Below are positions 1-64,000 of a stretch of DNA of 64,000 bases, piece by piece (the stretch's first letter is position 1; each line of letters opens with the position of its first letter). The DNA comes from Streptomyces sp. NBC_01267 (GTDB lineage Bacteria > Actinomycetota > Actinomycetes > Streptomycetales > Streptomycetaceae): NCBI RefSeq assembly GCF_036241575.1, contig NZ_CP108455.1:2184501-2248500 (forward strand), written 5' to 3'. The translations under genes and the position numbers were made by a program. Below the pieces are notes generated by a model, which did not search any database, was not told the DNA's origin, and was given only the letters and a program-made list of their open reading frames with translations.

Positions 1-35
1 CCAGGTCCCGCACCGAGCCGTTAGCCTGCCGGACC

Positions 36-506
36 ATGAGCACCATCCGCCGCGCGACACCCGACGACGCCTCCGAACTGGTACGCCTGCGCAAGATCAT
101 GCAGGACTCCCTCTCCCCGGCACCGGACCCCGACGTCAGCTGGCAGCCCGCCGCCGTCGAGACGCTCCGCAAGAGGCTCGCCGATCCGACGGGCGATCTC
201 ACCGCGTTCGTCGTCGACCGGCCGGACGGCGGACTGGCGGCGTGCGTGGTCGGCACCATCGAGTACCGGCTGGGCGGCCCCGGCAATCCCCACGGGACGT
301 CCGGTTACGTCTTCAGCGTCGCCACCGACGAGGACATGCGCCGACGCGGCTTCTCCCGGGGCTGCATGGAAGCGCTGCTCGGCTGGTTCCGGGAGCGCGG
401 CGTCCCCAAGGTGGATCTGCGCGCCTCGTCCGACGGCGAGCCGCTGTACACCTCGCTCGGATTCGTCCGGACCCCCGATCCGGCGATGCGGCTGACCTTG
501 CGGTGA
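36..506 (+). CDS. GNAT family N-acetyltransferase
   Basis: A 156-residue single-domain GNAT protein that would transfer an acetyl group from acetyl-CoA to an unknown amine. The acetyl-CoA loop is visible as RRRGFSRG near residue 103, preceded by the beta-strand YVFSVATDED. The C-terminal GEPLYTSLGF segment is the usual end of the fold. The ATG at 36 gives a normal family length. The next gene starts 34 bp downstream on the same strand. The substrate cannot be told from the sequence. Confidence 0.85.
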   Translation: MSTIRRATPDDASELVRLRKIMQDSLSPAPDPDVSWQPAAVETLRKRLADPTGDLTAFVVDRPDGGLAACVVGTIEYRLGGPGNPHGTSGYVFSVATDEDMRRRGFSRGCMEALLGWFRERGVPKVDLRASSDGEPLYTSLGFVRTPDPAMRLTLR

Positions 507-540
507 GGCACGTACACCGGGGTCGTTAGGCTCGTTCCCC

Positions 541-1362
541 ATGAAGAGTCTGGCGATGACCGAGAACTGGCCGGTACCCACGGTGGCCGCTGCCGTCGTA
601 CGAGCGGACGGCGCCCTCGCCGGTACGCACGGCCCGACCGGACGCCGCTTCCCGCTCGCCTCGGTCACCAAGCCGCTCGCCGCCTACGCCGTGCTCGTGG
701 CGTACGAGGAGGGCGCGATCGAACTGGACGAGCCCGCAGGTCCCCCCGGCGCCACCGTCCGGCACCTGCTCGCCCACACCAGCGGGCTGGCCTTCGACGA
801 GCAGCGGGTGATGGCGGGCCCCGGTGAGCGCCGCATCTACTCCAACGCGGGCTTCGAGGCGCTCGGCGACCACCTCACCCGGGCCACCGACATCCCCTTC
901 GCGGACTACCTCCACCAGGCGGTGCTCGAACCGCTCGGGATGGTGTCGACCTCGCTGGACGGCTCCCCCGCCAAGGACGCCGTGTCGAGCGTGGACGACC
1001 TCGCCCGGTTCGCCGCCGAGCTCCAGGCACCGCGCCTCCTCGACCCGCGCACCGTCGCCGAGGCCACCTCGGTGGTGCACCCCGGGCTGAAGGGCGTCCT
1101 GCCGGGCTACGGTCTGCAGAACCCGAACGACTGGGGCCTCGGCTTCGAGATCCGCACCACCAAGTCCCCGCACTGGACAGGCAGTTCGTCGTCCCCGCGC
1201 ACCTTCGGCCACTTCGGCCAGTCGGGCACCTTCCTCTGGGTCGACCCGGACGCGGGGGCCGCCTGTGTCGCCCTGACCGACCGCGACTTCGGGCCGTGGG
1301 CGATCGATGCCTGGCCGCCGTTCACGGACGCGGTACTCGCGGAGGTCCGTACCGTACGGTGA
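541..1362 (+). CDS. beta-lactamase/PBP-like serine hydrolase
   Basis: A 273-residue serine hydrolase of the class C beta-lactamase/D-alanyl-D-alanine carboxypeptidase fold (Beta-lactamase family). The catalytic SxxK is S41-V-T-K44, the YxN motif is Y100-S-N102, and the third box is probably the HFGQSG segment near residue 223. No signal peptide is seen, so it is probably a cytoplasmic esterase or peptidase and not a resistance enzyme. It is shorter than typical secreted members (about 350-400 residues). It ends 4 bp before the stop of the convergent gene at 1367. Confidence 0.85.
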   Translation: MKSLAMTENWPVPTVAAAVVRADGALAGTHGPTGRRFPLASVTKPLAAYAVLVAYEEGAIELDEPAGPPGATVRHLLAHTSGLAFDEQRVMAGPGERRIYSNAGFEALGDHLTRATDIPFADYLHQAVLEPLGMVSTSLDGSPAKDAVSSVDDLARFAAELQAPRLLDPRTVAEATSVVHPGLKGVLPGYGLQNPNDWGLGFEIRTTKSPHWTGSSSSPRTFGHFGQSGTFLWVDPDAGAACVALTDRDFGPWAIDAWPPFTDAVLAEVRTVR

Positions 1363-1366
1363 CGCG

Positions 1367-1825
1367 TCACGCCCCGGCCGTCCCCGGCACGGGCGCGTCG
1401 GCCGCTTTCGCGGCCAGACACTCGAACCACACCGTCTTGCCGCACCCGTCGCGGCGCAGCTCCACACCCCAGCTGTCGGTGAGAGCGGCGACCAGGAGCA
1501 GCCCGCGCCCGCCCTCGTCGAGCTCATCCCCCATGACCACGCAGGGCAGTCGGGGCGAACCGTCCGCGACCTCGACCCGCACGCCCCCGGCCGGAAGCAG
1601 CAGGATGCACGCCTGACAGCAGCGGCCGGGGACGTGCCGTACGACGTTGGCGATCAGCTCGGTGAGCGCCAACTCGGCCGCGTCGGCCACTTCCAGCAGG
1701 TCCCAGCCGGTGAGGTACAGGCGCAGGAGGCGGCGCAGGTGCCGCGCCGAGTGCTCGTTCACCGCGAGGGCAGCGCGGTAGATCTCCTCAGCGGCGTCCG
1801 CCGACAGACCAGTTACGTCATTCAT
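1367..1825 (-). CDS. ATP-binding regulatory protein (RsbW/SpoIIAB-like HATPase)
   Basis: A 152-residue HATPase_c_2 protein of the anti-sigma-factor kinase type that is very common in Streptomyces. The N-box is ALTELIANVVRHV, followed by a glycine-rich DELDEGGRGLLLV segment. The ATG at 1825 is chosen because upstream codons run back over the divergent XRE gene, where the other frame codes. Pairing with an XRE regulator and a DUF397 protein matches the whiJ/abaA-type regulatory loci of Streptomyces (known context). Its sigma-factor or other partner is not evident. Confidence 0.85.
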   Translation of the reverse strand: MNDVTGLSADAAEEIYRAALAVNEHSARHLRRLLRLYLTGWDLLEVADAAELALTELIANVVRHVPGRCCQACILLLPAGGVRVEVADGSPRLPCVVMGDELDEGGRGLLLVAALTDSWGVELRRDGCGKTVWFECLAAKAADAPVPGTAGA

Positions 1826-1909
1826 GACCCCAGAGTGCAACGCTTCGATTACGCTCGGCCACGAACTGAACCGAACGCCGCGAGGCGTTGCAGGCCGGAG
1901 GTGCCCGTC

Positions 1910-2734
1910 GTGGCCAACATCCACTCGCTCGACCCCAGCGCTTCCCCGTTGGACTACTACGGCTGGGAGCTCCGCCGCCAGCGCGAGGCCAACAACCTCA
2001 GACAGGCTCAGCTCGGCGACATCATGTTCTGCACGGGCTCCCTGGTCGGCCAGGTCGAGACCACGAAGAAGATCCCCACCCGCGACTTCTCCGAACGGGT
2101 GGACGCGGCACTCGGCACGGACGGGACGTTCTCCCGGCTGGTCGGCCTGGTCCTGCGGAGCCAGTTGCCCACCTGGTTCCAGCCGTACGCGGAGATGGAG
2201 GCCCGCGCGGCGTACATCTCCACGTACCAGGCGCAGTTGGTGTACGGGCTGCTTCAGACGGAGGAGTACGCGCGGGCCCTGCTCGGCGTCGACCACCCGG
2301 GCAAGGTCGACGAGATGGTGGCAGCCCGGCTGGAGCGTCAGCGAATCCTGGAGGGCGAGAATCCGCCTGCCCTGTGGATCATCCTGAGCGAGGCCGTACT
2401 GCTCCAGGAGGTCGGCGGACGGGACGTCATGCGCAGGCAACTGGCCCGCCTGTTGAAGTTCCGGGACGATCCGTGGGTGCAGATCCAGGTTCTTCCGTTC
2501 TCAGTTGGCCAACACACTGCGATGATGGGCTCGTTCACACTTCTTCGGCTGGACGATGACCCCGACCTCTTCTATGTGGAGAGCTACGACCAGGGGCACA
2601 TGACGGCCAATCCTCAAGTGATCAAGGAGCGTTCGGTCGGTTACGCTCGCCTGCAAGCCACTGCCCTCTCCCCCGAGGACTCGGCGACACTGATCGCTCG
2701 CGTGATGGAGGAACGTTATGGGGACCCGTCATAA
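1910..2734 (+). CDS. XRE-family regulator, WhiJ-like, with DUF5753-type C-terminus
   Basis: A 274-residue protein. An N-terminal helix-turn-helix (residues about 18-70, LRRQREANNLRQAQLGDIM) is followed by the long C-terminal domain found in the many WhiJ-like regulators (LLQTEEYARALL, RLERQRIL, IQVLPFSVGQH). The GTG at 1910 is preferred because GGAGG at 1897-1901 sits 8 nt upstream. The open frame continues far upstream but over the antisense HATPase gene. The stop overlaps the start of the DUF397 gene by 17 bp, so the two are translationally coupled. A DNA-binding regulator working with the DUF397 partner is inferred from the family. Confidence 0.88.
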   Translation: MANIHSLDPSASPLDYYGWELRRQREANNLRQAQLGDIMFCTGSLVGQVETTKKIPTRDFSERVDAALGTDGTFSRLVGLVLRSQLPTWFQPYAEMEARAAYISTYQAQLVYGLLQTEEYARALLGVDHPGKVDEMVAARLERQRILEGENPPALWIILSEAVLLQEVGGRDVMRRQLARLLKFRDDPWVQIQVLPFSVGQHTAMMGSFTLLRLDDDPDLFYVESYDQGHMTANPQVIKERSVGYARLQATALSPEDSATLIARVMEERYGDPS

Positions 2735-2984
2735 CCTGACCGGAGCGCACTGGCGCAAGTCGTCGTACAGCGGCACCAACGGCGGCGAATGCGTGGAGTG
2801 CACCGTGACCGACGGCGCGGCGTGGCGTAAGTCCAGTTACAGCGGAAGCACCGGCGGCGAATGCGTCGAGGTGGCCGACGGCCTCCCCGGCGCCGTCCCG
2901 GTCCGGGACAGCAAGAACCCCGCCGGACCCACCCTGTTCATCCACGCGGGAGCCTGGCAGGCCTTCGTGGACGGGCTCCGCTAG
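2718..2984 (+). CDS. DUF397 protein with two tandem modules
   Basis: An 88-residue DUF397 protein. The diagnostic WRKSSYSG motif occurs twice: residues about 12-19, then GGECVEC, and residues about 36-43, then GGECVEV. It closes with PVRDSKNP. Most family members carry one module in about 60-70 residues, so an internal duplication of the N-terminal half is visible. DUF397 proteins act with the neighbouring XRE regulator in Streptomyces development (family knowledge). The 17-bp overlap with the regulator supports co-translation. Confidence 0.9.
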   Translation: MGTRHNLTGAHWRKSSYSGTNGGECVECTVTDGAAWRKSSYSGSTGGECVEVADGLPGAVPVRDSKNPAGPTLFIHAGAWQAFVDGLR

Positions 2985-3067
2985 GACCTCGCGGACGACA
3001 GGACTAGGACCAGCCCTAAGGCTTCCGCCCGTTACGCCGCCATGGCGCCTCGCCTAGCGTCCGTGCC

Positions 3068-4081
3068 ATGGATACGACCGGCATTCTCGACGAGGCGCTT
3101 CAGCGACTGCACACTTCAGGGCCCGAGCGGCTCGGGCGGCTCACCAATCACGCGCCCATGGCCGTCGAGGCCCTGGCCGCGCACGGTCGGGCCGGCTCGG
3201 TGCACCGGTGGCTCGACCTGTACGCGCCCAAGCTTGAGGAGTTCCCGTCCGGGATCGAGCCGGTCACGGCCGCCAACTGGCGCTCGGCGCTGGGTGATTC
3301 GCGCCGCGCCGCCGACTGGATCGACTACTTCGGCCGCGAGATCGCCGAGCGCCCCTGGCGCGACGTGCTCACCGCGTGGTGGCCCCGTCTCCTGCCCGGC
3401 ATGTACGGCGGCTCGACCCATCCGGTGATCCGGGTGGGACACTCCGTACGCACTCTTCTGACCAGCGAGGAGACCGAGCCGCGGCTGCTCGAACTGGCCC
3501 ATGGCCTCGGTTACTGGGCCGCCCGTTACCACCCCGTCGCGGACCACCTCGCCGCGCTGCCCGGCGCCGACAGCGCAGCCGCCGCCCTCGACGCGGTGGC
3601 ACCGATCGCCGACCAGGAGGGCGGCTTCGCCGACCGGTTCAGCCGCGTCACGGGCATGCCGGTGTGGGCAGCCGCGATCACGGACTCGGACGAAGCACGC
3701 AGGCGCCTCACCGAGCTGGTGCAGGCGGCCACCCACCGGTACGCCACTCACGGCCACGGCGAGGAGACGATGCTGGTCCACGCGGCCACAGCCCCCAACG
3801 CGGTGCTGCGCACCCTGCCCGCGCTCCCGCAGTCCCTGTGGGTGCCGAGCCTGCGGGCCGCCTGGACGGCTTCCGCGGCGGTGACCGCGATGTACGCATC
3901 CACGGCCCCGGTCGCGTACGTCCCGCCGGGCACCGTCACCGCCGAAGAGGTCTTCGAACGGGCGCTGGCGCACGGCGACGAACATGTCATCAAGCTGACC
4001 GACACGGCCCTCGACATCGGCGACGAACGGGCCCTGGCTGCGGCTCTGCGCTCCATCGAGCTGAGCGAACCGCTCGTATAG
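3068..4081 (+). CDS. questin oxidase-like protein (DUF4243)
   Basis: A 337-residue all-helical protein. The start (LDEALQRLHTSGPER, then LTNHAPMAVEAL) and the His-rich interior (YWAARYHPV, THRYATHGHGEETMLVH) match the questin oxidase/DUF4243 family. In fungi this family performs Baeyer-Villiger-type ring opening. The reaction in actinobacteria is unknown. No cofactor-binding fold is obvious. The gene stands alone, convergent with the pirin gene 36 bp away. Confidence 0.72.
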   Translation: MDTTGILDEALQRLHTSGPERLGRLTNHAPMAVEALAAHGRAGSVHRWLDLYAPKLEEFPSGIEPVTAANWRSALGDSRRAADWIDYFGREIAERPWRDVLTAWWPRLLPGMYGGSTHPVIRVGHSVRTLLTSEETEPRLLELAHGLGYWAARYHPVADHLAALPGADSAAAALDAVAPIADQEGGFADRFSRVTGMPVWAAAITDSDEARRRLTELVQAATHRYATHGHGEETMLVHAATAPNAVLRTLPALPQSLWVPSLRAAWTASAAVTAMYASTAPVAYVPPGTVTAEEVFERALAHGDEHVIKLTDTALDIGDERALAAALRSIELSEPLV

Positions 4082-4117
4082 GCGCGGTCCTGGCATGTCC
4101 GACAGACCGACAGCCTG

Positions 4118-4774
4118 CTAGAGCGCGAATTCCCAGATCAGCACCTCGGCGGGCCGCAACGCCGTCAGCTCCAGGTCCTCGGGTCCGGTGATCCGCGCCG
4201 AGTCGCCAGGCCCCAACTGCTCACCGCCGAGGCCGACTTCACCCCGTACGACATGGACGTACACCCCCGGCGAATCCGGCACCGCCGTGCGCTCGCCGGT
4301 GGCCAGTCTGCGGACGGAGAGCAGGGCGCCCGCCGCCGGGACCGCGTACGGCGTGGAGTCCGCGATGCCGTGCACGATCTCGTACGACGGATCGCCGCCC
4401 GGCTCCAGCGGGGTGAGCCACATCTGGACGAAGACCAGGGGATCCGGGCCCTCGTTGCGCTCCTCGTGGCGGACCCCGCCCGCCGAGGAGAGGTGCTGGA
4501 CGTCGCCCGCGCGCACCAGCGTCGTACGGCCCGTCGAGTCGCGGTGGGTGAGTTCGCCCTCGGTCACCCAGGTGACGATCTCGGTGTGGCTGTGCGGGTG
4601 CTCGTCGAAGCCCGCGCCGGGGGCGAGCCGTTCCTCGTTGCAGGCGAGGACCGGGCCGAAGCGGAGGTTGTCCGGATCGTAGAAGGTGCCGAACGAGAAG
4701 GCGTGCAGGGAGTCGATACCGGCCTGCGGGTCGCCTCCGCGGTAGCGCTCGCCGGAGCGCCGTACATCAATCAC
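4118..4774 (-). CDS. pirin family protein
   Basis: A 218-residue bicupin. The metal-binding N-terminal cupin motif HPHSHTEIVTWVTEGELTH is present (His residues near 60-64, Glu and His after), along with SAGGVRHEERN. The GTG at 4774 (VIDVRRSGERYRGGD) matches the usual pirin start. The frame stays open upstream without a better start. Pirins bind Fe and act as quercetinase-like dioxygenases or regulatory proteins. The exact role here is unknown. It is divergent from fasR (54 bp apart). Confidence 0.88.
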   Translation of the reverse strand: MIDVRRSGERYRGGDPQAGIDSLHAFSFGTFYDPDNLRFGPVLACNEERLAPGAGFDEHPHSHTEIVTWVTEGELTHRDSTGRTTLVRAGDVQHLSSAGGVRHEERNEGPDPLVFVQMWLTPLEPGGDPSYEIVHGIADSTPYAVPAAGALLSVRRLATGERTAVPDSPGVYVHVVRGEVGLGGEQLGPGDSARITGPEDLELTALRPAEVLIWEFAL

Positions 4775-4827
4775 GCAGCCCACCGTAGCCCCGCCGCGCT
4801 GTGCCGACGTCCCGATAAGGCAGTCTT

Positions 4828-6033
4828 GTGCACGTGCCCCCACCCGATTCCGCGCAGCCCGCACCTCATGCCGCACACCCCCACGCCGCGACCCTGAAGC
4901 GGCTGGAGCAGTCCTCCGGCCGGCTCTCGGCGAACGCGATCGCCCGGATGGACGAGACGTTGCCGTGGTACCGGGCGATGCCTCCGGAGAACCGGTCCTG
5001 GATCGGCCTGGTCGCCCAGGCCGGAATCGCCGCGTTCACCGAGTGGTTCCGGCATCCCGAGGCGCCGCAGGCCATCTCCACCGATGTGTTCGGCACCGCG
5101 CCCCGCGAGCTGACCCGGGCGATCACCCTGCGGCAGACCGTCGAGATGGTGCGCACCACGATCGAGGTCATGGAGACCGCGATCGAGGAAGTCGCCGCCC
5201 CCGGCGACGAGTCGATCCTCCGCGAGGCGCTGCTGGTGTACGCCCGGGAGATCGCCTTCGCGACCGCCCAGGTGTACGCGCAGGCGGCCGAGGCCCGTGG
5301 CGCGTGGGACGCCAGGCTGGAATCCCTGGTGGTCAACGCGGTGTTGTCCGGCGAAGCGGACGAGGGGGCCGTGTCCCGCGCCGCCGCGCTGGGGTGGAAC
5401 TCCCCCGACCACGTCTGCGTGATTCTCGGCACCGCGCCCGAGGGCGACAGCGAACTGACCGTCGAGGCGATCCGCCGCGCCGCGCGGCACGCCAAGGTCC
5501 AGGTGCTGACCGGGGTGCTCGGCAACCGGCTCGTCGTCATCGCGGGCGGCAACGACAACCCGCTCCAGGTCGCCAAGGCGCTGATCGGTCCGTACGCGGC
5601 GGGCCCGGTGGTCGCCGGGCCGATCGTGCCCGATCTGCTGGCCGCCACCAGGTCCGCGCAGGCGGCAGCCGCCGGGCTGAAAGCCGGGTACGCCTGGCAG
5701 GACGCGCCGCGCCCGGTGCTCGCCGACGATCTGCTGCCGGAGCGCGCCATCGCCTCCGACCCGGCCGCGCGCGAGCAGTTGGTGGAGGAGATCTACAGAC
5801 CGCTGGAGGAAGCCGGTTCGGCTCTCCTGGAGACGCTGAGTGTCTATCTGGAGCAGGCGAGCAGCCTCGAAGGCGCGGCCAGGATGCTCTTCGTGCACCC
5901 CAACACCGTCCGCTACCGGCTGCGACGTGTGACCGACGTCACCGGGTGGTCGCCGTCCGATGTGCGCTCGGCGTTCACGCTGCGAATCGCGCTCATCCTG
6001 GGGCGCCTGGCCGACGGGGATACGCAGCTCTAG
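4828..6033 (+). CDS. fasR: FasR, PucR-family activator of fatty-acid synthesis genes
   Basis: A 401-residue PucR/CdaR-type regulator. The N-terminal sensor region ends in a C-terminal helix-turn-helix (SLEGAARMLFVHPNTVRYRL, residues about 345-370). In Streptomyces the gene directly upstream of fabD encodes FasR, which activates the fab operon. Both position and domain architecture fit. The GTG at 4828 is the first possible start; later starts are possible in the Ala/His/Pro-rich first 30 residues. It lies 89 bp before fabD, with an AT-richer gap and a dyad that could be its operator. Confidence 0.88.
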   Translation: MHVPPPDSAQPAPHAAHPHAATLKRLEQSSGRLSANAIARMDETLPWYRAMPPENRSWIGLVAQAGIAAFTEWFRHPEAPQAISTDVFGTAPRELTRAITLRQTVEMVRTTIEVMETAIEEVAAPGDESILREALLVYAREIAFATAQVYAQAAEARGAWDARLESLVVNAVLSGEADEGAVSRAAALGWNSPDHVCVILGTAPEGDSELTVEAIRRAARHAKVQVLTGVLGNRLVVIAGGNDNPLQVAKALIGPYAAGPVVAGPIVPDLLAATRSAQAAAAGLKAGYAWQDAPRPVLADDLLPERAIASDPAAREQLVEEIYRPLEEAGSALLETLSVYLEQASSLEGAARMLFVHPNTVRYRLRRVTDVTGWSPSDVRSAFTLRIALILGRLADGDTQL

Positions 6034-6122
6034 ACTTTTGTCGGACACCAACAATTACCCCGACGGTTCTTCGTCCCTGTCCCCACGGGCGTTCGGGGCC
6101 ATCCACAAGAGAGAGTGTGAGG
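6034..6122 (+). promoter_or_regulatory. fasR-fabD intergenic region with inverted repeat and fabD ribosome-binding site
   Basis: The gap holds a dyad TTGT-N9-ACAA at 6038-6054, the most AT-rich part of the region. It is a candidate FasR operator or fabD promoter element (inference). AAGAGAGAG at 6107-6115 lies 7 nt before the GTG at 6123 and supports that fabD start over the in-frame GTG at 6117. Confidence 0.5.
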
Positions 6123-7061
6123 GTGCTCGTACTCGTCGCTCCCGGCCAAGGCGCTCAGACGCCCGGCTTCCTGACTCCCTGGCTCGACCTCCCCGGCGCT
6201 GCCGACCGCATCGCCGCGTGGTCGGACGCCATCGGGCTCGACCTTGCCCACTACGGCACGAAGGCCGACGCGGACGCCATCCGCGACACCGCCGTGGCCC
6301 AGCCGCTGCTGGTCGCCGCCGGTCTGCTGTCCGCCGCCGCGCTGGGTGACCTCGTGCCCGGCGCCGTCGCCGGACACAGCGTCGGCGAGATCACGGCCGC
6401 CGCTTTCGCCGGTGTCCTGGACGACACCGCCGCGCTCGGTTTCGTACGGACGCGTGGACTCGCCATGGCCGAGGCCGCCGCCGTCACGGAGACCGGGATG
6501 GCCGCGCTGCTCGGCGGCGACCCCGAGGTCGTCCTGCCGCACCTGGAGAAGCTCGGGCTGACCCCGGCGAACGTGAACGGTGCGGGCCAGATCGTGGCCG
6601 CGGGCACCGCCGAACAGCTCGCCGCGCTCGCCGAGGACAAGCCGGAGGGCGTACGACGCGTCCTGCCGCTCAAGGTCGCGGGCGCCTTCCACACGCGCCA
6701 CATGGCTCCGGCGGTCGCCGGGCTCGGCAGCGCCGCGCAGGACCTGACCGTCGCCGATCCGGCCGTGCCGTACGTGTCGAACGCCGACGGCAAGGTGGTC
6801 ACCGGTGGCGCCGATGTCATCGCCCGTCTGGTCAACCAGGTCTCGAACCCGGTGCGGTGGGACCTGTGCATGGAGACCTTCCAGGAGCTGGGCGCCACCG
6901 CGCTCATCGAGGTCTGCCCCGGCGGCACCCTCGTGGGCATCGCCAAGCGCGCCATGCCGGGCGTACGGACGCTGGCGCTGAAGACACCCGACGACCTCGA
7001 CGCGGCCCGCGCCCTCATCGCCGAGACCCAATCACCTGCCGCTGACGCGGCCGGGGCCTAA
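6123..7061 (+). CDS. fabD: malonyl-CoA:ACP transacylase FabD
   Basis: A 312-residue FabD that loads malonyl groups from CoA onto ACP for type II fatty-acid synthesis. The nucleophile elbow GHSVGE places catalytic Ser86. The partner histidine is in AFHTRHM (His190). The N-terminus LVLVAPGQGAQTPGF is standard. GTG 6123 is chosen for its spacing to the purine-rich ribosome-binding site. It is first in a fabD-fabH-acpP-fabF operon; fabH begins 15 bp after the stop. Confidence 0.97.
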   Translation: MLVLVAPGQGAQTPGFLTPWLDLPGAADRIAAWSDAIGLDLAHYGTKADADAIRDTAVAQPLLVAAGLLSAAALGDLVPGAVAGHSVGEITAAAFAGVLDDTAALGFVRTRGLAMAEAAAVTETGMAALLGGDPEVVLPHLEKLGLTPANVNGAGQIVAAGTAEQLAALAEDKPEGVRRVLPLKVAGAFHTRHMAPAVAGLGSAAQDLTVADPAVPYVSNADGKVVTGGADVIARLVNQVSNPVRWDLCMETFQELGATALIEVCPGGTLVGIAKRAMPGVRTLALKTPDDLDAARALIAETQSPAADAAGA

Positions 7062-7076
7062 GGAGTCCGAGAGAGC

Positions 7077-8081
7077 ATGGCGAAGATCAAGCCCAGCCAG
7101 GGCTCCCCGTACGCACGCATCATGGGCGTCGGCGGCTACCGCCCGACCCGGGTGGTGCCCAACGAGGTGATCCTGGAGACGATCGACTCGTCCGACGAGT
7201 GGATCCGCTCCCGCTCCGGCATCGCGACCCGCCACTGGGCCTCCGACGAGGAGACCGTGGCAGCGATGTCCATCGAGGCGTCCGGCAAGGCCATCGCCGA
7301 CGCCGGAATCACCGCCGACCAGATCGGCGGGGTGATCGTCTCGACCGTCTCGCACTTCAAGCAGACCCCGGCCATCGCCACCGAGATCGCGCACAAGCTC
7401 GGCACCGACAAGGCCCCGGCCTTCGACATCTCCGCCGGCTGCGCGGGCTTCGGTTACGGACTGACGCTCGCCAAGGGCATGGTCGTCGAGGGCTCCGCCG
7501 AGTACGTACTCGTCATCGGCGTCGAGCGGCTCAGCGACCTCACCGACCTGGAGGACCGCGCGACGGCCTTCCTCTTCGGCGACGGCGCGGGCGCGGTCGT
7601 GGTCGGCCCCTCCGACGAGCCGCGCATAGGGCCCACGGTATGGGGCTCCGAGGGCGACAAGTCCGAGACCATCAAGCAGACCGTGCCCTGGACGGACTAC
7701 CGGGACGGCAAGGGCCGCGCCAAGTTCCCTGCGATCACGCAGGAGGGCCAAGCGGTGTTCCGCTGGGCCGTGTTCGAGATGGCGAAGGTTGCCCAGCAGG
7801 CGCTGGACGCGGCCGGAATCACCGCGGACGACCTGGACGTCTTCATCCCGCACCAGGCCAACATGCGGATCATCGACTCGATGGTGAAGACACTGAAGCT
7901 GCCGGAGCACGTCACGGTCGCCCGTGACATCGAGACCACCGGCAACACCTCGGCAGCCTCGATCCCGCTCGCGATGGAGCGGCTCCTGGCGACCGGTCAG
8001 GCGAAGAGCGGCGACACGGCGCTGGTCATCGGCTTCGGGGCGGGTCTCGTCTACGCCGCGGCGGTCGTTACCCTCCCCTAG
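7077..8081 (+). CDS. fabH: 3-oxoacyl-ACP synthase III FabH
   Basis: A 334-residue KAS III that condenses an acyl-CoA starter with malonyl-ACP. In Streptomyces it favours branched starters (known). The catalytic triad is visible: Cys122 in SAGCAGFGYGL, His259 in IPHQANMRIID and Asn290 in TTGNTSAASIP. The ATG at 7077 follows GGAGTCCGAGAG. It is the second gene of the fab operon, followed by acpP after 79 bp. Confidence 0.97.
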   Translation: MAKIKPSQGSPYARIMGVGGYRPTRVVPNEVILETIDSSDEWIRSRSGIATRHWASDEETVAAMSIEASGKAIADAGITADQIGGVIVSTVSHFKQTPAIATEIAHKLGTDKAPAFDISAGCAGFGYGLTLAKGMVVEGSAEYVLVIGVERLSDLTDLEDRATAFLFGDGAGAVVVGPSDEPRIGPTVWGSEGDKSETIKQTVPWTDYRDGKGRAKFPAITQEGQAVFRWAVFEMAKVAQQALDAAGITADDLDVFIPHQANMRIIDSMVKTLKLPEHVTVARDIETTGNTSAASIPLAMERLLATGQAKSGDTALVIGFGAGLVYAAAVVTLP

Positions 8082-8160
8082 TGCATTCCGGAGCAATCCG
8101 GTTCGTTCGAACACCCCAGAAGTCCCGTCACACACGGTTACACATCGAAGGAGCGCCACC

Positions 8161-8409
8161 ATGGCCGCCACTCAGGAAGAGATCGTCACCGGTCTCGCCG
8201 AGATCGTCAACGAGATCGCCGGTATCCCGGTCGAGGACGTCCAGCTGGACAAGTCCTTCACCGACGACCTGGACGTCGACTCGCTGTCCATGGTCGAGGT
8301 CGTCGTCGCCGCCGAAGAGCGCTTCGACGTCAAGATCCCCGACGACGACGTCAAGAACCTCAAGACCGTCGGCGATGCTGCCGAGTACATCTTGAAGCAC
8401 CAGGCCTGA
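8161..8409 (+). CDS. acpP: acyl carrier protein AcpP
   Basis: An 82-residue acidic acyl carrier protein. The 4'-phosphopantetheine site is Ser41 in DLDVDSLSMVE. Start ATG 8161 is preceded by GAAGGAG 7-13 nt upstream. It carries growing chains between the Fab enzymes. A stable hairpin separates it from fabF, which may let acpP be expressed at a higher level than fabF. Confidence 0.97.
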   Translation: MAATQEEIVTGLAEIVNEIAGIPVEDVQLDKSFTDDLDVDSLSMVEVVVAAEERFDVKIPDDDVKNLKTVGDAAEYILKHQA

Positions 8410-8454
8410 TCCAGGCCCGCGGCTGACGCCACCCGGCGGTGGCGCCGTGATGCG

Positions 8455-8508
8455 GAGGGACCGGCGATGGAGGGGGCAGCGTCGCCGCCCCACCATCGCC
8501 GGTCCCTC
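8455..8508 (+). terminator. acpP-fabF intercistronic hairpin
   Basis: A perfect 16-bp stem (8455-8470 with 8493-8508) and a 22-nt loop. There is no U-tract, so it may act as a partial terminator, attenuator or 3' mRNA stabiliser for acpP. Confidence 0.65.
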
Positions 8509-8541
8509 TCAATCCCCTCTACACGTGGAGAAGAAATTCCA

Positions 8542-9804
8542 GTGAGCCCGACCAATCGCACCGTGGTCGTCACCGGTATCGGCGCAACCACACCGCTGGG
8601 CGGCGACAGCGCATCGACCTGGGACGGACTGCTCGCAGGCCGTTCCGGCGTGAAGCCTCTCACCGGGGAGCGCTTCGCCGAACTTCCGGTCCGTATCGCC
8701 GCCTCCGCGGCTGTCGACCCGAGCGAGGTCCTGGCCCGCCCGCTCGCCCGCAAGCTGGACCGCTCGGCCCAGTTCGCGGTCATCGCGTCCCGCGAGGCGT
8801 GGGCCGACGCGGGCTTCACCGCGAAGGCGGGCGAGGACGAGCAGATCCGGCCCGAGCGGCTGGGTACGGTCATCGCCTCCGGGATCGGCGGCATCACCAC
8901 CCTGCTCGACCAGTACGACGTGCTGAAGGAGAAGGGCGTCCGCCGCGTCTCCCCGCACACCGTCCCCATGCTCATGCCGAACGGTCCTTCCGCCAACGTC
9001 GGGCTCGAACTCGGCGCGCAGGCAGGGGTGCACGCACTGGTCAGCGCGTGCGCGTCCGGTGCCGAGGCCGTCGGGTACGCGGTCGAGATGATCCGTTCGG
9101 GCCGCGCCGACGTCGTCGTCGCCGGTGGCACCGAGGCGACCATCCACCCGCTGCCCATCGCGGCGTTCGCCAACATGATGGCGATGTCCAAGAAGAACGA
9201 GACGCCCGAGACGGCTTCCCGCCCGTACGACAAGGCCCGCGACGGCTTCGTCCTCGGTGAGGGTTCCGGCATCGTGGTCCTGGAGTCGGCCGAGCACGCC
9301 GCGGCGCGCGGCGCCAAGGTCTACTGCGAGGTCGTGGGCCAGGGCCTGTCCTCGGACGCCCACCACATCGCGCAGCCCGAGCCGACGGGGCGCGGCATCG
9401 CCGCGGCTCTGCGGCAGTTGCTCGAATCGACCGATCTGAAGCCGGCCGAGGTCGTGCACCTCAACGCGCACGCGACGTCCACGCCGCAGGGCGACATCGC
9501 CGAGATCAAGGCGCTCCGCCAGGTCCTCGGCGACGAGCTCGACCATGTCGCGGTCTCCGCCACGAAGTCGATGACCGGGCACCTGCTCGGCGGCGCCGGT
9601 GGCATCGAGACCGTCGCGACGGTGCTGGCGCTGCACCACCGCACGGCCCCGCCGACCATCAACATCGACGACCTCGACGAGGAGATCGAAGCGGACATCG
9701 TGCGCGACAAGCCGCGCACGCTGCCCCAGGGTTCGATCTCGGCGATCAACAACTCGTTCGGATTCGGCGGGCACAACGTGGTGCTCGCGTTCCGCTCGGT
9801 CTGA
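8542..9804 (+). CDS. fabF: 3-oxoacyl-ACP synthase II FabF
   Basis: A 420-residue KAS II performing the elongation condensations. The Cys-His-His triad is Cys170 (SACASGA), His309 (LNAHATSTPQGD) and His346 (SMTGHLLGG). The GTG at 8542 is selected: GGAGAAG lies upstream and MSPTNRTVVVTGIG is the normal start, whereas the longer frame reads through the intercistronic hairpin. It is the last gene of the fab operon and is followed by a very strong terminator. Confidence 0.97.
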   Translation: MSPTNRTVVVTGIGATTPLGGDSASTWDGLLAGRSGVKPLTGERFAELPVRIAASAAVDPSEVLARPLARKLDRSAQFAVIASREAWADAGFTAKAGEDEQIRPERLGTVIASGIGGITTLLDQYDVLKEKGVRRVSPHTVPMLMPNGPSANVGLELGAQAGVHALVSACASGAEAVGYAVEMIRSGRADVVVAGGTEATIHPLPIAAFANMMAMSKKNETPETASRPYDKARDGFVLGEGSGIVVLESAEHAAARGAKVYCEVVGQGLSSDAHHIAQPEPTGRGIAAALRQLLESTDLKPAEVVHLNAHATSTPQGDIAEIKALRQVLGDELDHVAVSATKSMTGHLLGGAGGIETVATVLALHHRTAPPTINIDDLDEEIEADIVRDKPRTLPQGSISAINNSFGFGGHNVVLAFRSV

Positions 9805-9816
9805 CACCGCTCAGCA

Positions 9817-9865
9817 CGACGGCGAGGGGCCCGGGGATTCGTCCTCCCCGGGCCCCTCGCCGTCG
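9817..9865. terminator. strong terminator after fabF
   Basis: A perfect 21-bp stem (9817-9837 with 9845-9865) with a 7-nt loop, 12 bp after the fabF stop. It lies between convergent genes, so it can serve both strands. Between it and the next gene, a motif close to CTACGCCTCGAAGC occurs about three times (9897-9985). The last copy encodes the C-terminus of the opposite-strand reductase. Confidence 0.85.
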
Positions 9866-9970
9866 TCGTCGATACCGTGCTCGCCCGGATTCCGTTCTAC
9901 GCCTCGTAGCCGCCCTACGCCTCGAAGCCGTGGTCCCGCGCCGGGTGCCGTCCCACGCCTCTTGGCCCGG

Positions 9971-10846
9971 CTACGCCTCGAAGCTGGCGAAGTAGGACGC
10001 CGCCATGTCGTCGCCCCCGTGCCCCAGCGCTTCGGCCCGCCGGAACCGTTCGCCGCCCGCCGCCGCCACGTCCATCCGGACCCCGGCCGCCCGTCCCGCC
10101 TCGACGATCAGCCGGGCGTCCTTGGCCGCCGTCGTGACCGAGAAGCTCGGCGTGTAGTCGCCGTTGCGGATCGCGTCCGCCTTGAGACGCAGATATCCGC
10201 AGTCCAGCGAGCCGCCCGCCACCGCGTCCAGGAAACGCGCGGGGTCCACCCCTAGGCCCGCCGACAGCGCGAGCGCCTCGGCCGTGCCATGAGTGAGGGT
10301 CAGCACCCAGCTGTTGCAGACCAGTTTGAGGCGGGTGGCCGCTCCGGTGCTGCCGCTGTCGGCGACCCAGACCGTACGCGATCCGATCGCGTCCAGGACC
10401 GGCGCGACCGCTTCGCGTACGGAGTCGGGACCGGCCGCCAGAACCGTCAGCTGTCCGCTCTCCGCCGGGGCCTTGGTACCGAGGACCGGCGCGTCGACGA
10501 AGACGAGACCGGTGGTGCGGGCCAGTTCGGTCAGCGGGGCGAGTGCGCCGGTGCCCGCGGTGGTGGACTGGAGCCAGACCGCCCCGGGGGTCAGCGAGGG
10601 CGCCGCGGCGGTCATCGTGTCGAGCACCGCCGCGCCGTCGTACAGCATCGTGAGGATCACGTCCGCGCCCTCGACGGCCTCACCCGGCGTGCTGGTGACG
10701 CGGGCGCCGACGCCGGCGAGCGGCTCCGCCTTGGAGCGGGTCCGGTTCCAGACCCGCACGTCGAGTCCGGCCCGGCAGAGGTTGCGGGCCATCGCGGCGC
10801 CCATGATGCCCGTACCGAGGACAGCTACTGCGGTGTTGTCAGCCAT
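9971..10846 (-). CDS. NAD(P)-dependent oxidoreductase, 3-hydroxyisobutyrate dehydrogenase family
   Basis: A 291-residue beta-hydroxyacid dehydrogenase. The N-terminal Rossmann motif is VLGTGIMGAAMARNL (residues 8-22) with WNRTRSK for cofactor preference. Substrate-binding segment: DAPVLGTKAPAESGQL. The catalytic lysine is in RLKLVCNSW. The ATG at 10846 gives the usual 290-residue length. The frame remains open upstream into DUF3145 antisense and was not used. The substrate is unknown. Confidence 0.9.
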   Translation of the reverse strand: MADNTAVAVLGTGIMGAAMARNLCRAGLDVRVWNRTRSKAEPLAGVGARVTSTPGEAVEGADVILTMLYDGAAVLDTMTAAAPSLTPGAVWLQSTTAGTGALAPLTELARTTGLVFVDAPVLGTKAPAESGQLTVLAAGPDSVREAVAPVLDAIGSRTVWVADSGSTGAATRLKLVCNSWVLTLTHGTAEALALSAGLGVDPARFLDAVAGGSLDCGYLRLKADAIRNGDYTPSFSVTTAAKDARLIVEAGRAAGVRMDVAAAGGERFRRAEALGHGGDDMAASYFASFEA

Positions 10847-10866
10847 ACGGCCACCGTATGGGGCGT

Positions 10867-11361
10867 CTAGACGACTTGGTGCAGCCAGCGCACCGGGGCG
10901 CCCTCGCCCGCGTACCTGAACGGCTCCAGCTCGTCGTCCCACGGCTTGCCGAGCAGGCGGGCGATCTCGGCCTCCAGGTCGCTCTCGCCGCCCAGTGACC
11001 GCGCGAGTGCGGCGCGCAGCCGGTCCTCGGGGATCAGGATGTCGCCGTGCATGCCGGTGACGGCGTGGTAGATGCCGAGCTCGGGCGTGGCGCTGTACCG
11101 CTCGCCCTCCGCCGTGGGGCACGGCTCCGAGGTCACCTCGAAGCGCAGCAGGTTCCAGCCACGCAGCGCCGAGGCGAGTTTGGACGCGGTGCCCGTCTCG
11201 CCCTGCCAGGAGAATTCCGATCTCCAGGTGCCGGGAGAGGCGGGCTGCCTGATCCAGTCGAGATTGACCCGCGCACCGAGAACACCCGCCACTGCCCATT
11301 CAACGTGCGGGCAGAGCGCGCGCGGTGCGGAGTGCACGTACAGAACTCCACGTGTCGTCAC
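10867..11361 (-). CDS. DUF3145 family protein
   Basis: A 164-residue protein opening MTTRGVLYVHSAPRALCPHVEWAVAG. It matches the actinobacterial DUF3145 family often found close to the fab genes. No catalytic motif is recognised and no function is established. It is probably co-transcribed with the downstream reductase (20 bp gap). Confidence 0.9.
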   Translation of the reverse strand: MTTRGVLYVHSAPRALCPHVEWAVAGVLGARVNLDWIRQPASPGTWRSEFSWQGETGTASKLASALRGWNLLRFEVTSEPCPTAEGERYSATPELGIYHAVTGMHGDILIPEDRLRAALARSLGGESDLEAEIARLLGKPWDDELEPFRYAGEGAPVRWLHQVV

Positions 11362-11653
11362 CGGGACCTCCAGTGCGGTTCGAGGTTCGCCTTCCCCAGC
11401 AGCCTCTCGCCCGTTCTGCCCCGGGGTGCAACAGTAAACAGCATCGGGAGTTAATCTCCTGAAATGGGACAGTATGTGACGTGATGTAATTTATCGGAGC
11501 CGTTGGGTGCGGCGAAGTTGCCACTGGTCGACGGGGAAAAACGTACCGCGCTGCGACGTCACTCGTGTGACGTACGGTCGGTCCAAAGGCTGTTGAACAC
11601 ACAGGTTTCACTCGGCAGGACGCCTGGGTCCGCCACATGGAGGGGGCAGTGGG
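11362..11653. promoter_or_regulatory. divergent promoter region with perfect palindrome
   Basis: A 292-bp gap between divergent genes, AT-richer around 11436-11500. A perfect palindrome with 7-bp arms (ACGTCAC-TCGT-GTGACGT, 11556-11573) is a candidate operator for the SGNH gene. The lipoprotein gene has GGAGGGGG at 11640-11647 before its ATG. Confidence 0.4.
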
Positions 11654-12553
11654 ATGCCGGATTCCCGCCGGATCCGCCGCAGTCGCGGCGCCGTAGCCGC
11701 TCTGACGGCCGTACTTCTGGTCCCGCTCGGAGCGCTGACGGGCTGTGACTCTTCCGACAGTGGGAACGGCGCCCGGTCCGAGTCCGCGCACCGTGCGTCA
11801 CCCTCTCCCTCACCCGCCTGGGACACGCGTCCCCGGTCGGTGGCCGCAGTGGGCGATTCGATAACCCGTGGCTTCGACGCGTGTTCGGTGCTGTCCGACT
11901 GCCCCCGGGTCTCCTGGGCGACCGGTACGGACACCGCGGTGCACAGCCTCGTCTCCCGGCTCGGTGCGAAGGAGAGCTGGAACGACGCGAAGACCGGCGC
12001 GCTGATGGCAGATGTGCCCGCCCAGATCGACAGGGCGGTGGCGCACCGGCCGGAGCTGGTGACGATCATGGCGGGTGCCAATGACGCCTGCCGGACCTCG
12101 GTTTCGCACATGACACCGGTGGATGAATTCCGGACTTCGTTTGAGACGGCGCTGAAACGTTTGCGCACCGCGCTGCCCGAAAGCCAGGTCTACGTGTCGA
12201 GCGTCCCGGACCTCAAGCGGCTCTGGTCGCAGGGGCGCACCAACCCGCTGGGCAAGGAGATCTGGAAGCTGGGGATCTGTTCCTCGATGCTGCGGGACTC
12301 GGACGCGATGGACCCGGCGGCCGTGCGGCGGCGCGACACCGTGCGGGACCGGGTGATCGCGTACAACGAGGTGCTCAAGGACGTGTGCGCCACCGATCGG
12401 CACTGCCGGTACGACGGCGGGGCGGTGTTCGACTACCCGTTCACCCAGGCGCAGCTGAGCCGGTGGGACTGGTTCCACCCCGGCAGGAACGGCCAGGAGC
12501 AGCTCGCGGCCATCGCCTACCGCAACGTCACGGCCGTAAGGCCCCCGGCGTAG
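11654..12553 (+). CDS. SGNH/GDSL-type esterase, lipoprotein
   Basis: A 299-residue exported hydrolase. The signal peptide has a charged start (residues 1-12), a hydrophobic core and lipobox LTGC with lipidated Cys31, followed by a Ser/Pro-rich linker. SGNH motifs: block I GDSITRG with Ser69, block III GANDAC, block V DWFHP with Asp/His. This predicts a membrane-anchored esterase or lipase facing the outside. The substrate is unknown. The epimerase gene follows 10 bp later. Confidence 0.9.
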   Translation: MPDSRRIRRSRGAVAALTAVLLVPLGALTGCDSSDSGNGARSESAHRASPSPSPAWDTRPRSVAAVGDSITRGFDACSVLSDCPRVSWATGTDTAVHSLVSRLGAKESWNDAKTGALMADVPAQIDRAVAHRPELVTIMAGANDACRTSVSHMTPVDEFRTSFETALKRLRTALPESQVYVSSVPDLKRLWSQGRTNPLGKEIWKLGICSSMLRDSDAMDPAAVRRRDTVRDRVIAYNEVLKDVCATDRHCRYDGGAVFDYPFTQAQLSRWDWFHPGRNGQEQLAAIAYRNVTAVRPPA

Positions 12554-12563
12554 GGTCCCGATC

Positions 12564-13538
12564 ATGAACAGCGCGCAGCCGGAACCCTTCGGCCGTCTCG
12601 GTGACGGCACCCCTGTCCACCGGTGGACCTTCGAACGGGGCGGTACGCGGGTGCGGGTGCTGACGTACGGCGGGATCGTGCAGTCGGTCGAGGTGCCCGA
12701 CCGCGCGGGGGCCGTGGCCGATGTGGTGCTGGGCTTCCCCGTGCTGAGCGGGTACCTGGAGCACACCGGCCCGTATTTCGGGGCGCTGGTCGGGCGGTAC
12801 GCGAACCGGATCGCGGGTGGTGTCTTCGTGCTCGACGGACGGACCTGCCGGCTGGCCCGCAACAACCCGCCCAACAGCCTGCACGGCGGTGAGCGCGGCT
12901 TCGACAAGCGGGTCTGGGACGCCGAGGCCGTGGAGCACGGGGTGCGGCTCTTCCGCGTCAGCCCCGACGGCGAGGAAGGGTTCCCCGGGCGGCTGGACGT
13001 CTCGGTGACCTACAGCCTGGAGGAGAGCGGTGCGCTGCGGATCGCGTACCGGGCGACGACCGACGCGCCGACCGTGGTGAGCCTGACGAACCACTCGTAC
13101 TGGAACCTCGGCGGCCAGGGGTCGGGCAGCGCGACCGGTCACGAGCTGCGGATCGCGGCGTCGCGGCTGACGCCGGTGGACGCGGATCTGATCCCCACCG
13201 GGGAGCTGGCGCCGGTGGCGGGGACGCGCTTCGACTTCCGCCGGGCGCGGCAGGTGGGTCCGGGGTACGACCACAACTTCGTGCTCGACGGGGCGGACGC
13301 GGCCGAGCTGTACGACCCGGTGTCGGGGCGGACGTTGAGCGTCACGACCACCGAGCCGGGGCTGCAGCTCTACACCGGTGACCACATCGACGACGGTCCG
13401 TACGGGCCCGGCGCCGGGATCGCGCTGGAGACCCAGCGCTTCCCCGATACGCCGAACCGGCCGGAGTTCCCCGGTGCGGTGCTCCGGCCGGGCGGTGCGT
13501 ATGTCTCGTCGACGGTGTACGGGTTCGGGGTGCGGTAG
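12564..13538 (+). CDS. galM: aldose 1-epimerase (galactose mutarotase family)
   Basis: A 324-residue GalM-type enzyme interconverting alpha and beta aldoses. Family signatures: NRIAGG near residue 83, NNPPNSLHGG (substrate His) near 100, TNHSYWNL with catalytic His near 176, and a C-terminal TEPGLQLYTGDH plus ALETQRFPDTPN. The ATG at 12564 gives a complete domain. It lies 10 bp after the SGNH gene, so the two probably share a transcript. Confidence 0.92.
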   Translation: MNSAQPEPFGRLGDGTPVHRWTFERGGTRVRVLTYGGIVQSVEVPDRAGAVADVVLGFPVLSGYLEHTGPYFGALVGRYANRIAGGVFVLDGRTCRLARNNPPNSLHGGERGFDKRVWDAEAVEHGVRLFRVSPDGEEGFPGRLDVSVTYSLEESGALRIAYRATTDAPTVVSLTNHSYWNLGGQGSGSATGHELRIAASRLTPVDADLIPTGELAPVAGTRFDFRRARQVGPGYDHNFVLDGADAAELYDPVSGRTLSVTTTEPGLQLYTGDHIDDGPYGPGAGIALETQRFPDTPNRPEFPGAVLRPGGAYVSSTVYGFGVR

Positions 13539-13555
13539 CCGGCGGGCTCCCGCCG

Positions 13556-13628
13556 GAGGAGGTGGCACCGCTGGAGGTGGCACCGCCGGAGGTGGCACCG
13601 CTGGAGGTGGCACCGCCGGAGGTGGCGG
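13556..13628. repeat. 15-bp tandem repeat
   Basis: About five copies of a 15-bp unit containing GGAGGTGGCACCG, alternating CT and CC at one junction. It lies just after galM. In the frame of the following small ORF it would read as a repeated EVAPL/EVAPP pattern. Confidence 0.85.
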
Positions 13629-13630
13629 TC

Positions 13631-13735
13631 ATGGACGGCTTGCAGTACCCGTGGCTGCTGGATCCGGAGTCGGTGGACAGCCGGCCGCTTTCCGGGCGTT
13701 CGTGGCGTCGCGCGGAGTGCCTGCCCCGGAAGTGA
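13631..13735 (+). CDS. possible small protein, 34 residues
   Basis: ATG at 13631 with GGAGG 7 nt upstream (inside the repeat) opens a 34-residue frame, MDGLQYPWLLDPES to AECLPRK, ending at TGA 13733-13735. The frame also stays open upstream through the repeat. No family is recognised. It may be a small gene, the tail of a lost one, or chance. Confidence 0.3.
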   Translation: MDGLQYPWLLDPESVDSRPLSGRSWRRAECLPRK

Positions 13736-13787
13736 CGCCGGGCCGTCCGGTTCGGCCCGGGGCCGGCCGGGGGATGGCCCGCGCCGG

Positions 13788-14624
13788 TCAGGACGCGGCG
13801 GGCCCCGGTGCCTCACCGGTCGTCCGTACGGGCTCCGGGGCCGGTTCCGGTTCGAGTTCGGGTTCCGGTTCGGGCGCCGCCACCGGCTCCTCGCCGACCA
13901 GGTCGCGGGCCAGCATCGTCGCCCCCGCCACCGCACCCGGCATCAGGAAGACGGCGACCAGCGGCACCAGGAAGGCCAGCGTCAGCGGGACGCCGAAGCC
14001 GAGCGTGCGCAGGCGGCGGCTCTTCAGCAGGGCCAGCCGCGCCTTGAACTCCATGCCCCGGCGTTGCAGCGCCACCGCTGTCAGCTCCTCCGCGAGGAAG
14101 AAGCCCGAGACGCAGAAGCCGATCACCGGGACGACCGTCTGGCCGACGGCCGGGACGAATCCCGCGGCGAAGAGCAGCAGCCCGTAGAACGTCACCCGTA
14201 CCAGGACGCGGACGCTGTCGCGCGCCGAGACCCACAGGTCACGCCAGAGCGGCAGTCCGGACCCGTGGGCCGCGTAGCCGTCCGACGCGTCGACCCGCTC
14301 CGAGAGCGCCTCGTAGAAGGGATCGCCGATGAGCAGTGTCACCGCGGTGAAGGAGATGACGGCCAACAGCAGGAAGAGCGCCCAGAGCAGCGCCGTCAGG
14401 AAGCCGCGGAACAGCCCGAGCCAGGGGGAGTTCCAGCCGTCGGCGAACGGTGTGGCCCAGGCGGTCACGTCGTCCGCCCAGAAGACGAGCGCGATCAGCG
14501 CGGCGATGTAGAGCACCAGGGTGACCAGGCCGGGCAGCAGCGCGAATCCGTACTGCTTGCCGTGCCGGGCGACCCAGCGATGGCCCTTCACGAGATAACC
14601 GAAGCCCGCCCCGAGTTCACCCAT
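13788..14624 (-). CDS. EI24 domain-containing membrane protein
   Basis: A 278-residue protein with about five hydrophobic segments (residues about 25-50, 70-95, 140-170, 190-215) in the EI24/CysZ-like arrangement. The N-terminus MGELGAGFGYLVKGHRWVARHG is typical. The C-terminal tail is an acidic Pro-Glu repeat (PEPEPELEPEPAPEP), probably a cytoplasmic disordered tail. The ATG at 14624 is used because upstream codons are tandem repeat. CysZ proteins carry sulfate; the substrate of actinobacterial EI24 proteins is not known. Confidence 0.85.
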   Translation of the reverse strand: MGELGAGFGYLVKGHRWVARHGKQYGFALLPGLVTLVLYIAALIALVFWADDVTAWATPFADGWNSPWLGLFRGFLTALLWALFLLLAVISFTAVTLLIGDPFYEALSERVDASDGYAAHGSGLPLWRDLWVSARDSVRVLVRVTFYGLLLFAAGFVPAVGQTVVPVIGFCVSGFFLAEELTAVALQRRGMEFKARLALLKSRRLRTLGFGVPLTLAFLVPLVAVFLMPGAVAGATMLARDLVGEEPVAAPEPEPELEPEPAPEPVRTTGEAPGPAAS

Positions 14625-14658
14625 GGGTTCCAGCCTAGCGGGGTGCACCGACACGCCC

Positions 14659-14778
14659 GTCCGGCGCTCGGATGTCCGGCGCTCGGCGGCCTGGCGTTCG
14701 GATGTCCGGCGCTCGGCGGTCCGGCGCTCGGCGGTCCGGCGCTCGGCGGTCCGGCGTCCGGATGTCCGGCGTACGGGC
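14659..14778. repeat. 15-bp tandem repeat, 8 units
   Basis: Eight imperfect copies of a 15-bp unit (GTCCGGCGCTCGGCG or ending GAT) fill the gap between the EI24 gene and the stop of the SMP-30 gene. Confidence 0.9.
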
Positions 14779-14784
14779 CCGGGG

Positions 14785-15624
14785 TCAGCCCGGGAACGCT
14801 GGCTGTGGAAGCCCCTGTCCGGCGTCCGGCAGGACCAGCAGGGAGCCGGCGAGCGGGTGCGGTGCGTCGAGACCCGCGCGGGCCGTGCTGATGTAGAGGT
14901 CGCGCAGTTCCCGGCCGCCGAAGGCACAGGAGGTGGGGCGCCGTACGGGCAGCGGGACCGTACGGTCGAGGGCGCCGTCCGGGGTGTACCGGCGGAGCGC
15001 CGAGCCGTCCCAGAGCGCCACCCAGACACATCCGGCCGCGTCCACCGCCAAACCGTCGGGGAAGCCCGCCCCCTCCTCGATGGTCGCGAACTCCCTTCGG
15101 TGGTACGGGAGTTCACCGTCGAAGTCGAACACGTCGATCCGCCGGGTCGGGGTGTCGACGTGGTACATGAGGGAGCCGTCCGGGCTCCAGCCGGTGCCGT
15201 TGGAGCAGCTCATCACCAGCGTCCGCGTGACCGTGCCGTCCGGCGCGACACGGCTGAGCGTGCCGCCGCCCTCGGCGTCGTCGTACCGCATGGTTCCGGT
15301 CCAGAGCGCCCCGTCGGGCGCGACCGCGGCGTCGTTCCCACGGCGGCCCGGTACCGGGTCGTGCGCCAGCCACGAGAAGGCGCCGTCGGCGCCGTAGAGC
15401 GCCACGCCGTCCCTGAGGTTGACCACCAGCCCCCCGCCGGACCGCGGTTTGGCGGCGCCGACGTGCTGCCCGGTGTCCAGGACCGTGCGCCGGCCGGTCG
15501 CGGGGTCGAAGGTGTGGACCCGCGAGGAGAGGATGTCCACCCAGATCAGCCGGCCGGCCGCCGTGTCCCAGGTGGGGCCCTCGCCGAGTTCGGCCCGCTC
15601 GCGTACCGCCACTTCCGGACGCAT
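14785..15624 (-). CDS. SMP-30/gluconolactonase/LRE family protein
   Basis: A 279-residue six-bladed beta-propeller. Conserved GEGPTWD (Glu metal ligand) near residue 14, RRGNDAAVAPDGALWTGTM (Asn and Asp ligands) near 105, SNGTGWSPDG near 148, PDGLAVDAAGCVWVA near 200. It is predicted to hydrolyse sugar lactones in the cytoplasm. The ATG at 15624 has GGGGAGG upstream. A longer in-frame version would add a (His-Glu-Pro)n tail encoded by the 15675-15755 repeat and is judged less likely. Confidence 0.9.
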   Translation of the reverse strand: MRPEVAVRERAELGEGPTWDTAAGRLIWVDILSSRVHTFDPATGRRTVLDTGQHVGAAKPRSGGGLVVNLRDGVALYGADGAFSWLAHDPVPGRRGNDAAVAPDGALWTGTMRYDDAEGGGTLSRVAPDGTVTRTLVMSCSNGTGWSPDGSLMYHVDTPTRRIDVFDFDGELPYHRREFATIEEGAGFPDGLAVDAAGCVWVALWDGSALRRYTPDGALDRTVPLPVRRPTSCAFGGRELRDLYISTARAGLDAPHPLAGSLLVLPDAGQGLPQPAFPG

Positions 15625-15674
15625 CACGCTGCCCGCCTCCCCTGTTCCACTGCTCTGCCCGTTCCACTTGTGCT

Positions 15675-15755
15675 GCTCGTACGGCTCGTGCGGCTCGTGC
15701 GGCTCGTGCGGCTCGTGCGGCTCGTGCGGCTCGTGCGGCTCGTGCGGCTCGTGCT
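15675..15755. repeat. 9-bp tandem repeat, 9 units
   Basis: Nine head-to-tail copies of GCTCGTGCG (first and last slightly changed) upstream of the SMP-30 gene. On the minus strand the repeat is open and would read HEPHEP. It is 9 bp long, so frame is kept whatever the copy number. Confidence 0.92.
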
Positions 15756-15793
15756 GCGGAGCGAACACAACGTACGCGCCGGGCAGCACGCGC

Positions 15794-15831
15794 GGAGGGC
15801 CGCACCCCGCCCGAGCGGAATGCGGCCCTCC
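15794..15831 (-). terminator. probable terminator downstream of ohr
   Basis: An 11-bp GC-rich stem (15794-15804 with 15821-15831), 46 bp beyond the ohr stop on the minus strand. No U-tract, as is usual in Streptomyces. Confidence 0.55.
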
Positions 15832-15877
15832 CAGGGTCCGTCCGGCCGACGGCCCGACGGCCCTGCGCGCAGCCGGG

Positions 15878-16306
<429 letters not shown>

Positions 16307-16369
16307 GAGGTTCCTTCTGTTGTGTACGCCGCGGCTCGCGCCCACGACCGCGACGGCCTGGGAGTGAGA

Positions 16370-17389
16370 CTACTGGTTGACCGCGACGATCATCTTCCCG
16401 GTGTTCTCCCCGCGCAGCATGCCGAGGAACGCCTCGACGCCCTGCTCGACGCCCTCGACCACCGTCTCCTCGTACTTCAGCTCGCCGGAGGCGATCCAGC
16501 CCGCGACGTCCTTGACGAACTGCGGCTGGAGCGCGGCGTGGTCGTTGACGAGCATGCCCTGGAGCCGCAGCCGCTTGCCGATGATCAGGGCCATGTTGCG
16601 CGGGCCCGGCGTCGGCTCGGTGTTGTTGTAGGCCGCGATCATGCCGCAGATGGTCGCGCGGCCGTGCACGTTGAAGGAGGAGAGCGCGGCTTCGAGGTGG
16701 TCCCCGCCGACGTTGTCGAAGTAGACGTCGATGCCGTCGGGGGCGGCGGCCTCCAACTGCTCGCGGACCGGGCCGTTCTTGTAGTTGAACGCGGCGTCGA
16801 AGCCGAGGTCCTCGACGAGGTGCCTGACCTTCTCGTCGGAGCCCGCCGAACCGACGACGCGCGCGGCGCCCCTGAGCTTCGCCATCTGGCCGACCTGGTT
16901 ACCGACGGCGCCGGCCGCGCCCGAGACGAAGACGGTGTCGCCCTCCTTGAAGGAGGCGACGTCGAAGAGGCCCGCATAGGCGGTGAGGCCCGTCATGCCG
17001 AGCACGCCGAGGTACGCGGAGAGCGGGGCGAGCGAGGTGTCGACCTTGGTGGCGTGCGCGGCCGGTACGTCCGACACCTCGCGCCAGCCGAGCCCGTGGA
17101 CGACGTGGTCACCGACGGCGAACCCGTCCGCGGCGGAGGCGATGACCTCGCCGACCGCGCCGCCGTCCATCGGCTTGCCGAGCTGGAAGGGCGGGACGTA
17201 CGACTTCACGTCGTTCATCCTGCCGCGCATGTAGGGGTCGACCGAGAAGTAGCGGTTACGGACCAGGATCCGGCCCTCGGCGGGCTCGGTCACCGGGACC
17301 TCGCGCAGGGCGAAGTCCGCCGGGGTGGGCCAGCCGTTCGGACGGGCGGTGAGGTGCCATTCGCGGCTCGTCGTGGGGGATGCGGACAT
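16370..17389 (-). CDS. NADP-dependent oxidoreductase, medium-chain dehydrogenase/reductase (PTGR/curA-like)
   Basis: A 339-residue zinc-free MDR protein. The N-terminus SREWHLTARPNGWPTPADF, the MRGRMND segment and the nucleotide-binding AAGAVGNQVGQMAKLRGA are diagnostic of the leukotriene B4 dehydrogenase/curcumin reductase group, which reduces alpha,beta-unsaturated carbonyls with NADPH. The ATG at 17389 follows AGGAGG. It is divergent from a MarR regulator, which is the probable controller. Confidence 0.9.
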   Translation of the reverse strand: MSASPTTSREWHLTARPNGWPTPADFALREVPVTEPAEGRILVRNRYFSVDPYMRGRMNDVKSYVPPFQLGKPMDGGAVGEVIASAADGFAVGDHVVHGLGWREVSDVPAAHATKVDTSLAPLSAYLGVLGMTGLTAYAGLFDVASFKEGDTVFVSGAAGAVGNQVGQMAKLRGAARVVGSAGSDEKVRHLVEDLGFDAAFNYKNGPVREQLEAAAPDGIDVYFDNVGGDHLEAALSSFNVHGRATICGMIAAYNNTEPTPGPRNMALIIGKRLRLQGMLVNDHAALQPQFVKDVAGWIASGELKYEETVVEGVEQGVEAFLGMLRGENTGKMIVAVNQ

Positions 17390-17498
17390 GGGGGCTCGAC
17401 CTCCTGAGTAAAGCTTCACTGCATGAAATATCGACTGCGTTAAACAACCATGCGCCTAGATATTTTAGAATGTCAAGCAAGTGGGTACGATGGTGGGC
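17390..17498. promoter_or_regulatory. divergent promoter/operator region between reductase and MarR gene
   Basis: An AT-rich patch (17405-17475), striking in this GC-rich DNA. It contains a near-palindrome CTAGATATTTTAG (17456-17468) and TAAAGCTTCA on the reductase side. It is the expected binding place for the MarR protein. Confidence 0.5.
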
Positions 17499-17948
17499 AT
17501 GGCCACTCGTACAGACCCACTGACCCTCGAAGTCGTCGAGCTGATCGGTGACGTCGTCTCCCGGTACTACGAGGAGTACGACGAAGTGGCTGCCGGACAC
17601 GCGCTGACCGGAGCCCAGGCCCGGGTGCTCGGTCTGCTCTCCATCGAGGCCATGCCGATGCGCCGTCTCGCGCAGAAGCTGAAGTGCGAGCCGTCGAACG
17701 TCACGGGGATCGTCGACCGGCTGGAGACGCGCGGCCTGGTCGAGCGCCGCCCCGATCCGGCCGACCGCCGGGTCAAGCTCGCCGCTGTCACGGACCGGGG
17801 CAGGCAGACGTCGGCCCTGCTGCGCGGCTCGCTGACGTTCGCCCGGGAACCGCTGGGCGAGCTGTCCGCCGAAGAACGCACGGTGCTGCGCGATCTGCTG
17901 CGGCGGATGCTCGGCGGCACGGCGGACCAGCCACCGGCCAAGCCCTGA
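17499..17948 (+). CDS. MarR-family transcriptional regulator
   Basis: A 149-residue winged-helix regulator: helix-turn-helix MRRLAQKLKCEPSNVTGIVDRL, then the wing RRPDPADRRVKLAAVTDRG. ATG 17499 (MATRTDPLTLEV) is preferred; in-frame GTG 17481 and ATG 17490 lie just upstream and cannot be excluded. No N-terminal OhrR cysteine is seen; Cys is present only in KLKCEPSN. It probably represses the divergent reductase and perhaps ohr. Confidence 0.88.
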   Translation: MATRTDPLTLEVVELIGDVVSRYYEEYDEVAAGHALTGAQARVLGLLSIEAMPMRRLAQKLKCEPSNVTGIVDRLETRGLVERRPDPADRRVKLAAVTDRGRQTSALLRGSLTFAREPLGELSAEERTVLRDLLRRMLGGTADQPPAKP

Positions 17949-18103
17949 CGGGTCCGCGCACGGGTACCGGTGCGGGTCCGTGTACGGGAACGGGTGTGGG
18001 TCCGCGTACGGGTGTGGGTCCGTGTACGGGAACGGGCGCGGGTCCGGGAACGGGCGCGGGTCCGGGAACGGGCGCGGGCGCGGGTCCGTGCACCGGTACG
18101 GGC
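17949..18103. repeat. GGGTCCG/ACGGG-rich minisatellite
   Basis: About seven variable units of 18 or 24 bp built from GGGTCCG, TACGGGAACGGG and GGGCGC blocks, filling the gap between the MarR gene and the next start. Confidence 0.85.
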
Positions 18104-18114
18104 AGGATGGACGC

Positions 18115-18693
18115 ATGCCGCAATCAGCCACCCCGTTCGGGCCGCTCGACTTCCAGCTGGTGCTGCTGCGCAGGATGGCCGACCACCAGCCGGCCCTCGT
18201 CGACGATGCCCGCGCCGAGCTGGGCGTCTCGCTCGCCGACATGCGCGAGGCCAACCGGCGCTGGCAGGCGATGGTCCGCTCCCCCAGGTCCCACGGGGCG
18301 CTGCGGCGCTACCGGTCCGTGCTCGGCGAGCCGGTGGCCACGGTCCGCCGCAGAATCGGCGACCTGGAGTGCGAGGCCCGTCAGTGGCCCGTGCCGCTCT
18401 GGCCCGGTCTGCGGTTCGAGGTGCTGACCGCGCCGGGCGGCGGGGTGTGGAACGAGTGGCTGGTCCGTGCGCCGGGAGCCGCCGGGCCCGTGCTGCGTAC
18501 GGCGGAGGACCTGGTCCCCTGGTCGTGCACGGTGGACGAGGTGGCCCGTGCCTTCGCCCCCGTACGGCCCTTGGAGGGCACCGCACCGACCCGCTGGCGG
18601 CTGGCCTTCACCCCGCCCGGCGGGCGGCCCTGTGTCGCCGGGTTCACCTGGGGGCTGCTGCAGGAGGTGGCGTACACCGGCACAGCGCAGTAG
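18115..18693 (+). CDS. conserved hypothetical protein
   Basis: A 192-residue soluble protein with no family I recognise. The N-terminal half is helical and Arg-rich (LRRMADHQPALVDDARAELGVSL, RANRRW-like); the C-terminal half is beta-rich with several Trp (LWPGLRFEVL, GVWNEWLVRAPG, LVPWSCTVDE, TRWRLAFTPPGG). ATG 18115 is the start after the minisatellite; earlier in-frame starts would put repeat DNA in the protein. A 200-bp gap to mbl holds degenerate GGACGTCAGG repeats and no gene. Confidence 0.65.
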   Translation: MPQSATPFGPLDFQLVLLRRMADHQPALVDDARAELGVSLADMREANRRWQAMVRSPRSHGALRRYRSVLGEPVATVRRRIGDLECEARQWPVPLWPGLRFEVLTAPGGGVWNEWLVRAPGAAGPVLRTAEDLVPWSCTVDEVARAFAPVRPLEGTAPTRWRLAFTPPGGRPCVAGFTWGLLQEVAYTGTAQ

Positions 18694-18893
18694 CGGGTGC
18701 CTCCCGTTCGGGGGTCTGGACGGTTGGGGCGTCGCGGCCGGGATGTCAGGACGGCTGGAGCGTCGAGCCGGGACGTCAGGCAGGCACCCGGCCGGCTCAG
18801 CCCGGCGCGCGCACGGGCCCCGGCCGTCGCAGGATGCGAGGAGGACCGGTTGCCGCCGGTGCTCCACCTCCGCGCCTCTCGGGAGATCCCGCC

Positions 18894-19931
18894 GTGACCG
18901 TCAGCCTTGAGCAGTTGCGCCGTTGCCAGGTAGCCGTCGACCTCGGGGCCGCCCGCACCCGGGTGTTCGTGAAGGGCGCCGGTCTCGTCGTGGACGAGCC
19001 GAGCGTCGCCGCCGTGAACGTCCGGAGCGGGGCGCTCATCGCCGTCGGCACCTTCGCCGAGCAGATGACCGGCCGTACCCCCGGCTACATCCGGGTCGTG
19101 CGCCCCGTGTCGGGCGGCAGCGTCGTCGACATCGAGATGGCTCAGCGGATGCTCGGCCAGCTCCTCGGCGAGAAGCTCCGACGCAGGCTGCGCCGCACCC
19201 CGATGCTGCGCGCCGCCGCATGCACCCCGCACGACTCCGATCCGCTGGCGCAGCGCGCCACGGTGGAGACCCTGGTCGGGCTCGGCGCCCGGCGGGTCGA
19301 GCTGGTCGACACCCTGATCGCGGCGGCCGTCGGCTGCGGGCTCCCCGTGGAACAGCCGACCGCCACCATGATCATGGTCTGTGGCGCGGCGACCACCCAG
19401 ATCGCCGTCCTCTCGCTCGGATCGATCGTCACCGCGGAGCGTGTCCCGGTGGGCGGCGAGGCCATCGACCGGGCCATCGTGCAGCATCTGCGCCAGCACC
19501 ACGAGTTGCTGCTGCCGAGCCAGTCCGTGCGTCCGCTGCAACTGGCGCTCAGCGGCAACGGCCTGACCACCGAGGGTCCCGCGTCCACCGAGATCCACGG
19601 CCGTGACGTGGCCACCGGGCTGGCCCGCTCGGTCCAGGTCGACACCGCTGCCATGCGGGAGGCGATCCACACCCCGCTGACCGCCGTGCTCGACGGCATC
19701 GGCCGGGTGCTGCGCGGCTGCCCGCCCGATCTGGTGGCCGACCTGTCGGACCGCGGCATCATGATGGTCGGCGGCAGCGCCCTGCTGCCCGGCCTCGACC
19801 AGATGGTGCGCAACGCGACGGGCATGCCGGTCCAGATCGCCGAACGGCCCGACGTCTGCTCGGTCCTCGGGCTGGGCGCGATGCTGGAGGGCAAGATCGC
19901 GCCCATGACCCTCGCACCGCTGAGCGGCTGA
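18894..19931 (+). CDS. mbl: MreB-like protein Mbl
   Basis: A 345-residue actin-fold protein. Phosphate-1 motif VAVDLGAARTRVFVKG (residues 14-29), phosphate-2 region IMVCGAATTQIAVLSLG, adenosine motif GIMMVGGSALLPGLD. The GTG at 18894 has GGGAG 8-12 nt upstream. The upstream gene and repeats argue against the much longer open frame. Streptomyces Mbl supports MreB in spore-wall synthesis (published for S. coelicolor). The protein lacks an obvious membrane-binding N-terminal helix. Confidence 0.88.
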   Translation: MTVSLEQLRRCQVAVDLGAARTRVFVKGAGLVVDEPSVAAVNVRSGALIAVGTFAEQMTGRTPGYIRVVRPVSGGSVVDIEMAQRMLGQLLGEKLRRRLRRTPMLRAAACTPHDSDPLAQRATVETLVGLGARRVELVDTLIAAAVGCGLPVEQPTATMIMVCGAATTQIAVLSLGSIVTAERVPVGGEAIDRAIVQHLRQHHELLLPSQSVRPLQLALSGNGLTTEGPASTEIHGRDVATGLARSVQVDTAAMREAIHTPLTAVLDGIGRVLRGCPPDLVADLSDRGIMMVGGSALLPGLDQMVRNATGMPVQIAERPDVCSVLGLGAMLEGKIAPMTLAPLSG

Positions 19932-19954
19932 GCGGCTGAGCGGCTGAGCGGCGG
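19919..19954 (+). repeat. 9-bp repeat at the mbl stop
   Basis: Four copies of CTGAGCGG(C) overlap the end of mbl. Each copy offers a TGA in the mbl frame. Confidence 0.8.
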
Positions 19955-20001
19955 CAGGCGGACCGAAGGCGAGCGGGGGCCGAGATGTCCGGGGGACCGG
20001 G

Positions 20002-21423
20002 ATGACCGAGAACGCACGGCTGCCGGTGCTCCTCGAAGCGGTGCTGAGCGTCGGAACCGACCTCGAACTGCACAGCACCCTCCAGCACATCGTGGACTCG
20101 GCGGCCGGTCTGACCGGCGCGCGGCAGGGCGCGCTCGGCATCATCGACCCCGAACGCGACCGCCTCACCGACCTGTTCGCGACCGGCGAGGACGGCGACT
20201 CGCTGATCGGCCTCCCCGACGGAACCTCCGGGCTGCTCCGGGTCCCCATCCGGGTGCACGACGCGGTCTTCGGCACACTTCATCTGGCGCAGAAGCGCGA
20301 CGGGGCCTTCGACGAGGACGACCGGGCACTGCTGCGGGTGCTGGCCTCGCAGGCGGGCATCGCTATCGGCAACGCCCGGCTGTACGAGACGGCGAGGCAG
20401 CGGGAGCGCTGGATCAAGGGGGCCGCGGCCGTCACCAACGCGCTGCTCACCGGGGAGAGCGCCACCGACGCCCTGACCACCGTCGCCGAGCAGGCCCGCG
20501 GTCTCGCCGACGCGGTGGCGGGAGTGGTGCTCCTGCCGACCGAGAGCGGCGGCATGGAGATCGTCGCCGCTTCCACCTTCGAGGACCCGGGCGATCTGAT
20601 CGGCACGACGATCGAACCAGGTTCCCCGGTCCTGATCCAACTACTCGGCGGGGACCCGGTGTTCATCGAGGACTCGTCGACCGATCCCCGGATGACCACC
20701 CATGTGCGGGCCCGCTTCGGGCCGAGCATGATGCTGCCGCTGCAGAGCGGCGGGAAGCTGATCGGCACACTCGCGCTGCCACGGCGGCGCAGCGGCCGTC
20801 CGTACAACGCGGCGGACCGGACACTGGCCCTCCAGTTCGCCTCGCAGGCGGCACTCGCGCTGGTGCTGGCCGACGCCCAGCACAACCGGGAGCAGCTCGC
20901 GGTGTACGAGGACCGCGACCGGATCGCCCGCGACCTCCACGACCTGGTCGTCCAGCGGCTGTTCGCGACCGAGATGATGCTGGAGTCCACCAAACGGCGG
21001 GCCGCCGGGACGGAACTCGGCGAACTCGTCGGCCGGGCGGTCGACGAACTCGACTCCACGATCCAGGACGTACGGACCGCGATCTTCGCCCTTCAGCAGC
21101 CGCCCGCCGACGCTCCGTCGACGCTGCGCGGCAAGGTGCTGCGGGAGACGGAGGGCGCGGGGGCGCTGCTCGGGTTCGCGCCCTCGGTGCATTTCCTCGG
21201 CCCGGTCGACACCCGGATCACCGAGCAGGTGGGCGAGCAACTGCTGGCGGAACTGCGGCAGGCGCTGGCCCGCGCGCACCGGCTGCCGGACGTCACGCAC
21301 ATCGCCGTGGTGGTCGACGCGCGGGAGGAACGGGTCCGGCTGAGCGTCACGCACGACGGGACGCCGGACCACGAGGACGGGGACGGGGACGGGAACACGG
21401 TGGTGTGGGAGTCCCGGTCGTGA
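20002..21423 (+). CDS. GAF-domain sensor protein with truncated histidine-kinase domain
   Basis: A 473-residue DevS/DosS-like protein. Two GAF domains (about residues 10-135 and 150-300) are followed by a HisKA_3 dimerisation helix with the phospho-acceptor in RDRIARDLHDLVVQRL. The ATPase domain then looks broken. The N-box reads RQALARAHRLPDVTH instead of the usual REALSNAxRHA, and the protein stops after VRLSVTHDGTP with a DGDGDG tail, so the glycine boxes are missing. It probably cannot bind ATP. It lies 70 bp after mbl. The GAF ligand is unknown. Confidence 0.82.
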   Translation: MTENARLPVLLEAVLSVGTDLELHSTLQHIVDSAAGLTGARQGALGIIDPERDRLTDLFATGEDGDSLIGLPDGTSGLLRVPIRVHDAVFGTLHLAQKRDGAFDEDDRALLRVLASQAGIAIGNARLYETARQRERWIKGAAAVTNALLTGESATDALTTVAEQARGLADAVAGVVLLPTESGGMEIVAASTFEDPGDLIGTTIEPGSPVLIQLLGGDPVFIEDSSTDPRMTTHVRARFGPSMMLPLQSGGKLIGTLALPRRRSGRPYNAADRTLALQFASQAALALVLADAQHNREQLAVYEDRDRIARDLHDLVVQRLFATEMMLESTKRRAAGTELGELVGRAVDELDSTIQDVRTAIFALQQPPADAPSTLRGKVLRETEGAGALLGFAPSVHFLGPVDTRITEQVGEQLLAELRQALARAHRLPDVTHIAVVVDAREERVRLSVTHDGTPDHEDGDGDGNTVVWESRS

Positions 21424-21440
21424 GGTAACGGTCGGCCCGG

Positions 21441-22709
21441 CTACGGTACGGGCGACCGCGCGTCGTACCGGAGGAAGCCGCGACGGGTCAGGCCCAGCAG
21501 CGCGACCGCCAGTACGCAGGCGATGCCGCCGCCGACCACGGCGACCTCCGGGGATGCCAGGTCGCCCGTCGAGCCGGCCAGGAAGTCGCCGAGCCGCGGG
21601 CCGCCCGTGACGACCACGATGAAGACGCCCTGGAGCCTGCCGCGCATCTCGTCGGGCGCCGCCACCTGCATCATCGTGTTGCGGAACACCATCGACACGG
21701 TGTCCGCGGCCCCGGCCAGCGCGAGGAAGAACAGCCCGAGCCAGAGGTTCCTGGTCAGTCCGAACACCGCGACGGCGAGCCCCCATCCGGCCACCGCCAC
21801 CACGATCGCCAGACCGTGCCTGCGGACGCCGCCCAGCCAGCCGGAGAAGACCCCGCCGAGCAGGGCGCCCAGCGCGGGGGCCGCCACCAGGAGTCCGGTC
21901 GTCCGGGCGTCGCCTCCGTACCAGAGCACGGCCACCGCGGGGAACAGGGCCCGCGGTTGGGCCAGGATCATGGCGCAGAAGTCGGAGAAGAACGTCATCC
22001 GGAGGTTGGGCCGGGTCGCCAGGAAGCGCAGACCGTCCAGGACCGACGCCCGTTTCTTGGCCCCGGCGGCCCGTTCGGGAAGCATCGAGGGCAGCCGCCA
22101 CATCGCGTACAGGGCCGCCACGAAGGAGAGGGCGTCGACCAGGTAGGCCGCCTGGTAGCCCTGGAACCCGACGATGAGACCGCCGAGCATCGGCCCGATC
22201 AGCATGCCGAAGGTGCTCGTCATGGAGGAGAGCGCGTTGGCCGCGGGCAGCTGTTCGGCGGGCAGCAGCCGGGGAATCATGGCCGATCTGGCCGGGGCGT
22301 TGAGGGCCGCGCAGACGGACTGGAGCGCCACGATGCCGTACAGGAACCAGACATGGTCGAATCCGGCGAACGCGGCCGCCGAGAGCCCGACCGAGAGGGC
22401 CGTCGAGCCGAGGGCGCTGTAGAGCCCGAGCTTGCGCCGGTCGAGGGTGTCGGCGACGGCCCCGCCGTACAGGCCGAAGGCGACCAGCGGCACCAGTGAG
22501 AACAGCCCGACGAGGCCGACGGAGAAGCTGGAGCGGGTGAGGTCGTAGACCTGGAGGGAGATCGCGAGGGCGGTCATGCCCTGGCCGACCCAGGAGATGG
22601 TGTTGCCGAACCAGAGCCGCCGGAAATCCGGCGAGGTGCGCAGCGGTGTGAGGTCGGCGAATATGCGCCGCCGTATCGGCAGCTCCTTGGGCGGGCGTAT
22701 CGGGGTCAC
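21441..22709 (-). CDS. MFS transporter (enterobactin-exporter-like)
   Basis: A 422-residue, 12-helix major facilitator of the MFS_3/EntS-like group. The N-terminal LRTSPDFRRLWFGNTISWVGQGM and the loop ADTLDRRK between helices 2 and 3 are typical; RSAMIPRLLPAEQLPAANAL follows helix 4. The GTG at 22709 is the first start. It probably exports small molecules; the substrate is unknown. It is convergent with the GAF gene (17 bp). Confidence 0.88.
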   Translation of the reverse strand: MTPIRPPKELPIRRRIFADLTPLRTSPDFRRLWFGNTISWVGQGMTALAISLQVYDLTRSSFSVGLVGLFSLVPLVAFGLYGGAVADTLDRRKLGLYSALGSTALSVGLSAAAFAGFDHVWFLYGIVALQSVCAALNAPARSAMIPRLLPAEQLPAANALSSMTSTFGMLIGPMLGGLIVGFQGYQAAYLVDALSFVAALYAMWRLPSMLPERAAGAKKRASVLDGLRFLATRPNLRMTFFSDFCAMILAQPRALFPAVAVLWYGGDARTTGLLVAAPALGALLGGVFSGWLGGVRRHGLAIVVAVAGWGLAVAVFGLTRNLWLGLFFLALAGAADTVSMVFRNTMMQVAAPDEMRGRLQGVFIVVVTGGPRLGDFLAGSTGDLASPEVAVVGGGIACVLAVALLGLTRRGFLRYDARSPVP

Positions 22710-22750
22710 ACGGGATGCTAACCGGCTTCCCCTTACACCTGGCCAGGGCG

Positions 22751-22835
22751 GGCCTGCCCCGTTTCGGGTAGCCGGGGCCTGTCCCGTTTCGGGTAGCCGG
22801 GGGCAGGCCCAGGAGGTAGCCGGGCCTGCCCCCGG
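22751..22835 (-). terminator. 25-bp direct repeat and terminator after modBC
   Basis: Two 25-bp copies of a GGCCTGYCCCGTTTCGGGTA-containing unit (22751-22800) run into a 14-bp perfect stem (22797-22810 with 22822-22835). The stem lies 5 bp beyond the modBC stop and should terminate the molybdate operon. Confidence 0.7.
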
Positions 22836-22839
22836 ATAC

Positions 22840-24798
22840 TCAGAGCCCGACGAGCGTGACCTCGGTGGCCTTGACGCTGGTCCATACGGATACGCCGTCC
22901 GCCAGGCCGAGTTCGACGGCGGCCTGCGGGGTGATCTCGGCTATCAGGTCGGGGGCCAGGTCGGACGTGACGAGGACGCGCAGTCTGCTGCCCGCCGAGG
23001 TGATCTCCCGGACGGTACCGGGCCAGACGTTGCGCGGGCTGCCCGCGGGCTTGTCGCGGTGTACGGACACGGCCTCGGGAGTGATGATCGCCAGCGCCCG
23101 TGCTCCGTCGGCCAGCCCCTCGGCGACGACGAGCCGGCCGCCGTCAGCCAGCGCGAGACCGCCGTCGGCGGCCGTTCCGGCCCAGGCGTTGCTGCCCAGC
23201 ATCCGGGCCACCCACGGTGAGCGGGGGTGCCGGGTCACTTCGGCGGGCGACGCGTCCTGCAGGGTGCGGCCTTCGTCGAGTACGAGCACCCGATCGGCCA
23301 GCGAGACGGCCTCGACCGGATCGTGCGTGACGATCAGGCACACCCCGCCGAAACTGCCGAGGTGCGCGCGGAGGGTGTGCCGTACCTGGGCGCGGGTGGT
23401 CTGGTCGAGCGCGGCGAGCGGTTCGTCGAGCAGCAGCAGACGGGGCCGCGCCGCCAACGCCCTGGCAAGGGCGACCCGTTGGGCCTGTCCACCGGAGAGC
23501 TGGGAGGGTTTGCGGGCGGCCAGCTGACCGACGCCCAGCCGCTCCAGCCACTGTTGCGCCTCGCGGCGGGCCTCGGCGCGCGGCACCCGGCGGGCCCGCA
23601 GCCCGTACGCGGTGTTGGTCAGCGCGCTGAGATGCGGGAAGAGCGCGCCGTCCTGGGGTACCCAGGCCACCCCGCGGCGGTGCGGGGGCAGCGAGGTGAC
23701 GTCGGTGTCGCCGAGGCGCAGTACGGCACGGGCGCGCGGCGTCAGTCCGAGGAGGGCGCGCAACAGCGTGGTCTTGCCCGCCCCGTTGGGGCCGACGACC
23801 GCGATGGTGGTGCCGGGATCCGCGTCCAGGGTCAGCTCGTTGAAGCCGGTGACATCGGCGTGCAGGGGCCAGCGTTCCTGCGGGGCGGTCGGTTCGGGGG
23901 CGGCGGGCCGGAGGTTTCCGGCTGCCGCGAAGCCGGCCGGTGGCTGCGTGGCGTCGTCGTCCACCGGGCGTTCGGCGCGCCGGGGGCGCCCCGCGGCCCC
24001 GCCGGTCCAGCGCCCGCGCAGCCCGATCAGCACGGCCATCGCGATGACGAGCAGCAGCAGCGATACGGAGGTCGCCGCCTCCGGGGAGTCCTGGAGCAGC
24101 AGATAGACCTGGAGGGGCAGCGTCTGCGTGGAGCCGGGGAGGTTCCCGGCGAAGGTGATGGTCGCGCCGAACTCACCGAGCGCCCGCGCCCAGGTCAGCG
24201 CGGCACCGGCGGCCAGCCCCGGGGCCACCATGGGCAGGGTCACGGTGAAGAACACCCGTACCGGCGAGGCGCCGAGCGAGGCTGCGGTCTCCTCGTAGCG
24301 GGGGCGCAGACCGGCGAGTGTGCCCTCCAGGCTGATGACCAGGAACGGCATGGCGACGAACGTCGCGGCGACCACCGCCCCCGAGGTGTGGAACGGCAGC
24401 GTGATCCCGAAGGTGCCCTCCAGCCACGGGCCGAGCAGCCCGCGGCGGCCGAAACCGAGCAGGAGTGCCACTCCCCCGACGGTGGGCGGCAGCACCATCG
24501 GCAGCAGGACGAGGGAGCGTACGAGCGTCTTGCCCGGGAACTCGACCCGTGCGAGCAGCCAGGCCAGCGGCACCCCGAACAGCAGCGAGAGTCCCAGCGC
24601 CCAGAAGGAGACCAGCAGCGACAGCCGCAGCGCCTGGGTGACTCCCGGGCTGGTCAGATGGGTACCGAGGTCGCCCCAACTGGTCCGGGCCAGGATGCCG
24701 ATCAGCGGCATCAGCAGGAACGCGATCGCCAGCAGCGCGGGCAGGACCAGGGTCAGGGGGGTGCCGGTGCCGGGTGTGCGGGTGCGGAGACGTCTCAT
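22840..24798 (-). CDS. modBC: molybdate ABC transporter, fused permease-ATPase (ModB-ModC)
   Basis: A 652-residue fusion. Residues about 10-260 are a ModB permease with at least five membrane helices and the EAA-type loop EETAASLGASPVRVFFTVTLP. A Pro/Ala linker follows. Residues about 310-540 are a ModC ATPase: Walker A GPNGAGKTTLL, signature LSGGQAQRVALARAL, Walker B LLLLDEPLAALD, H-loop IVTHD. The C-terminus is a TOBE domain. It imports molybdate with the ModA lipoprotein encoded upstream. Fused ModBC proteins are known in actinobacteria. Confidence 0.93.
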   Translation of the reverse strand: MRRLRTRTPGTGTPLTLVLPALLAIAFLLMPLIGILARTSWGDLGTHLTSPGVTQALRLSLLVSFWALGLSLLFGVPLAWLLARVEFPGKTLVRSLVLLPMVLPPTVGGVALLLGFGRRGLLGPWLEGTFGITLPFHTSGAVVAATFVAMPFLVISLEGTLAGLRPRYEETAASLGASPVRVFFTVTLPMVAPGLAAGAALTWARALGEFGATITFAGNLPGSTQTLPLQVYLLLQDSPEAATSVSLLLLVIAMAVLIGLRGRWTGGAAGRPRRAERPVDDDATQPPAGFAAAGNLRPAAPEPTAPQERWPLHADVTGFNELTLDADPGTTIAVVGPNGAGKTTLLRALLGLTPRARAVLRLGDTDVTSLPPHRRGVAWVPQDGALFPHLSALTNTAYGLRARRVPRAEARREAQQWLERLGVGQLAARKPSQLSGGQAQRVALARALAARPRLLLLDEPLAALDQTTRAQVRHTLRAHLGSFGGVCLIVTHDPVEAVSLADRVLVLDEGRTLQDASPAEVTRHPRSPWVARMLGSNAWAGTAADGGLALADGGRLVVAEGLADGARALAIITPEAVSVHRDKPAGSPRNVWPGTVREITSAGSRLRVLVTSDLAPDLIAEITPQAAVELGLADGVSVWTSVKATEVTLVGL

Positions 24799-24825
24799 CG
24801 GCGGTTCCCTGTGATCGGTGATTCT

Positions 24826-24947
24826 GTGCCCGGTTCCGGTGTCCGGGCCGGTAGCCGGTTCCGGTGACCCGGACCTGTGCCCGGTTCCGGTGACCGGGAC
24901 CCCTGCGGCAGGCGGCTCGGGCCGGGCCTCTGGCGGAGGCCCGGCCC
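24826..24947 (-). repeat. short repeats and hairpin between modA and modBC
   Basis: Three copies of a CCCGGTTCCGGTG unit (24829-24890) are followed by a 12-bp stem with a 5-nt loop (24919-24930 with 24936-24947). Two GCGACGCGGTGAG copies lie next to it. The hairpin could reduce read-through from modA into modBC. Confidence 0.6.
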
Positions 24948-25029
24948 GCGACGCGGTGAGCCCGCGACGCGGTGAGCGGTGAGCCGTGTGGGCAGAGCCG
25001 TACTACGACTCGCCGTACGGCCGGCTTCG

Positions 25030-25836
25030 CTACGGCTTCTGGAAGCCCGCGCCCTGAAGGATCTTCTGGGCCTCGGGAGACGAGAGCCAGGCGACGAACT
25101 CGGCGGCTGCCGCCGAGTGCTTCGACGTCTTCAAGGCCGCTGCCGGGTAGGAGGCGACGGCGTTCTGCGCGTCCGGGATGTCGACGGTGTCGACCTTGTC
25201 GGTCGCGGTGGCGGCGTCCGTCTTGTAGACGAGACCGGCGTCCGCCTCACCGAGCTCGACCTTGCTCAGGACGGCCCGGACGTTCACCTCCTGCGAGACC
25301 GGCTTCACCGTGATCTTCTGGGCGTCCAGGATCTGCTTGCTGTACCGGCCCACCGGCACCTCGGGGGCGGCGAGGACGACCTTCAGCTTGGTGTCGGAGA
25401 GGTCCTTGAGGTTGGCGATCTTGTCCGGGTTGCCCTTGCCGGTGGCGATGACCAGACGGTTCTTGGCGATCACGGTGGGCGTACCGGCGTCGGACTTCAG
25501 GCCGTCCATGGTCTTGGTGTCCGCCGTGACGAGCGCGTCGGCCGGGGCGCCCTGCTTCACCTGAGCGGCGAGTTCCTGCGATCCCGCGAAGGAGAAGTGG
25601 ACCTTCGTACCCGGGTGTTCCTTCTCGTACGCCTTGCCCGCGGTGGCGAACACATCGGTGAGCGAGGAGGCCGCGAGGACGGTCAGGTCGGTCTTCTTCG
25701 TTCCACCGGCGGTGGACGCGGAGCCGCTGTCCTTCTTGCTGTCGTCGTTGCTGCCGCAGGCAGCCGCAAGCGGCAGGACCAGAGCGGCAGTCACTATCGC
25801 GGCGGCGGTACGGCGACGGGTGAAGGTGGGAGACAT
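25030..25836 (-). CDS. modA: molybdate-binding lipoprotein ModA
   Basis: A 268-residue substrate-binding protein. Arg-rich start, hydrophobic core and lipobox LAAACGS give a lipidated cysteine near residue 27. The core begins [13 protein letters not shown], the ModA signature that places serines at the anion. [20 protein letters not shown] and [15 protein letters not shown] follow. It delivers molybdate to ModBC. The operon order on the minus strand is HTH-Mop regulator, modA, modBC. Confidence 0.95.
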
Positions 25837-26142
25837 AAGAGTGGGACTCCTTGGGGAACAGGCGACTTGTGCCGCCCGAACGAATGGGGACGAGCCACGC
25901 GGGACAAGACCTCCCCCGCTCGGGCCCGTTCGCGGGCTCGGGGAGGCCGACGCCGCTCCACGGGCAGCGGCGGACAGTCCTGACGGTCCGAACAGTGGTA
26001 CTGGTGGCGCCGATCGGAGTGCCGGGAGCGAGAACGGCGCGGTCGGACTCGGATGCGGTGCGGGCGGAGATGCGATGCGGTCGGAGATCCGATGCGGTGC
26101 GGGCGGAGATGCGATGCGGGCGGAGATGCGGTGCGGCCGGAC
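25837..26142. other. intergenic region with GGAGATGCG repeats
   Basis: A 306-bp gap. From 26049 to 26140 it contains about seven imperfect copies of a unit like GATGCGGTGCGGGCGGA. The part next to modA (25840-25930) carries its ribosome-binding site (AAGGAGT at 25847-25853 on the complement). No gene is seen. Confidence 0.7.
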
Positions 26143-26538
26143 TCAGGTGCGGTCGATGTGCACGCTGGTCGACTTCACGCGGGCGGTGGCCTGCATGCCG
26201 ACCTCCAGCCCGAGCTCCTCGACGGCCTCCCGGGTGAGCAGGGAGACCAGCCGGTGCGGACCCGCCTGGATCTCGACCTGGGCTGCCACGTCGCCGAGTT
26301 TGACGGCGGTGACGATGCCCGGGAAAGCGTTGCGCGCCGAGGTGTAGGACGCTCCGTCCTCACTGGAGGCGTTCTGTGCGACCTCGATGGAGAAGGCGGC
26401 CAGATCGCGTCCGTCGATGAGACGGCGACCGACTTCGTCGCGGTGGGTCGCGACCTTGCCGGCATCCGCCCAGCGGCGCGCGGTGTCGGGACTGACTCCG
26501 AGCAGACGTGCCGCCTGACCGATTGTGTAGGACTGCAT
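26143..26538 (-). CDS. HTH and Mop (TOBE) domain regulator of molybdate genes
   Basis: A 131-residue fusion. A MerR/excisionase-type helix-turn-helix (YTIGQAARLLGVSPDTARRW, residues 4-23) is followed by a Mop/TOBE molybdate-binding domain (SARNAFPGIVTAVKLGDVAAQ, then ARVKSTSVHIDRT). The domain order resembles ModE. It is first in the modA-modBC operon and is probably its molybdate sensor. ATG 26538 gives the clean HTH start; an upstream in-frame ATG at 26580 would add 14 residues. Confidence 0.88.
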   Translation of the reverse strand: MQSYTIGQAARLLGVSPDTARRWADAGKVATHRDEVGRRLIDGRDLAAFSIEVAQNASSEDGASYTSARNAFPGIVTAVKLGDVAAQVEIQAGPHRLVSLLTREAVEELGLEVGMQATARVKSTSVHIDRT

Positions 26539-26719
26539 ATGCGGCAAGGTAGCCCCAGTCAGCTCGCATTTGCAATTCATAGGGCGAAGCTATATGGCAC
26601 CTGCCACCCTGCTTGGAGGAAGCCCCTAAAACCTGTCGCGCATCCGGGAGCGCACCAACCAGAACGCGGACGTAGCATCTGAAACCAGACATCCCACTCC
26701 GCACGTGAGGCGATCCCCC
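26539..26719. promoter_or_regulatory. divergent promoter region of the molybdenum genes
   Basis: AT-rich around 26560-26605, with TTTGCAATTCATAGG and GAAGCTATATGG. The GCTATAT core resembles half of the enterobacterial ModE operator, so an operator here is possible (inference). A GTGAGG ribosome-binding site precedes the ATG at 26720. Confidence 0.4.
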
Positions 26720-26932
26720 ATGAGCTTGAGCATCCGAAATCAGCTGCCCGGCACCGTTACCGGCGTCACCGAGGGAGGGGTCATGGCGTCCGTCAAGGTC
26801 CGCCTCGACGGCGGTCAGGAGATCACCGCCGCGATCACCCTGGAGGCGGTGCGGGAACTGGGCATCACCGAGGGCTCATCGGTGCGCGCCCTGATCAAGT
26901 CCACCGAAGTCTCCCTCGCCACCGACCGGTAA
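26720..26932 (+). CDS. molbindin, single Mop-domain protein
   Basis: A 70-residue Mop protein: MSLSIRNQLPGTVTGVTEGG, then LEAVRELGITEGSSVRALIKSTEVSLAT. Single-domain Mop proteins form hexamers that store molybdate. The ATG at 26720 is preferred to GTG 26705 because of the MSLSIRNQ start. It is divergent from the HTH-Mop gene and 24 bp from the stop of the sulfite-oxidase-fold gene, completing a molybdenum cluster. Confidence 0.92.
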   Translation: MSLSIRNQLPGTVTGVTEGGVMASVKVRLDGGQEITAAITLEAVRELGITEGSSVRALIKSTEVSLATDR

Positions 26933-26956
26933 CGGCACCCCGGCGCCCCACGCCCC

Positions 26957-27442
26957 CTACGGCGCCGGGAAGGCGCAGGCACCGACCCAGACGCGGGTGA
27001 TCGCACTGATGTAGCGGGCCCCGCACCGGTCGGACGGCACCACCAGTTGACTGCCCGTCAGGTCGAGGTCCCGCCCGTCCATGGCGGTGGCCAGCAGGAT
27101 GGGCGAGTCGGCGAAGTCCGCGTCGATCTCCGCCCAGGACAGCACCGTACGGTGACCGTCCCCGCCCGTGACGGCCAGCAGGAACCGCGAGCGGTCCTTG
27201 CGCCGCGCCGCATCGAAGGCCGGCCGCGCATCGGCGACGACCTCACGCAGCAGCGGCCCGTCGAAGGTGTGACGCTGCGGCCCGTTCTTCGCGCAGTCGA
27301 AGACCACTTCCGCATGGCGCTGCCCCCAGCGCGCCCGCAGATCCGCCACGGTCAACGAGGCCGGCCGGGCCAACTCCCCGTCCAGCCGAAGACAGGCCGC
27401 CGGTATGGACGCGGTGCGGGACGGCGTGCCGATTCCACTCAT
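26957..27442 (-). CDS. small molybdopterin-dependent oxidoreductase-like protein
   Basis: A 161-residue protein with the sulfite-oxidase molybdopterin fold in short form: RLDGELARPASLTVADL, HAEVVFDCAKNGPQRHTFDG (Cys as likely Mo ligand), LSWAEIDADFADSPILLA, ending PSDRCGARYISAITRVWVG. It is shorter than full sulfite oxidases and lacks haem or dimer domains. ATG 27442 has AGGGGGAA upstream. Its place beside molybdate uptake genes supports a molybdenum role. Confidence 0.75.
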   Translation of the reverse strand: MSGIGTPSRTASIPAACLRLDGELARPASLTVADLRARWGQRHAEVVFDCAKNGPQRHTFDGPLLREVVADARPAFDAARRKDRSRFLLAVTGGDGHRTVLSWAEIDADFADSPILLATAMDGRDLDLTGSQLVVPSDRCGARYISAITRVWVGACAFPAP

Positions 27443-27607
27443 CCGGTTCCCCCTGCGGAGAGTCCATTCGGTGACTGCCCTCACGTCATGCCCGCCCGGC
27501 GGCGAACGAACCACATGTGCGGCAAAGAAAGGCCGATTCACCTCGCTTCTACGGGAGAAATCCTGGCTGCTCGCGGCAGGAGCGAGATGTCAGGATGTCG
27601 CCGGGCC

Positions 27608-27847
27608 TCAGCGGCCGAGGCTGTGCGAACGCTCGCCACCACGCCGGGAGGCGGACTTCGGGTCAGTGGTGGAGACACGGCTGGAAGAGTTGACCTCCCC
27701 GGATCGCGCCCGCTCCTTGTTGACGGTGCGCGAGGCGATCTCCTCTGCCCGGCGCTCCGGTTCCGGCGCGACACCGGTGGGCCGACCGAGACCGCGCCGG
27801 CGGCGGCCAGAACCCAAGATCCGCCCTCGCGCAGGACGGGTGGTCAA
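27608..27847 (-). pseudogene. remnant of a plasmid-stabilisation-like/Rho-N-type protein
   Basis: The core RRAEEIASRTVNKERARSG followed by SRRGGERSH matches the middle of a small basic Streptomyces protein commonly annotated as plasmid stabilisation protein. The expected N-terminus is replaced by unrelated Arg-rich sequence, and the C-terminal Rho-N-like part is lost at a stop after HSLGR. It is probably a decayed fragment. Identification is from memory of the family. Confidence 0.45.
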
Positions 27848-28210
27848 CGTACGGTGCCCGCCTGCACGACTCGGATCACTCCCTCAAAGCCGGTGAGCAC
27901 GGGGCTGTTCTGCCGATCCCCGTGTTTTCGCTCGGGGTTGCCGAGGTGACTGCGGGAGCGAACGCAAGCCGTACCCACGCGACTTGTCCGGCGAACGCCG
28001 GGTCCGGCGCACCTGACCGGTGGGGGGTACAGCCCTTCTCCCGCATTCCGCCTCCTCGAATCAGCCGATACAATTCCGGCCATCGGAAGGGGGATCCGAC
28101 TTTTCAGTCGCGCCATCGTGTGGCATGCGCCGTCCTTCCTGCTTCCGTGCCGGGTAACCCGGCGTCGCACGCATCCGCGGATCGACCCGCACAGCGCTGA
28201 AGGAACAACG
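27848..28210. other. intergenic region before the poly-gamma-glutamate hydrolase gene
   Basis: 363 bp with no convincing gene on either strand. TACAAT at 28069-28074 could be a -10 element for the downstream gene. AAGGA at 28199-28203 is its ribosome-binding site. Confidence 0.5.
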
Positions 28211-29071
28211 ATGTCCCCGTCCCACACCAGTCGCAGAACCGTCCTCGCCTCCCTCGTGGCCTCAGCCGCAGGTGGCCCGCTCCTGACCGGCCTCGCCGCG
28301 ACTCCGGCTGCCGCCGCCGGCGGTGACCTCTACGCCTCGAACTCGGACCTGTACACGAAGGCGGTCGAGGGCCAGGACTTCGCCCGCCGGTTCAAGCGGC
28401 ACGAGGCCTTCGACAACGACAAGACCACCACGCCGCTTCCCCGTCTGACCAGCGTGCTGGCCATCCACGGCGGTGGAATCGAGATGGGCACTTCCGAGCT
28501 CTGCCTGGGCATAGCGGGTTACCGGCCCGACACCCTCGCCCCCGTCACCGCGGGCGCCCCGGTGCACGACTACTGGATGCTCGAAGGCCTGCGCTCTTCC
28601 AACAACGGCGAGCTGCACGTCACCGCGTCACACTGCGACGACCCGGTCGCACGGTCCATGGCCGCCGGCAGCGCCAATGTCCTCAGCCTGCACGGCTGCA
28701 CCGCGGCTCAGGCCGGCGCGCCCACGGGTCAGCCGAAGGCGGTCGTGGTCGGCGGCATCAACACCCGTCTCCGCCAGCTGCTGTCCGCGAAGCTTCGCGG
28801 CGCGGGCTTCCAGGTACTCGACGGTGACCCGGAGGACATCAACGGCAACCTGCCGGAGAACATCTGCAACCGCACGCTGACGGGCGAAGGCGGCGGCCAG
28901 CTGGAGATCACCACCGAACTCCGTCAGAGTCTCTTCGGCAACTACTCCGGTGCGAGCAACCGTGCGGCCACCACCAACGCGGACTTCTGGAAGTTCACCA
29001 ATGCCTGCCGTGACGCAATTGCGGCGATGGAGACCGAACAGCTGGCGCGCAAGAGCCTCTTCGTCTACTGA
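28211..29071 (+). CDS. poly-gamma-glutamate hydrolase family protein, Tat-exported
   Basis: A 286-residue zinc hydrolase of the phage-type poly-gamma-glutamate hydrolase family (formerly DUF867). The signal peptide has a twin-arginine motif (SRRTVLASL) and ends near AAAAG. Zinc-site motifs are LAIHGGGIEMGTSEL and VLSLHGC, with a late Glu in LEITTELRQ. It should cut gamma-linked glutamate polymers outside the cell. ATG 28211 has AAGGA upstream. Such enzymes are also carried by phages, so acquisition by transfer is possible. Confidence 0.88.
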   Translation: MSPSHTSRRTVLASLVASAAGGPLLTGLAATPAAAAGGDLYASNSDLYTKAVEGQDFARRFKRHEAFDNDKTTTPLPRLTSVLAIHGGGIEMGTSELCLGIAGYRPDTLAPVTAGAPVHDYWMLEGLRSSNNGELHVTASHCDDPVARSMAAGSANVLSLHGCTAAQAGAPTGQPKAVVVGGINTRLRQLLSAKLRGAGFQVLDGDPEDINGNLPENICNRTLTGEGGGQLEITTELRQSLFGNYSGASNRAATTNADFWKFTNACRDAIAAMETEQLARKSLFVY

Positions 29072-29437
29072 GAAAAACTGCGGGCCTACGCGCGACCGCC
29101 ACTTGACGGTCAGCGAGGGCTTCAGGTTGCCGACTGATCGGCGTGATTCGTGCAGCCGGGTTCAAACATCGATGCTTGCCTGGGCGACGAGTGGCGGCGG
29201 GGGCGGCGCACAGGTACGGATCGAGGCTCTCTTCCTGCGACGAGTTCGCGTTCAACGCCACCTGCAACAGGGGCGGGATACCCTCGCTCGCGGGTGACCT
29301 GAACCCGGGCAGCAGCGGGGACGCCTGCGTGCAGACCCTTGCGGGCAAGCAGGGCAGCACCGTTCACCCATTCAACATCGACGGCCACACGCCGACGTGG
29401 AAAGAGGTCGGGCCTTGACCCCGGATGTTGAACACGT

Positions 29438-30340
29438 CTATGCGGCTTGGGTCAGGGTAGTTGCTGCTGCTTGGACGGCGTTCTCGTAGGCAATCGGAGA
29501 CCGCTGACCGAGGCGGGAATGCCGGCGCCGGGTGTTGTAGCGGGTCAGCCAGCGGAAGGCGTCGAGCCTGGCCTCACGCTCGCTCGACCAGGCTTTGCGG
29601 CCTTTGAGCGTCTCCCTCTTGAAGGCGGCGTTGAAGCTTTCCGCGGCAGCGTTGTCGGCGCTGGACCCGATCGCGCCCATGCTCTGCCGGACCCCAGCTG
29701 ACCTGCAGAGTTCCGCGAAGGCCCTGCTCGAATATTGAGATCCGTGGTCGGTGTGCATGATCACTCCGGTCAAGTTTCCGCGGGTCCGCTCGGCGGCCGT
29801 GAGGGCGTCGATGACGAGTTCTGTCCGCATGTGGTCAGCGATCGCCCACCCGGCGAGCCGACGTGAGGCGAGGTCGATGACGGTCGCGAGGTAGAGCGGC
29901 TTCGCGCCGCTGACCGGCAGGTATGTGATGTCGCCGACGTACTTTCTGTTGACTGCGGCCGCGGTGAAGTCACGGCCGATCAGGTCTGGCGCCTTCGCTG
30001 CGGTCTGGTCCGCGACGGTGGTGCGGTGCCGGCGGCGCAGACGGACTCCCTCGAGCCCGATGGACCGCATGATCCTCGCGACGCGCTTGTGGTTGACCAC
30101 CGGGCCGCCCTCGTCGCGGAGTTCTGCGGTGATCCTGGGGGCTCCGTAGGTGCCGTCGGAGTCTTGGTGGACCTTGCGTATCCGGGCCGCGATCCCGGCT
30201 TCGACGGTCTGGCGGGCCGCTCTCGCGGATGCGGTGCGGCGCCAATAGTAGAAGCTCGAGCGGGCCAGGCCGAGGATGTCGCAGAGCCGCTTCACGCCGT
30301 GTCGGCGCTGGTGATCGTCAACGAACTGGTAGCGGTTCAC
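29438..30340 (-). CDS. IS3-family transposase OrfB
   Basis: A 300-residue rve-type integrase. DDE residues lie in VGDITYLP, MHTDHGSQYSS and NAAAESFNAAFKRE. The N-terminus MNRYQFVDDHQRRHGVKRLC includes the HTH_21 region. It overlaps orfA by 4 bp, so it is made by re-initiation or frameshift fusion. Full length, no lesions. Confidence 0.95.
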   Translation of the reverse strand: MNRYQFVDDHQRRHGVKRLCDILGLARSSFYYWRRTASARAARQTVEAGIAARIRKVHQDSDGTYGAPRITAELRDEGGPVVNHKRVARIMRSIGLEGVRLRRRHRTTVADQTAAKAPDLIGRDFTAAAVNRKYVGDITYLPVSGAKPLYLATVIDLASRRLAGWAIADHMRTELVIDALTAAERTRGNLTGVIMHTDHGSQYSSRAFAELCRSAGVRQSMGAIGSSADNAAAESFNAAFKRETLKGRKAWSSEREARLDAFRWLTRYNTRRRHSRLGQRSPIAYENAVQAAATTLTQAA

Positions 30341-30642
30341 CAGCGCGTCTCCGTCGCGAAATACCGGGCCGCCTTGCGGAGAATGTCCCGTTCTTCCTCG
30401 AGCTCACGGATCCTCTTGCGAGCGGCGGCCAGCTCCGCCTGAACAGCGTCGCCGCCGGTCTGCGAAGCGGCCGGCGGTGCGGAGTGGGCGCCGGGCCGGC
30501 GCCCGTCGGCGGCCCGGATCCAGTTCCGCAGCGTCTCGGTGTTCACCCCGAGATCACCGGCGACGGACTTGATCGTCGCTCCCGGCCTCGATCGGTACAA
30601 CGCGACCGCATCCGCTTTGAACTCGGCGGGGTAATGCTTCAT
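30337..30642 (-). CDS. IS3-family transposase OrfA
   Basis: A 101-residue DNA-binding subunit: MKHYPAEFKADAVALYRSRPG with helix-turn-helix IKSVAGDLGVNTETLRNWI and a C-terminal leucine-zipper-like helix ELAAARKRIRELEEERDIL. ATG 30642 is the usual family start; the frame is open to 30699. Confidence 0.93.
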   Translation of the reverse strand: MKHYPAEFKADAVALYRSRPGATIKSVAGDLGVNTETLRNWIRAADGRRPGAHSAPPAASQTGGDAVQAELAAARKRIRELEEERDILRKAARYFATETRW

Positions 30643-30914
30643 CCCCACGGGGACTCCGTTCTCCTGGACCATCAAGATCCAAGTGTCTCCGGTGTCCAAA
30701 ACCCAGGGTCAAGGCCCGTCTGCGGACGGTCCGCGATCCCCAGGAACGACAACAGCGGTTCGACAGCCGGTTTCGGGGACTTCAACGCGAACCAGCGACT
30801 GCTGAACCGTGACCCGTACCGGCTGAACACGAACACGGGCTCGGCGCGCTCCGCCGACAGCACGACCGTGAAGTGCACCATGACCACGAAGAACCAGTAG
30901 CACCAACCCGCTCA

Positions 30915-30951
30915 CAGGAGGCGCCGCGCCGAGAAGGCGCGGCGCCTCCTG
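30915..30951. terminator. strong bidirectional terminator
   Basis: A perfect 16-bp stem (30915-30930 with 30936-30951) with loop GAGAA, 15 bp after the stop of the interrupted nuclease gene and before the convergent DUF6461-like gene. Confidence 0.85.
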
Positions 30952-30963
30952 GCCGCTACCGGT

Positions 30964-31637
30964 TCACACCGGCGAGGGCAGGTGCACCGCGGGCAGCAGC
31001 CCCAGCTCGATCTCCCGACGCGGCAGCAACAGCCCGAGATGCTCGCCCACCGCCACGAACAGCCGCTTCGCCAACTCCTCGTCCTGTCCTCAGGGTTCTC
31101 GGGGTCCTCGCAGCCGGGGAAGGTGTCCCGCACCGCCCCGGCCCGGCGCATGGCCGCGTCCAGCGCGGCAAACGTCCCGAACCGGTCCCCGGGCGGGACC
31201 GCGGTCTCCAACAGGCTGTCACCAGGCTCGCCGGAACTCACTTCGCCGGCTGCGTCAACGCAGCACACCCACGGGGACTCGTGCAGGAAGCGGTCCAGGC
31301 AGACAAGTTCGTCACCCTGCTCCACCAAGGTGTCCTGGCCCAGCCGGTCGAGGAAGACGAGGTGCCAGGTGGACCGCTCGACCTCCAGGACATACGCCCA
31401 CTCGCCGTTCCGGCCGAACGTCGCCACGCTGTCACATGGGCTCACGCTCAGCCTGTCGAAGTCCTTGAACTGTGCCGGCCGTTCGGCCATGCCGCGGTCG
31501 GCGCCGAGGCGCACCACGAAGTCCACCGGATCCACGCCACGCACCGCCGTGAGGCTGATGTCCGAGAGCATCCCGTGCTTGACGATCGCACCGCTGTACC
31601 AGTGCTCACCGATCCACGCCAAGCCGTTGTCCGTCAC
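30964..31637 (-). pseudogene. DUF6461-like protein with a frameshift
   Basis: The GTG at 31637 begins VTDNGLAWIGEHWYSG, followed by AQFKDFDRL, WAYVLEVERSTWHLVF and VCLDRF, as far as PGCEDPENPED. Near 31080-31085 the frame breaks. The natural C-terminus continues in another frame as EELAKRLFVAVGEHLG and REIELGLLPAVHLPSPV, stopping at 30964. A 2-nt gain or 1-nt loss in GAGGACAGGACGAGGAG explains it. DUF6461 proteins have no known function. A sequencing error cannot be ruled out. Confidence 0.65.
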
Positions 31638-31766
31638 CGTGGCAGCCCCTCTCTTCCGACTTCGCGCACACGTCACTGACCTCGGCTCGGCCGGGTGATC
31701 TGCCGTGAAGCCCGGTCCGCCAATGAGGCCGCTACCAGTAACGGACTTAACGCCTGCTGAAGCCCC

Positions 31767-32406
31767 GGACCATCCCCGCGGGCGCGGGGGCAACTTTTCA
31801 CCTCCATGGTGGCTGCCGAGAAATACAAGGACCATCCCCGCGGGCGCGGGGGCAACCCGCCAACACCTTCATGGCCGTGGCCTGCGCAAGGACCATCCCC
31901 GCGGGCGCGGGGGCAACGCGGAGCCGGCCGACGTGAACAACGAACGCACCGGACCATCCCCGCGGGCGCGGGGGCAACCTACGCGGCATGGGGTAGTGGC
32001 GGTGACCCGGCGGACCATCCCCGCGGGCGCGGGGGCAACGCCGCATGTACTTCTTGACTGGCATATGGGCCCCGGACCATCCCCGCGGGCGCGGGGGCAA
32101 CCCCGGGTCCGTGAAGAGGTGAACGCCTTCAACCGGACCATCCCCGCGGGCGCGGGGGCAACTTCGTCTTGGTCGTGGCCGGTCGGGAAGACCTCGGACC
32201 ATCCCCGCGGGCGCGGGGGCAACACAATCAGGGGCCAGGTGCTGCCGTCCGGCTCCGGACCATCCCCGCGGGCGCGGGGGCAACCTCAGCGGCGCAGAGC
32301 CGGGCGATCTGGTGTACGGACCATCCCCGCGGGCGCGGGGGCAACGAAACCAGCAGCCCCGGGCGCCACATCGATCACGGACCATCCCCGCGGGCGCGGG
32401 GGCAAC
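31767..32406 (-). CRISPR. type I-E CRISPR array 1: 11 repeats, 10 spacers
   Basis: Eleven identical 28-bp repeats start at 31767, 31829, 31890, 31951, 32012, 32074, 32135, 32196, 32257, 32318 and 32379. Spacers are 33 bp (two of 34). On the plus strand the repeat begins GGACCATCCCCGCG and ends GGGGGCAAC. The crRNA strand is the minus strand, giving a 5' handle ATGGTCC-type end. The leader side is on the right, next to cas2. No repeat in this array is decayed, which suggests recent activity. Confidence 0.98.
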
Positions 32407-32540
32407 ACTTGCTGAGCTGGGGCTTTACCTGGCGGGGTGGCTGTTTTCGTTTAGTTGTTTTTTGGGGCGGGCTGAGAGGATCAGCCCGTCGAAGTCGACG
32501 GGCTGCCAGCGGTCTCGGCCTGCGGTGCGTACGGCCCATC
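32407..32540 (-). promoter_or_regulatory. array 1 leader, overlapping the 3' end of cas2
   Basis: Only 18 bp separate the last repeat from the cas2 stop codon, so any leader of usual size must lie inside cas2. The AT-rich tract GTTTTCGTTTAGTTGTTTT (32443-32461) encodes the LNEN segment of Cas2. About 130 bp of this stretch reappears next to array 2, which supports a leader function. Confidence 0.7.
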
Positions 32541-32733
32541 CCTGTTCGTTGGCGGCGGGTTCGATGAGGATGGCCTGGCCGTCACCGATGCGGGTGGCCA
32601 GGAGTTCCCAGAGGCGGTCTCGGATGCGGCGGCTGGGGTTGCCGACGAATACACCGGCGCTCGCTTCGACCATCCAGCGTGTGAGGTGTCCGCGCAGGCC
32701 TTCTGGGGCGGCGATGAGGATGATTACGGTCAT
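32425..32733 (-). CDS. cas2: CRISPR-associated endonuclease Cas2e
   Basis: A 102-residue Cas2 of the I-E subtype: MTVIILIAAPEGLRGHLTRW, then SRRIRDRLWELL and DGQAILIEP, ending KKQLNENSHPAR. It forms the Cas1-Cas2 spacer integrase. The start overlaps the cas1 stop (ATGA). Its last codons double as array leader. Confidence 0.95.
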   Translation of the reverse strand: MTVIILIAAPEGLRGHLTRWMVEASAGVFVGNPSRRIRDRLWELLATRIGDGQAILIEPAANEQGWAVRTAGRDRWQPVDFDGLILSARPKKQLNENSHPAR

Positions 32734-33746
32734 GATGTGGATTCGGTGTCGTTGATTTCGGGTCCGATGACCGCGATGTGGTTGTCGGTCATTCCGTGCG
32801 CCGAAAGGTCGGTGTGGCTGGCGTAGTTGGTGCCGCCCGGGACCGTGCCGAGGTGCTCGTCCCACAGGAGGTTGGCTTCGGGGTCGTCGAAGTCTGTTCC
32901 TTCGGGGGTGAGCAGGTTCTTGACGTCGGTGACGATGCGGCTGAGGAGCTTGTCGCGCGCGATGAGGTCGCGGAGGCCGAGTCGGGCGTCGCGTTCTTCT
33001 GTGAGTCCCTGTGCGGCAAGGTCGAAGGCGAGCGGGATGGTGTACTCGGCCTTGTAGAGGTCGGCGATGTCCAGGACGAAGGATGTGGCTTTGCCGGTGT
33101 GGACGAAGCCGAGTCCTGGACTGGCGCCGAGTCCGATGATGACGGCGTGGCAGATGCCGTAGAGGGCGGCGTTGGCGGCGGACAGCAGGCGGTTGAGGTC
33201 GTCGCCTGCTGCGAAGGCGTCGCCCGCTTTGTAGACACGGCCGTTCCAGGTGACTCCGGTGCGGTCCGCTTGTGCACGGTAGTACTTGCGGATGCGGGAG
33301 CCTTCACGACCGCGGAGTTGCTGCATGGTCTGGGTGGAGACGTCCTCACCGGGGAAGCGCATGCTGTACATGGCGCGGGCGACGGCGAGGCGCTCCTTGG
33401 GGCGGGTGACCAGCCAGGCCTGACGGTGCAGGAGGCCGGCACCCCGGCTGGGGCCGAGGCCGGCTGCGTACATGCGGACGCCTTGTTCGCCGACCCAGCA
33501 CACGGTGGTGCCGGAGTCGGCGAGCAGCCGGATGGCGCCGTGGGTGACGCGAGTACCGGGGCCGAGGAGCATGACGGCCACCATGGCCGCGGGTACCCGG
33601 ACGGTCTGCTGCTTGTTGATGATGACGACGGCGTTCTCGTCGCGGTCCAGGTGGCTTCGCTCGACGTAGACGCTGGAGACGCGGTCGACAAGACGGTGCA
33701 GATCCTGGGGGTCGGCTTTCCACCAGATATCGGGCACGGTGTTCAT
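32730..33746 (-). CDS. cas1: CRISPR-associated endonuclease Cas1e
   Basis: A 338-residue Cas1. Metal ligands are visible as Glu148 (GREGSRIRKYY), His216 (GFVHTGKATSF) and Asp226/Asp229 (LDIADLYK). ATG 33746 overlaps the cas6e stop by 4 bp (ATGA). With Cas2 it inserts new spacers at the leader end. Length is normal for I-E (about 300-340). Confidence 0.96.
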   Translation of the reverse strand: MNTVPDIWWKADPQDLHRLVDRVSSVYVERSHLDRDENAVVIINKQQTVRVPAAMVAVMLLGPGTRVTHGAIRLLADSGTTVCWVGEQGVRMYAAGLGPSRGAGLLHRQAWLVTRPKERLAVARAMYSMRFPGEDVSTQTMQQLRGREGSRIRKYYRAQADRTGVTWNGRVYKAGDAFAAGDDLNRLLSAANAALYGICHAVIIGLGASPGLGFVHTGKATSFVLDIADLYKAEYTIPLAFDLAAQGLTEERDARLGLRDLIARDKLLSRIVTDVKNLLTPEGTDFDDPEANLLWDEHLGTVPGGTNYASHTDLSAHGMTDNHIAVIGPEINDTESTS

Positions 33747-34495
33747 GCCCTTTCGGGGAGCGGGGCGAGGGTGAGCAGTCCGCATCCGTAGGCCTTGGAG
33801 GGGCCGATACCGGCCAGGAGGCGCTCGGCGAGGAGAGCGGGGTCGGTGACGCGCAGGCGTCCTTCGAACGTCACGGAGTTCATGACGACGTGAGATTCCT
33901 TCGCGGTGACGGGCCCTTTACTGAAGGAGCGGCGCTGCCGGGTCGTGATGCGGATGTCGCGCGGTGGTTCACCGTCCGTGTCGCGGGTTCCGTCGAGGTG
34001 GGGTGCGGTGGGGACGTCGAAGCCCCAGCGTGCGGTACGGGTGAGGAACCAGCTGAGTTGAGCTGCGGCGGTGCGGTGGCCGAGGCGGAAGCTGCGCCGG
34101 TCTCCGGCTTCGATGCGTTCCTGTTGACGCGCCGTGAGTTTGTCGGGCCGGTTGCTGTTCTGGACGGGGTTGGCGGTGAGGCGGAAGGCGAAACTGCGGC
34201 CCGGTGCCAGTTGCTGCAGAAGCGGGGCGTAGTCGCGTACGGCGTAGTGCTCGCCGTCGGCGCCGGGCCATCCTGCCTGTTCGACCAGGTGGGTCCAGTC
34301 CGGCTTGTCCGTGGTGAGGACGAAGAGCTGGGGGCGGTGGGGGTTGTCCGGGTCGAGCCGCCACAGGGTGCGTTCCTGGTCGGGTGGGCCGGGGAGGCCC
34401 CCTTGGACCGCGGCGTGCATGGCGCGCGGGCTGGCGAGGAGCTTGCGGCTCTCGGCGCGCAGGGGGTTGATGCGGATGCGGGAGAGATACGGCAT
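33743..34495 (-). CDS. cas6e: crRNA endoribonuclease Cas6e
   Basis: A 250-residue Cas6e (Cse3/CasE). N-terminus MPYLSRIRINPLRAESRKLL; C-terminal glycine-rich RNA-binding loop GIGPSKAYGCGLLTLAPL. It cuts the repeat hairpin of pre-crRNA. Catalytic His is expected near the N-terminal HAAVQG segment. ATG 34495 is 5 bp after the cas5 stop. Confidence 0.93.
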   Translation of the reverse strand: MPYLSRIRINPLRAESRKLLASPRAMHAAVQGGLPGPPDQERTLWRLDPDNPHRPQLFVLTTDKPDWTHLVEQAGWPGADGEHYAVRDYAPLLQQLAPGRSFAFRLTANPVQNSNRPDKLTARQQERIEAGDRRSFRLGHRTAAAQLSWFLTRTARWGFDVPTAPHLDGTRDTDGEPPRDIRITTRQRRSFSKGPVTAKESHVVMNSVTFEGRLRVTDPALLAERLLAGIGPSKAYGCGLLTLAPLPERA

Positions 34496-34500
34496 GTCGG

Positions 34501-35301
34501 TCACCAGCCCAGGAGGGCGAAGGGGTCGTGGCCGCCGGTGGTCGGGGGCCGTGCGGGGTCGGGTGTGAGGCCGGTAGGGGCTTCGAGGTAGGTGTGCCGG
34601 GTACGGCGGGTGGTGAAGGTTCGGCTTGTCGGGGCGAAGGACAGGGGAACGTCGTCGCGGACTTCGTCTCCTGCCGGGTCGTCGAGGGTGGCCGGGAGGC
34701 CGATGTGCGCGGCATTGCCGTTCTCGCGCCCCCACCGCTTGCGTACTGCGGGGGTGGCCTGCCACGGCTCCGCACGCAGCACGTCCTCAAGCGAGCCGGT
34801 GCGCTGTCCCAGGGCCAGAGGCTGTGCGGGTACGCAGGATCGGCGGCCGAGGGCGAGGGGGAAGGCCGGGTGGCGTACGGCGTGTTCGAGAGTGGTGATG
34901 AGCTCTTCAGGGCCTTCCACGGCTGCGAGGAAGACGGCGTCCTGGAGGTAGAAGCGCTGGGTGATGTGTGTGTGCTTGGCGGGTGAGGTGGGTTTCTGCA
35001 GGCCCTTGGCGGTCACGGCGGATGAGAGGAGCGGCCGACCTCGGTAGTCGCTGACAGTGTGGTAGTCGCGCAGGATGCTTCCGGGCTGATCGATACGGAT
35101 ACCGAGGCCGAGCCCGGCGAGGTCGTCCAGGGCGGCGTAGCGAGAGCGGCCGGTGGCGGCGGCGAGGAGTCCCACGACTCCGGATTTTGTGGGTTCGGGC
35201 CGGGTTTCACGGCGGTTGAAGGTGCTGCGGTCGCCCCATGACTGGAGCGGGGCGGCGAGCCGAAGCAGGAGGACAGAAGCTGTGTGGTCGGGGGGTGTCA
35301 T
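34501..35301 (-). CDS. cas5e: Cascade subunit Cas5e
   Basis: A 266-residue Cas5 (CasD): LLLRLAAPLQSWGDRSTFNRRET with TKSGVVGLLAAATGR is the family signature. It caps the 5' crRNA handle in Cascade. The start overlaps the cas7 stop (ATGA). Slightly longer than E. coli CasD (224). Confidence 0.95.
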   Translation of the reverse strand: MTPPDHTASVLLLRLAAPLQSWGDRSTFNRRETRPEPTKSGVVGLLAAATGRSRYAALDDLAGLGLGIRIDQPGSILRDYHTVSDYRGRPLLSSAVTAKGLQKPTSPAKHTHITQRFYLQDAVFLAAVEGPEELITTLEHAVRHPAFPLALGRRSCVPAQPLALGQRTGSLEDVLRAEPWQATPAVRKRWGRENGNAAHIGLPATLDDPAGDEVRDDVPLSFAPTSRTFTTRRTRHTYLEAPTGLTPDPARPPTTGGHDPFALLGW

Positions 35302-36452
35302 GCCCGTTCTCCCAGGGCGGTGGTGATGCGGGCGCGCAGGGTGGTGCGCAGGTCGGCGAAGGCGACCGGTTCACCGAAGGCCTGGGTGAGGGTCTCGGCG
35401 GTGTCCTTGGCGCGGGCTTCGCCGGTGGTGAAGGTGTGGCTGGCCGCTCCGTAGAGAGGAGTGTCGCCCCATACCTGTGTGGCGGTGATGTGCTCCTCGG
35501 CGAGACGGCGGGCGGAGTTCGCCTGGATGCCGGCTTCCGCCGCGACGGGCTCTTCGAAGGCGGAGACCAGGTTGACGGGCTGGTCGGTGCGCACGATGAC
35601 CGCGACGAGGCTGGGCCGGGTGCGGTGTGCGAAGGAGTTCTGGTAGCCGGTGGGGGCGGACAGGGCGAAGCTGTCGACGAACCGGTCGAGGGCGTCGAGG
35701 GCGGCTTCGGTGTCACCGCCGAGGTTGTCGGTGAGCTGGGCGAATCCGACAGTGGCGTAGCGGTAGAGGGTGGCGGAGTTGAAGCCGATGGTACCGATCA
35801 TCCCGGCGCCGGTCTCGTCCTGTTCGTTCTGGTCGTCGACGGCGGTGAAGTAGTCGAATTCAAGCTGCGTCTCGTGGGTGGAGATCGCGTGGGCCACCTG
35901 TACGGCGGCGTCGACGTTGAGCTTGGGGATGTCGGCGACCATGCGGCCGAACAGGGCGACGCCCACGGGGTGTCCGGTCGTGAAGCTCTCTGCGACGGGC
36001 AGTTCCTTGACTGCTTCGGCGAGGGCTTTTTCGTCCAGGGCGGCAAGGTCGGTGGCGCGGTCCGTCACAAGAGCGGCCACGGCGTCGAGCTGGGCGTTGC
36101 CGTAGAAGAGGAGGTAGGCGGTGTCACCAGCCTTCTTGCCCTGGCTCAGGCCCAGTTGGGCCAGCAGGCAGGTGGCGATCCGCCCGGCGTCTTCGCGGTC
36201 CAGGCCGGTGTTCTGCGAGATCCGGGTGCTGAGTTCGTTGGTGATGCGCTTGGTGCGGGTGGCGCGGTCGGGCTCAGGGGCCTGGGCGTCGAAGTGTCGG
36301 CGGGACGCCCGCTTCCATGCCTGGGAGGAGACGCGGGAGCGGCGGACTCCGCCGTAGGTGGCTTCCTTGGGGTTTCCCTGATCGTCCCGGTTGAGGTTGG
36401 CCGGCGGGACGGTCTGGACGACGTGCACGTCGATGTAGAGGCGCTGGGTCAT
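35298..36452 (-). CDS. cas7e: Cascade backbone subunit Cas7e (Cse4/CasC)
   Basis: A 384-residue Cas7: LYIDVHVVQTVPPANLNRDDQGNPKEA, then GGVRRSRVSSQAWKRASRR, ending in a QVWGDTPLYGAASHTF strand. Six copies line the crRNA in Cascade. It overlaps cas5 by 4 bp. Upstream, 120 bp without a gene separate it from cse2. Confidence 0.96.
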   Translation of the reverse strand: MTQRLYIDVHVVQTVPPANLNRDDQGNPKEATYGGVRRSRVSSQAWKRASRRHFDAQAPEPDRATRTKRITNELSTRISQNTGLDREDAGRIATCLLAQLGLSQGKKAGDTAYLLFYGNAQLDAVAALVTDRATDLAALDEKALAEAVKELPVAESFTTGHPVGVALFGRMVADIPKLNVDAAVQVAHAISTHETQLEFDYFTAVDDQNEQDETGAGMIGTIGFNSATLYRYATVGFAQLTDNLGGDTEAALDALDRFVDSFALSAPTGYQNSFAHRTRPSLVAVIVRTDQPVNLVSAFEEPVAAEAGIQANSARRLAEEHITATQVWGDTPLYGAASHTFTTGEARAKDTAETLTQAFGEPVAFADLRTTLRARITTALGERA

Positions 36453-36572
36453 CGGGTTGCTCCAGGTCGTGTGAGTGAGCGGTAGTCAGTCGGTCTGTGG
36501 TCGGCGTGTATGCACGCGCGCAAGCCGGAGAATGACGTCTGCGGAAGGAGCGGACGCCAGGTGTGGTGAGGG

Positions 36573-37178
36573 TCAGCGGCCGGATCGCGGAGCCGTCGAC
36601 TTCTGGGTCCAGCCGTAGTAATCCAGGCCCCAGCGGCGGCGCACGCGGGAGCGTGATTCGGGCCGGTTCCAGTCGTGGATGTCGGAGACCAGCCGGTTGT
36701 AGTCAAGGGGCTGCTTGATGTCCTTGAGCTGAGTGACCAGGCCGCGCACCCGCAGTTGGAGCGCTGCCGTCGACGTAGCGGAGAACGCCTGCTGGAAGCG
36801 GGAATCTACTGCCTCGTCACTGGTGCGGTCGTGACGCCGGAGCACAAGCATGGCCCGGCCGAGGCCGACTCCGTCGCGGTGCATCGGCCGGTCCTGGCTC
36901 TGCTGGTGCAGCCCGTAGAGAGCGAGCGCCATGTGCTCGGCTTCCTGCTCGGCCGAGACCTCCCCGCGGCGGGCGGCGAAGTCGTCGACCGGGCAGGTGT
37001 AGAACGGGAACATCTCCAGCACAGTTCCGGCGGGACGGCCCAGACCTCGGCGCAGGACCGCGAGGTCCTCGCCGGGCGGGCGTTTCTCCGCCGCAGTGCC
37101 GTTCTTACGGCGCCAGGCGCCGTCCGCGGCGATGTAGCGGTGCCAGATTCTCTGCTTCGTGAAGTCTTCTTCGGTCAT
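36573..37178 (-). CDS. cse2: Cascade small subunit Cse2 (CasB)
   Basis: A 201-residue helical Cse2: GAWRRKNGTAAEKRPPGEDL, LRRGLGRPAGTVLEMFPFYTC, LVSDIHDWNRPESRSRVRRRWGLDYY. It stabilises target DNA in Cascade. The ATG at 37178 (MTEEDF) gives the usual N-terminus; ATG 37223 is in frame and would add 15 residues. Unlike other cas junctions it is separated from both neighbours by 120-128 bp. Confidence 0.93.
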   Translation of the reverse strand: MTEEDFTKQRIWHRYIAADGAWRRKNGTAAEKRPPGEDLAVLRRGLGRPAGTVLEMFPFYTCPVDDFAARRGEVSAEQEAEHMALALYGLHQQSQDRPMHRDGVGLGRAMLVLRRHDRTSDEAVDSRFQQAFSATSTAALQLRVRGLVTQLKDIKQPLDYNRLVSDIHDWNRPESRSRVRRRWGLDYYGWTQKSTAPRSGR

Positions 37179-37306
37179 GGCCTTGTCCAGACGTGATGAG
37201 GGACTCTGTGTCGCAAAAGGCATGCGGGGACGCCCGGGAGGGCAAGGCCGGATGGCCCCGGCCATGGCATGGCGGATGCAGGGCACCTCGCAAGGTGTGC
37301 CGTCGC

Positions 37307-39013
37307 CTACTGGCCGTCAGGGTCGTGGCGGTTCCGCCGATCGGCGTCGGCCCGGTGGAGGATCTCCGCACGGCGCTTGAGGAAGAAGGCCTCGGCCAGC
37401 GAGACGCGATGCGTACGTTCCGGCTTTCCCTCTCCCTGGGAGACGCTTCTCCCCAGAAACGCTCCGACGGGCACCGCCTGCAGGAGGCGGTCAGCGACCT
37501 CCCAGCTCCGGCGCCAGGCAAGCTGCTCCCAAGCGAGCTGGCCCGCCTCGATCCGCTCCAGGTCCTCCACCCCCCTCATCCCCGTCAACAACCGCCGCAC
37601 CAGCGGGTCCAGGGCGTGCAGGACGAGTTCGCCGGACCGCTGCCCCTTGTCCCAGGGGATCGGTTCGGCGCCCAGAGCACGCCGCAGGTCAGCCGAGAGA
37701 TGATTGACGGCCGTGGCCAACTGCTCTGTCTGCTCCGCGACTTCAAGGAGTGCCGAGCGGACGTCACTGTCTGCTTCCAGCGCGGCCAGTGGGAGGGGCA
37801 ACGCGTCGAACATCACGTCGTCGATGACGGCCGACTGATTGCCGTACGCAACACCGGAGAGTTCCACACGCAGCGGATAGGCCTCGCCGAGGTCGGCCGC
37901 CAGGGCGCCGGCCTGGTCCAGGAGCTTGCTCGTGGCGAACCCGCTCGTCTTCTCCCCGGCATCCCGGGACTGCCGCTCGGGTGCCAGGAGCGCATCGAGC
38001 CCGCGCCACGCAGCCTTCCCGGGCTGGAGACGCAGAGGACGGCGCGGCGGCGCGGTGCCACCTTTACTCCTCCCCGCGCTCCGGCCGCCGGTCGGCTCCA
38101 CACGCCACATGGTGTGCGGCTCGGTTTCGGGTGTGTGAGGCATCCGGTCCCCCGCAGCGACCAGTACGCGCGTCACCCGCAGGCCTTCATCGGTCGCTTC
38201 CGGGAAGAGCCGAATCCGGCGGGACTGCCAGGTCCAGAGGTCCAGGAGCCCTTCGGGTACCCGCACCTCCCACTGGGGGGTGCCGACCGAGCGCAGATCC
38301 GCGGGCTCGCGCCGCCTCCACTGCGGCAGGTCGGTCGACGTCGGCGAAGCCCCGACCGGGAGGTTCAACAGCAGTGTCTCGAACAATGTCCTGCCGACCA
38401 GCAGGGTGACGCCCATCTGCCCGAGAGGCCCGGTCGGATTCCCCGTGCTCTTGCCCGCCTTCGCTTTCGGGTCGCCCACAGCACCCGTTTTGATCGCTGC
38501 GGTGTCCCAGCACTGCGTGTGCAGCAGCCAGTGCGCCGCCTGCGCCGGAGTCAGCGAGAAGACGTCGCCCTCCGTGCGTGAGGCGAACAGCGGCACGTTG
38601 TTGCCGGTGGCCGCGGTCGCCACGATCAGTCCGGCATTCTTCGTCTCGCCCTTCGCGGTACGCAGCCCGGCTACCTGCCCGAAGGGCTGCGCCGGATCGA
38701 ACAGGTCGAACAGGTCGCGCTGCGCGTCCAGGTACGCCTCAAGCCTGCGACGTTGCTCCTGCGACCACCGCCCCGTGGAGAACCAGTTCATCCACTCGCG
38801 CTCGTCGGCCGGACGGCCCAGGGCGTCGAGGACCACGGGCAGTAAGGCCTGCCGGAACACGGCCGGCCTCTGTGTGGGAACATCAACCGCCAAATCGCCG
38901 AACTCGTGCGCCTCCAACAACGCAGTACGCAGCGAACGTTCCTCTGCCGGCCCCCCTGCGGCCGGCGGTAAGAGCAGCCAGGGATCGTCCGTCAGGGAAA
39001 AGCCATGAGCCAT
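37307..39013 (-). CDS. cse1: Cascade large subunit Cse1 (Cas8e/CasA)
   Basis: A 568-residue Cas8e: FSLTDDPWLLLPPAAGGP, SLRTALLEAHEFGDLAVDVPTQ, then LFDLFDPAQPFGQV and GLRTAKGETKNAG with a PAM-reading loop region, WLLHTQCWDTAAIKTG. It recognises the PAM and recruits Cas3. ATG 39013 follows GAGGGGG. It starts the Cascade operon (cse1-cse2-cas7-cas5-cas6e-cas1-cas2). Confidence 0.96.
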   Translation of the reverse strand: MAHGFSLTDDPWLLLPPAAGGPAEERSLRTALLEAHEFGDLAVDVPTQRPAVFRQALLPVVLDALGRPADEREWMNWFSTGRWSQEQRRRLEAYLDAQRDLFDLFDPAQPFGQVAGLRTAKGETKNAGLIVATAATGNNVPLFASRTEGDVFSLTPAQAAHWLLHTQCWDTAAIKTGAVGDPKAKAGKSTGNPTGPLGQMGVTLLVGRTLFETLLLNLPVGASPTSTDLPQWRRREPADLRSVGTPQWEVRVPEGLLDLWTWQSRRIRLFPEATDEGLRVTRVLVAAGDRMPHTPETEPHTMWRVEPTGGRSAGRSKGGTAPPRRPLRLQPGKAAWRGLDALLAPERQSRDAGEKTSGFATSKLLDQAGALAADLGEAYPLRVELSGVAYGNQSAVIDDVMFDALPLPLAALEADSDVRSALLEVAEQTEQLATAVNHLSADLRRALGAEPIPWDKGQRSGELVLHALDPLVRRLLTGMRGVEDLERIEAGQLAWEQLAWRRSWEVADRLLQAVPVGAFLGRSVSQGEGKPERTHRVSLAEAFFLKRRAEILHRADADRRNRHDPDGQ

Positions 39014-39292
39014 CAGTCCCCCTCAATGAAAGCTTCTATGTTTAACGCTAGCAGCGGGAGTGAGGCGCCCGCATGCGTTCTCCACAACCAGGTGCAACAA
39101 TCCGGCCGTTGACCCTCCAGCCGCCGGGCCACCATGGCCGGACTGCGGGGATGATCCCCTTCTCTGTTTGCACAGCAGATCGGGACTCACGTCGCCCCCG
39201 CGCCACGCGGGGCACCGAGCCGCCGGGCGCCAGCCCGGCGGCTCTCCACACTCTTGAGCCCAACTGCAGCCGCGCAACCGGCCACGGGCCCT
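39014..39292 (-). promoter_or_regulatory. cas3-cse1 intergenic region, probable Cascade promoter
   Basis: 279 bp with no convincing gene. The part nearest cse1 (39020-39050) is AT-rich and includes GTTAAACATAGAAGC on the minus strand, a possible -10 region. This suggests that the Cascade genes can be transcribed apart from cas3. Confidence 0.45.
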
Positions 39293-42181
39293 CTACACCT
39301 GCCGGAGCCCGAACTCGTCGTCGTACGACACCGTGAAGTCGCCCAGTTGGGCCCTGCGCGAATCGTCCAGCACCAGAGCACGACTCCGGCGCAACCACGG
39401 ATGCCCGTGCCAACCGGGCAACGGCCCGAACTCCAGGGCAGCTTGTGTGAACTTCGATGGCAACCGCACCACCGAGCCCAGCACCTCGTCCAGCACGTCC
39501 GGCGCCACATCGCCATTGACGCTCAAGGCTCGCCCGGCCAGTGTCCGGAAGACCGCATCGCCCTCATCCCGGACCACCAGGACGACCTCGACGGATTCAT
39601 CACCGTCGCGAACCGCCGCCTGCAACGAACCCTCGTCGCTGCCCGCGGTGGATCCGCCGTAGTGCAGACCTGCCAGCGTCCGCCTCTCGTGCTCACCGTG
39701 TGGGGTCAGCAAGAACTGCTGCGCCTCCTCGGCACGGGCCCGGTCCCGGTCCGCCTGCTCCCGGCAGGCAACCTCACCGGCCTCCTGCCACGCCTCGGGC
39801 AGCAGCGACTCATCCGCCCCGTACACCTTCCCCACCAGCCCAGGCACATCTCCCGGAATCGACCACGCCTCGCCCTCGCCAGGCAGCACAGCAGCGGTTC
39901 GCAGCAGCAGATGACGCCCGTAGATCATCTCGCTGGCAAACCCGAACGCCGGTTCGCGGCCCTCACGCGGCTCGAACCCGGTGACGAACACCCGTGGCAC
40001 GCGCAGCCTGTCCGGGCGCCACGTGTCCTCATGCCGGTGCAGCCGTCCTATGCGCTGCAGCAGAAGATCGACGGGGGCCAGATCCGTGACCAGCATGTCG
40101 GCGTCGACGTCAAAGGACTGCTCAGCGAGCTGAGTTGCCACGAGAATCAACCGGCCGCCCCGGGGCCGCGGCGTCCGCGGGCCCAGTAGACGCAGACTCT
40201 CCTCCGTCAGATCGGCACGCCGGGCAACAGTGAAACGGGCATGCAGAAGGCGTACTTCGTCTTTGCCGAACCGCCCGCGCAGCTCCTCGTAGAGACTCTG
40301 CGCCCGCGCAACTGAGTTGCGGATGACGAGCGCGGTCCCTCCGTCGACGAGTTCACTCGCCAGCAGGTCCCCCACCCTCGCATCCGCGTCACCCTGCAAC
40401 TGCCTCCGCTCCTCACGCGAGGACCGAGCACCGAGCACCGTCTCGGGCACCACCCGCACCGCCACGCCGAGGTCCTCGCGCCAACTGCCCGCAGCATCCA
40501 CATGAACCTGCGGCTCCCCCGAGGCGGGCGACCATGCCACCGTGACACTCGGGTACCCGGGCGGTTCAGGCACCGCGACCCGGAGCTCTTCACGTGACGC
40601 CGCACCGGCCAGATACGCCTCGACCAATGCCTGGCGCTGCGCGGGGGCAAGCGTCGCCGACAGGACGAGCACCGGCACCCCGGCCTGGCCCAGCCAGCGC
40701 AGCGCCTCCCGCAGAAACTGGCTCATGTAGACGTCGCACGCGTGCACTTCGTCCAAAATCACGACCTTGCCCGCCAAGCCCGCCATCCGCAGCATCACAT
40801 GCCGCGTTCGGGTAGCCGCGTACAGCAGCTGATCGACCGTACCGACCACGAACGGGGCCAGCAGCCCACGCTTCGGCCCCAGAAACCACTCGGCAGGCGC
40901 CTGCCGCTCCGGCACGCCGCACACCTCAGGTCCGACGCCGTACGGGTCGTCGTCCAACCCGAACTCATCCACCCCGCAGAACGCCCCGTCCGCATACACC
41001 TCCGCGTCCTCCAGCAGAGCCTTCCACTCCCGGTTGAACGCCCTCTTGCCGTGCAGCAGCACCACCCGGGACGCGAGTTGCCCTTCGATCGCCTCCACCC
41101 ATCGACGCGTGCGGGTGAACATGGGATCGCTGGTCGCCTGCGTCGGCATCCCCACGAACACACCATCCGCGCCGAACCTGGCCGCCAGGACTTCCGCCGC
41201 AGCCTGAGCAGCCTCCGTCTTCCCCTCACCCATCGGCGCTTCGACCACCACAAGCCCCGGGCCGCCCATCCGGCGAACTGCCTCAACCACCATCGATTGC
41301 GAGGGCCGCGGCGCATACCCAAACCGGTCCCGGAACGCCTCTGGCCCTGGCACGTCCAGAGCACCCCAGCCGCCCTGCAGCCCCAGAGCCTTCCACGCCG
41401 ACGCCGCCCGCTCGCGGGAAGCTTCCAGACTCACCAGCCGCAGATCGTCCATGCCCACGAAGAAGCGCTCGTCACTCGCGATCCAGTCCGCCATGACCAC
41501 CAGGCCGCTGAGCTGCAGCTGGAACGCCCTGGACGGAACCACCACCGGCTCCACCTCATGGAGCGCCCCGAACCCGAGCTCCCGGGTGAACACATCCAGC
41601 GAAGCCTGCTGAACCCGACGCCACACCCCCCTACCCCGCAACTGCCCCTTCGCCGAACGAGGCTCCTGCACATCCCGAAGCGAGGGAAACGCACCGTGAT
41701 GCCCAGCCACCAACGGCCACACCCAGTCCAACTGCTCCGTATCCCACCCAGCCTCGGCCAGCAATTCTCGCGCCATCAGCCCGCCGGCCCAGTCGTGACG
41801 CCACCGCTTCTGCTGCTTCGCCCCCGACACAGCAGCGGTCTCAAGCCACGTCAACCCCGCCCGAAGCACAGCCTCCGCGCCCTCCGGCCATAACCGCTGA
41901 TGCGCCGGCGTCGCCTTCCCGCAATCGTGAACCCCGCACAACCACGCGAACAGCCGCCGCCCCTGCCCCGGTCCACCAGCCATCTCGTCCAGCGCCGACC
42001 GCGTCGAACGCGCAAGGAACCCGTCCCACAGCAGCTCCGCAACCGCAGCAGTATCCAGAAGGTGCGCCATCAGAAGGTTCGTGGTGCCGCCTGCCCGCTC
42101 CCGCGACTTCCCCCAGAGCGTCTCCAGCGCCCGCACCACAAAAGGTTCGTAACGTCCACTCAGCTCCCGAACATCCACCAT
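39293..42181 (-). CDS. cas3: CRISPR-associated nuclease-helicase Cas3
   Basis: A 962-residue HD nuclease-helicase fusion. HD domain: His40, H85-D86 (GVHDCGKATPAH), H161-H162 and D232. Helicase: Walker A APMGEGKT (315-322), DEVH at 477-480, SAT at 508-510, and QRIGRLHRH (709-717). It degrades DNA marked by Cascade. ATG 42181 follows GTGGAGG. It is encoded separately from and upstream of the Cascade operon. Confidence 0.97.
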   Translation of the reverse strand: MVDVRELSGRYEPFVVRALETLWGKSRERAGGTTNLLMAHLLDTAAVAELLWDGFLARSTRSALDEMAGGPGQGRRLFAWLCGVHDCGKATPAHQRLWPEGAEAVLRAGLTWLETAAVSGAKQQKRWRHDWAGGLMARELLAEAGWDTEQLDWVWPLVAGHHGAFPSLRDVQEPRSAKGQLRGRGVWRRVQQASLDVFTRELGFGALHEVEPVVVPSRAFQLQLSGLVVMADWIASDERFFVGMDDLRLVSLEASRERAASAWKALGLQGGWGALDVPGPEAFRDRFGYAPRPSQSMVVEAVRRMGGPGLVVVEAPMGEGKTEAAQAAAEVLAARFGADGVFVGMPTQATSDPMFTRTRRWVEAIEGQLASRVVLLHGKRAFNREWKALLEDAEVYADGAFCGVDEFGLDDDPYGVGPEVCGVPERQAPAEWFLGPKRGLLAPFVVGTVDQLLYAATRTRHVMLRMAGLAGKVVILDEVHACDVYMSQFLREALRWLGQAGVPVLVLSATLAPAQRQALVEAYLAGAASREELRVAVPEPPGYPSVTVAWSPASGEPQVHVDAAGSWREDLGVAVRVVPETVLGARSSREERRQLQGDADARVGDLLASELVDGGTALVIRNSVARAQSLYEELRGRFGKDEVRLLHARFTVARRADLTEESLRLLGPRTPRPRGGRLILVATQLAEQSFDVDADMLVTDLAPVDLLLQRIGRLHRHEDTWRPDRLRVPRVFVTGFEPREGREPAFGFASEMIYGRHLLLRTAAVLPGEGEAWSIPGDVPGLVGKVYGADESLLPEAWQEAGEVACREQADRDRARAEEAQQFLLTPHGEHERRTLAGLHYGGSTAGSDEGSLQAAVRDGDESVEVVLVVRDEGDAVFRTLAGRALSVNGDVAPDVLDEVLGSVVRLPSKFTQAALEFGPLPGWHGHPWLRRSRALVLDDSRRAQLGDFTVSYDDEFGLRQV

Positions 42182-42417
42182 GCCTCCACGCGCTCATCCA
42201 GAACTGAGCACCAGAGCGTAGAGGCCACCACTGACAAGAGACTTGGCCTGCGGAAACGCCGAGAGCCCGGAACCTGAGATGCCGCGACTCTCCCAGGCCT
42301 TGAACAAGCACGCTGGCGCTCGTGGGGCACCCCGTGGGCCAAGGCGATATGCGGTCACACTCGTGGCACAACGCCCGACGTGTCCTCAACCCGGGGTGGC
42401 GCCGTTCCCGTCCTGCT
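42182..42417. other. region between cas3 and array 2
   Basis: 236 bp without a convincing gene. It should carry the cas3 promoter (transcribed leftward) and the trailer side of array 2. Confidence 0.5.
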
Positions 42418-43280
42418 GGAAGATCCCCCGCGGGCGCGGGCAACTTTGAACGGCCACCAGAGGACCGGACACGGCCCGGACCATCTCCGCAGCTCGTGAC
42501 TACGCAGCCCCGTCCGACCTCAAGGAGTATCCCCACGGACACAGGGCCGACAAGGAGTTCAGCCATCTCCAGGTGCTCTGGCACGGGCCCCCGCGGGCGC
42601 GGGGGCAACCTCTCCGGAGCGACCCGGGACACGGCCAAGGCCGGACCATCCCCGCGGGCGCGGGGGCAACACCGGTGGCGCTCCCTGCCCGGGTGGGAAG
42701 ACCGGACCATCCCCGCGGGCGCGGGGGCAACCGCAGGTCAGCGACGAAATCGGGAAAAACCCGGGGACCATCCCCGCGGGCGCGGGGGCAACCGGCCCGC
42801 TCCCACAGCGACGTCGCCGCCACGCGGACCATCCCCGCGGGCGCGGGGGCAACAGTTCCAGGTGCAGAGTCCTGAGTTGTGCGAGGGGACCATCCCCGCG
42901 GGCGCGGGGGCAACGCTCAACCCCGACCCGGCCGCGCCCTGGTGCCCGGACCATCCCCGCGGGCGCGGGGGCAACGGCCCGCCTTCCACCTGGGAGTTGT
43001 AGCCGAGCGGACCATCCCCGCGGGCGCGGGGGCAACGCGACTCCGGTAGACAGGTCAGGGCCACAATGCGGACCATCCCCGCGGGCGCGGGGGCAACACC
43101 GAAGCCGATGCCGCCGCCGGGCCGCCCACCGGACCATCCCCGCGGGCGCGGGGGCAACGGTTCCGCTGGATCGGTTGCGGGCGGAGATCGGGGACCATCC
43201 CCGCGGGCGCGGGGGCAACGTCAGTCATCAAGTCCCCCTGGATCAGCGCAACGGACCATCCCCGCGGGCGCGGGGGCAAC
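42418..43280 (-). CRISPR. type I-E CRISPR array 2: 11 intact repeats plus about 4 decayed
   Basis: Eleven perfect 28-bp repeats, identical to array 1, start at 42643, 42704, 42765, 42826, 42887, 42948, 43009, 43070, 43131, 43192 and 43253 with 33-bp spacers. To the left lie decayed copies at 42582 (5' third altered), about 42524, about 42478 and 42418-42444 (one base short). Decay at the left and a leader at the right fix the direction: transcribed leftward, oldest spacers at the left. Confidence 0.97.
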
Positions 43281-43410
43281 ACTTCCTGAGCTGGGACTTT
43301 ACCCGGCGAAGTGGCCGTTTTCATTTAGTTGCTTTGGGGGGCGAACCGAGAGGACCAGTCCGTCGAAGTCAACGGCTTGCCAGCGGTCACAGCCTGCGGT
43401 ACGGACGGCG
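43281..43410 (-). pseudogene. array 2 leader with a truncated copy of the cas2 3' end
   Basis: The 130 bp next to array 2 is closely similar to the sequence next to array 1. On the minus strand it encodes AVRTAGCDRWQAVDFDGLVL and PPKQLNENGHFAG, matching the C-terminal third of Cas2, with the same TAA stop 18 bp from the repeat. No cas2 start or N-terminus is present. It is best read as a leader copied together with the cas2 tail. Confidence 0.85.
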
Positions 43411-43487
43411 ACGACCCAAAACCGGCGGAGGCTCACAACGATGCACGCTCGCCGCACCGATTCATGGCACCCCAGCAAAGGGAAAAC

Positions 43488-43554
43488 CACGTTTCCGCAG
43501 GTCAGAACGTTTCGCCTGACCTGCGGGCGGTGGGGCGGGTGGGACTCGAACCCA
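43488..43554. repeat. direct repeat, probable attachment site (att, left)
   Basis: 67 bp matching 50459-50525; the last 27 bp (43528-43554) are identical. They comprise the T-arm and acceptor 3' part of the CAU tRNA gene. The first part forms a perfect 11-bp stem, CCGCAGGTCAG with CTGACCTGCGG (43495-43505 and 43516-43526), the likely original tRNA terminator. Confidence 0.75.
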
Positions 43555-43945
43555 AACCGGTGACGGTTCTCACCTGCGACGATGCCGAAGAAACGGATAT
43601 ATAGGCCCGATTCCATCCGGCTACGTTCTCCTTGATCCAGCTCGATCGGGAGCGGTTAGGCGTTCGCCACACCAGTTTCTTTTCGCCCAGCACGACCGCC
43701 GCCCCCGAGCAGTATGGGGGCTCGGCACCCACGGCCACGGATCACCTCTGCGCTGCAACGGGATTCGAGCCTCCTTCCTCACCATTACTCGCGGCGGGCG
43801 CGATGACCCTGCGTAGCGAAAGATCATCCGGCGGAAGCACCGGGCGGGGTCAGCCGTACGCACCGGTCTGGGCCTCTGCCGTACGCCGGACCAGCACCAT
43901 GCCGGGGACGACGAAAACTGGACAGAAATAACGTGACCGTGCGCC
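43555..43945. other. region inside the island without recognisable genes
   Basis: 391 bp. Open frames exist on both strands but none has domain, codon or start-site support. An AT-rich spot, GGATATATAGG, lies at 43596-43606. Confidence 0.5.
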
Positions 43946-44028
43946 GGAGTATCCCCGCAGCCGCGGCGCCGACGCTTCCGGGGTCCCCCCACTCTCCGTG
44001 CCGAGGTGGCCGCGGGCGCGGGGGCGAC
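43946..44028. repeat. two decayed CRISPR-like repeats
   Basis: 43946-43973 matches the intact repeat at about 21 of 28 positions (begins GGAGTATCCCCGC). 44001-44028 shares a 16-bp core, CCGCGGGCGCGGGGGC, and ends CGAC. They are 55 bp apart, near the 61-bp period. Probably relics of an older array. Confidence 0.45.
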
Positions 44029-44173
44029 GAACGGGTCGAACCGTCCGGCCCGCCGGCCGCGGAGTATTACGTCCAACGGACCTCCGGCGCGCCGGCCTTT
44101 CGGCTTGCGAAAGCGGAGCAAGCGGAACAGGGCTCATCCCGAAGGGCGCTGCCCAGACCCGGTTACAACAAGG

Positions 44174-44208
44174 AGGGGCGCGTCCATAAGAATTATGGAC
44201 GCGCCCCT
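44174..44208. terminator. perfect 16-bp inverted repeat
   Basis: Arms 44174-44189 and 44193-44208 with a 3-nt loop, starting AGGGGCGCGTCC. It lies 62 bp before an SRPBCC gene. It could be a terminator from a lost upstream gene or an element end. Confidence 0.6.
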
Positions 44209-44269
44209 GATACCGCGATCCTAAGAGCTCGTAACAGATCACGGTGAGACGCGGTCTACCCTTGTTAGG

Positions 44270-44716
44270 GTGTCGCCTCTCGGTGTTACTGCTTCTTCGC
44301 ACTCATCGGCATCTGCCGCCATCGTCTACGCGGCGCTCCTGGATGCAGAATCCTGGCCGTTGTGGTCCGCCTACGCCGACGTCGAGTGGGATGTGCCTGC
44401 GGGAGTTGACCGACCGGCGCGCGTGGATGACCTGCGCACCATCCGTTCCTGCACTGGGCGTGTGTGCTGCCGCGAGCGCGTCGTCGAGATGGTTCCCGAC
44501 CAGCGGTTCAGCTACGAACAGGCCGCAGGACTGTTCACCTCTCATCGAGGGTCTGTGGACCTGGCCCGAGCCCCCCATGGCGGCACCGACATCACCTGGT
44601 CAGCGACCTACCGACACACCCTCCCTCTCCTGGACATGCTCAGGAGACGGCGTCTGCAGGTTTGGGTCCACGATCTCGCGTCATACACCAACTCAATCGT
44701 GAGCCGTAACTCCTAG
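44270..44716 (+). CDS. SRPBCC family protein
   Basis: A 148-residue START/Bet v1-like protein: SASAAIVYAALLDAESWPLW near the start, then ERVVEMVPDQRFSYEQ, GGTDITWSATYRH and a C-terminal amphipathic helix. Such proteins bind hydrophobic ligands. The GTG at 44270 is used. Intact cargo gene inside the island, followed closely by an IS5 remnant. The ligand is unknown. Confidence 0.75.
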   Translation: MSPLGVTASSHSSASAAIVYAALLDAESWPLWSAYADVEWDVPAGVDRPARVDDLRTIRSCTGRVCCRERVVEMVPDQRFSYEQAAGLFTSHRGSVDLARAPHGGTDITWSATYRHTLPLLDMLRRRRLQVWVHDLASYTNSIVSRNS

Positions 44717-44731
44717 AACTGCAGCGCAAGT

Positions 44732-45575
44732 TCATGATCCGATCTTCTTGAGGCGCCTCCAGCAGATGAGGCTGCAGCCCAACGAGACCAAGGCGTCGTG
44801 GAGTTCGATGCGTCGGTCCCATCGGACGGCGAGACGTTTGAACTGGTGGAGCAGGGTGAAGGTCTGCTCGACGACGTAGCGGAGCTTGCCCAGGCCCTTG
44901 ATGTTCGGGGCGCCCTTGCGGGAGATGACCGGCGGGATCCCTGCGGCGCCGCAGTTCCCGGCGTACGGCCTTCGAGTCGTACGCCTTGTCGCCCAGGACA
45001 GACTCGGGGTGCCGTCGCGGTCGGCCGAGCCGGCCAGCGACGGGCGGGATGCCATCGACCAGATTAAGGGTCTGGGTGATGTCGTTAACGTTCACCGCAG
45101 TGGCGATGACTTTGAGCGGGGTGCCGCGTCCATCGCAGACCAGGTGGTGTTTGCTGCCCGTCTTCCCTCGGTCGACCGGTGTCGGCGCACTCTTTTCCGC
45201 GCGGATGTGGGAACCATCCACGCAGGCCCGGGACCAATCGAGTTCGCCGACCGCGTTCAGCTCTGCGAGCAGAACCTGATGCAGCCGGTCGAAGACCCCC
45301 GCCTCCTGCCACCGGTCCAGACGGCCGCCAGCACGTCTGACCCGAGCCGAACTCCAACTCCAGCGGTAGTAGTTGCCACGCCATGTCGTTGTAGAGGACG
45401 GAACAGGATGTCCTGTAGGCAGAGCCGATCCGGCACCGGTCTCGGCCCCGGCGACCGCTCCGGCCAAGGAGGCAGGAGCGGCTCAATCAGCGCCCACAAG
45501 TCGTCGTCCACGATCCACGGCCGATTACTCACACCATCACGAACGACCGAATCTTCACACCGGGCACGGACAACC
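44732..45575 (-). pseudogene. IS5-family transposase, frameshifted
   Basis: Minus-strand reading starts near RPWIVDDDLWALIEPLLPP, then changes frame at least three times: to SVLYNDMAWQLLPLELEFGS, then to FDRLHQVLLAELNAVGELDW with DGSHIRA and GDKAYDSK, then back to ISRKGAPNIKGLGKLRYVVE and LICWRRLKKIGS. All three DDE positions are present but in different frames, so the gene is dead unless the shifts are sequencing errors. CATGATC-containing ends occur near 44733 and 45590. Confidence 0.85.
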
Positions 45576-45616
45576 AGCACGTTTCGCCAAGATCATGTTA
45601 CGAGCGCAAAGCGTAA

Positions 45617-46072
45617 TCAGCGACTGGTCGAGCGAGACCAGTATTCACGGATCAAAGCCAACTTCTGCTCAAGTGCGGCATCGTACCGTTTGCTAGTGAA
45701 GGTGCCGGGGACGGTAAGCGATCTTCCGCTGACCCGAACAACGCGTACGTCCCACCATTCAAAGCTACGTGACTGGTGACGCCGCTTCTCGATCTGCGCT
45801 ATCTCGACCCAGGGTATCGGCCTCCGGCTCACAAGGGTCCGGAAAACTAGATGGTCAGAAGTAAGGAGCGACCTGCCGTATCCGCGCTTGACCATAGTGG
45901 AAAGCGCGATCAACCAGAACACGGCTACACCTCCGATCCACCACCAGGGCACCGTAGGCTCAGATAGTGACATCACCGCCGCTAGACCAGCACATATAAG
46001 CGTCAATCCGGCAATTCTCCACCAGATCTTACGCCGTCCGGCAGTGTCGAGAGTGATCCATGCATTGGTCAT
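45617..46072 (-). CDS. membrane protein with bacterial PH-like domain
   Basis: A 151-residue protein with two close membrane helices (about residues 18-36 and 44-60: LTLICAGLAAVMSL, WWIGGVAVFWLIAL). A beta-rich PH-like domain follows: RSLLTSDHLVFRTLVSRRPIPWVEIAQIEKR, then WWDVRVVRVSGRSLTVPGTF. The full length is intact, with ATG 46072. The function is unknown. It is cargo between two IS elements. Confidence 0.7.
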   Translation of the reverse strand: MTNAWITLDTAGRRKIWWRIAGLTLICAGLAAVMSLSEPTVPWWWIGGVAVFWLIALSTMVKRGYGRSLLTSDHLVFRTLVSRRPIPWVEIAQIEKRRHQSRSFEWWDVRVVRVSGRSLTVPGTFTSKRYDAALEQKLALIREYWSRSTSR

Positions 46073-46190
46073 ACTCGTGATGCTACAGAAACGGGCGACT
46101 GTTCAGTCTCGACTTTCGTGACGGCCCGTCGGTTTCTTCGATGGGCCGTTCCGCCTGTTGTTCGGGCTGTAGGCGGCCGGGCTTTGGGCC

Positions 46191-47692
46191 AAGGCCGTGA
46201 AGTTACGGGCTGATCGTGGGCGTCAAGATGTTGATGCTGAGGGTGGCCGTGTAGCTGCGTCGGTCGACCTTGAGGCTCTTGTACGCGTACCGGGACAAGG
46301 GCCGTTTCACTGCGCGAGGGCTGATGCGGAGGCGGCGGGTGGGCATGAGCTGGTCCAGGACGGCTCGGCCGATCGTTCCGACGAGGTCGATGGCGGTGTC
46401 GGCGATGATGCCCGCGGCCTGAACGATCTGATCGCGGGCGCATCGAAGCGCGACGCTGAAACTGCCGCGGTCCGGGTCCGTTCCGGGTGTGGTCTCGGTG
46501 GCGTCGGCGATCGCGATCCGCAGGACCTGGTAGGCACTGAGCAGGGCGTAGACCTCCTGGGCGATGCCGGCCCAGGTCTTCGAGCGCAGGACCCGGCGGC
46601 CCAGCATGGACTTCTTGATCGCGAAGTAGGCGCTCTCCACTTCCCACCTTTCGTGATACAGGCTGACCAGGTCGGATGCTGGGTAGCGGTGGTGGTCAAG
46701 GAGGTTGGTGGCCAGTCGGTAGAGCCCGGTCTGACGGCCCCGGCTGGTGGTGATGGTGATCTCGCACTCGATGATGCGGACCTCGAGGGCGCCGAAGCGG
46801 GAGAGGTAGGAGCCGTCGTCGAAGCGGGCCAGGACCGGTGGCTTGCGGGCGGCCGAGAGGCGAGCCAGGAACGCGGCCTCGGTGGCGGCGACCGCAGCCA
46901 GGAAACGGATTGCCGGAGAAACCCCGGTCCAGCAGGACGATCATCCCGGCGTGCAGGGAACGCGTCAGCCGCTTGCCGTAGACGGTCTCTCCGCTGGAGC
47001 GGGGGTCCGAAGGCGGCGTCCAGGACCGCGCGGGTGCCGCAGGCCACCAGGGTGGTCAGGCAGATCTGCGGGTAGCCGGAGGCTGCGTACTGGTTGGTGC
47101 CCTTGCCGAGTCGGGCCCGGTGCAGCGGGCTGTCGGGGACATCGAGGCAGGTGCCGTCGATCGCGACGGTCAGCAGACCTTTGAAACGGGCGCCGGCGGT
47201 ACGGATCGCCGTGGCCGGCCCGCGCAGCAGGTCGAACAGGGCCTGCATCGGGCGGACACCCAGATGGGTCCGGGCGTCCCAGAGCGCGGGGCCGGTGACC
47301 TTCACGACCCGGTATCGCCTCCAGTGCGGCAGTGAGCTTGCGCCAGACGGCCAGGTAGCCGCAGTCCTCGAACAGGGCTGCGGCTAACAGCAGGTAGACC
47401 ACGACCCGGGCGGGGATCTTCCGCAGCCGTTGCTGGACGGCACCCGTCTCGGTAAGGGCCGCATCGACCATCTCGAACGGGACGATCTGGTAGGTGCCCG
47501 GGGGCGAACAGGCCCTTAGTTACCATGATTTCACGCGTGATGACACACTGATCGGACAGCGGAGCCTCCGGTGCTGTGAACGGCTGTCTTGGTCGACTGC
47601 CAGTTCTACCGGGGCTCCGCTTCTCACATACGAGAACGCGGCAGATCAGAGCACAATCGCCAACCCACCCGGAGCCGTAACTTCACGGCCTT
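46191..47692 (-). mobile_element. IS4-family insertion sequence, about 1502 bp
   Basis: 18-bp perfect terminal inverted repeats (AAGGCCGTGAAGTTACGG at 46191-46208; complement at 47675-47692) are flanked by a 12-bp direct duplication GGGCTTTGGGCC (46179-46190 and 47693-47704). Length, repeats and 12-bp duplication fit the IS4 family. The transposase is frameshifted. Confidence 0.9.
46203..47526 (-). pseudogene. IS4-family transposase, frameshifted
   Basis: The minus-strand reading starts at MVTKGLFAPG (47526), continues in other frames as MVDAALTETGAVQQRLRKIP, FKGLLTVAIDGTCLDVPDSP (first Asp), MIVLLDRGFSGN (second Asp) and YHERWEVESAYFAIKK (the Y-R-E-K signature with Glu), and ends LSINILTPTISP. 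Several single-base shifts break it. Given its perfect ends, a non-autonomous or recently inactivated copy is likely. Confidence 0.85.
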
Positions 47693-47741
47693 GGGCTTTG
47701 GGCCGCCCGGCTGGCGCGGCGGGGCGGGAGCTGGGTTCGAT

Positions 47742-47952
47742 GGTTCCGGTCGAGGTGGTGCTGTTCGCAGGGGCGGTAAATGCTGGTCAGCTGAGGTTTG
47801 GGAGAACTTCGAGCTGCGCAAGAGCGTTGATGATCACGTCGGTCCAGGTTCGGGACCTTTCCCAGATCGAGCGCCCCGAGGCCGACAGGCATCAGTGCCA
47901 CAGATGCCAGCCAGTTCCCGTCCCTGCGGACAGCACCACCTCGACCGGAACC
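47742..47952. mobile_element. possible MITE or IS relic with 31-bp inverted repeats
   Basis: Arms GGTTCCGGTCGAGGTGGTGC... at 47742-47772 and its complement at 47922-47952, with one mismatch over 31 bp, enclose about 150 bp without a gene. The size (211 bp) and structure suit a miniature transposable element. No clear target duplication was found. The surrounding 47705-48152 holds no gene. Confidence 0.5.
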
Positions 47953-48152
47953 AGTCGCTCAACGCCCTCCACCATGACCGACGGCCGAGTCATCAACCCT
48001 GCCATCAACAGCCGGAACAATCGAAACGGCCCGCCGTGGAAACCGACGGACCGTGACGAAAGATCGAGATTAATGTGCCGTGATCGAAACCCTGGCACCT
48101 CTTGCATGGTTCCGCCAGTTGAACTGTTGGAACCATCGCAGGTTATGACTAA

Positions 48153-48877
48153 TTAATAGTCGTCCTCTGTGCGGGAGTGGCCAAGATTCCCTCCCGTCAG
48201 AGTTCCGATTCCGGCAAAGGCTACAGAGGCACCATCGGAAACACGTCCGATACCGCGCATACCTCCCTCATACGCTGATTGAAGTACCTCGCGACCGAAA
48301 CCTCCTGCACTCGGAACGGCACTAAGCGAATCTGCCGATTTTGCGAGAGCAGCCCCGCCCCCAGCCAGCCCGAAGCTTACAGCGCCAATCGCGCAACTTC
48401 CCCATTGCTTAGAGAAACACGCGTCAGCTGTGGTGACGGCAGCAAGCGCAAATCCAGCTGCCACTATCCATCCGACTGGCGTGATCATAGCGGCCACGCC
48501 AAGCACCACGCCGATCCCTCCCAGGAGCGTGCTGTGCTCCTGCATGAACCCGTGTGCCGCGCTGACTCCCTTCTTCACCCATCCGAAGATGCCGTCCTTC
48601 TTGCGGCGTTCAGCTTCGGCTTTTTTCTTGGCCCGAGCGTTGGCCTGCGCCTTCATCATGTTATTGGTCTTAGATTTCCGATGCGCTGTCGCCTTCGAGG
48701 TGTTCGAGGAGCAGCTTGCCGATTGGCTGCCGCCGTAGCAGTAGCGGGGCGCGTCGATAGCGGCTGCGAGCTGTTTGGAGCGTGCGCGTCCGGCTTTGCT
48801 GTTGTGGTCGGGCTGTTCGGATGCGCAGCTGGCGGACATGTTGCCGGTGTAGCAGTTGGGTCTGATGCAGGGTTGGG
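48153..48877 (-). pseudogene. truncated membrane protein, polymorphic-toxin-like, cut by IS3
   Basis: The minus-strand frame begins in the IS end and continues as a C-terminal fragment. A Cys/Ser-rich segment (NCYTGNMSASCASEQ; YCYGGSQSASCSS) is followed by a Lys/Arg-rich coiled helix (MMKAQANARAKKKAEAERRK), then GIFGWVKKGVSAAHGF and two or three glycine-rich hydrophobic helices (LLGGIGVVLGVAAMITPVGW). It resembles regions of Rhs-type proteins, but the identification is weak. The 5' part is missing. Confidence 0.5.
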
Positions 48878-48889
48878 TGACAAGTTCAG

Positions 48890-49768
48890 TCACGCGGCCT
48901 GGAGGGCCGGTGTGGTCATGACGGTTTCGAATTCGACAGGGGTCAGTCGGCCGAGTGCGGCTTGTCGACGGCGCCGGTGGTAGGTCTTCTCGATCCAGGT
49001 CACGATGGCGATCCGCAGTTCCTGGCGGGTGGCCCACGTGCGGCGGTCGAGGACGTTCTTCTGCAGCAGGCTGAAGAAGGACTCCATGGCTGCGTTGTCG
49101 CCCGCCGCGCCGACCCGTCCTATCGAGCCGACGATCTGGTGGTGGCCGAGTGCGCGGACGAATTTCCGGGACCGGAACTGCGACCCGCGATCGCTGTGCA
49201 GGACGCACCCGGCGACGCTGTCACGCCGGGCAACAGCGTTGTCCAGGGCGGCGACGGCCAGGCGGGACTTCATCCGCTCGTCGATCGAGTAGCCCACGAT
49301 CCTCTTGCTGAAGACGTCCTTGATCGCGCAGAGATACAGCTTCCCTTCCGCTGTGGGATGTTCGGTGATGTCGGTGAGCCAGAGCCTGTTCGGGCCATCC
49401 GCGGTGAAGTCGCGGCGGACGAGGTCGTCGTGCACCGGCGGACCGGACTTCTTGACCCTGCCGCGTTTTTTGCCGAACACGCTCCACCAGCGGTTGTCCC
49501 GGCAGATCCGCCACGCGGTCCGGTCCGCCATGCCGGCTCCCGTGACTCGTGCTTCGTCAGCCAGGAAGCGGTAACCGAACTCCGGGTCCTCGCGGTGGGC
49601 GTCGAACAACGCGTTTGAGCGATACGCCTCCTCGACCGCAGCGTCGGTCACCGGCTTGTCGAGCCAGCGATAGTAGGGCTGTCTGGCGAGCTTCAGGACC
49701 CGGCACGCGACCGTGACGGGAACCCCGTCCACGGCCAGCTCCCTTACGAGCGGGTAGATCCTTTTCCC
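48890..49768 (-). CDS. IS3-family transposase OrfB (made by -1 frameshift)
   Basis: The integrase part of a fused transposase: GKRIYPLVRELAVDGVPVTV, then the DDE residues in LWLTDITEHPT, VLHSDRGSQFRS and NAAMESFFSLLQKN. Its reading frame is -1 relative to orfA. It has no good start of its own before 49768, so it is expected as an OrfAB fusion produced at the heptamer G-GGA-AAA (49762-49768). Full length and undamaged. Confidence 0.88.
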   Translation of the reverse strand, partial: GKRIYPLVRELAVDGVPVTVACRVLKLARQPYYRWLDKPVTDAAVEEAYRSNALFDAHREDPEFGYRFLADEARVTGAGMADRTAWRICRDNRWWSVFGKKRGRVKKSGPPVHDDLVRRDFTADGPNRLWLTDITEHPTAEGKLYLCAIKDVFSKRIVGYSIDERMKSRLAVAALDNAVARRDSVAGCVLHSDRGSQFRSRKFVRALGHHQIVGSIGRVGAAGDNAAMESFFSLLQKNVLDRRTWATRQELRIAIVTWIEKTYHRRRRQAALGRLTPVEFETVMTTPALQAA

Positions 49769-50052
49769 GGCAAATACGCCTGCGACAGGTAGGCCGCAGC
49801 CCGGCGCAGGACCTCGTTCTCCTGCTCCAGCAGCTTGATCCGCCGACGTGCTTCGCGCAGTTCCGTGCTCTCCTGGCCGGTCGTACCGGGCTTCGTCCCG
49901 GCGTCGCCGTCCGCCCGGCGCATCCACTTCCACAGCGTCATCGCGTGAACGCCGAAGTCGGCGGCCACCTGCTCGACCGTCACACCCGGGGCGCGGTTCC
50001 TCGCGACCCGCACGACATCCTCGCGGAACTCTTCCGGATAAGGCTTGGGCAC
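49744..50052 (-). CDS. IS3-family transposase OrfA
   Basis: A 102-residue DNA-binding protein: MPKPYPEEFREDVVRVARNR, helix-turn-helix VTVEQVAADFGVHAMTLWKW, and leucine-zipper-like helix LREARRRIKLLEQENEVLRR. GTG 50052 follows GGGAAGG. It overlaps orfB by 25 bp, with the slippery site inside. Confidence 0.9.
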   Translation of the reverse strand: MPKPYPEEFREDVVRVARNRAPGVTVEQVAADFGVHAMTLWKWMRRADGDAGTKPGTTGQESTELREARRRIKLLEQENEVLRRAAAYLSQAYLPGKGSTRS

Positions 50053-50101
50053 AGCGACATCCTTCCCACCTGCCCTACAGGGCAAGCCAGTTCAGATGTC
50101 A

Positions 50102-50458
50102 CCCGATCGTGCATCAGACCCCTGAGCGCGGGTCGACTCGTCCCTGACGTAGCTCGCGCCCTCGGTGACCGGAGCATCCCCGCAGGCGCAGGTCGCCCAC
50201 GGGGCACCTGGTCGACCCCAATATCTGCCGGCGCGGAACCGGCGCCCTTCGGAGCAACCCTGACGGAGAGCGAGGGCGACAGCCCAATCACTCAACTCTC
50301 GAAACGAGGCGGGTGGGACGCCCCATCACGCATCCCACGGAGGCGCCACGACAAAAGCCCAGGTCACAGCAGCCAAAGACTCATCCGCCACACGCGAGGA
50401 CGCACACTCGCCACACCCCCGTTAGGCGTCCGCCACACGCAAAACAGCCCCCGAAAAA
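50102..50458. other. island end region with one decayed CRISPR-like repeat
   Basis: No gene is supported. At 50171-50198, GGAGCATCCCCGCAGGCGCA... resembles a type I-E repeat (about 20 of 28 positions). It is closer to the GGAGCATCC variant known from other Streptomyces arrays than to the intact repeats here. Confidence 0.4.
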
Positions 50459-50525
50459 CACGTTTCCCCAGGTCAGAACGATTCTGCCTGGGGATACTCG
50501 GTGGGGCGGGTGGGACTCGAACCCA
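50459..50525. repeat. direct repeat, probable attachment site (att, right), with tRNA terminator
   Basis: Matches 43488-43554 over 67 bp; the final 27 bp (50499-50525) are identical and cover 24 nt of the tRNA 3' end. The first part forms a hairpin (CCCCAGG-CAGAA with TTCTG-CCTGGGG, 50467-50494), probably the terminator of the tRNA gene. Confidence 0.75.
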
Positions 50526-50575
50526 CGGCCGACGGATTATGAGTCCGCTGCTCTAACCGGCTGAGCTACCGCCCC
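50502..50575 (-). tRNA. tRNA with CAU anticodon (elongator Met or Ile2)
   Basis: 74 nt. A 7-bp acceptor stem GGGGCGG/CCGCCCC, D-arm AGCTCAGCCGGTTAGAGC, anticodon loop CTCATAA and T-arm GTGGGTTCGAGTCCCAC. CAU could be elongator Met or lysidine-modified Ile; the two cannot be separated here with certainty. No encoded CCA. Its 3' end is the inferred integration site of the island. Confidence 0.93.
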
Positions 50576-50721
50576 TTTACGGCGTGGCGCGCACACCTGT
50601 GCGCGCCGTCTGCCGCAGCATAGCCGCTCATACGATCTCCTGCCTCGGATGGTCGGCTTCGCCTGACCATGAGGACTGCGCTGCAGGCCGGGCGGTTCCA
50701 CCAGGGTGGGAAAGACACACG

Positions 50722-50745
50722 AAAAAGGGCCCCGGGGGGCCCTCT
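50722..50745 (-). terminator. terminator of the tRNA-Asn pair
   Basis: On the minus strand a GGGCCCC/GGGGCCC stem is followed by TTTTT, 12 bp beyond the first-position tRNA-Asn 3' end. A classical factor-independent terminator, unusual for this genome in having a clear U-tract. Confidence 0.85.
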
Positions 50746-50756
50746 TCCGTCATGTG

Positions 50757-50829
50757 CTCCCCCGACTGGACTCGAACCAGTAACCCTCCGGTTAACAGCC
50801 GAATGCTCTGCCAATTGAGCTACAGGGGA
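50757..50829 (-). tRNA. tRNA-Asn (GUU)
   Basis: 73 nt. Acceptor TCCCCTG, D-arm AGCTCAATTGGCAGAGC, anticodon loop CTGTTAA (GUU) and T-arm ACTGGTTCGAGTCCAGT. Nearly identical to the neighbouring copy; the anticodon and variable arms differ by a few bases. Confidence 0.96.
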
Positions 50830-50834
50830 CCGCG

Positions 50835-50907
50835 CTCCCCCGACTGGACTCGAACCAGTAACCTGCCGGTTAACAGCCGGCTGCTCTGCCAATTGAGCTA
50901 CAGGGGA
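50835..50907 (-). tRNA. tRNA-Asn (GUU), second copy
   Basis: 73 nt, 5 bp from the other tRNA-Asn, so both come from one transcript. Anticodon GUU in a CGGCTGTTAACCG arm. The intact acceptor and T-arms match the first copy. Confidence 0.96.
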
Positions 50908-51074
50908 TTGCTCTTTGCACCGAACGTACCCGTCCGAACGATCCCGGGGGGCGTGTGCTCGCTGCGACACATACATTAGCGCAAGCAGGGGGGTGCTCCG
51001 CCAATCGGTTCCGCCCCGGGTGATCACGCGCGTTGCCGGGTAGGCGGGCAGCACCGGCACAAGGGAAGGCAGCC

Positions 51075-51374
51075 ATGCGGTACAAGCTGACGTTCGTCGT
51101 TGGACTCGCTCTCGGATACGTGATCGGCACACGGGCCGGGCGGGAGCGTTACGAGCAGTTGAAGAAGTCCGCCCGCCAGGTCGCGGAGAACCCCGCCGTG
51201 CGCAACGCCGCCGAGGCCGCAGCGCAGAACGGGCGGGATGTCGCGGGCAAGGCTCTCCACACGGTGAGCGAGAAGGTCGGGGACCGGATGCCCGAAGCGA
51301 TGGCCCAGCGGGTCCGCTCGCTGCGGGAGCGCAACGGCGCCGTGGAGGACGACTGGGGCACCACCAACACCTGA
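51075..51374 (+). CDS. YtxH-like small membrane-anchored protein
   Basis: A 99-residue protein. The N-terminal helix LTFVVGLALGYVIGTRAGRERYEQL combines a short membrane segment with the YtxH-like GTRAGRERYE motif. The rest is an amphipathic helix (SARQVAENPAVRNAAEAAAQ). The ATG at 51075 follows AAGGGAAGG. The function is unknown; YtxH is a general-stress family in Bacillus. It lies 30 bp before the kinase gene. Confidence 0.85.
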   Translation: MRYKLTFVVGLALGYVIGTRAGRERYEQLKKSARQVAENPAVRNAAEAAAQNGRDVAGKALHTVSEKVGDRMPEAMAQRVRSLRERNGAVEDDWGTTNT

Positions 51375-51404
51375 CGTTCCGGTTGTACGGCACAATCGGT
51401 CCGC

Positions 51405-52850
51405 ATGGGGATAGTCGCCGGTCTTGACAGCTCTTCCGCGTTCACGCGCATCGTCGTCTGCGACGCGGACACAGGTGCCGTGCTGCGGCAGGGGTACGCG
51501 CCGCACCCGATCGACCCGAAGGTGTACGAGGTCGATCCGCAGGCCTGGCTGCTCTCGCTCGGCGAGGCGGCGGCCGGAGGCCTCCTGGAGGGCGTGCAGG
51601 CCATCGGCGTCTCCGCGCAGCAGCACGGTCTGGTGCCGCTGGACCGGCAGGGCAATCTCGTACGTCCCGCGCTGGTCGGCAACGACAAGCGGGCGCAGGT
51701 CGCCGCGGCGGATCTGATCGACTCGCTCGGCGGCCGGTCCGCGTGGGCCGAGGCCGTCGGGTCCGTACCGCAGTCCGCGCAGCCGGTGGCGAAGCTGCGC
51801 TGGCTGGCGAAGCACGAGCCGGAGGCCGCCGCGCAGGTCGCCGCCCTGCTCCAGCCGCACGACTGGCTGGTGTGGCAGCTCCTGGGCCGCCCCGCCCGGC
51901 GGATCACCGACCGGGGCGCGGCCTCGGGTACCGGCTACTGGTCGGCGGCGACCGGCGCCTACCGTCCCGACCTGGTGGAGCTGGCACTCGGTCACCCGGC
52001 CGCGCTGCCCGAGGTGCTCGGCCCGTCCGACACGGCGGGGACCACCCCCGAAGGGCTGCTGATCTCCGCCGGGACGGGCGAGACGATGGCCGCCGCGTTC
52101 GGGCTCGGGGTCGCGGCCGGGGACGTGGTCGTGTCGCTGGGCGCTTCGGGTTCGGTGATGGCGGTGCATCACGAGGCGCTGGCCGACCCGTCCGGGATGA
52201 TCACGTCTTTCGCCGACGCGACCGGCATGCATCTGCCCGTCGTGCATACGCTCAACGCCGTACGGGCCCTGCGCGGCACCGCCGAGCTGCTCGGGGTCGA
52301 GGATCTGGAGGCCCTTTCGGCCCTCGCGCTGACCTCCACCCCCGGCTCCTCCGGACTCGTACTCCTGCCGTACCTGGAGGGCGAGCGCACCCCCGACCTG
52401 CCGCACACCGCGGGGACCCTGTCCGGGCTGCGGCGTGAGTCGATGAAGCGTGAGCATCTGGCGCGGGCCGCCTTCGAGGGCATGCTCTGTTCACTGGCCG
52501 ACGCGATGGACGTACTCCGGGACCGCGGCGTCGAGGTGCGCCGGGTGTTCCTGCTGGGCGCCGCCGCCGAACTGCCCGCCGTCCGGGCCGCGGCGCCCGG
52601 GATCTTCGGGGCGCAGGTCGTCGTACCGCAGCCCGCCGACTACGCCGCGGTCGGCGCCGCGAGGCAGGCCGCGTGGGCTCTCGGGGTCTCCCGGGGAACG
52701 CTGGACGCGAAGACCCCGCCCGCCTGGCAGGGCGCGGCGGCGCAGGTGCTCGAACCGGGCGAGGAACTGGCGGTGGGGCAAGCCGTGCGTAAGCAGTACG
52801 CAGCCACCCGTGACCAGATCCATCCGGGAGCCTTCGGCGAGCCGTCCTGA
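51405..52850 (+). CDS. FGGY-family carbohydrate kinase (xylulokinase-like)
   Basis: A 481-residue sugar kinase with two actin-like domains: VAGLDSSSAFTRIVVCD (phosphate-1), GVSAQQHGLVPLD (substrate loop typical of xylulokinases), HDWLVWQLLG, TDRGAASGTGYW, then LGASGSVM and LLPYLEGERTPDLP in the second domain. It phosphorylates a pentulose or related sugar using ATP. No isomerase is nearby, so the substrate is not settled. Confidence 0.9.
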   Translation: MGIVAGLDSSSAFTRIVVCDADTGAVLRQGYAPHPIDPKVYEVDPQAWLLSLGEAAAGGLLEGVQAIGVSAQQHGLVPLDRQGNLVRPALVGNDKRAQVAAADLIDSLGGRSAWAEAVGSVPQSAQPVAKLRWLAKHEPEAAAQVAALLQPHDWLVWQLLGRPARRITDRGAASGTGYWSAATGAYRPDLVELALGHPAALPEVLGPSDTAGTTPEGLLISAGTGETMAAAFGLGVAAGDVVVSLGASGSVMAVHHEALADPSGMITSFADATGMHLPVVHTLNAVRALRGTAELLGVEDLEALSALALTSTPGSSGLVLLPYLEGERTPDLPHTAGTLSGLRRESMKREHLARAAFEGMLCSLADAMDVLRDRGVEVRRVFLLGAAAELPAVRAAAPGIFGAQVVVPQPADYAAVGAARQAAWALGVSRGTLDAKTPPAWQGAAAQVLEPGEELAVGQAVRKQYAATRDQIHPGAFGEPS

Positions 52851-52860
52851 TGCGGTCGTC

Positions 52861-52890
52861 TTGACCTGTCCTTGAGGAAAACAGTTAGTT
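52861..52890 (+). promoter_or_regulatory. candidate promoter of the ABC exporter operon
   Basis: TTGACC (52861-52866), an 18-bp spacer and TTAGTT (52885-52890), 68 bp before the GTG start. It fits a vegetative sigma promoter. Confidence 0.5.
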
Positions 52891-52958
52891 TCGGGAGGGC
52901 CGGTACCGGAAACTGGGGGGATCTGCCCTGCCGGACCGCCGACCCCGAGAGACAGCGC

Positions 52959-54692
52959 GTGCTCATACAACTCCTGCGGACGTACCTGCGTCCGTACAAG
53001 AAACCGATGGCCCTGCTGGCGCTGCTTCAGCTGTTCCAGACCTGCGCCACCCTCTACCTGCCGACTCTCAACGCGGACATCATTGACAACGGTGTCGTGA
53101 AGGGTGACTCGGGTTACATCCTGACCTTCGGTGGCGTCATGATCGCCATCAGCGTGGTCCAGGTGATCTGCAACATCGGCGCCGTCTACTTCGGTGCGCG
53201 GACGGCCTCCGCCCTCGGCCGGGACATCCGTGCCGGGGTCTTCGACCGGGTGCAGTCCTTCTCGGCGCGCGAGGTCGGGCACTTCGGGGCGCCGTCCCTC
53301 ATCACCCGCACCACCAATGACGTCCAGCAGATCCAGATGCTGGTGCTGATGTCGTTCACGCTGATGGCTTCGGCGCCGATCATGTGTGTGGGCGCCATCG
53401 TCCTGGCGCTCGGACAGGACGTACCGCTCTCGCTCGTCCTGGTCGCGGTCCTCCCGGTCATGCTCGTCCTGGTCTCCCTGATCGTCCGGCGCATGCGCCC
53501 GCTCTTCCGGCAGATGCAGGTCCGGCTCGACACGGTGAACCGGGTGCTGCGCGAGCAGATCACCGGCAACCGCGTCATCCGCGCGTTCGTCAAGGACGAC
53601 TACGAGAAGGAGCGCTTCAAGGGCGCCAACACCGAGCTGACCGAGGTCTCCCTGGGGACCGCGCGGCTGATGGCGCTCATGTTCCCGACGGTGATGACCG
53701 TGGTGAACGTCTCGTCGATCGCGGTGGTCTGGTTCGGCGCGCACCGGATCGACAGCGGGGCCATGCAGATCGGGGCGCTGACCGCGTTCCTCTCGTATCT
53801 GATGCAGATCGTGATGTCCGTGATGATGGCCACCTTCATGTTCATGATGGTGCCGCGTGCGGAGGTCTGTGCCGAGCGGATCCAGGAGGTGCTCGGCACC
53901 GAGTCCAGCGTGGTGCCGCCGCTGGAGCCGGTGCGGGAACTGGTCAGGCACGGCCATCTGGAGATCCGGGGGGCCGGTTTCAAGTACCCGGGCGCCGAGG
54001 CTTCGGTGCTGCGGGACATCGCCCTGGAGGCGCTGCCCGGTGAGACGACCGCGGTGATCGGATCGACGGGCAGCGGGAAGTCGACGCTGCTCGGCCTGGT
54101 GCCGCGGCTGTTCGACGCCACCGGCGGCGAGGTGCTGGTGGACGGCGCGGACGTCCGGCAGATCGATCCCACGCTACTGGCGAAGACCGTGTCGCTGGTG
54201 CCGCAGAAGCCGTATCTGTTCTCGGGGACCGTCGCGACGAACCTGCGGTACGGAAACCCGGACGCGACCGATGAGGAGCTGTGGCACGCGCTGGAGGTCG
54301 CGCAGGCCAAGGACTTCGTGGAGAAGCTGGAGGGCGGGCTGGACGCGCCGATCGCCCAGGGCGGCACCAATGTCTCCGGCGGGCAGCGGCAGCGGCTCGC
54401 GATCGCCAGGACGCTGGTCCAGCGGCCGGAGATCTACCTCTTCGACGACTCCTTCTCGGCACTGGACTACGCGACGGACGCGGCGCTGCGGACCGCGCTG
54501 CGGCTGGAGACCGCCGAGGCGACCGTGGTGATCGTCGCGCAGCGCGTCTCCACCATCCGCGACGCGGACCGGATCGTCGTGATGGACGAGGGCCGGGTGG
54601 TCGGAACCGGCCGCCATCACGAGTTGATGGACGGCAATGAGACATACCGGGAGATCGTGCTCTCCCAGCTGACCGAGGCGGAGGCAGCCTGA
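52959..54692 (+). CDS. ABC exporter subunit A (permease-ATPase with degenerate catalytic site)
   Basis: A 577-residue type IV half-transporter with six membrane helices (residues 1-310) and an ATPase domain: Walker A GSTGSGKST, signature NVSGGQRQRLAIART. Walker B ends LFDDSFSALD with Asp instead of the catalytic Glu, and the switch reads VAQRVSTI with Gln instead of His. This is typical of the degenerate partner of heterodimeric exporters. GTG 52959 follows GAGAGA; the frame is open 87 bp further up. Its stop overlaps the start of subunit B (TGATG). Confidence 0.92.
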   Translation: MLIQLLRTYLRPYKKPMALLALLQLFQTCATLYLPTLNADIIDNGVVKGDSGYILTFGGVMIAISVVQVICNIGAVYFGARTASALGRDIRAGVFDRVQSFSAREVGHFGAPSLITRTTNDVQQIQMLVLMSFTLMASAPIMCVGAIVLALGQDVPLSLVLVAVLPVMLVLVSLIVRRMRPLFRQMQVRLDTVNRVLREQITGNRVIRAFVKDDYEKERFKGANTELTEVSLGTARLMALMFPTVMTVVNVSSIAVVWFGAHRIDSGAMQIGALTAFLSYLMQIVMSVMMATFMFMMVPRAEVCAERIQEVLGTESSVVPPLEPVRELVRHGHLEIRGAGFKYPGAEASVLRDIALEALPGETTAVIGSTGSGKSTLLGLVPRLFDATGGEVLVDGADVRQIDPTLLAKTVSLVPQKPYLFSGTVATNLRYGNPDATDEELWHALEVAQAKDFVEKLEGGLDAPIAQGGTNVSGGQRQRLAIARTLVQRPEIYLFDDSFSALDYATDAALRTALRLETAEATVVIVAQRVSTIRDADRIVVMDEGRVVGTGRHHELMDGNETYREIVLSQLTEAEAA

Positions 54693-56614
54693 TGGCCGGT
54701 CCTGGTGGACGCATGATGATGGGGCCGACCCAGAAGTCCATGGACTTCAAGGGGTCGGGCAAACGGCTGCTGCGGATGCTCGCGCAGGACCGCCCCGCGC
54801 TCTTCGCGATGCTGACGGCCGTGGTCGGCAGCGTCGCTCTCTCGGTGATCGGGCCGAAGATCCTCGGCCGGGCGACCGACCTGATCTTCGGTGGGATCAT
54901 CGGCCGGCAGCTGCCGGCGAGCACGACCAAGGCGCAGGCCCTTCAGGGGCTGCGCGCCAAGGGCCAAGGCGCCATGGCCGACATGCTCTCCGGTGTCGAC
55001 TTCACTCCGGGCCAGGGCATCGACTTCACCGAGGTCGGCAAGATCCTGCTGCTCGCGCTGGCGGCGTTCGTCTGCGCGGGCCTGCTGATGCTGACCACCA
55101 CCCGGCTCGCGGCGCGGATCATCAACCAGGCCGTGTACCGGATGCGTGAGGAGATCCAGGCGAAGCTGTCGCGGCTGCCGCTGTCGTACTACGACAAGGC
55201 GAAGCGCGGCGAGGTGCTCAGCCGGACGACCAACGACGTCGACAACATCGGCCAGACCATGCAGCAGACGATGGGACAGCTGGTCAACTCGCTGCTGACC
55301 ATCATCGGTGTGCTGGTGATGATGTTCTGGATCTCCTGGATCCTCGCGCTGGTCGCGCTGGTGACCGTACCGCTGTCGGTCCTGGTGGCGACGCGGGTCG
55401 GCAAGCGGTCGCAGCCGCAGTTCGTGCAGCAGTGGAAGGTCACCGGCAAGCTCAACGCCCACATCGAGGAGATGTACACCGGGCACGCCCTGGTGAAGGT
55501 CTTCGGGCGGCAGGAGGAGTCGGCGGAGGCGTTCCGCGAGCAGAACGACGCGCTGTACGAGGCGGGCTTCAAGGCGCAGTTCAACAGCGGGATCATGCAG
55601 CCGCTGATGATGTTCGTCTCCAACCTCAACTACGTGCTGGTGGCGGTCATCGGCGGCCTCCGGGTCGCTTCGGGCTCGCTGTCGATCGGTGACGTCCAGG
55701 CCTTCATCCAGTACTCGCGGCAGTTCTCGCAGCCGCTGACGCAGGTCGCGTCGATGGCGAACCTGGTGCAGTCGGGCGTCGCGTCCGCCGAGCGGATCTT
55801 CGAACTGCTCGACGCGGAGGAGCAGGAGCCCGACGCGGAGACCGCCGAGCGGCCCGAGAACCTGCGCGGCAGCATCTCGCTGGAGAAGGTCGCCTTCCGG
55901 TACTCACCGGACAAGCCGCTCATCGACGATCTGTCGCTGTCGGTGGAGCCGGGGCACACGGTCGCGATCGTCGGTCCGACCGGCGCGGGCAAGACGACCC
56001 TGGTGAATCTGCTGATGCGGTTCTACGAAGTGACCGGCGGGCGGATCGTGCTCGACGGTGTCGACATCGCCAGGATGTCCCGTGAGGACCTGCGTTCCGG
56101 CATAGGGATGGTGCTCCAGGACACCTGGCTCTTCGGCGGCTCGATCGCGGACAACATCGCGTACGGCTCCTCGCGTCCGGTCACCCGCGAGCAGATCGAG
56201 GAAGCGGCCCGCGCGGCCCACGCCGACCGCTTCATCCGCACCCTCCCCGAGGGCTACGACACGGTGATCGACGACGAGGGCACCGGGGTGAGCGCGGGCG
56301 AGAAGCAGCTGATCACGATCGCGCGGGCGTTCCTGTCCGAGCCGGTGATCCTGGTGCTGGACGAGGCGACGAGCTCCGTCGACACCCGTACCGAGGTGCT
56401 GATCCAGAAGGCGATGGCCCGGCTGGCGCACGGTCGTACGAGCTTCGTCATCGCACACCGGCTGTCCACGATCCGGGACGCGGATGTGATTCTGGTGATG
56501 GAGAGCGGGGCGATCGTCGAGCAGGGGTCGCACGAGGAGCTGCTGGCGGCGGACGGGGCGTACGCGCGGTTGTACGCGGCGCAGTTCGCGCAGGCAGTGG
56601 TCGAGGTCGACTGA
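54692..56614 (+). CDS. ABC exporter subunit B (permease-ATPase, catalytic partner)
   Basis: A 640-residue half-transporter: N-terminal leader, six membrane helices with a periplasmic-side insertion (residues about 65-110), ATPase with Walker A GPTGAGKTT, Walker B LVLDEATSSVD with catalytic Glu, and His switch IAHRLSTIRD. The signature is SAGEKQ instead of SGGQ, so one of the two ATP sites of the A/B pair is weak. Translationally coupled to subunit A. Exports an unknown small molecule or lipid. Confidence 0.93.
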   Translation: MAGPGGRMMMGPTQKSMDFKGSGKRLLRMLAQDRPALFAMLTAVVGSVALSVIGPKILGRATDLIFGGIIGRQLPASTTKAQALQGLRAKGQGAMADMLSGVDFTPGQGIDFTEVGKILLLALAAFVCAGLLMLTTTRLAARIINQAVYRMREEIQAKLSRLPLSYYDKAKRGEVLSRTTNDVDNIGQTMQQTMGQLVNSLLTIIGVLVMMFWISWILALVALVTVPLSVLVATRVGKRSQPQFVQQWKVTGKLNAHIEEMYTGHALVKVFGRQEESAEAFREQNDALYEAGFKAQFNSGIMQPLMMFVSNLNYVLVAVIGGLRVASGSLSIGDVQAFIQYSRQFSQPLTQVASMANLVQSGVASAERIFELLDAEEQEPDAETAERPENLRGSISLEKVAFRYSPDKPLIDDLSLSVEPGHTVAIVGPTGAGKTTLVNLLMRFYEVTGGRIVLDGVDIARMSREDLRSGIGMVLQDTWLFGGSIADNIAYGSSRPVTREQIEEAARAAHADRFIRTLPEGYDTVIDDEGTGVSAGEKQLITIARAFLSEPVILVLDEATSSVDTRTEVLIQKAMARLAHGRTSFVIAHRLSTIRDADVILVMESGAIVEQGSHEELLAADGAYARLYAAQFAQAVVEVD

Positions 56615-56620
56615 GCGGAG

Positions 56621-56646
56621 CGGCCGGTCCAGTGATGGACCGGCCG
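56621..56646. terminator. terminator after the ABC exporter operon
   Basis: A perfect 11-bp stem CGGCCGGTCCA with a 4-nt loop (56621-56631 and 56636-56646), 6 bp past the stop, between convergent operons. A GC-rich 140-bp stretch follows with no gene. Confidence 0.75.
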
Positions 56647-56789
56647 TCGCGGGGACGGGGTCCGGAGGGGCAGCTGTCACGGCACCGGGGGCAGGTGCGG
56701 GGGCCGAACGGGAGCCGGGCTCGCGGCGTCGAGGGGGCGCCGGAGCGGGGCGCAGGCGCGCGGTGTCGGGGCCGGGCCTGAGGGCCGGG

Positions 56790-58013
56790 TCAGTCCAGAT
56801 AGCCGCGCAGCTGCTCCGCGAACGCGTGGTCCCGCAGCTTGTTCAGCGTCTTGGACTCGATCTGGCGGATACGCTCCCGGGTCACCCCGAAGATCCGCCC
56901 GATCTCCTCCAGGGTGCGCGGCCGTCCGTCGGCCAGCCCGTAGCGCAGTTGAACGACCTTCCGCTCCCGCTCCCCCAACGTCGAGAGCACGGCGTCCAGA
57001 TGCTGCCTCAGCAGCAGGAACGCCGCCGACTCCACGGGAGACGCCGCATCGCCGTCCTCGATCAGGTCGCCCAGCGCCACATCGTCCTCCTCCCCCACCG
57101 GGGCATGCAGCGACACGGGTTCCTGGGCCAGCCGCAGGACCTCGGTGACGCGTTCGGGGGTGAGATCGAGATGAGCGGCGACCTCGTCGGCGGTGGGCTC
57201 CTCGCCGCGTTCCTGGAGCATCCGGCGCTGCACCCGCACCACCCGGTTGATCAACTCGACCACATGGACGGGGACTCGAATGGTCCGGGCCTGGTCGGCC
57301 AGGGCGCGGGACATCGCCTGCCGGATCCACCAGGTCGCGTACGTCGAGAACTTGTAGCCCCGGGCGTAGTCGAACTTCTCCACGGCCCTGATCAACCCGA
57401 GGTTTCCCTCCTGGACCAGGTCGAGCATGGTGAGCCCGCGACCCACGTACCGCTTGGCGACGGAGACCACCAGCCGGAGGTTGGATTCGATCAGGCGGCG
57501 CTTGGCCATCCGGCCGAGTACGACCAACTTGTCCAGATCGACGGCGAGTCGGGAGTCGAGATCGGAGGAGCCCGACAGCCGCTCCTCGGCGAAGAGGCCC
57601 GCCTCGACCCGTCGGGCGAGCTCGACCTCGTCGGCCGCCGTGAGCAGTGGGATGCGGCCGATCTCACGTAAGTACTGGCGGAAGAGGTCGGAGGACGGGC
57701 CACCGGAATCGGCCGTGGCTCTGCGGCGGGGCGGCTCGGGGGTCTCCGCCAGGTCCTCCATGGCGGGCTCGGGCGCGGACGGCCCGTCGTCGGCGGTGGG
57801 CCGGATCTCGGGGTGATGTGCGGCCGGGCCCTGCGGTGGAACCGCCGTGGCCACATCGGTTTCGGTCAGGGTCCGGGTCTGCACGGGGGCGGCCTCCAGG
57901 GGGACTGCCGGATCGGGGGCGTGCGGCAGTGGAGCATCGGCGGCCGGGCCGATCCCGTCCCCCGTTCGCGGGTCGGTCTCGGACACCGCTGTCCAGTGTG
58001 GGGTACGACACAT
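56790..58013 (-). CDS. hrdA: group 2 sigma factor, HrdA-like
   Basis: A 407-residue sigma-70 protein. A variable Pro/Ala-rich N-terminus (about 110 residues) precedes region 1.2 ([21 protein letters not shown]), region 2 ([37 protein letters not shown]), region 3 and region 4 ([19 protein letters not shown]). Position beside dnaG, with the exporter genes on the other side, matches hrdA in Streptomyces. ATG 58013 is chosen without a strong ribosome-binding site; GTG 57985 is a possible alternative. Confidence 0.85.
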
Positions 58014-58204
58014 CGCCGCCACGAGGGGCGTGCGGTGACTTTCTGGTTCCCCAGCGTGACTTTCCGGCCCGCGGCCAATCCTGCTTCCCGGGGAAGCGCA
58101 GTGATCCGTCGGCACGGGGAGGGAGCGCACCGGTCGGAGTACGCCGGGGCGGCGCTCCGGGGCGGCGCTCCGGGTCAGAGCGCTTCAGGTCGGAGCGCTC
58201 CGGG

Positions 58205-60106
58205 TCAGAGCGCCTCGGCGCCGAGGTTGCGCAGGGACCGGCCGTACTGCTGGAGGGTCCAGAGTTCGTTCTGGACCGCCGCGTACTGTTCCGCGTCGCC
58301 CTGGGTGGACACCCGGGCCAGGGTGGACTGGACGTCGGTGATGCGGCGGTCCACCGCGCGGAGCCGGACGCTGACCAACTGGTCGCCCGCGTACACCTCG
58401 TCGACCGTACGGCGCATGATCGCTTCCACGGCCAGCTCGGTGACCACGGCGCGGACCGTGTCGTCGGGGGCGGCCCCGCGGACCCGGGTGAGGTACTCGA
58501 AGGAGTCGGTGATGCCTTCCTCGGCGCCGCCCGCCTCCATGATCGCCTCGCGTACGGCGGCGTACGGCGGGGCGGTGAACTCGTCGGCCCCGTACGCGTC
58601 GAAGGCCGGGGAGACCAGTTCGGGGCGCTGGAGCGCCAGCTTCAGCAGCTCCCGCTCCGTGCGGTGGGCGGGGCTGCGGAGGTTGAGTGCGGGGCCGCCC
58701 GCGGGGGCCGGGTCCGGCCGGGTCCCGGGCTGGGGGCGACCGCCGCGCGCGGGCGTCGGTGCGTTGCCCCGGCCGCGGGCCCACTGGGCCAGCTGGCTGA
58801 TGCGCTTGACCACGAACTGGGTGTCGAGGATGCCGACCATTCCGGCCAGCTGTACGGCCACCTCGTGCTGGGAGGCGCTGTTCTTGATCCGGGCGACGAT
58901 CGGTGCGGCTTCGTCCAGCGCCGTCGCACGGCCCGCCGGGGTCTCCAGGTCGTAGCGGGAGACGATCTGGCGGAGCGCGAACTCGAAGAGCGGGGTGCGG
59001 GGTTCGGCGAGGGTGCGCACCGATTCGTCGCCCTGGGCGAGCCGCAGGTCGCACGGGTCCATGCCGTCGGGGGCGATGGCGATGTAGGTCTCGGCCGCGA
59101 ACTTCTGGTCGTCCTCGAAGGCGCGCAGGGCGGCCTTCTGGCCGGCCGCGTCACCGTCGAACGTGAAGATCACGCGGGCGCTGCCGTTGTCCATCAGGAG
59201 CCGGCGGAGGATCTTGATGTGGTCGGTACCGAAGGCCGTGCCACAGGTGGCGACCGCGGTGGTCACCCCGGCCAGGTGGCAGGCCATGACATCGGTGTAG
59301 CCCTCGACGACGACGGCCCGGCTGGACTTGGCGATCTCCTTCTTGGCCAGGTCGATCCCGTACAGGACCTGGGACTTCTTGTAGATCGACGTCTCGGGGG
59401 TGTTCAGGTACTTCGGGCCGTTGTCGTCGTCGCGGAGCTTGCGCGCGCCGAAGCCGACGACCTCGCCGCTGATGTCCCGGATCGGCCACATCAGCCGGCC
59501 GCGGAAGCGGTCGATGGGTTTGCCGCCGCGGGTCTCCTGGGCGAGGCCGGAGGCGAGCAGCTCCTTGTCGGAGAACCCCTTGCCGCGCAGGAAACGGGTC
59601 AGGTGGTCCCAGCCCGCCGGGCTGTAGCCGACGCTGAAGTGGGTGGCGGCGGCCTGGTCGAAGCCCCGCTGGGCGAGGAACTTGCGCCCGATCTCGGCCT
59701 CGGCGCTGTCGAGCTGGTCGACGTAGAACTGCGCGGCTGCCTTGTGCGCCTCGACCAGCCGGATGCGCTCGCCGCGCTGGCTGTTCGGGGTGTAGCCACC
59801 CTCTTCGTACCGCAGGGTGATGCCCGCGGTGCCCGCCAGCCGCTCGACCGCCTCGCTGAACGAGAGGTGGTCGATCTTCATGATGAAGGCGAGGGTGTCC
59901 CCGCCCTCCTGGCAGCCGAAGCAGTGGAAGAGGCCCTTGGCGGGGCTCACCTGGAAGGAGGGGGACTTCTCGTCGTGGAAGGGGCACAGACCCTTCAGGT
60001 TTCCGCCGCCCGCGTTCCGCAACTGGAGGTACTCGGAAACGACGGCGTCGATCGGGACCGCGTCCCGGACCGCCTTCACGTCGTCATCGTTGATCCTGCC
60101 TGCCAC
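58205..60106 (-). CDS. dnaG: DNA primase DnaG
   Basis: A 633-residue primase that lays down RNA primers for replication. Zinc-binding CHC2 domain: C41-x2-H44 and C62-x2-C65 (CPFHDEKSPSF; CFGCQEGGD). Toprim: VVVEGYTDVMACHLAG and FTFDGDAAGQKAA. The C-terminal helicase-interaction domain starts after a Pro/Gly-rich linker near residue 460. ATG 60106. Downstream on the same strand is hrdA, after a 191-bp gap. Confidence 0.97.
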   Translation of the reverse strand: MAGRINDDDVKAVRDAVPIDAVVSEYLQLRNAGGGNLKGLCPFHDEKSPSFQVSPAKGLFHCFGCQEGGDTLAFIMKIDHLSFSEAVERLAGTAGITLRYEEGGYTPNSQRGERIRLVEAHKAAAQFYVDQLDSAEAEIGRKFLAQRGFDQAAATHFSVGYSPAGWDHLTRFLRGKGFSDKELLASGLAQETRGGKPIDRFRGRLMWPIRDISGEVVGFGARKLRDDDNGPKYLNTPETSIYKKSQVLYGIDLAKKEIAKSSRAVVVEGYTDVMACHLAGVTTAVATCGTAFGTDHIKILRRLLMDNGSARVIFTFDGDAAGQKAALRAFEDDQKFAAETYIAIAPDGMDPCDLRLAQGDESVRTLAEPRTPLFEFALRQIVSRYDLETPAGRATALDEAAPIVARIKNSASQHEVAVQLAGMVGILDTQFVVKRISQLAQWARGRGNAPTPARGGRPQPGTRPDPAPAGGPALNLRSPAHRTERELLKLALQRPELVSPAFDAYGADEFTAPPYAAVREAIMEAGGAEEGITDSFEYLTRVRGAAPDDTVRAVVTELAVEAIMRRTVDEVYAGDQLVSVRLRAVDRRITDVQSTLARVSTQGDAEQYAAVQNELWTLQQYGRSLRNLGAEAL

Positions 60107-60204
60107 GCATGAAGTCTACGGTCCGGGTCGGACAGTCCGTGCTGCCGATCCCCGGCCGGCCGCGGCCGGGGGCGCGGGCCCGGCCGCGGACCAGCCCGGG
60201 AGGA

Positions 60205-61482
60205 TCACCGTGCTTCGGGTCGGATTCCCAGCGTGGCCAGGTCCACCGACGGGTCCGCCAGCGCTTCGGGGTCCAGCGTCGCGCCCGAGCGGATCAGCCG
60301 CTGGAGCTGTTCGGTGACGTCCCACACATTCACGTTCATCGCGGCCAGCAGCCGGCCGTCCTTCAGCCAGAAGGCGATGAACTGGCGCTTCCCCGCGTCA
60401 CCCCGGACGATCACCTGGTCGTAGGAGCCGGGCGGCGCCCACCCCGAGTACTCCAGGCCCAGGTCGTACTGGTCGGAGAAGAAGTACGGGATCCGGTCGT
60501 ACGCGACGTCCTGGCCGAGCATGGCGCGCGCCGCCGCCGGGCCTTCGTTCAGGGCGTTGGCCCAGTGTTCGACGCGCAGCCGGGTGCCGAGCAGCGGATG
60601 CTCGGCGGCGGCCACGTCCCCTGCCGCGTAGATGTCCGGGTCGGAGGTGCGCAGCGAGGCGTCGACGGCGATGCCGCCGCCGTGCGCGCGGTCGACGAGC
60701 TCCAGACCGGCCGCCTCCGCGAGGGAGACGCGCGGGGCGGCGCCGATCGCGGCGAGGACGTCGTGGGCCGGGTGTTCCTCGCCGTCGTCGGTCTGGACGG
60801 CGAGGACCATGCCGTCCTGGCCGGTGATCTCGGTGAGGCGGGCGCCGAAGTGGAAGCGGACGCCGTGCTGGGTGTGCAGGTCGGTGAAGATCTGGCCGAG
60901 TTCCGGGCCCAGCACGGCGTGCAGCGGGGTCGGGTGCGGTTCGACGATGGTGACCTCGGCGCCGTAGCCGCGGGCCGCCGCCGCCACCTCCAGGCCGATC
61001 CAGCCTCCTCCGGCGATCACCAGATGGCCGTTGTCCCGGCCGAGGGAGGCGAGGACGTGGCGCAGCCGGTCCGCGTGGGCCAGGCGGCGCAGATGGTGGA
61101 CGCCCGCCAGCCCGGTGCCTGGAATGTCCAGCCGGTGCGGTTCGGCGCCGGTGGCCAGCAGCAGCTTGTCGTAGTGGATGGCGGTGCCGTCACCGAGCCG
61201 TACGACCTTGACGGCACGGTCGATCTCGACGACCGTCTGGCCGAGGTGCAGCTCGATGTCGGCCTGCGCGTACCAGGCCGGTTCGTGGACGTAGACGCTG
61301 TCGCGCTCCTCCTTGCCCGCCAGGTACCCCTTCGACAGCGGCGGGCGCTCGTAGGGGTGGTCGCGTTCGTCCCCGATGAGGATCACGCGGCCCGCGAACC
61401 CTTCGGCGCGGAGGGTTTCGGCGGCCTTCGCCCCCGCGAGCCCTCCGCCGATGATGACGAACGTCAGATGTGCGTCGACCAC
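60205..61482 (-). CDS. FAD-dependent ferredoxin-reductase-like oxidoreductase
   Basis: A 425-residue two-dinucleotide-fold flavoprotein: FAD motif VIIGGGLAGAKAAETL, NAD(P)H motif VIAGGGWIGLEVAAAA, second FAD motif IYAAGDVAAAEHP, and a C-terminal reductase domain. The family passes electrons from NAD(P)H to ferredoxins such as P450 partners. GTG 61482 has a perfect AAGGAGG 7 nt upstream, so the longer open frame is rejected. No ferredoxin or P450 gene is nearby. Confidence 0.92.
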   Translation of the reverse strand: MVDAHLTFVIIGGGLAGAKAAETLRAEGFAGRVILIGDERDHPYERPPLSKGYLAGKEERDSVYVHEPAWYAQADIELHLGQTVVEIDRAVKVVRLGDGTAIHYDKLLLATGAEPHRLDIPGTGLAGVHHLRRLAHADRLRHVLASLGRDNGHLVIAGGGWIGLEVAAAARGYGAEVTIVEPHPTPLHAVLGPELGQIFTDLHTQHGVRFHFGARLTEITGQDGMVLAVQTDDGEEHPAHDVLAAIGAAPRVSLAEAAGLELVDRAHGGGIAVDASLRTSDPDIYAAGDVAAAEHPLLGTRLRVEHWANALNEGPAAARAMLGQDVAYDRIPYFFSDQYDLGLEYSGWAPPGSYDQVIVRGDAGKRQFIAFWLKDGRLLAAMNVNVWDVTEQLQRLIRSGATLDPEALADPSVDLATLGIRPEAR

Positions 61483-61642
61483 TTGATGCCTCCTTGTAGT
61501 GCGGGCGCCGCTTGCGAGCGTCCCGCACGGAGTGTGATGGGGGAAGAGGTGTGAGGTGTTGAGGCTCACGCACGGTCAGGAATGGCCGGTCATGATGGCA
61601 TGTCGGCCGGTCCGGAACCCCGTCCGGGCCGCCGGCCGCCGG

Positions 61643-62923
61643 TCAGTGACGGCCGGTCAGCCGGGCGTGCAGGGAGCGCGCCGAGGCATCGGTGAGCGAG
61701 CCGATCTGGTCGACGATCACGCGTTTGCGGCTGCGTTCGTCGGGTGCCGCGTCGAACAGGGTCCGGAACTGCGGGTCCAGCCCTTCCGGCGCGCGTCCGG
61801 TCAGTGCCTCGGCCAGTTCGGCGAGGACGACGCGCTGGTCGGCCCGGAGCCGCTCCTGCTCCTCGCGCTGCATGACGTACCGGTCGGCGACGGCTTTGAG
61901 CACGGCGCATTCGAGCCGTGTCCGGCGCGGGACGACCAGTTCCGCGGCGTATCTGGTGAGCGGTCCCGTGCCGTACGACCGGCGGGTGGCGCTCTCGGCG
62001 GCCAGACAGAAACGGCCGATGAGCTGGCTCGTGGCGTCCTTCAGCCGGGCCTGCGCGACGGCCGTTCCGTCGTAGCCGTGCGGCCACCAGTCCTGGGCGA
62101 GCAGTCCGTCCAGGGCTTCGGCGAGCTCGGCCGGGTCGGTGTCGGCCGGCACGTAGCGGCCGACGGCCACGGCCATGATGTCGGCCCGTTCGGGCGCGGA
62201 GTGCAGGCAGTTGGGGTCGATGTGGCCGGCGTGCAGCCCGTCCTCGACGTCGTGCACGGAGTACGCGACGTCGTCGGACCAGTCCATGACCTGGGCCTCG
62301 AAGCACTTGCGGTCCTGGGGGGCGCCGCGCCGGGCCCAGGCGAAGACGGGCAGGTCGTCCTCGTACACGCCGAACTTCACCGAGCCGGGCTCGGTGGGAT
62401 GGCCGCCGCGGGGCCAGGGGTACTTGGTGGCGGCGTCGAGGGCGGCGCGGGTGAGGTTGAGGCCGACGCTGACCAGCTCGCCGGTGGTCTGCGAGGTGAC
62501 GAACCGCTTGGGTTCCAACCGGGTCAGCAGGCGCAGTGACTGGGCGTTGCCCTCGAAGCCGCCGCAGTCCGCGGCGAAGTCGTTGAGCGCCAGTTCGCCG
62601 TTGTGCCCGAACGGCGGATGCCCCAGGTCGTGGGCGAGACAGGCCGTCTCGACGAGATCGGGGTCGCAGCCGAGTGCCGCGCCGAGCTCTCTTCCCACCT
62701 GGGCGCATTCCAGGGAGTGCGTGAGGCGGGTGCGCGGGCTCGAGTCCCAGACGCGGCTGCGCGAGCCGGGGGTGACCACCTGTGTCTTGCCCGCGAGGCG
62801 CCGCAGCGCGGCGGAGTGCAGCACGCGCGCACGGTCGCGTTGGAAGGCGGTACGGCCTGGTCGCTTGTCCGGCTCGGTGTCCCAGCGTTCGAAGTCGGTC
62901 GGGTTGTACGCGGTGCCTTCCAT
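61643..62923 (-). CDS. dgt: deoxyguanosinetriphosphate triphosphohydrolase
   Basis: A 426-residue HD-domain dNTPase that cleaves dGTP to deoxyguanosine and triphosphate. Metal ligands: His69 ([15 protein letters not shown]), H98-D99 ([15 protein letters not shown]) and a later Asp in [16 protein letters not shown]-terminus [10 protein letters not shown] is normal. Transcribed toward dnaG, a common actinobacterial arrangement. Confidence 0.95.
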
Positions 62924-63088
62924 GCTTCGACAGTACTGAGTTTCACCTCGCGGACGGCGCCGGGCCCGCCAGGTGGCGGTTCAGGTGGTGTCGGGCGGTC
63001 CTGGCCCGTCCGCCCGTCCGGGCGTTGTCAGACCCCCCGCCTACTGTGATCCACAGAACGAACCTGAAGGTCGGGAGGGGGTCTCGCC

Positions 63089-63967
63089 ATGGGCTGGATC
63101 AGTACATCGGGTGGGTATGCCGTCACTCTGGACGGCGCGCGGCTGCGCTGTCGGAACGCGGCAGGGCGCGAGCTGAAGCAGGTGCCCGCCAAGCTGCGGG
63201 ACGACGCGGAGGTCGTACGGCTGCGGCAGTTGGCACAGTGGCTGGACCGGCACGAACGGGAGTGCCGGGAGCAGGTGGACACCTGGCTGGTGCGTTCGCT
63301 GCCGGTGCCCGCGGAGCTGCTGGCGCGGGTCTGGGCCGACACGGCATGGCAGGGAGCGCTGCGGGACCTGGTGGTGGCGCCGGTGCGCCCCGACGGTTCC
63401 CCGGACCTGGCGCGCGCCGGGTTCCTGCGCGACGCGGACCCCGAGCGGGGTATCGGCGTGGTGGACCTCGACGGGGATTCGGTGCGGCTGGACGCCGGGG
63501 CGGTACTGATGCCGCACCCGGTTCTCCTCGAAGACCTGGCGGAGCTGCGGGAGTTCGCGGCGGAGCTGGGCGTCGAGCAGGGGATCGAGCAGCTGTTCCG
63601 CGAGGTGTGGCCGATACCCGCCGAGCTGGACGGTGCGGCGCAGGAGTGGCGGGCCTACGCGGACGGGAAGTTCGAGGAGCTGCGCCACGCGACGGCGCGA
63701 GCGGTGTCGCACGGCTACCGGGTGCGCGGCGGGTCCGCCGTCTGCTCGCTGGTGGAGGACGGCCGTCCGCTGGAAGCGGCGTACTGGATCGGCGACGACT
63801 ACCCGGAGGGCGAGGCCTGCACGGGCGGTCTGGAGTGGCGGGGCGCGGGCGGTCGGCGGCTGCCGCTGCGTGAAGTCGGGCCGGTGGCCTGGTCGGAGGG
63901 GGCGCGGATGGCCGCGCTGGTGTACGCGGGTCGTGTGGTGCGGGACGAGTCGGAGGGGGAGCTGTGA
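63089..63967 (+). CDS. DUF4132-like conserved protein
   Basis: A 292-residue soluble protein starting MGWISTSGGYAVTLDGARLR, with KLRDDAEVVRLRQLAQWLDRHE and later WPIPAELDGAAQEWRAYADGKFEELRHA and ACTGGLEWRGAG. These match the C-terminal type of DUF4132 proteins. No catalytic residues are recognised. Divergent from dgt; its stop overlaps the GTG of the next gene by 3 bp. Confidence 0.65.
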   Translation: MGWISTSGGYAVTLDGARLRCRNAAGRELKQVPAKLRDDAEVVRLRQLAQWLDRHERECREQVDTWLVRSLPVPAELLARVWADTAWQGALRDLVVAPVRPDGSPDLARAGFLRDADPERGIGVVDLDGDSVRLDAGAVLMPHPVLLEDLAELREFAAELGVEQGIEQLFREVWPIPAELDGAAQEWRAYADGKFEELRHATARAVSHGYRVRGGSAVCSLVEDGRPLEAAYWIGDDYPEGEACTGGLEWRGAGGRRLPLREVGPVAWSEGARMAALVYAGRVVRDESEGEL

Positions 63968-64000
63968 ACGGACTTCTTGAGGCGGGGGCGGTGCTGCCCG
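63964..64000 (+). CDS. start of a gene running off the window
   Basis: GTG 63964 overlaps the preceding stop (GTGA) and begins MNGLLEAGAVLP. GGAGGGGGA lies 5-13 nt upstream. Translational coupling suggests a partner of the DUF4132-like protein. Too short to classify. Confidence 0.55.
   Translation, partial: MNGLLEAGAVLP

Follow-up and report, generated by a model that had tools for sequence, protein, structure and literature searches.

A type I-E CRISPR leader that overlaps the 3′ end of cas2, and was probably copied with a piece of the gene to a second array, in Streptomyces sp. NBC_01267

In the type I-E CRISPR-Cas locus of Streptomyces sp. NBC_01267, one array begins 18 bp after the stop codon of cas2, and a second array, at the other end of the operon, is accompanied by the end of cas2 without the rest of the gene. 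Where does the leader of the first array lie, and why does a headless piece of an integrase gene stand beside the second? We addressed these questions by analysing the window, i.e. the whole 64,000-nucleotide stretch of DNA that contains the locus (contig NZ_CP108455.1), together with related loci of other actinobacteria.

Layout of the locus and the duplicated end of cas2

The features are as follows (position, strand, description and basis).

31767..32406, − strand: array 1, 11 perfect 28-bp repeats and 10 spacers (repeat search)
32407..32462, − strand: array-1 leader core (−1 to −56), made up of 18 intergenic bp, the cas2 stop and the last ~12 codons (blocks common to second-array leaders of other genomes; top PWM rank)
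32425..32733, − strand: cas2 (Cas2e, 102 aa; TIGR01873 over residues 1–86)
32463..32535, − strand: part of the cas2 coding sequence, about 24 codons, outside the leader core and copied beside array 2 (direct repeat)
32730..42181, − strand: type I-E operon, cas1, cas6, cas5, cas7, cse2, cse1 and cas3 (profile matches)
42643..43280, − strand: array 2, 11 perfect repeats and 10 spacers (repeat search)
43281..43336, − strand: array-2 leader core (−1 to −56), 84% identical to 32407–32462 (alignment) and identical in the genome G358
43337..43409, − strand: piece of cas2 without its head, adjoining the array-2 core on the upstream side, about 82% identity with 32463–32535 (alignment)

The complete operon lies between the two arrays, array 1 after cas2 and array 2 beyond cas3, and both arrays are on the same strand as the operon. 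Its gene set (cas3, cse1, cse2, cas7, cas5, cas6, cas1 and cas2) is that of type I-E. The I-E models of cas1, cas6, cas5, cas7, cse2, cse1 and cas2 were matched over cut-off, and cas3 was recognized by cas3_core and cas3_HD over cut-off and by PRK09694 below its own cut-off. The C-terminal 16 residues of Cas2 fall outside the TIGR01873 match. With a period of 61–62 bp and 33–34 bp between 28-bp repeats, the arrays agree with the 28–29 bp palindromic repeats and 32–33 bp spacers of type I-E. The genome's 22 perfect repeats, in arrays 1 and 2, show no sequence difference from one another. None of the 10 spacers of one array recurred among the 10 of the other, neither array gave a phage match at E 0.01, and Pfam searches with five flanking ORFs returned no match.

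The cas2 stop codon occupies 32425–32427 and the first repeat of array 1 extends to 32406, which bears out the 18-bp gap given in the first-pass annotation. A direct repeat of 159 nt with 86% identity (32377–32535 versus 43251–43409) comprises the first repeat and 129 bp. These 129 bp, at 43281–43409 beside array 2 and at 32407–32535 beside array 1, hold 36 cas2 codons and the same TAA and end within cas2 (32535 and 43409); the two tails translate as AVRTAGRDRWQPVDFDGLILSARPKKQLNENSHPAR and AVRTAGCDRWQAVDFDGLVLSVRPPKQLNENGHFAG. The reported recurrence of the cas2 tail and leader without the remainder of the gene is real, with its end at 43409 rather than 43410. A BLAST search of the array-1 leader against the same genome yielded matches beyond the repeat at two places (1.7e-82 and 2.7e-47), all other listed matches being repeats, and the part of the array-2 copy beyond −58 stands out from dinucleotide shuffles with a z of about 26.

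Two further observations concern the surroundings of array 2. Degenerate repeats are present at both its sides (about 42425–42610 and 43946–44033), suggesting that an older array may have occupied the site before the present leader came. About 70 bp upstream of the cas2 scar, a stretch resembling the 3′ end of a tRNA (GGTTCGAGTCCCACCCGCCCCACC) is followed by a hairpin-like stretch (43481–43554); ARAGORN predicted no tRNA there, the stretch is matched in many genomes, and it is possibly an integration site.

Leader blocks within the end of cas2

For comparison we fetched 178 loci, which make 179 together with the window. The genus sample consists of 100 segments, none longer than 20 kb, that surround most of the Cas2e matches (108 of 392 genomes of the genus have one) and some leader matches. 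The named sample consists of 78 loci of named actinobacteria retrieved by Cas3 and, because the window's own Cas3 was used, leans to window-like systems. The loci contain 165 cas2-like ORFs (in 161 loci), reduced to 160 (in 158) by dropping five, namely two in L215 and one each in L198 and L210, which look broken, and one in L168, which looks genuine but failed the motif. The tblastn matches drawn by the two L215 queries were rejected as well, these queries not being proper cas2. L262 and L215 (Streptomyces mesophilus for L215), which are probably the same place, contain a class A cas2 whose reading frame is interrupted; repeats still follow it.

Based on their tails, the Cas2 proteins were assigned to classes named here A (the window type,.QLNEN....R), B (NEVKQN..MIT), C17 (VKEMQSPS), C18 (QEMANPL), F (ending in SAR.RR) and W (WSKASKRRRFG). 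Array-1 leaders were found behind 107 cas2 ends; since a few loci represent one place fetched twice, unique leaders were counted, of which there are 101. The distance from the cas2 stop to the repeat is 17 bp in 8, 18 bp in 44 and 21 bp in 9 of them, and is scattered from 24 to 173 bp in the remaining 40. Exactly 17, 18 or 21 bp, in two reading frames, is the spacing in 61 of 101 leaders (32/64 in the genus sample and 29/37 in the named sample). The 18-bp spacing is shared by class F, found in Frankia, Nonomuraea and others.

Three blocks recur in the second-array leaders of most classes. CAGGTCANNAAGT abuts the repeat, TAAA lies near −21, and an A-rich block farther out reads AACTGAATGAAAAC in class A and MAAGRAA..GCAAA in class C. 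At array 1, the outer blocks fall within cas2 in classes A, B, C17 and C18. The window has, directly upstream of the first repeat, conserved sequence common to related arrays, with the cas2 stop at a fixed position within it (18 bp). To compare the two kinds of leader, class-specific PWMs were built from second-array leaders outside cas2 (14 of class A, 7 of class B, and 14 for C17 and C18 combined). Only the 13 bp adjoining the repeat served to choose these leaders, the tested locus was left out, and the window, L209 and L229 were excluded. The true register ranked first of 261 offsets in all 46 array-1 loci (A 17/17, B 9/9, C17 8/8 and C18 12/12). The same procedure gave no top rank in class F (0/15), in which 12/15 had passed in an earlier, more circular version (leaders chosen partly by likeness to array 1, L229 included, window and L209 excluded). 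The C block, equally far from the repeat in both C classes, is translated in different frames: C17 reads it as VKEMQSPS, whereas SQEMAN.. results in C18. Taken together, the PWM register match and the fixed stop spacing in two frames indicate that the last ~12 codons of the window's cas2 are overprinted leader. The embedding of a leader in the 3′ end of cas2, proposed from the letters of the window alone, is thereby upheld in four classes with blocks learned outside the gene.

Composition of the gene points the same way in part. In class A cas2, entropy at codon positions 1/2/3 rises from 0.20/0.20/0.77 in the upstream part to 0.68/0.62/0.96 over the last 12 codons, so that codon position matters less to conservation in the core. 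GC3 falls from upstream to tail in classes A (0.78 to 0.55), C17 (0.79 to 0.50), C18 (0.79 to 0.48) and F (0.80 to 0.61); it is not lower in the tail of class B, and the control class W goes from 0.80 to 0.73 (p 0.056). The Gln codon is CAA in 17/17 cases; pooled Q/E/K codon choice was not significant (p 0.14).

The headless tail and the state of array 2

The first-pass annotation had further proposed that leader function keeps the whole headless tail conserved. This is supported for the inner ~56 bp and not beyond them: among 137 second-array leaders, similarity to cas2 beyond the core reached p 0.005 in one, that of the window, and p 0.05 in 5/137, versus 6/137 in the reversed control. This set excludes leaders, such as L209, that scored 15 or less over the whole core. 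Under softer scoring, with L209 and L082 restored, p 0.005 was reached in 4/139 (window, L209, L084 and L121) and p 0.05 in 18/139, where about 7 are expected. Loci without a cas2 of their own were compared with the window's cas2 in the smaller set and with the window's and L084's in the larger. As the cas2 likeness of the outer part is detectable beside few other second arrays, the whole 129 bp was rejected as a leader.

In L209 (Umezawaea beigongshangensis) the tail is as strong as in the window (z 15.8 versus 15.9 under softer scoring), with identities of 0.84 in the core and 0.76 upstream. L258, an orphan array whose genome has no Cas2e match, has a tail with a broken frame that scores above the shuffle maximum; L082 and L084 look like decayed tails, neither exceeding that maximum, and L229 (Frankia nepalensis) shows by eye a short tail-like stretch. 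Given these several tail-bearing second arrays, leaders have probably been copied together with a cas2 scar on more than one occasion. Separately, Streptomyces sp. CB02056 (L205) has three similar leaders on the − strand (13041, 17741 and 19564) with upstream sequence also in common and no cas2 piece seen, which may represent another case of leader copying.

The nine differences between the two cores of the window sit on low-information leader columns (p 0.009). When the eight true class A cas2 ends are compared in pairs, none of the 28 pairs shows a core more similar than its upstream part (means 0.79 for the core versus 0.91). For headless copies the corresponding counts are 1/8 comparisons in the window, 3/8 in L258, 5/8 in L082 and 7/8 in L084. 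The window copy is 0.84 identical to its own cas2 in the core and 0.82 upstream; against the class A cas2 ends its upstream part is the better conserved in 7/8 comparisons (mean 0.84 versus 0.77 for the core). The core shows no shortage of changes that could be polarised to the array-2 copy (5/56, versus 8/73 in the outer part), with seven differences unpolarised. By codon position 1/2/3, changes assigned to the copy number 6/3/3 and those assigned to cas2 0/0/2 (boundary codon and seven ambiguous positions left out); singleton tests for relaxed coding constraint in the copy gave no significant result (p 0.47 for the whole coding part and 0.65 for the outer part). A tree of tails left the array-2 tail without a settled place (support 21). 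The outer 73 bp of cas2, whose likeness to cas2 is seen beside few other second arrays, are most likely a passenger.

Array 2 itself can be followed in G358, a genome labelled as the same species (locus L257; G358:C36, 5390–5800). It has the same array-2 junction (99% over 308 bp) and an array-2 leader identical to that of the window (132/132), followed by two spacers that are absent among the 20 of the window. The two genomes thus have different spacers behind one and the same leader. In G358 the leader and these two spacers are joined to the flank beyond array 1 (window positions 31766 and 43281), and there is no cas operon at the site, its sole Cas2e match lying elsewhere and belonging to class W. 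The short array of G358 runs into the distal flank of array 1. Of the two genomes, only the window's has the operon between its parallel arrays, a difference that would be expected from recombination between the parallel arrays or from the reverse, gain of the operon. An identical leader with other spacers, and no operon there, makes a live array 2 probable. Among second arrays located upstream of cas3, all eight Streptomyces class A cases run parallel to cas; the other 63 are parallel in 6 and inverted in 57 cases.

Origin of the second array and comparison with known leaders

We propose the following scenario, to which as a whole we assign a probability of roughly 0.7. A leader of some 56 bp, adjoining the first repeat, overlaps the 3′ end of cas2, so that the last ~12 codons and the stop are leader DNA through which cas2 reads; this leader is presumably read by Cas1–Cas2 and/or holds the pre-crRNA promoter. 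Array 2 would have obtained its leader through a copy, by duplication or gene conversion, of the cas2 tail, leader and repeat of array 1. Since any copy of such a leader must include cas2 sequence, 73 bp of the headless gene would have been carried along; selection would keep the leader core in the copy, the cas2 part being most likely a passenger, and array 2 would since have built its own spacers. That a leader is embedded in cas2 and was copied with a piece of the gene is well supported.

Rather than a copy, the headless tail might be what remains of a second cas operon upstream of array 2, deleted down to the end of cas2. Arrays 1 and 2 do have the same orientation, G358 shows that the whole operon can be absent between arrays, and the gapped alignment of L209 can be stretched over most of cas2. 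Beyond −180, however, the L209 stretch is at shuffle level (112/200), and in the window the ~1.4 kb upstream of 43409 resemble neither the remaining cas2 sequence nor cas1 more than shuffles do (28/200 and 77/100 shuffles as high, respectively). The 22/22 identical repeats fit a copy and a remnant alike. We consider a remnant improbable. The earlier proposal that array 2 was seeded by copying leader and repeat stands as the simplest reading, although duplication, gene conversion and a lost-operon remnant are not told apart. Very improbable, in our judgement, is a leader confined to the 18 bp past the stop, with the conservation in cas2 due to selection on the protein and the array-2 tail a decaying passenger throughout. 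The lack of an upstream block in class F would agree with it, as would polarised changes that are not fewer in the core, but in four classes the blocks from −56 to −22 are retained by second-array leaders that have no cas2, and one block is read in two frames.

The conserved core could also be mainly a promoter of pre-crRNA and not a docking site for the integrase. By eye, a TAAA or TAGCAT-like block near −21 and, 16–17 bp upstream of it, an A-rich block have the spacing of −10 and −35 elements, but the sixth base of the −10 box does not appear conserved. The repeat-adjacent CAGGTCA..AAGT is well conserved in A, F and C, as expected for integration, and in S. avermitilis the −10 region is predicted to overlap the first repeat (PMC4762764). 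A mainly promoter role thus seems unlikely, if worth keeping in mind. The preferred reading, a leader core overlapping cas2 and copied with it, accommodates either function.

A broader picture can be offered tentatively, as somewhat less than an even bet. In actinobacterial I-E systems the end of cas2 might have overprinted the leader on more than one occasion, in different frames and with the stop as part of the leader, welding the integrase gene to its own target site. Arrays seeded by array 1 would then carry a cas2 scar, and parallel arrays would make the cas operon a cassette that recombines in and out, leaving behind a leader-armed array, as in G358. If the overlap is true, an array could be disabled by recoding its cas2 in situ, and the variety of Cas2 C-termini would stem from that of the leaders. 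Annotation of arrays and leaders, which generally looks to intergenic DNA for the latter, could miss or truncate those overlapping cas2. The cas2 scars beside second arrays would constitute a natural record of array birth, and G358 and the window provide a pair with and without the cas operon within one species.

Among known systems, the I-E leader of E. coli is short, lies directly upstream of the first repeat and directs polarised integration; it is intergenic and IHF-dependent, whereas the core in the window overlaps cas2. Class W Streptomyces I-E loci resemble the window in their repeat-adjacent TAAA and CAGGTCA-like blocks, and they usually have a second array beside cas3. Their cas2 stop lies 79–173 bp before the repeat, which makes the core intergenic, unlike that of the window. 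In S. avermitilis, whose repeat is carried by 6 of 392 genomes, two arrays likewise flank a complete I-E operon, with AT-rich leaders next to the first repeat, and both acquire spacers in vivo (4/144 and 17/144 colonies) (PMC4762764). Its CRISPR II is transcribed opposite to cas, whereas array 2 of the window is parallel, and the parts of the report consulted mention no overlap of leader and cas2 (PMC4762764). Among the open-access matches listed in our literature search, no description of a leader within cas2 or of a partial cas2 beside an array was encountered. On this comparison, the leader overlapping cas2 is a variant of known CRISPR leaders.
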